From: Spirochaetia bacterium
Lineage (GTDB): Bacteria > Spirochaetota > Spirochaetia > Treponematales > Breznakiellaceae
Reading direction: 5' to 3'
Length of the DNA stretch: 10,724 nt
Assembly: GCA_025997715.1 (NCBI GenBank)
Contig: BNUY01000109.1
Span: 1-10,724 of the forward strand
The translations under genes were made by a program, and so were the position numbers. Positions 1-10,724 of this stretch are shown here, piece by piece. The first letter of the stretch is position 1. Each line of letters starts with the position of its first letter. The notes beneath the pieces are model-generated. The model was not told where the DNA came from, ran no database searches, and saw only the letters and a program-made list of their open reading frames with translations.

Positions 1-600
1 GGGGAGGTTGATAGAAACGTTGGCGTCCGCACGGAGGCTGCCCTCTTCCATGTTGCCGTCGCAGACCCCCAGGTAGCGGACGGTACGGCGCAGTTGTTGG
101 ATAAAAAGCTCCGCCTCCTCCCCGGTTTCCATGTCCGGCTCGGTGACAATCTCCAGGAGGGATACCCCGGCCCGGTTATAGTCCAGGAGGGACGCAGTTC
201 CGGTGTGGATCATCTTCCCCGCGTCTTCCTCAAGGTGACATTCCGTGATCCGTACTTTTTTCTTGATCCCCTTACCTTCAATCTCTACCCAGCCTTTCTG
301 CCCCAGGGGGGAGGCGAATTGGGATATTTGATAGTTCTTCGTCATGTCGGGGTAGAAATACTGTTTCCGCTCAAACCAGGTTTTTTCCGGAATGTGGCAG
401 TTCAGGGATTTTGCCACCATGCAGCCCATGCGCATGGCTTCAATGTTGAGCGCGGGAAGGACGCCGGGATAGCCCAGGCAGACCGGGCATACGTTGGTGT
501 TCGGCTCATCTCCAAAGGCGGAACGGCAGCCGCAGAAGACCTTGGTCCTGGTCAGCAGATGGATGTGGACCTCAAGGCCGATGAAGGACTGGTACTTCAT
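1..600 (-). CDS. gatB: Asp-tRNA(Asn)/Glu-tRNA(Gln) amidotransferase subunit B, N-terminal part (runs off left edge)
   Basis: GatB binds the mischarged Glu-tRNA(Gln) or Asp-tRNA(Asn), activates the carboxylate with ATP and receives ammonia from GatA. Only the first 200 residues are present; family members are usually about 480-500 residues, so the helical and tail domains lie outside the window. Visible landmarks are GLEVH with Glu10, a zinc knuckle formed by Cys23, Cys25, Cys38 and Cys41, the KQYFYPDMTKNYQISQF block at 79-95, HLEEDAGK at 122-129 with Glu124/Glu125, and DYNRAG followed by LLEIVTEPDM and DGNMEEGSLRADANVSI. Glu10 and Glu124 match the numbering of the kinase/transamidase site in the S. 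aureus enzyme. The ATG at 600-598 overlaps the gatA stop codon as ATGA, and a GGAG lies 7 nt upstream, so translation is probably coupled to gatA. Assignment is very secure. Confidence 0.97.
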   Translation of the reverse strand, partial: MKYQSFIGLEVHIHLLTRTKVFCGCRSAFGDEPNTNVCPVCLGYPGVLPALNIEAMRMGCMVAKSLNCHIPEKTWFERKQYFYPDMTKNYQISQFASPLGQKGWVEIEGKGIKKKVRITECHLEEDAGKMIHTGTASLLDYNRAGVSLLEIVTEPDMETGEEAELFIQQLRRTVRYLGVCDGNMEEGSLRADANVSINLP

Positions 601-2120
601 GATTGGCTCCAGAATGATTTGTACCCTCCGGGATGGGGAAAGGGGTGGGCGGATTCGTAGGCGTCAACGATGTCCAGGAGGGTTCCCTCAGCAAAGGCTC
701 GTCCTATAAGCTGGACCCCCACGGGCAGGCCGCCCTCAGAGCAACCTACTGCGTTGCCGCCCACCGGGAAGGCCAGCGCGGGGAGCCCCGCCAGGTTGGC
801 GCAGCAGGTGTAGAGGTCCGCCGCCTTCTGAGCGAAAGGTGAAAGGCAAAGGTCCCCGCGGCCAAAGGCCCGGGTGGGGAACACCGGGAGAAGTATGGCG
901 TCACAGTGATGCGGTGCATCATTTGGAGATTGGGGGGCGGCGTAATCTGATGAGCCAAGGTAGGCTTCAAAGTTCCGCCGTATTCCCGCCCGGATACGTT
1001 GAGCCCGCAGGTAGTACCGGTCCTGGAAACCCGAGCGCAGCACGAAGGTTCCCAGCAGTATCCTGAGCTTTACCTCCGGCCCAAAACCCGCGTCCCGGGC
1101 CTTGTCGATCAGGTCGTCGGGGTTTTCCGCCCAATCCGGCCGCAGCCCATAGCGGATGCTGTCGAACCGGGCAAGGTTGGCGCTGGCCTCGGCGGTGGCG
1201 ATGGTGTAGTAGGCGGGAACCCCGTATTTGAGGCTGGGGATTTCTATGTCCACCAGGGTATGCCCCAAGGCCTGGAGCCTGGTCTTGGCAAGCTCAAAGC
1301 CCCGGGCAACTTCGTCCTCCAGTACGGCAGCTTGGGCGGCCGCCTTGGCCGCTTCCTGGAGGGCCGCTTCTTCATCGCCGTTTCCTGCCGCAAGCTCTGA
1401 AGAAATTGCTTTTGCGATGGCCTCCGGAGACAGAACCCCAATGGTCCGGGGCGTATTCTTATCATTTACTTCTCTATATAAGGCCGGCGCTCCGGCGGGG
1501 GCATCCTGAGAGGTCTGATCCAGGGGGTCTCCCCCGCGAATGGCGGCAAAGACCGCCCGGCAACGTTTGGTGGTGTCCGCCAGGACGCCGATGGTCTCCA
1601 GGCTTGAGGCGTAGGCCACCAGGCCGAACCGGGATACCGCCCCGTAGGTGGGTTTGAGCCCCACCACCCCGCAGAAAGCGGCGGGCTGACGGATGGAGCC
1701 CCCGGTGTCGGAACCCAGGGCGTAGGGGACGAGCCCGGCGGCCACTGCGGCGGCGGAACCCCCGGAGGAGCCCCCGGACACCCGGCTCTGGTCCCAGGGA
1801 TTGTTGGTCCGTTTGATAGCGGAATTGTCCGTGGAGGACCCCATGCCGAATTCGTCCATGTTGGTCTTGCCGATCACGGTGTTCCCGAGGGCCTCAAGTT
1901 TTTGCACTACCGTGGCGGTATAGGGGGACTTCATGGGGGCCAGGAGTTTGGAGCCGCAGCTTATGGAAAAGCCCTTCACGGCGATATTGTCCTTCACGGC
2001 AAAGGGGAGGGCGCCAGGCGCCTTTTCCGCCACATCGTCCTTAAATTCAATAAAGGCGCCGATTTTTTCTTCCCAGGCTTTGAAATAGGGTAAATAGCCT
2101 TCCGGCAATGATGATGCCAT
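597..2120 (-). CDS. gatA: Asp-tRNA(Asn)/Glu-tRNA(Gln) amidotransferase subunit A
   Basis: GatA is the amidase-signature subunit that hydrolyses glutamine and feeds ammonia through the complex to GatB. The 507 residues contain the full signature at about 115-146 (SGGSSGGSAAAVAAG, then GSDTGGSIRQP). The Ser-cisSer-Lys triad is Lys43, Ser118 and Ser142; the spacings of 99 and 24 residues equal those of the S. aureus enzyme (Lys79, Ser154, Ser178). Downstream blocks (YYTIATAEASANLARFDSIRYG, the TFVLRSGFQDRYYLRAQ region, CANLAGLPALAFPVG) are typical of the family. The protein is somewhat longer than the usual ~485 residues because of an alanine- and glutamate-rich stretch at about residues 234-274. 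The start is supported by GGAGG 5 nt before the ATG. It is the middle gene of gatC-gatA-gatB, 17 nt after gatC and overlapping gatB by 4 nt. Confidence 0.98.
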   Translation of the reverse strand: MASSLPEGYLPYFKAWEEKIGAFIEFKDDVAEKAPGALPFAVKDNIAVKGFSISCGSKLLAPMKSPYTATVVQKLEALGNTVIGKTNMDEFGMGSSTDNSAIKRTNNPWDQSRVSGGSSGGSAAAVAAGLVPYALGSDTGGSIRQPAAFCGVVGLKPTYGAVSRFGLVAYASSLETIGVLADTTKRCRAVFAAIRGGDPLDQTSQDAPAGAPALYREVNDKNTPRTIGVLSPEAIAKAISSELAAGNGDEEAALQEAAKAAAQAAVLEDEVARGFELAKTRLQALGHTLVDIEIPSLKYGVPAYYTIATAEASANLARFDSIRYGLRPDWAENPDDLIDKARDAGFGPEVKLRILLGTFVLRSGFQDRYYLRAQRIRAGIRRNFEAYLGSSDYAAPQSPNDAPHHCDAILLPVFPTRAFGRGDLCLSPFAQKAADLYTCCANLAGLPALAFPVGGNAVGCSEGGLPVGVQLIGRAFAEGTLLDIVDAYESAHPFPHPGGYKSFWSQS

Positions 2121-2137
2121 GTATTCCTCCGAGGGAA

Positions 2138-2464
2138 CTAGAGAACGTTAGGAACCACGATAAACCGGCCATCCCGATCACCTGCATTATTCAGCAGATC
2201 GCGGACTAAGGTCGTATGGGAATTATTCGGATTATGATGGGGATTATCGGACCGGAAATGATCCGAGGAGACCGTTTGGGAGGCCCCAGTGAATGCGGCC
2301 GCTAAAGCGGCTTCCGGAAAGGCCTCGGTGTCCTTGTCCGCCGCCTGCATGGCCGCAAAGAAGCCGAGCATCTGCTCAAAGGCGGGAAAAGCCGCGGCAA
2401 GCTCTTTTTCGTCCATGTTGAGATGGGCAAGCTGGGCGGTTACCTGTAAATCTTCGATTTTCAT
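2138..2464 (-). CDS. gatC: Asp-tRNA(Asn)/Glu-tRNA(Gln) amidotransferase subunit C
   Basis: GatC is the small subunit that wraps around and stabilises the GatA-GatB interface. The 108-residue product begins MKIEDLQVTAQLAHLNMDEKEL, the usual GatC N-terminal helix pattern, and ends NNAGDRDGRFIVVPNVL, matching the family C-terminal (N)APDRxDGFFxVPxV motif. Between these lies an Asn/His-rich linker (about residues 73-85, DNPHHNPNNSH) encoded by imperfect 10-nt GGATTAT-type repeats, which makes the protein slightly longer than the usual ~95 residues. An in-frame TTG 36 nt upstream is possible, but the ATG aligns with the family start. No Shine-Dalgarno precedes either start. It is the first gene of gatCAB and lies 52 nt downstream of the thioesterase gene, so read-through from that gene is possible. 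Confidence 0.93.
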   Translation of the reverse strand: MKIEDLQVTAQLAHLNMDEKELAAAFPAFEQMLGFFAAMQAADKDTEAFPEAALAAAFTGASQTVSSDHFRSDNPHHNPNNSHTTLVRDLLNNAGDRDGRFIVVPNVL

Positions 2465-2470
2465 AGGGCG

Positions 2471-2500
2471 ATCTTGGCATGCCGGGGTATTATGTGTCAA
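2471..2500 (-). promoter_or_regulatory. Candidate promoter for gatCAB
   Basis: On the minus strand a consensus -35 TTGACA (2500-2495) is followed after 18 nt by CAAGAT (2476-2471), which matches only 3 of 6 -10 positions. The hexamer ends 6 nt before the gatC ATG, so the transcript would start at or next to the start codon. The -10 is poor, and the call leans on the perfect -35 and on the same geometry recurring at other genes in the window. Confidence 0.4.
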
Positions 2501-2516
2501 GCTACGCTGACCCGGG

Positions 2517-2918
2517 CTAATTCGTGCTTGGCTTCATCCCCGGCACATCCCACTCCGGCGGAATCTTTGTCGGCATACCCTTGGAATTAACGAAGGCCCA
2601 GGTAACCTCCGCCTCGGCGATGACATCCTCGCCCCGGAGTATGCGCTGGGCAATGACGCCGCTCACCGCGCCCTTTTTGGTGGGCCAGGAGCGGATGAGG
2701 AGTTCGTCCTCCGTTATGGCGGATTTTTTGTATTCGATCACCACCTTGGCGATATAGACCCCGTAGCCTGCCTTGACCAATGCCGGGTAATCGAAGCCCA
2801 CGGCCTTGAGAAACTGGTACCGGGCATATTCCAGGTAATTCAGATAGTTGGCGTTGTTCACATGACCATAGCTATCACATTCATAGGTACGAACCGTTAG
2901 AGAACATTCACAAATCAT
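2517..2918 (-). CDS. Acyl-CoA thioesterase, 4HBT hot-dog family (YbgC/FadM-like)
   Basis: Predicted cytoplasmic hot-dog-fold enzyme that hydrolyses acyl-CoA thioesters; the chain-length preference cannot be read from the sequence. The 133-residue product has the family's N-terminal signature YECDSYGHVNNANYLNYLEYAR (about 12-33), in which Asp15 is the expected catalytic acid and GHVNN-YL the active-site helix, followed by the central-strand region VVIEYKKSAITEDELLIRSWPTKKG and an ending typical for the family. The frame stays open far upstream, but the thioesterase homology starts at MICECSLTVRTYECD, and a very good promoter ends 7 nt before this ATG, so this start is preferred. It diverges from the Nudix gene and reads toward gatCAB. 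There is no Shine-Dalgarno. A YbgC-like role near the envelope is possible but unsupported here, since no tol-pal genes are adjacent. Confidence 0.9.
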   Translation of the reverse strand: MICECSLTVRTYECDSYGHVNNANYLNYLEYARYQFLKAVGFDYPALVKAGYGVYIAKVVIEYKKSAITEDELLIRSWPTKKGAVSGVIAQRILRGEDVIAEAEVTWAFVNSKGMPTKIPPEWDVPGMKPSTN

Positions 2919-2935
2919 AATCGTTATTATACAAT
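2907..2935 (+). promoter_or_regulatory. Candidate promoter of the Nudix gene
   Basis: TTCACA (2907-2912, 5 of 6 matches to the -35 consensus), 17-nt spacer, TACAAT (2930-2935, 5 of 6 matches to the -10). The expected start near 2942 gives a leader of about 28 nt that carries an AGGGG Shine-Dalgarno (2959-2963) 6 nt before the ATG. The -35 lies inside the first codons of the divergent thioesterase gene. Confidence 0.55.
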
Positions 2936-2954
2936 GGAAAGGAATCTGATTCAA
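2926..2954 (-). promoter_or_regulatory. Strong sigma70-like promoter of the thioesterase gene, leaderless geometry
   Basis: Reading leftwards: -35 TTGAAT (2954-2949), 17-nt spacer, perfect -10 TATAAT (2931-2926), then 7 nt to the ATG at 2918. Transcription would begin within a base of the start codon, giving a leaderless mRNA. The -10 overlaps the -10 of the opposing Nudix promoter. Confidence 0.75.
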
Positions 2955-2969
2955 CGATAGGGGTTTTTT

Positions 2970-3497
2970 ATGTTCAAGTTCTGCCCGGCCTGCGGCTCGC
3001 GGAATATCCGCTTTGAAAACAACAAGGTATTCCGCTGCCCCGACTGCGGGTTTTTGTATTACCATAATACCGCCGCCGCCACGGGGCTGGTCATCAGTAC
3101 CAGCGAGGAAATTGTCCTGTTGGTCCGGGCAAAGGACCCTGCCAAGGGAAAGCTGGACCTGCCCGGCGGCTTCATAGATCCCGGTGAGAGCGCCCTTGAG
3201 GGACTGCGCCGGGAATGCCGGGAGGAACTGGGCTGGGACCCGGGGCCGCATTGCACCCTTTTCGCCTCCTTCCCCAATGTCTACCCCTACCGGAACATCG
3301 TCTACAATACCTGCGATCTCTTCTTTACCATCACCGTGCCGGGGCTCAAAGCCGGAGACTTTACCCTGGAAGAGAAGGAGGTCGCGGGGCTGCGTTTTAT
3401 AAAACCCCGGGATATTACGCTTGAGGATATGGCCTTTGATTCCGGCCGCCGGGCGATACAGGCTTTTTTAAAAAGTGGACGGCAAGGAGAGGAGTAA
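2970..3497 (+). CDS. Nudix hydrolase with N-terminal zinc ribbon
   Basis: Nudix enzymes cleave nucleoside diphosphates linked to another moiety, such as NADH, ADP-ribose or (d)NTPs. The 175-residue product starts with a zinc ribbon (Cys5, Cys8, Cys23, Cys26; CPACGS and CPDCGF) and continues into a Nudix fold with an intact Nudix box at 67-89: Gly67, Glu73, then R81-E82, E85-E86 and Gly88, the metal-binding GX5EX7REUXEEXGU pattern. A SFPNVYPYRNIVYNTCDLFF block follows. The NudC-specific SQPWPFPxS motif is not seen, so it should not be called NADH pyrophosphatase; the substrate is open. The start has an AGGGG Shine-Dalgarno at 6 nt. It diverges from the thioesterase gene and converges on metA, with a hairpin repeat in between. 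Confidence 0.93.
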   Translation: MFKFCPACGSRNIRFENNKVFRCPDCGFLYYHNTAAATGLVISTSEEIVLLVRAKDPAKGKLDLPGGFIDPGESALEGLRRECREELGWDPGPHCTLFASFPNVYPYRNIVYNTCDLFFTITVPGLKAGDFTLEEKEVAGLRFIKPRDITLEDMAFDSGRRAIQAFLKSGRQGEE

Positions 3498-3523
3498 CCC
3501 TGCCGTCCATTCACCTCTTTTTT
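3476..3523 (+). terminator. Possible intrinsic terminator after the Nudix gene
   Basis: A perfect 9-bp stem TGGACGGCA (3476-3484) / TGCCGTCCA (3501-3509) spans the stop codon, with a 16-nt loop. A run of six T (3518-3523) follows, but 8 nt separate stem and T-run, which is longer than ideal. Efficiency is uncertain, and the hairpin repeat further downstream could be the main barrier. Confidence 0.4.
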
Positions 3524-3555
3524 AAATACCGGACAGGAAAGACACGGGAGCCGTC

Positions 3556-3650
3556 CTTTGAATCTTTATCAATATCATATAAATCATATGAATATACTAA
3601 GAATATAATGAAAACAAACATTCCTGTCAAGTTCCAAAATAAAAATTTAA
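3556..3650. other. AT-rich intergenic stretch next to hairpin repeat copy 1
   Basis: This stretch is sharply richer in A and T than the surrounding genes, with overlapping ATCATATAAATCATATGAATATA-type words and several -10-like hexamers (TATAAA 3578-3583, TATACT 3593-3598, TATAAT 3604-3609) but no matching -35. No open reading frame with coding character is present. The word AGTTCCAAA (3630-3638) also occurs at 9937-9945 directly before copy 2 of the repeat. It may be a small-RNA promoter region or simply unconstrained DNA; nothing decides between them. Confidence 0.5.
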
Positions 3651-3733
3651 CCACCGACCTCACTGACGCCACGGACTCCTGCTTTGTTATCTTTTCTTTT
3701 GTCCGTGTTGTCCGTGAGGTCGGTGGTTAAATT
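3644..3733. repeat. Hairpin repeat, copy 1 (33-bp inverted repeat, 24-nt loop)
   Basis: The left arm 3644-3676 and right arm 3701-3733 are inverted copies with 30 of 33 positions pairing (mispairs 3664/3713, 3668/3709, 3669/3708; the second is a G:U wobble in RNA). The arm core reads AACCACCGACCTCAC then a CACGGAC end. The pyrimidine-rich loop 3677-3700 begins TCCTGCTTT and matches the loop of copy 2 at 21 of 24 positions in the same orientation. It lies between the convergent Nudix and metA genes and ends 13 nt before the metA stop codon. No transposase or clear target duplication is visible. It could be a MITE, a REP-like element, or a bidirectional transcription barrier. Confidence 0.92.
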
Positions 3734-3746
3734 CTTAATCCATTTT

Positions 3747-4664
3747 TTATAGTTCCGCCAAATCGAAGGGTGTTTCCTGGTACACATAGTTAAGCCAGTT
3801 CCGGAAAAAGAGATGCGCATGGGCCCGCCACCGGACCACCGGGGGCTTGGAGGGGTCGTCCCCGGGGTAGTAGTTTTTGGGGACATCAATGGGTAGGCCC
3901 TTCCCCACATCCCGGCGGTATTCCCCGTCCAGGGTCAGGGGGTCGTATTCCAGATGGCCCGTAACGTAGATCTCCCGGCCATTCCGGGCGGTAGCGAAAA
4001 AGACCCCCACTTCATCGGTTTCCGACTCGATGGTCAGTTCGCGGCAATATGCAATGGCCTGCCGGTCACTTTCGGTGTGCCGGGACTGGGGAGCGAGGAA
4101 TTCGTCGTCAAAGCCCCGGAATAGGGTGCTGTTCCGCTCATTCACCCCATGGGGGAATATGCCGAAGAGCTTCTTAGGCAGTACCAGCTTGGGAACCCCG
4201 TACCGGTGGTACAGCCCCGCCTGGGCGCCCCAGCAGATATGCAGGGTGGACCAGACATACCGCGAAGAATAGTCCAGTATCGCCGCCAGTTCGCTCCAGT
4301 AGTCCACCTCCTCAAAGGGCAGGGTTTCCACCGGGGCGCCGGTGATGATCATGCCGTCATAGCGGATGTTTTGTCGGATGATATCCTCGGAACTGACGTA
4401 AAATTTTTCCAAATGCCCCGGCGGCGCGTTCCGGGATTCATGGCTCCCCATACGGAGAAAACTGATGTCCACTTGCAGGGGGCTGTTCCCCAAAAGCCGC
4501 AGCAATTGTATTTCCGTATCCACCGTGGTGGGCATGAGGTTGACAATCCCCACCTTGAGGGGACGTATGTCCTGGAGTTCCGCACGGTCTTCGGTCATAA
4601 CAAAAACATTTTCTTCCCGCAGTTCATCATAGGCGGGCAGGGTTCTGGGTATCTTAATCGGCAT
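3747..4664 (-). CDS. metA: Homoserine O-acyltransferase (MetA family), predicted acetyl-CoA-specific
   Basis: Catalyses the first committed step of methionine synthesis, activating the homoserine hydroxyl by acylation. The 305-residue length is normal. The catalytic triad is visible: Cys144 in LHICWGAQAG, His237 and Glu239 in VTGHLEYDP, each offset by +2 from E. coli Cys142, His235 and Glu237. The acyl-donor determinant after TGAP is VE, giving Glu113, which corresponds to position 111. Glu here is known to favour acetyl-CoA (as in Bacillus cereus), while Gly in E. coli favours succinyl-CoA, so this is probably an O-acetyltransferase despite the family's usual succinyltransferase label. It starts 6 nt after the tag stop codon, so the two genes should share a transcript. 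AGGAG lies about 14 nt before the ATG, further than usual. No SAM riboswitch is seen, and there is no room for one between tag and metA. Confidence 0.96.
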   Translation of the reverse strand: MPIKIPRTLPAYDELREENVFVMTEDRAELQDIRPLKVGIVNLMPTTVDTEIQLLRLLGNSPLQVDISFLRMGSHESRNAPPGHLEKFYVSSEDIIRQNIRYDGMIITGAPVETLPFEEVDYWSELAAILDYSSRYVWSTLHICWGAQAGLYHRYGVPKLVLPKKLFGIFPHGVNERNSTLFRGFDDEFLAPQSRHTESDRQAIAYCRELTIESETDEVGVFFATARNGREIYVTGHLEYDPLTLDGEYRRDVGKGLPIDVPKNYYPGDDPSKPPVVRWRAHAHLFFRNWLNYVYQETPFDLAEL

Positions 4665-4670
4665 AGTTGT

Positions 4671-5234
4671 TTATCTTTCGCTCCTACAGAAACAGTGTAC
4701 CAGATGATCGTTCACCAGCCCAGCGGACTGCATGAAAGAATATACGATAGTAGACCCCACAAAGGAAAACCCCTTCTGTTTCAGTTCCTTAGATATGGTA
4801 TCCGAAAGCTCCGTTGTTGCGGGGACTTCCTTCATGGTTTTATAGTGATGCACAATGGGCTCCCCATCCACCCAATTCCACAGCCACTTGGAAAAAGAAA
4901 CCCGCCCCTCCATCATGGCAAGGTAAGCCCGGGCATTTTCGATGGCCGACCGTATCTTCCGCGAATTCCGGATAATCCGGGCGTCTCCCATGCACCGCTC
5001 AATGTCCTTGTCACCATAGGCGGCGATACGTTCCGGGTCCATCCCGTCAAATACCTCTCTATACCCGCCGCGTCGTTTCAGGATCGTAAGCCAGGAAAGC
5101 CCCGCCTGGGCGCCCTCCAGAATCAGCAGCTCAAAAAGTTTCCGGTTGTTTTTCAGGGGCCGACCCCATTCCTTATCGTGGTAGCGGATGTAGTCGTCAT
5201 CCCCAAGACACCAGGGGCAGCGGACAAGTTCCAT
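4671..5234 (-). CDS. tag: DNA-3-methyladenine glycosylase I
   Basis: Removes 3-methyladenine from alkylated DNA as the first step of base excision repair. The 187-residue product matches Tag along its length. Zinc ligands Cys6, His19, His177 and Cys181 are offset by +2 from E. coli Cys4, His17, His175 and Cys179. The base-binding Glu40 and Trp48 lie in LEGAQAGLSW, and the RNSRKIRSAIENA and KGFSFVGSTIVYSFMQSAGLVNDH blocks are typical. The start at MELVRCPWC agrees with the family. A promoter -10 ends 5 nt before the ATG and there is no properly spaced Shine-Dalgarno, so the mRNA is probably leaderless. It is the first gene of a tag-metA pair, divergent from the Uma2 gene. Confidence 0.97.
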   Translation of the reverse strand: MELVRCPWCLGDDDYIRYHDKEWGRPLKNNRKLFELLILEGAQAGLSWLTILKRRGGYREVFDGMDPERIAAYGDKDIERCMGDARIIRNSRKIRSAIENARAYLAMMEGRVSFSKWLWNWVDGEPIVHHYKTMKEVPATTELSDTISKELKQKGFSFVGSTIVYSFMQSAGLVNDHLVHCFCRSER

Positions 5235-5239
5235 GGCTC

Positions 5240-5268
5240 TTTATAGCACGCCTCATTGTAATTTACAA
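5240..5268 (-). promoter_or_regulatory. Promoter of tag-metA, leaderless geometry
   Basis: Reading leftwards: -35 TTGTAA (5268-5263), 17-nt spacer, -10 TATAAA (5245-5240), then 5 nt to the tag ATG at 5234. The predicted start site falls at the A of the ATG. The -35 is the right half of a palindrome whose left half is the -35 of the opposing Uma2 promoter. Confidence 0.65.
5256..5268. promoter_or_regulatory. 13-bp palindrome TTGTAA-T-TTACAA containing both divergent -35 boxes
   Basis: The half-sites TTGTAA (5256-5261) and TTACAA (5263-5268) are perfect inverted copies around one base, and each serves as the -35 of one promoter. It could simply reflect two -35 boxes back to back, or be an operator through which a dimeric regulator controls both transcripts. 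No regulator gene is present in the window. Confidence 0.5.
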
Positions 5269-5284
5269 GGATTGCCCCTATACT
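5256..5284 (+). promoter_or_regulatory. Promoter of the Uma2-ddlA transcript
   Basis: TTGTAA (5256-5261), 17-nt spacer, TATACT (5279-5284, 5 of 6 matches). The expected start near 5291 gives a leader of only about 11-12 nt, which still begins at or within the AAGAGG Shine-Dalgarno (5290-5295) 6 nt before the ATG at 5302. Confidence 0.6.
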
Positions 5285-5301
5285 AAGGCAAGAGGTTTAC
5301 C

Positions 5302-5916
5302 ATGCCGTCCGCACTTATGAAAGAAGAGCCCCGGACCTGCCGTTCCGCAAATGGTCGGCCTACACAGCCCTACCGCTCCGACTACACCTACGCCGATGTT
5401 CTGGAATGGGATGAGGATTTCCGGGCGGAGATTATTGAGGGGGAACTATACATGATGTCCCCCCCCGTCCGCAAACATCAGGGGCTTCTGGGGCAACTAT
5501 ATCTCCAGCTTGCCATTTTTCTGAAAGGGAAACCCTGCAAGGTATACATGGGGCCCTTCGGGGTCCGGCTGCACCCCAGAAAAGACCTCCGCGACAAAAC
5601 GCTATTGGAACCGGATATTTCCGTAATTTGCGATTTTTCAAAGCTGGACGACCGCGGCTGTAACGGCGCGCCGGATCTGATAATTGAGATACTTTCCCCC
5701 TCTACTTCCACCAAGGATAAGGTACGTAAATATAATCTCTACCTGGATGCCGGAGTTCGGGAGTACTGGATAGTTGACCCTAAGGCAGAGACGGTGCAGG
5801 TTTATGTCCTTGAAAACGGCCGGTATGTCGCTGCTTCTTATGGTGACGCCGATACCATCGCTGTTACCGTTCTGCCCGGCTGTACAATTAACTTAAAGGA
5901 AGTGTTTGCGGAATGA
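5302..5916 (+). CDS. Uma2-family (DUF820) protein with PD-(D/E)xK nuclease-like fold
   Basis: Uma2 proteins have a restriction-endonuclease-like fold, and their cellular role is mostly unknown. The 204 residues show the family pattern: an N-terminal YTYADVLEW and RAEIIEGELYMMSPP region (about 28-55), GPFGVRLHP at 84-92, EPDISVI with Glu103 and Asp105, PDLIIEILSPST at 124-135 with Asp125 and Glu129, then a helix with Lys140 and GVREYWIVDP. The expected acidic residues are all present, so an active site is plausible. The first ~25 residues (Arg-, Ser- and Pro-rich) are less family-like, and Met6 is an alternative start, but AAGAGG 6 nt before the first ATG supports the longer form. Its stop overlaps the ddlA ATG as ATGA. 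Substrate and role are unknown. Confidence 0.88.
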   Translation: MPSALMKEEPRTCRSANGRPTQPYRSDYTYADVLEWDEDFRAEIIEGELYMMSPPVRKHQGLLGQLYLQLAIFLKGKPCKVYMGPFGVRLHPRKDLRDKTLLEPDISVICDFSKLDDRGCNGAPDLIIEILSPSTSTKDKVRKYNLYLDAGVREYWIVDPKAETVQVYVLENGRYVAASYGDADTIAVTVLPGCTINLKEVFAE

Positions 5917-7007
5917 AGAAAATTAACGTAGGTATCCTGTTCGGCGGCAAATCTGCGGAGCATGAGGTTTCCCTCCAATCGGCAAAAAACGTTTTCGACG
6001 CCATTGACCGGAAAAAGTACAACCCCATCCTTATCGGCATCGACAAAAGCGGGCGCTGGCTCCTGAACGAGGGCGCCGGGTTTCTCCTCAACGCCGATGA
6101 TCCCAAAACCATACGGCTCAACCAGTCCAGCGACGCCGTGGTCCTGGCCCCCCAGAGCGGCGGCCGGATTTCCAACCTCACGGATATCACGAAGGAAAAA
6201 TCCATCGACGTAATTTTCCCCATCCTCCACGGCCCCTTTGGCGAGGACGGCACCGTCCAGGGCCTCCTCAAGCTGGCGGACATCCCCTTTGTGGGCCCCG
6301 GTGTTTTAGGTTCCGCCGTGGGCATGGACAAGGATGTGATGAAGCGCCTCCTCCGGGATGCCGGCATCCCCATCGGCCACTTCCTGACCCTGCAATCCCA
6401 CGAACCGCTCCCGCCCTTTAAGAAAATCGTCAAGGCCCTGGGGCTGCCGCTCTTCGTAAAGCCCGCCAACATGGGCTCCTCGGTGGGCATCAGCAAGGTG
6501 CATAACGAAGGGGAATACGAGAAGTCGGTCAAAAACGCCTTTGCCTACGACACCAAAATTATCCTGGAGGAATTCATCAAGGGCCGGGAGATTGAATGCG
6601 CGATCCTGGGTAATGAAGAGGTCACCGCATCCCTTCCCGGGGAAGTGATCCCCACCCACGAGTTCTATTCCTACGAATCAAAATACCTGGACGAAAACGG
6701 CGCAATCCTGAAGATTCCCGCCGACCTACCCAAGGGGATTATCAAAAAAATCCAGGCCCTGGGGATCAAAACCTTTCAAACCCTCTGCTGCGAGGGCCTT
6801 TCCCGGGTGGACTTCTTCCTCAAAGAGGATAACACCATTATGGTCAACGAAATCAACACCATGCCGGGCTTTACCCGTATCAGTATGTACCCAAAACTGT
6901 GGGGCGCCGGTGGAATTTCTTACACGAAATTGATCAATGTTCTGATAGACTTGGCCATCCGGCGCTATAAGAAGGAAAAGAAGCTGAAAACCAGTTACAT
7001 CGGCTAA
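5913..7007 (+). CDS. ddlA: D-alanine--D-alanine ligase, DdlA type
   Basis: ATP-grasp enzyme that joins two D-alanines for the peptidoglycan pentapeptide. The 364 residues equal E. coli DdlA in length, and many blocks are shared: LFGGKSAEHEVSLQSAK (9-25, Glu18), HGPFGEDGT (106-114), MDKDVMKRLLRDAGIP, PLFVKPANMGSSVGISKV, KGREIECAILGNE, and RVDFFL with Asp300, plus NEINTMPGF with Glu313 and Asn315 as the magnesium ligands (offset +43 from E. coli DdlB Asp257, Glu270, Asn272). The omega-loop sequence EFYSYESKY (250-258) ends in Tyr258, where D-Ala-D-Lac ligases such as that of Leuconostoc carry Phe, so a D-Ala-D-Ala product and ordinary vancomycin-susceptible cell wall are predicted. The start is fixed by the 4-nt ATGA overlap with the Uma2 gene, suggesting coupled translation. 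Confidence 0.97.
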   Translation: MKKINVGILFGGKSAEHEVSLQSAKNVFDAIDRKKYNPILIGIDKSGRWLLNEGAGFLLNADDPKTIRLNQSSDAVVLAPQSGGRISNLTDITKEKSIDVIFPILHGPFGEDGTVQGLLKLADIPFVGPGVLGSAVGMDKDVMKRLLRDAGIPIGHFLTLQSHEPLPPFKKIVKALGLPLFVKPANMGSSVGISKVHNEGEYEKSVKNAFAYDTKIILEEFIKGREIECAILGNEEVTASLPGEVIPTHEFYSYESKYLDENGAILKIPADLPKGIIKKIQALGIKTFQTLCCEGLSRVDFFLKEDNTIMVNEINTMPGFTRISMYPKLWGAGGISYTKLINVLIDLAIRRYKKEKKLKTSYIG

Positions 7008-7022
7008 GAAAACCATTATACT
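6994..7022 (+). promoter_or_regulatory. Candidate promoter of the M16 peptidase gene, inside the 3' end of ddlA
   Basis: GTTACA (6994-6999, 4 of 6), 17-nt spacer, TATACT (7017-7022, 5 of 6), then GGGGAT and the ATG at 7029, so the -10 ends 6 nt before the start codon. The GGGG is too close to the ATG (2 nt) to act as a normal Shine-Dalgarno. The gene could be transcribed separately from ddlA as a leaderless mRNA. Confidence 0.5.
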
Positions 7023-7028
7023 GGGGAT

Positions 7029-9923
7029 ATGCAGCTTTATAAAAAACCCCATCTATTGAACCTCTTAGTTCGCGTTGCCTTAGCCCTTACCCTGATAACG
7101 GCAATCATCTCCTGCGCCGGTACGGGAAAGCCTGCTAATGACGCCTCCCTCTACAACGGCCTCGGTGCGCCCACGGATCCCATCCCTTTCACCGCCGATG
7201 CCCGGACCGGTACACTCCCCGGCGGTTTGAAATATTACATCCTGGAAAACGCTATGCCCGAAGGCCGGGCCTACCTGACCCTGGCGGTCAACGCCGGTTC
7301 GGTGCTGGAAAAGGATGACGAGCAGGGGCTGGCCCACTTTGTGGAACATCTGGCCTTTAACGACACCGAGCGCTTCCCGAAAAGCGACCTGATAGAGTAT
7401 CTCCGATCCCTGGGGATGCGCTTTGGGGCGGATGTGAATGCGTACACTTCCTACGACCAAACGGTCTACGGCATTGAAGTTCCGGTGGAAACCAACCAGG
7501 CGGGGCGCAAGGTCATCCCCGAAAAGGCCCTGGCGGTGATTGACGACTGGACCCATCGCGTTACCTTCGCCCCGGAAGAGGTGGAGAAAGAGCGGGGGGT
7601 TGTCATAGAAGAACACCGGACCCGTTTGGGCGCCAATGACCGGCTTATCCAAAAAATCCTCCCCCTTATCTACCGGGGCAGCCCTTATGCAGAGCGCCGC
7701 CCCATCGGGCTTCCCGAAATTATCCAAACCGTCCCGAGGGAGCGGCTTGTCAATTTTTACCGCACCTGGTACCGGGCGGATAACATGGCCCTGGTCTTTG
7801 TGGGGGACTTTGACGGAGCTGCCCTGGAGTCGGAACTTGCCGCCAACTTTACTATTGCGCCGCCGGAGACACCGCTCGAACGGCCGGTCTATAACCTGCC
7901 GGAACCCAAAAAGGGGAGCTTTACGGTTGATATATTCACCGATCCGGAACTTACCAGCACCCGGTTTGATCTCTACTATAAAATGCCCTCCGATAAGGCC
8001 CCTCCGGACTTGGCTTCCTACCGGCGGGGCTTAATCGATGCGCTTGCCGACCGGATGATAGAAATGCGCTTTTCGGAAGCAGGCTACAACCCGGAAACCC
8101 CGTATGCCGCCGCCGGGGCAGGTATCTCCAATATTACCCGGAACTCCCGGTATTACACGATGGTGGTCATTGCCAAACCCGGCAGGGCCGAAGACTCCCT
8201 CAATGCGTTGCTCCTCGAAAAGGAAAAGCTGGCCCGGTACGGCTTTACCGGCGCAGAAATCGATCAGGCAAAACGCTCCTTCCTGGCGGACACAGAACGT
8301 TGGGTTTCCGAAAAAGACCGGCATCATTCATCGGGCTACTTAAACGATTTTGTTTCCTACTTCATCAGGGGCGATCCGGTTACCGACGCGGTGTGGGATC
8401 TGGAAGCTTGTACCAAAATGCTTCCCGGCATTACCGCCGCTGAACTCGCCGCCGCCGCCAAGAGCTATTTTGCCTCCAATGACCTTACCCTTTTTGTCAG
8501 TGCCCCGGAGTCCGAAGCGGCAACCCTGCCTACCCCGGACCGTATCCGCACACTGGTACGGCAAAGCGCCCGCACCCGCATCCCCCGCCCGGTGAACCAG
8601 GCCATGGACGATAAACTGTTGGACACCATCCCTGTGCCGGGCAGCATTGTTAACGAAAGTACGGATACTGCGAGCGGGACCACCCGGTGGGAACTGAGCA
8701 ACGGCGCCAAGGTCATCCTTAAGGAAACGAAAAATAAGAACAACGAGATCGTCCTCTCCGCCCTGGCGAGGGGGGGAACCACATCCGTGCCGGAAGCGCA
8801 GATCATTTCCGCAAACCTTGCCGACGCACTGGCGGGCGCCTCCGGTATCGGACGCTATTCCGAACCGGACCTCATGAAGAAACTTGCGGACAAACAGGTT
8901 TCCCTTTTCTTCTCCTTTTCGGGCTACAGCCGGAGTTTCCAGGGCACATCCACCCAGGGGGATTTGAAGACCTTCTTTGAACTCCTCTACCTGAATTTTA
9001 CGGAGCCCCGGATAGAACAGGATGCGGCCGACTCCGTTCTCGACGGCTACCGCACCTCCCTGGCCCAGCAAGACCAAGACCCGGAATCGGTCTTTTCCGA
9101 TGAGTATACCCGGCTGGTGACCGGCGGAAACCCCTGGTTCCAGCCCATGGTCCTTGCCGATTTAGAGCGGGTAAACACCGCCGACTCCCTGGCGCTTATC
9201 AGGAAAGCCAGGAACCCCGCAGACTACACCTTTGTTTTCACCGGGAACCTTGAGCTTGCCGTCCTGCGTCCCCTTATCGAAACGTATCTGGCTTCCATCA
9301 TGCCCGGCGAAAGCTGGAATACCTGGACGGATACCAACATCAAGCGTCCGGGAAAGGTCGAAAAGTCCATCTATAAGGGCAAGGAAGAGAAGAGCCTCAT
9401 TATTATGGAGTGGCTGCTTACCCAGGAGTATTCAGAAACCCGGGATGCAATAGCGGATGTACTCAGCGAGTATCTTGAAAATAAAATGGAGAAGAAAATC
9501 CGGGAAGAAATGGGCGGCGCGTACTCCCCTTCCGTGTGGGTATCCCAGTCAATCCTGCCCCCCGGTGGTGAACTCACCATGGGTGTGTACTTTCCCTGCG
9601 ACCCCAAAAGGGTTCCGGAACTCCGGGCCGCCGTCCTCGCCGAACTGGACTTGGCAGCCAAAGGGACCATTGACCAGGATGCGCTTACCAAGTCGATAGA
9701 AGGCCTAAAGAAATCCTTTGCCAACTCCCTTCAAAATAATGCCTACATCGCCCGGAACTACGCCGACCTTGCCGTCCGCTATGGGCTCCCATTGGACCGG
9801 CTGGAGCAGCGTCCCGCACTCTACGAAGCCGTCACCGCCCGCGACATTCAGCAGACGGTAGCCGCACTGTTACCCCGGGGTCCCGTTACGGTGATCCTTT
9901 ACCCTGAAACACAAAGGAAGTAA
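7029..9923 (+). CDS. M16 family zinc metallopeptidase, predicted lipoprotein (PqqL/pitrilysin-like)
   Basis: The N-terminus is a lipoprotein signal: Lys/Arg-containing start, hydrophobic stretch at about 8-27 and lipobox IIS-Cys29, giving an export-dependent, membrane-anchored protein. An active M16 domain follows (about 45-490) with the inverted zinc motif HFVEH: ligands His103 and His107, catalytic Glu106, and probable third ligand Glu195 in ERGVVIEEHR (188-197). The second half (about 545-960) is a second M16 domain without HxxEH, carrying the RxxxGGAYSPSV substrate-binding Arg/Tyr pattern near residue 830. The 964-residue length fits two-domain PqqL-like peptidases. The likely role is degradation of peptides at the periplasmic face of the envelope. 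It starts 21 nt after ddlA and ends before hairpin repeat copy 2. An AAGGAG after its stop codon has no start codon downstream. No frameshift is seen. Confidence 0.93.
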   Translation: MQLYKKPHLLNLLVRVALALTLITAIISCAGTGKPANDASLYNGLGAPTDPIPFTADARTGTLPGGLKYYILENAMPEGRAYLTLAVNAGSVLEKDDEQGLAHFVEHLAFNDTERFPKSDLIEYLRSLGMRFGADVNAYTSYDQTVYGIEVPVETNQAGRKVIPEKALAVIDDWTHRVTFAPEEVEKERGVVIEEHRTRLGANDRLIQKILPLIYRGSPYAERRPIGLPEIIQTVPRERLVNFYRTWYRADNMALVFVGDFDGAALESELAANFTIAPPETPLERPVYNLPEPKKGSFTVDIFTDPELTSTRFDLYYKMPSDKAPPDLASYRRGLIDALADRMIEMRFSEAGYNPETPYAAAGAGISNITRNSRYYTMVVIAKPGRAEDSLNALLLEKEKLARYGFTGAEIDQAKRSFLADTERWVSEKDRHHSSGYLNDFVSYFIRGDPVTDAVWDLEACTKMLPGITAAELAAAAKSYFASNDLTLFVSAPESEAATLPTPDRIRTLVRQSARTRIPRPVNQAMDDKLLDTIPVPGSIVNESTDTASGTTRWELSNGAKVILKETKNKNNEIVLSALARGGTTSVPEAQIISANLADALAGASGIGRYSEPDLMKKLADKQVSLFFSFSGYSRSFQGTSTQGDLKTFFELLYLNFTEPRIEQDAADSVLDGYRTSLAQQDQDPESVFSDEYTRLVTGGNPWFQPMVLADLERVNTADSLALIRKARNPADYTFVFTGNLELAVLRPLIETYLASIMPGESWNTWTDTNIKRPGKVEKSIYKGKEEKSLIIMEWLLTQEYSETRDAIADVLSEYLENKMEKKIREEMGGAYSPSVWVSQSILPPGGELTMGVYFPCDPKRVPELRAAVLAELDLAAKGTIDQDALTKSIEGLKKSFANSLQNNAYIARNYADLAVRYGLPLDRLEQRPALYEAVTARDIQQTVAALLPRGPVTVILYPETQRK

Positions 9924-9942
9924 AAGGAGCTGAGCCAGTTCC

Positions 9943-10024
9943 AAACCACAGACCTCACGGACAACACGGACTCCTGCTTTCTTATCCTTTCCTTTGTCCG
10001 TGTTGTCAGTGAGGTCTGTGGTTT
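9943..10024. repeat. Hairpin repeat, copy 2 (29-bp inverted repeat, 24-nt loop)
   Basis: The left arm 9943-9971 and right arm 9996-10024 are inverted copies with 28 of 29 positions pairing; the only mispair is 9959/10008. The arm core reads AAACCACAGACCTCAC then GGACAACACGGAC. The loop 9972-9995 is the same pyrimidine-rich sequence as in copy 1 (21 of 24 identical, same orientation). It occupies the gap between the convergent M16 peptidase and metallo-hydrolase genes, and its last two bases are part of the hydrolase stop codon (10025-10023). It starts 19 nt after the peptidase stop. The preceding AGTTCCAAA word is shared with copy 1. It may act as a bidirectional transcription barrier or be a mobile palindromic element. 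Confidence 0.93.
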
Positions 10025-10667
10025 AATAAACGTTGTTTGCTTCATCCCCAATGCTTGTCTTTGGCCCATGTCCGGGATACACGGTAATGTCCCTGTCCAG
10101 GGTGGCAAGGCGGCGGAGGCTTTGCTGAATCTGAGGCCAACTGCCGCCGGGGAGGTCCGTGCGGCCGCAGTCGCCCCGGAACATGGTGTCCCCGCTAAAG
10201 AGGACCTGTGCCGCCTGGTCGAGGAAGCCCACGGAACCCTGGGTGTGGCCCGGAAGGTGCAGGGTGGTAAAGGGGCCGATGACGCTCCCCTCCGTAAGCA
10301 GTTCATCCGCCTGAGGCATGTCCTTCCAGAGGGCGTCCACGTAGCCGGAGTCCCCCGCAGCCGCAGTGAAGCTTATCCGATGGGGTTCGTAGGCGCCGGG
10401 GCCCAGGTATTGCCCGTCCTCCCGGTGAATGGCAATCACCGGCCTCGGGTCCGCATAGGCGGCCGCAAGGTCGGGTAGGGCGGCGATATGGTCAAAGTGG
10501 CCGTGGGTTAGTAGAATATACCGGGGCCGCAGATTGAGCCGCTTAAGCCGGGATATGATGGCATCAGGGTCCGCGCCGGGGTCGATGACGGCGCACTCAC
10601 CGCCATCATCCCAGGTATAAAGCCAGCAGTTGGTCGCGATAGCTCCCACAACAAGTAGTTCTGTCAT
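10023..10667 (-). CDS. Metallo-beta-lactamase-fold hydrolase, glyoxalase-II-like
   Basis: The 214-residue product has all binuclear zinc ligands of the glyoxalase II branch: His55, His57, Asp59 and His60 in THGHFDHIAA, His141 in LPGHTQGS, Asp160 in FSGDTMFRGDCGRTDLPGG, and His200 in VYPGHGPKT. This length and the GRTDLPGG block fit YcbL-type single-domain members, which hydrolyse S-D-lactoylglutathione or related thioesters. It lacks the C-terminal helical domain of classical GloB, so the true substrate is uncertain. It is cytoplasmic, with no signal peptide. A -10 hexamer ends 6 nt before the ATG, and the bases immediately upstream in the mRNA (ACCTCC) are the opposite of a Shine-Dalgarno. 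It converges on the M16 peptidase gene, and its stop codon overlaps the hairpin repeat by two bases. Confidence 0.94.
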   Translation of the reverse strand: MTELLVVGAIATNCWLYTWDDGGECAVIDPGADPDAIISRLKRLNLRPRYILLTHGHFDHIAALPDLAAAYADPRPVIAIHREDGQYLGPGAYEPHRISFTAAAGDSGYVDALWKDMPQADELLTEGSVIGPFTTLHLPGHTQGSVGFLDQAAQVLFSGDTMFRGDCGRTDLPGGSWPQIQQSLRRLATLDRDITVYPGHGPKTSIGDEANNVY

Positions 10668-10673
10668 GGAGGT

Positions 10674-10702
10674 AGTATACCCTGCGTATCACGGATTTGC
10701 TA
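10674..10702 (-). promoter_or_regulatory. Candidate promoter of the metallo-hydrolase gene, leaderless geometry
   Basis: Reading leftwards: a weak -35 TAGCAA (10702-10697, 3 of 6), 17-nt spacer, -10 TATACT (10679-10674, 5 of 6), then ACCTCC and the ATG at 10667. The transcript would begin at the start codon. The remaining bases to the right edge of the window show nothing recognisable. Confidence 0.5.
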
Positions 10703-10724
10703 GTAATCATTGCCCTGGTGTTTC

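Follow-up and report, generated by a model that had tools for sequence, protein, structure and literature searches.

Hairpins between convergent genes of a spirochaete draft genome are decayed copies of a MITE family often found at gene 3' ends

The DNA analysed here (the window, 10,724 bp) is contig 109 of a draft spirochaete genome (G000; 3.38 Mb, 447 contigs, 77% complete), and carries two long hairpins, each located in the gap between a pair of convergent genes. Copy 1 is flanked by a NUDIX gene (forward strand, ending at 3497) and a homoserine O-succinyltransferase gene (reverse strand, stop codon at 3747-3749), and copy 2 by an M16 peptidase gene (forward strand, stop codon at 9921-9923) and a metallo-beta-lactamase-fold gene on the reverse strand. 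The features are as follows.

3630..3642, forward strand: copy 1, outer-end remnant with sequence AGTTCCAAAATAA, part of the outer end GAGCCAGTTCCAAAATA
3640..3676, forward strand: copy 1, left arm
3677..3700, forward strand: copy 1, loop
3701..3737, forward strand: copy 1, right arm; the right outer end is gone
9932..9945, forward strand: copy 2, left outer end with sequence GAGCCAGTTCCAAA, continuous with the arm
9943..9971, forward strand: copy 2, left arm
9972..9995, forward strand: copy 2, loop
9996..10024, forward strand: copy 2, right arm; the right outer end is gone
10023..10025, reverse strand: stop codon of the metallo-beta-lactamase-fold gene; it shares the last two bases of the copy 2 right arm

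The two copies are 88% identical across 84 nt in the same orientation at a spacing of 6295 bp, and their loops are equal at 21 of 24 positions. The arms of copy 1 (37 nt) are 89% complementary and those of copy 2 (29 nt) 97% complementary. Folding energies were -51.4 to -54.7 kcal/mol for both copies, compared with averages between -17.5 and -22.9 for shuffled sequences (z from -9.3 to -12.6), and on each of the four strands none of 200 shuffles was as stable. An earlier note on this DNA had placed two copies about 6.2 kb apart, each in a convergent gap and with a loop conserved at 21 of 24 positions in the same orientation, and had taken them for one homologous element instead of two unrelated terminators. 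The places, gaps and loops were borne out, as was the homology, by the identity over 84 nt and by a genome-wide family. Location in convergent gaps and strong folding of both copies would equally suit two unrelated terminators alike by chance, but the 88% identity includes the loop, and this reading, to which we give next to no credence, was refuted by the genome-wide hairpin family. Rfam contained no match at the gathering score for the window (scores of 27.8 and 21.7 bits, against cut-offs of 211 and 70) or for six further element loci.

Searching the genome with copy 1 as query returned at least 81 pieces at E<=1 with both strands counted, so that many places are counted twice; this count rests on scoring of 40 of the 89 first-look candidates. 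When copy 1 and two more queries were used, hairpin relatives merged into 44 intervals across the stretches of the draft genome that were fetched. The earlier note had proposed such a search, and the result goes well beyond the two window copies. Six of the 38 genomes searched, including the source genome, had matches at E<=0.001 (46 in G000, 39 in G001, 19 in G008, 8 in G015, 3 in G010 and 2 in G004). A scan for a 16-mer taken from loop and arm found 106 stretches, among them the 'Spirochaetia bacterium' records MS499-40, MS502-68 and others, which we take to come from termite guts; matches of this 16-mer outside the spirochaetes are taken to be mostly chance. The same 16-mer gave six stretches in a viral scan, and one full element used as query had no match in the phage and plasmid collections.

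Many hairpin copies are located within elements of approximately 90-190 bp that are bounded by inverted ends GAGCCAGTTCCAAAATA (GAGCC ends), and around many copies the palindrome extends into GAGCCAGTTCCAAAATA on one or both sides. At up to two mismatches GAGCCAGTTCCAAAATA matched 75 times in G000, and a reversed-pattern control did not match. At up to one mismatch it was present in six of 20 genomes (59 matches in G000, 48 in G001, 22 in G008, 2 in G010 and 1 each in G002 and G004), with no control matches. We paired facing ends with a 4-mismatch rule among the loci fetched, which gave 41 pairs including some false ones, none of them removed. An identical flanking 4-mer was found in 23 of these 41 pairs, compared with a mean of 1.5 and a maximum of 7 in 2000 shuffled pairings; some of the 18 pairs that lack the duplication are false pairs of the loose rule. 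By manual count, ANNT fits 15 of the 23 duplications. Several word types occur between GAGCC ends, namely CACGAAT, CGCGAAT and CGCAAAGG in G000 and CACGGAT in G001. A full member has outer inverted ends GAGCCAGTTCCAAAATA around a long hairpin with a loop, the arms of which are built of AACCAC and repeated short words. The window copies keep at most one outer end each, with no right end and no target duplication. Each hairpin of the window is a decayed member of a family of small mobile elements with many copies.

We then compared sites between G000 and its relative G001, which share flanks of mostly 93-98% identity (76% on one side of copy 2). At site C9b, G001 has a 104-bp element with a duplicated ATCT directly 3' of a TAG stop codon; G000 has none there, and its sequence is two bases short of a letter-perfect empty site. 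At site C9a the element is present in G000 and absent from G001. Sites C95b and C62 are occupied in both genomes, duplications included. The check for target duplications and empty sites that the earlier note had suggested yielded both, with duplications in 23 of 41 pairs and with filled and empty sites.

Sites C62 and C33 are approximately 15 bp longer in G001, owing to a micropalindrome in an arm. Micropalindromes of this kind, approximately 15-25 bp long (CAGACCTTTGGTCTG, CGAACCAAAGGTTCG, ACTTTTCCACTCTTTGGGTGGAAAAGT), were seen within the hairpin arms of five loci (L087, L318, L011, L162 and L233). Two of them (L087, on G001 contig C41 at site C33, and L318, on G001 contig C4 at site C62) are missing at the same site in G000.

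Other sites differ in content. At site C54 the flank and end are equal in the two genomes and the words differ (CACGAAT in G000, CACGGAT in G001); G000 keeps both ends and a duplicated ACCT, and G001 is without the right end. The copy 2 gap in G001 holds a copy with its loop reversed, and the peptidase frame closes inside its end (GAG CCA GTT CCA AAA TAA). The copy 1 site has lost its left arm in G001, and in G003 (a single contig of 4,059,867 bp, presumably Treponema primitia) it consists of 45 bp that could not be aligned; copy 1 against G003 is counted with C9b and C9a among the sites occupied in one genome and lacking in another. Sites C95a and C11 hold different elements in G000 and G001. 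The varied contents of C54, C95a, C11 and the gaps of copies 1 and 2 suggest that these gaps are often refilled or rearranged; refilling may have occurred by independent insertion or by conversion, which would look the same in these comparisons. On G000 contig C95, at approximately 6440-6761 (L197:5241-5562), there is a composite of four GAGCC ends whose flanks map to two G001 contigs, C6 and C10, a split that may reflect either rearrangement where the elements lie or an error of assembly. A synteny search with L206 against G001 and G003 found little.

The earlier note had called the element REP- or MITE-like. The second half of this description stands for the family, and the first does not. 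The elements are short and non-coding with terminal inverted repeats, and they duplicate a fixed length of target (4 bp, absent at the window copies). They have moved, as indicated by the filled and empty sites and by two identical 152-bp copies of a second end type in different flanks. Nearly the same ends flank an intact transposase frame in a relative, G008, and may thus be shared with an autonomous insertion sequence. The family are MITEs and not REPs. REP elements, for which a Y1 (RAYT-type) transposase provides mobility, are likewise palindromic, intergenic and multi-copy, but 4-bp duplications speak against this origin. G000 has a single Y1 fragment, the first 4 kb of whose contig is without the arm motif, and no Y1 was found in G001, G008, G170, G179 or G212, all of which carry the hairpin or its arm grammar. 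The hairpin-bearing G001 and G008 are both incomplete; in the wider survey a Y1 transposase was present in 36 of 65 genomes, and the grammar-rich G170, G179 and G212 were without it. No Y1 gene flanked by the repeats was found, and the REP/RAYT reading, which we regard as very improbable, was rejected.

A candidate source of mobility was found in G008. This genome has an intact open frame of 376 aa with DDE_Tnp_1 and DUF772 domains, located between GAGCTAGTTGCAAAATA and GAGCCAGTTGCAAAATA; the ends of this copy differ slightly from GAGCCAGTTCC, and no 4-bp duplication was found around it. On G008 contig C90, the pieces of a broken transposase relative start 26 bp after the first base of GAGCCAGTTCCAAAATT. 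Matches to the transposase occurred in 9 of 38 genomes, and none was found in G000 (77% complete) or G001 (69% complete). The G008 protein has the same pair of domains as insertion sequences of the IS5 and IS1182 types; NCBIfam likewise puts it near these two families, at 59 and 54 bits, far below the respective cut-offs of 270 and 140. The ends and their duplications are observed in the family itself, and from this relative we infer that a DDE transposase of a related insertion sequence would act in trans on the ends and duplicate 4 bp of target.

The same hairpin class was also found between ends of the CAGCAATTCTAAATT type. Among 15 pairs of CAGCAATTC ends, at least seven of nine flanking bases matched in five (shuffled mean 0.33, maximum 3), and in three all nine matched, which are 9-bp duplications; the CAGCAATTC copies L014 and L323 have offset repeats visible by eye, scored low and were counted as misses. 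The two identical second-type copies of 152 bp are L018 and L019 in G000, and a second-type copy in G008, which belongs to another genus, is identical to them at 147 of 153 positions (L144). Such identity suggests that the element moved recently and perhaps passed from one genus to another. At four G008 loci (L224, L226, L230 and L236) a CAGCAATTC-like end comes approximately 12 bp after a GAGCC end, an arrangement that looks like one element nested in another. MITEs are usually described with one end pair and one interior. Here one hairpin class occurs on two end types and one end type has several hairpins, so that cargo and ends seem to evolve apart.

The arms follow a wider grammar (AACCAC-xRA-(2-4)-CAC-xRA-(2-4)-CAC-xRA), which was found in 27 of 149 spirochaete genomes, G000 included, with three control matches in total. 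In a further 34 genomes, reached via the loci of the 16-mer scan, it was found in eight, again with three control matches. These non-spirochaete carriers are Desulfonema magnum, Sinomicrobium (one match) and six MAGs labelled Poribacteria, Acidobacteriaceae, Planctomycetota, Akkermansia, Opitutaceae and 'bacterium'. The words differ between genomes; some of the matches elsewhere are palindromes and many are single arms, and the null of this check sometimes overlapped a true arm.

These observations raise the question of whether the hairpin is a palindrome in its own right, with an AACCAC cap and genome-specific words, that is tied to no one transposon and is picked up by different ends; the window copies would then be such cargo and the MITE ends secondary. 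Such an origin, which is compatible with our main reading, would account for one hairpin class on both GAGCC ends with 4-bp duplications and CAGCAATTC ends with 9-bp duplications, for the several word types held by GAGCC ends, for the different words beside the same flank and end at site C54, and for the arm grammar in 27 of 149 spirochaete and 8 of 34 other genomes. However, we saw neither an intermediate nor a mechanism of capture, site C54 could represent two independent insertions at one target, and the grammar matches elsewhere are only partly palindromes, so that a loose grammar may join unrelated repeats. We consider this origin unlikely. A bolder form of the idea, equally far from convincing us though perhaps a little easier to entertain, is that a palindrome shared across phyla (AACCAC cap, repeated CACxRA-type words, with particular words preferred in each genome) would be a modular stop-and-terminate cassette, which unrelated ends capture and carry to stop codons and convergent gaps, and whose words are rewritten jointly in both arms.

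Returning to the MITE family itself, we analysed its position relative to genes, which were called with a codon-usage script that missed a gene read at 2517-2926. No called gene contained any of the 66 intervals on the list, which merging reduced to 61 ahead of the tests. Five of the 43 hairpin copies had no gene on one side and were excluded from the orientation test; the remaining 38 comprised 12 in convergent, 23 in tandem and 3 in divergent gaps, compared with 13, 73 and 17 of the 103 element-free gaps in the same stretches. The excess in convergent gaps (12/38 against 13/103) gave a Fisher p of 0.011, and the depletion in divergent gaps by gap count was not significant (p=0.15). The earlier note had anticipated a link with convergent gaps: the enrichment is present at this modest level, but most copies (23/38) are in tandem gaps. 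The 3' end was the closer one for 17 of the 23 copies in tandem gaps (p=0.017). Of the 43 hairpin copies, 20 overlapped a 3' end or had one no more than 15 bp away.

Stop codons were often close to the element. Thirteen gene ends lay near a GAGCC end: four stop exactly 2 bp before it, three straddle its edge as T/GA, one stops at base 18 inside it and five stop 5-16 bp before it. The GAGCC end carries its own stops, the T/GA if the target ends in T and a TAA or TAG finishing at base 18, and insertion at the edge of a gene therefore closes the reading frame. The sites examined were intergenic with respect to the predicted genes, and frequently located at a stop codon. Insertion at a stop codon by an end that supplies its own stop is a simple route by which a mobile element could become harmless at gene ends, and perhaps also of use as a transcript boundary.

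Because of its stability, symmetry and position, the hairpin at a gene 3' end is a plausible two-way barrier to transcripts; it would most probably act as such, or would at least be tolerated there. The earlier note had proposed recruitment as bidirectional transcription barriers, with which the positions are consistent. The same positional bias would result from target choice combined with purging of harmful insertions. A purely selfish MITE with no host role could owe its placement to AT-rich, ANNT-like targets and to loss from genes and promoters. This is in keeping with ANNT in 15 of the 23 duplications and with the presence of 3 of 38 copies in promoter-rich divergent gaps. It is also in keeping with three results obtained on the hairpins, which count against the barrier: no match in a terminator scan, which allows loops of 3-8 nt only and was applied to hairpin loops of 24 nt; no strand preference in loop orientation (10 same and 11 opposite in tandem gaps, 6 and 6 in convergent gaps); and no compensatory changes in the CGGAC class of 25 copies (0/22 pairs). 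However, nearly all of these 25 copies retain the paired trinucleotides, and the bases between them vary. This pattern suggests that sequence words, and not pairing alone, are constrained or copied; it looks like constraint, though copying could also explain it. A wholly selfish element is possible in our view, if the less probable case. We favour, as probably correct, the MITE reading as a whole, with ends mobilised in trans and a 4-bp duplication, and with a 3'-end hairpin that would serve as a two-way barrier or be tolerated.

Among the papers searched, none contained any of six long motif strings. Among the matches listed, papers naming both MITEs and Treponema have neither term in title or abstract, and no title in a short-motif search concerned such repeats. 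That the grammar recurs in distant phyla suggests a large class of repeats, for which our searches found no clear published description. The closest comparisons are by description. In PMC2700814, the multicopy short-word repeats of Geobacter metallireducens include a class 4 with the consensus word CCYTC; this word differs, and the class may or may not follow the AACCAC grammar. The SPRITE repeats of Streptococcus pneumoniae, as outlined in PMC10969869, are likewise terminator-like and intergenic, with elements nested in one another; the spirochaete element has a 24-nt loop and no U-tract recognised, and is likened to them by description and not by sequence or ends. The Chunjie MITE of Geobacter uraniireducens, as presented in the same review, is likewise short and non-coding with inverted ends and direct repeats, and has dozens of copies, mostly intergenic and many partial. 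In contrast to Chunjie as described there, the spirochaete element is filled by a hairpin built of words, has two kinds of ends and shows a concentration of insertions at stop codons. We take it to be a new variety of the bacterial MITE, an already known kind.
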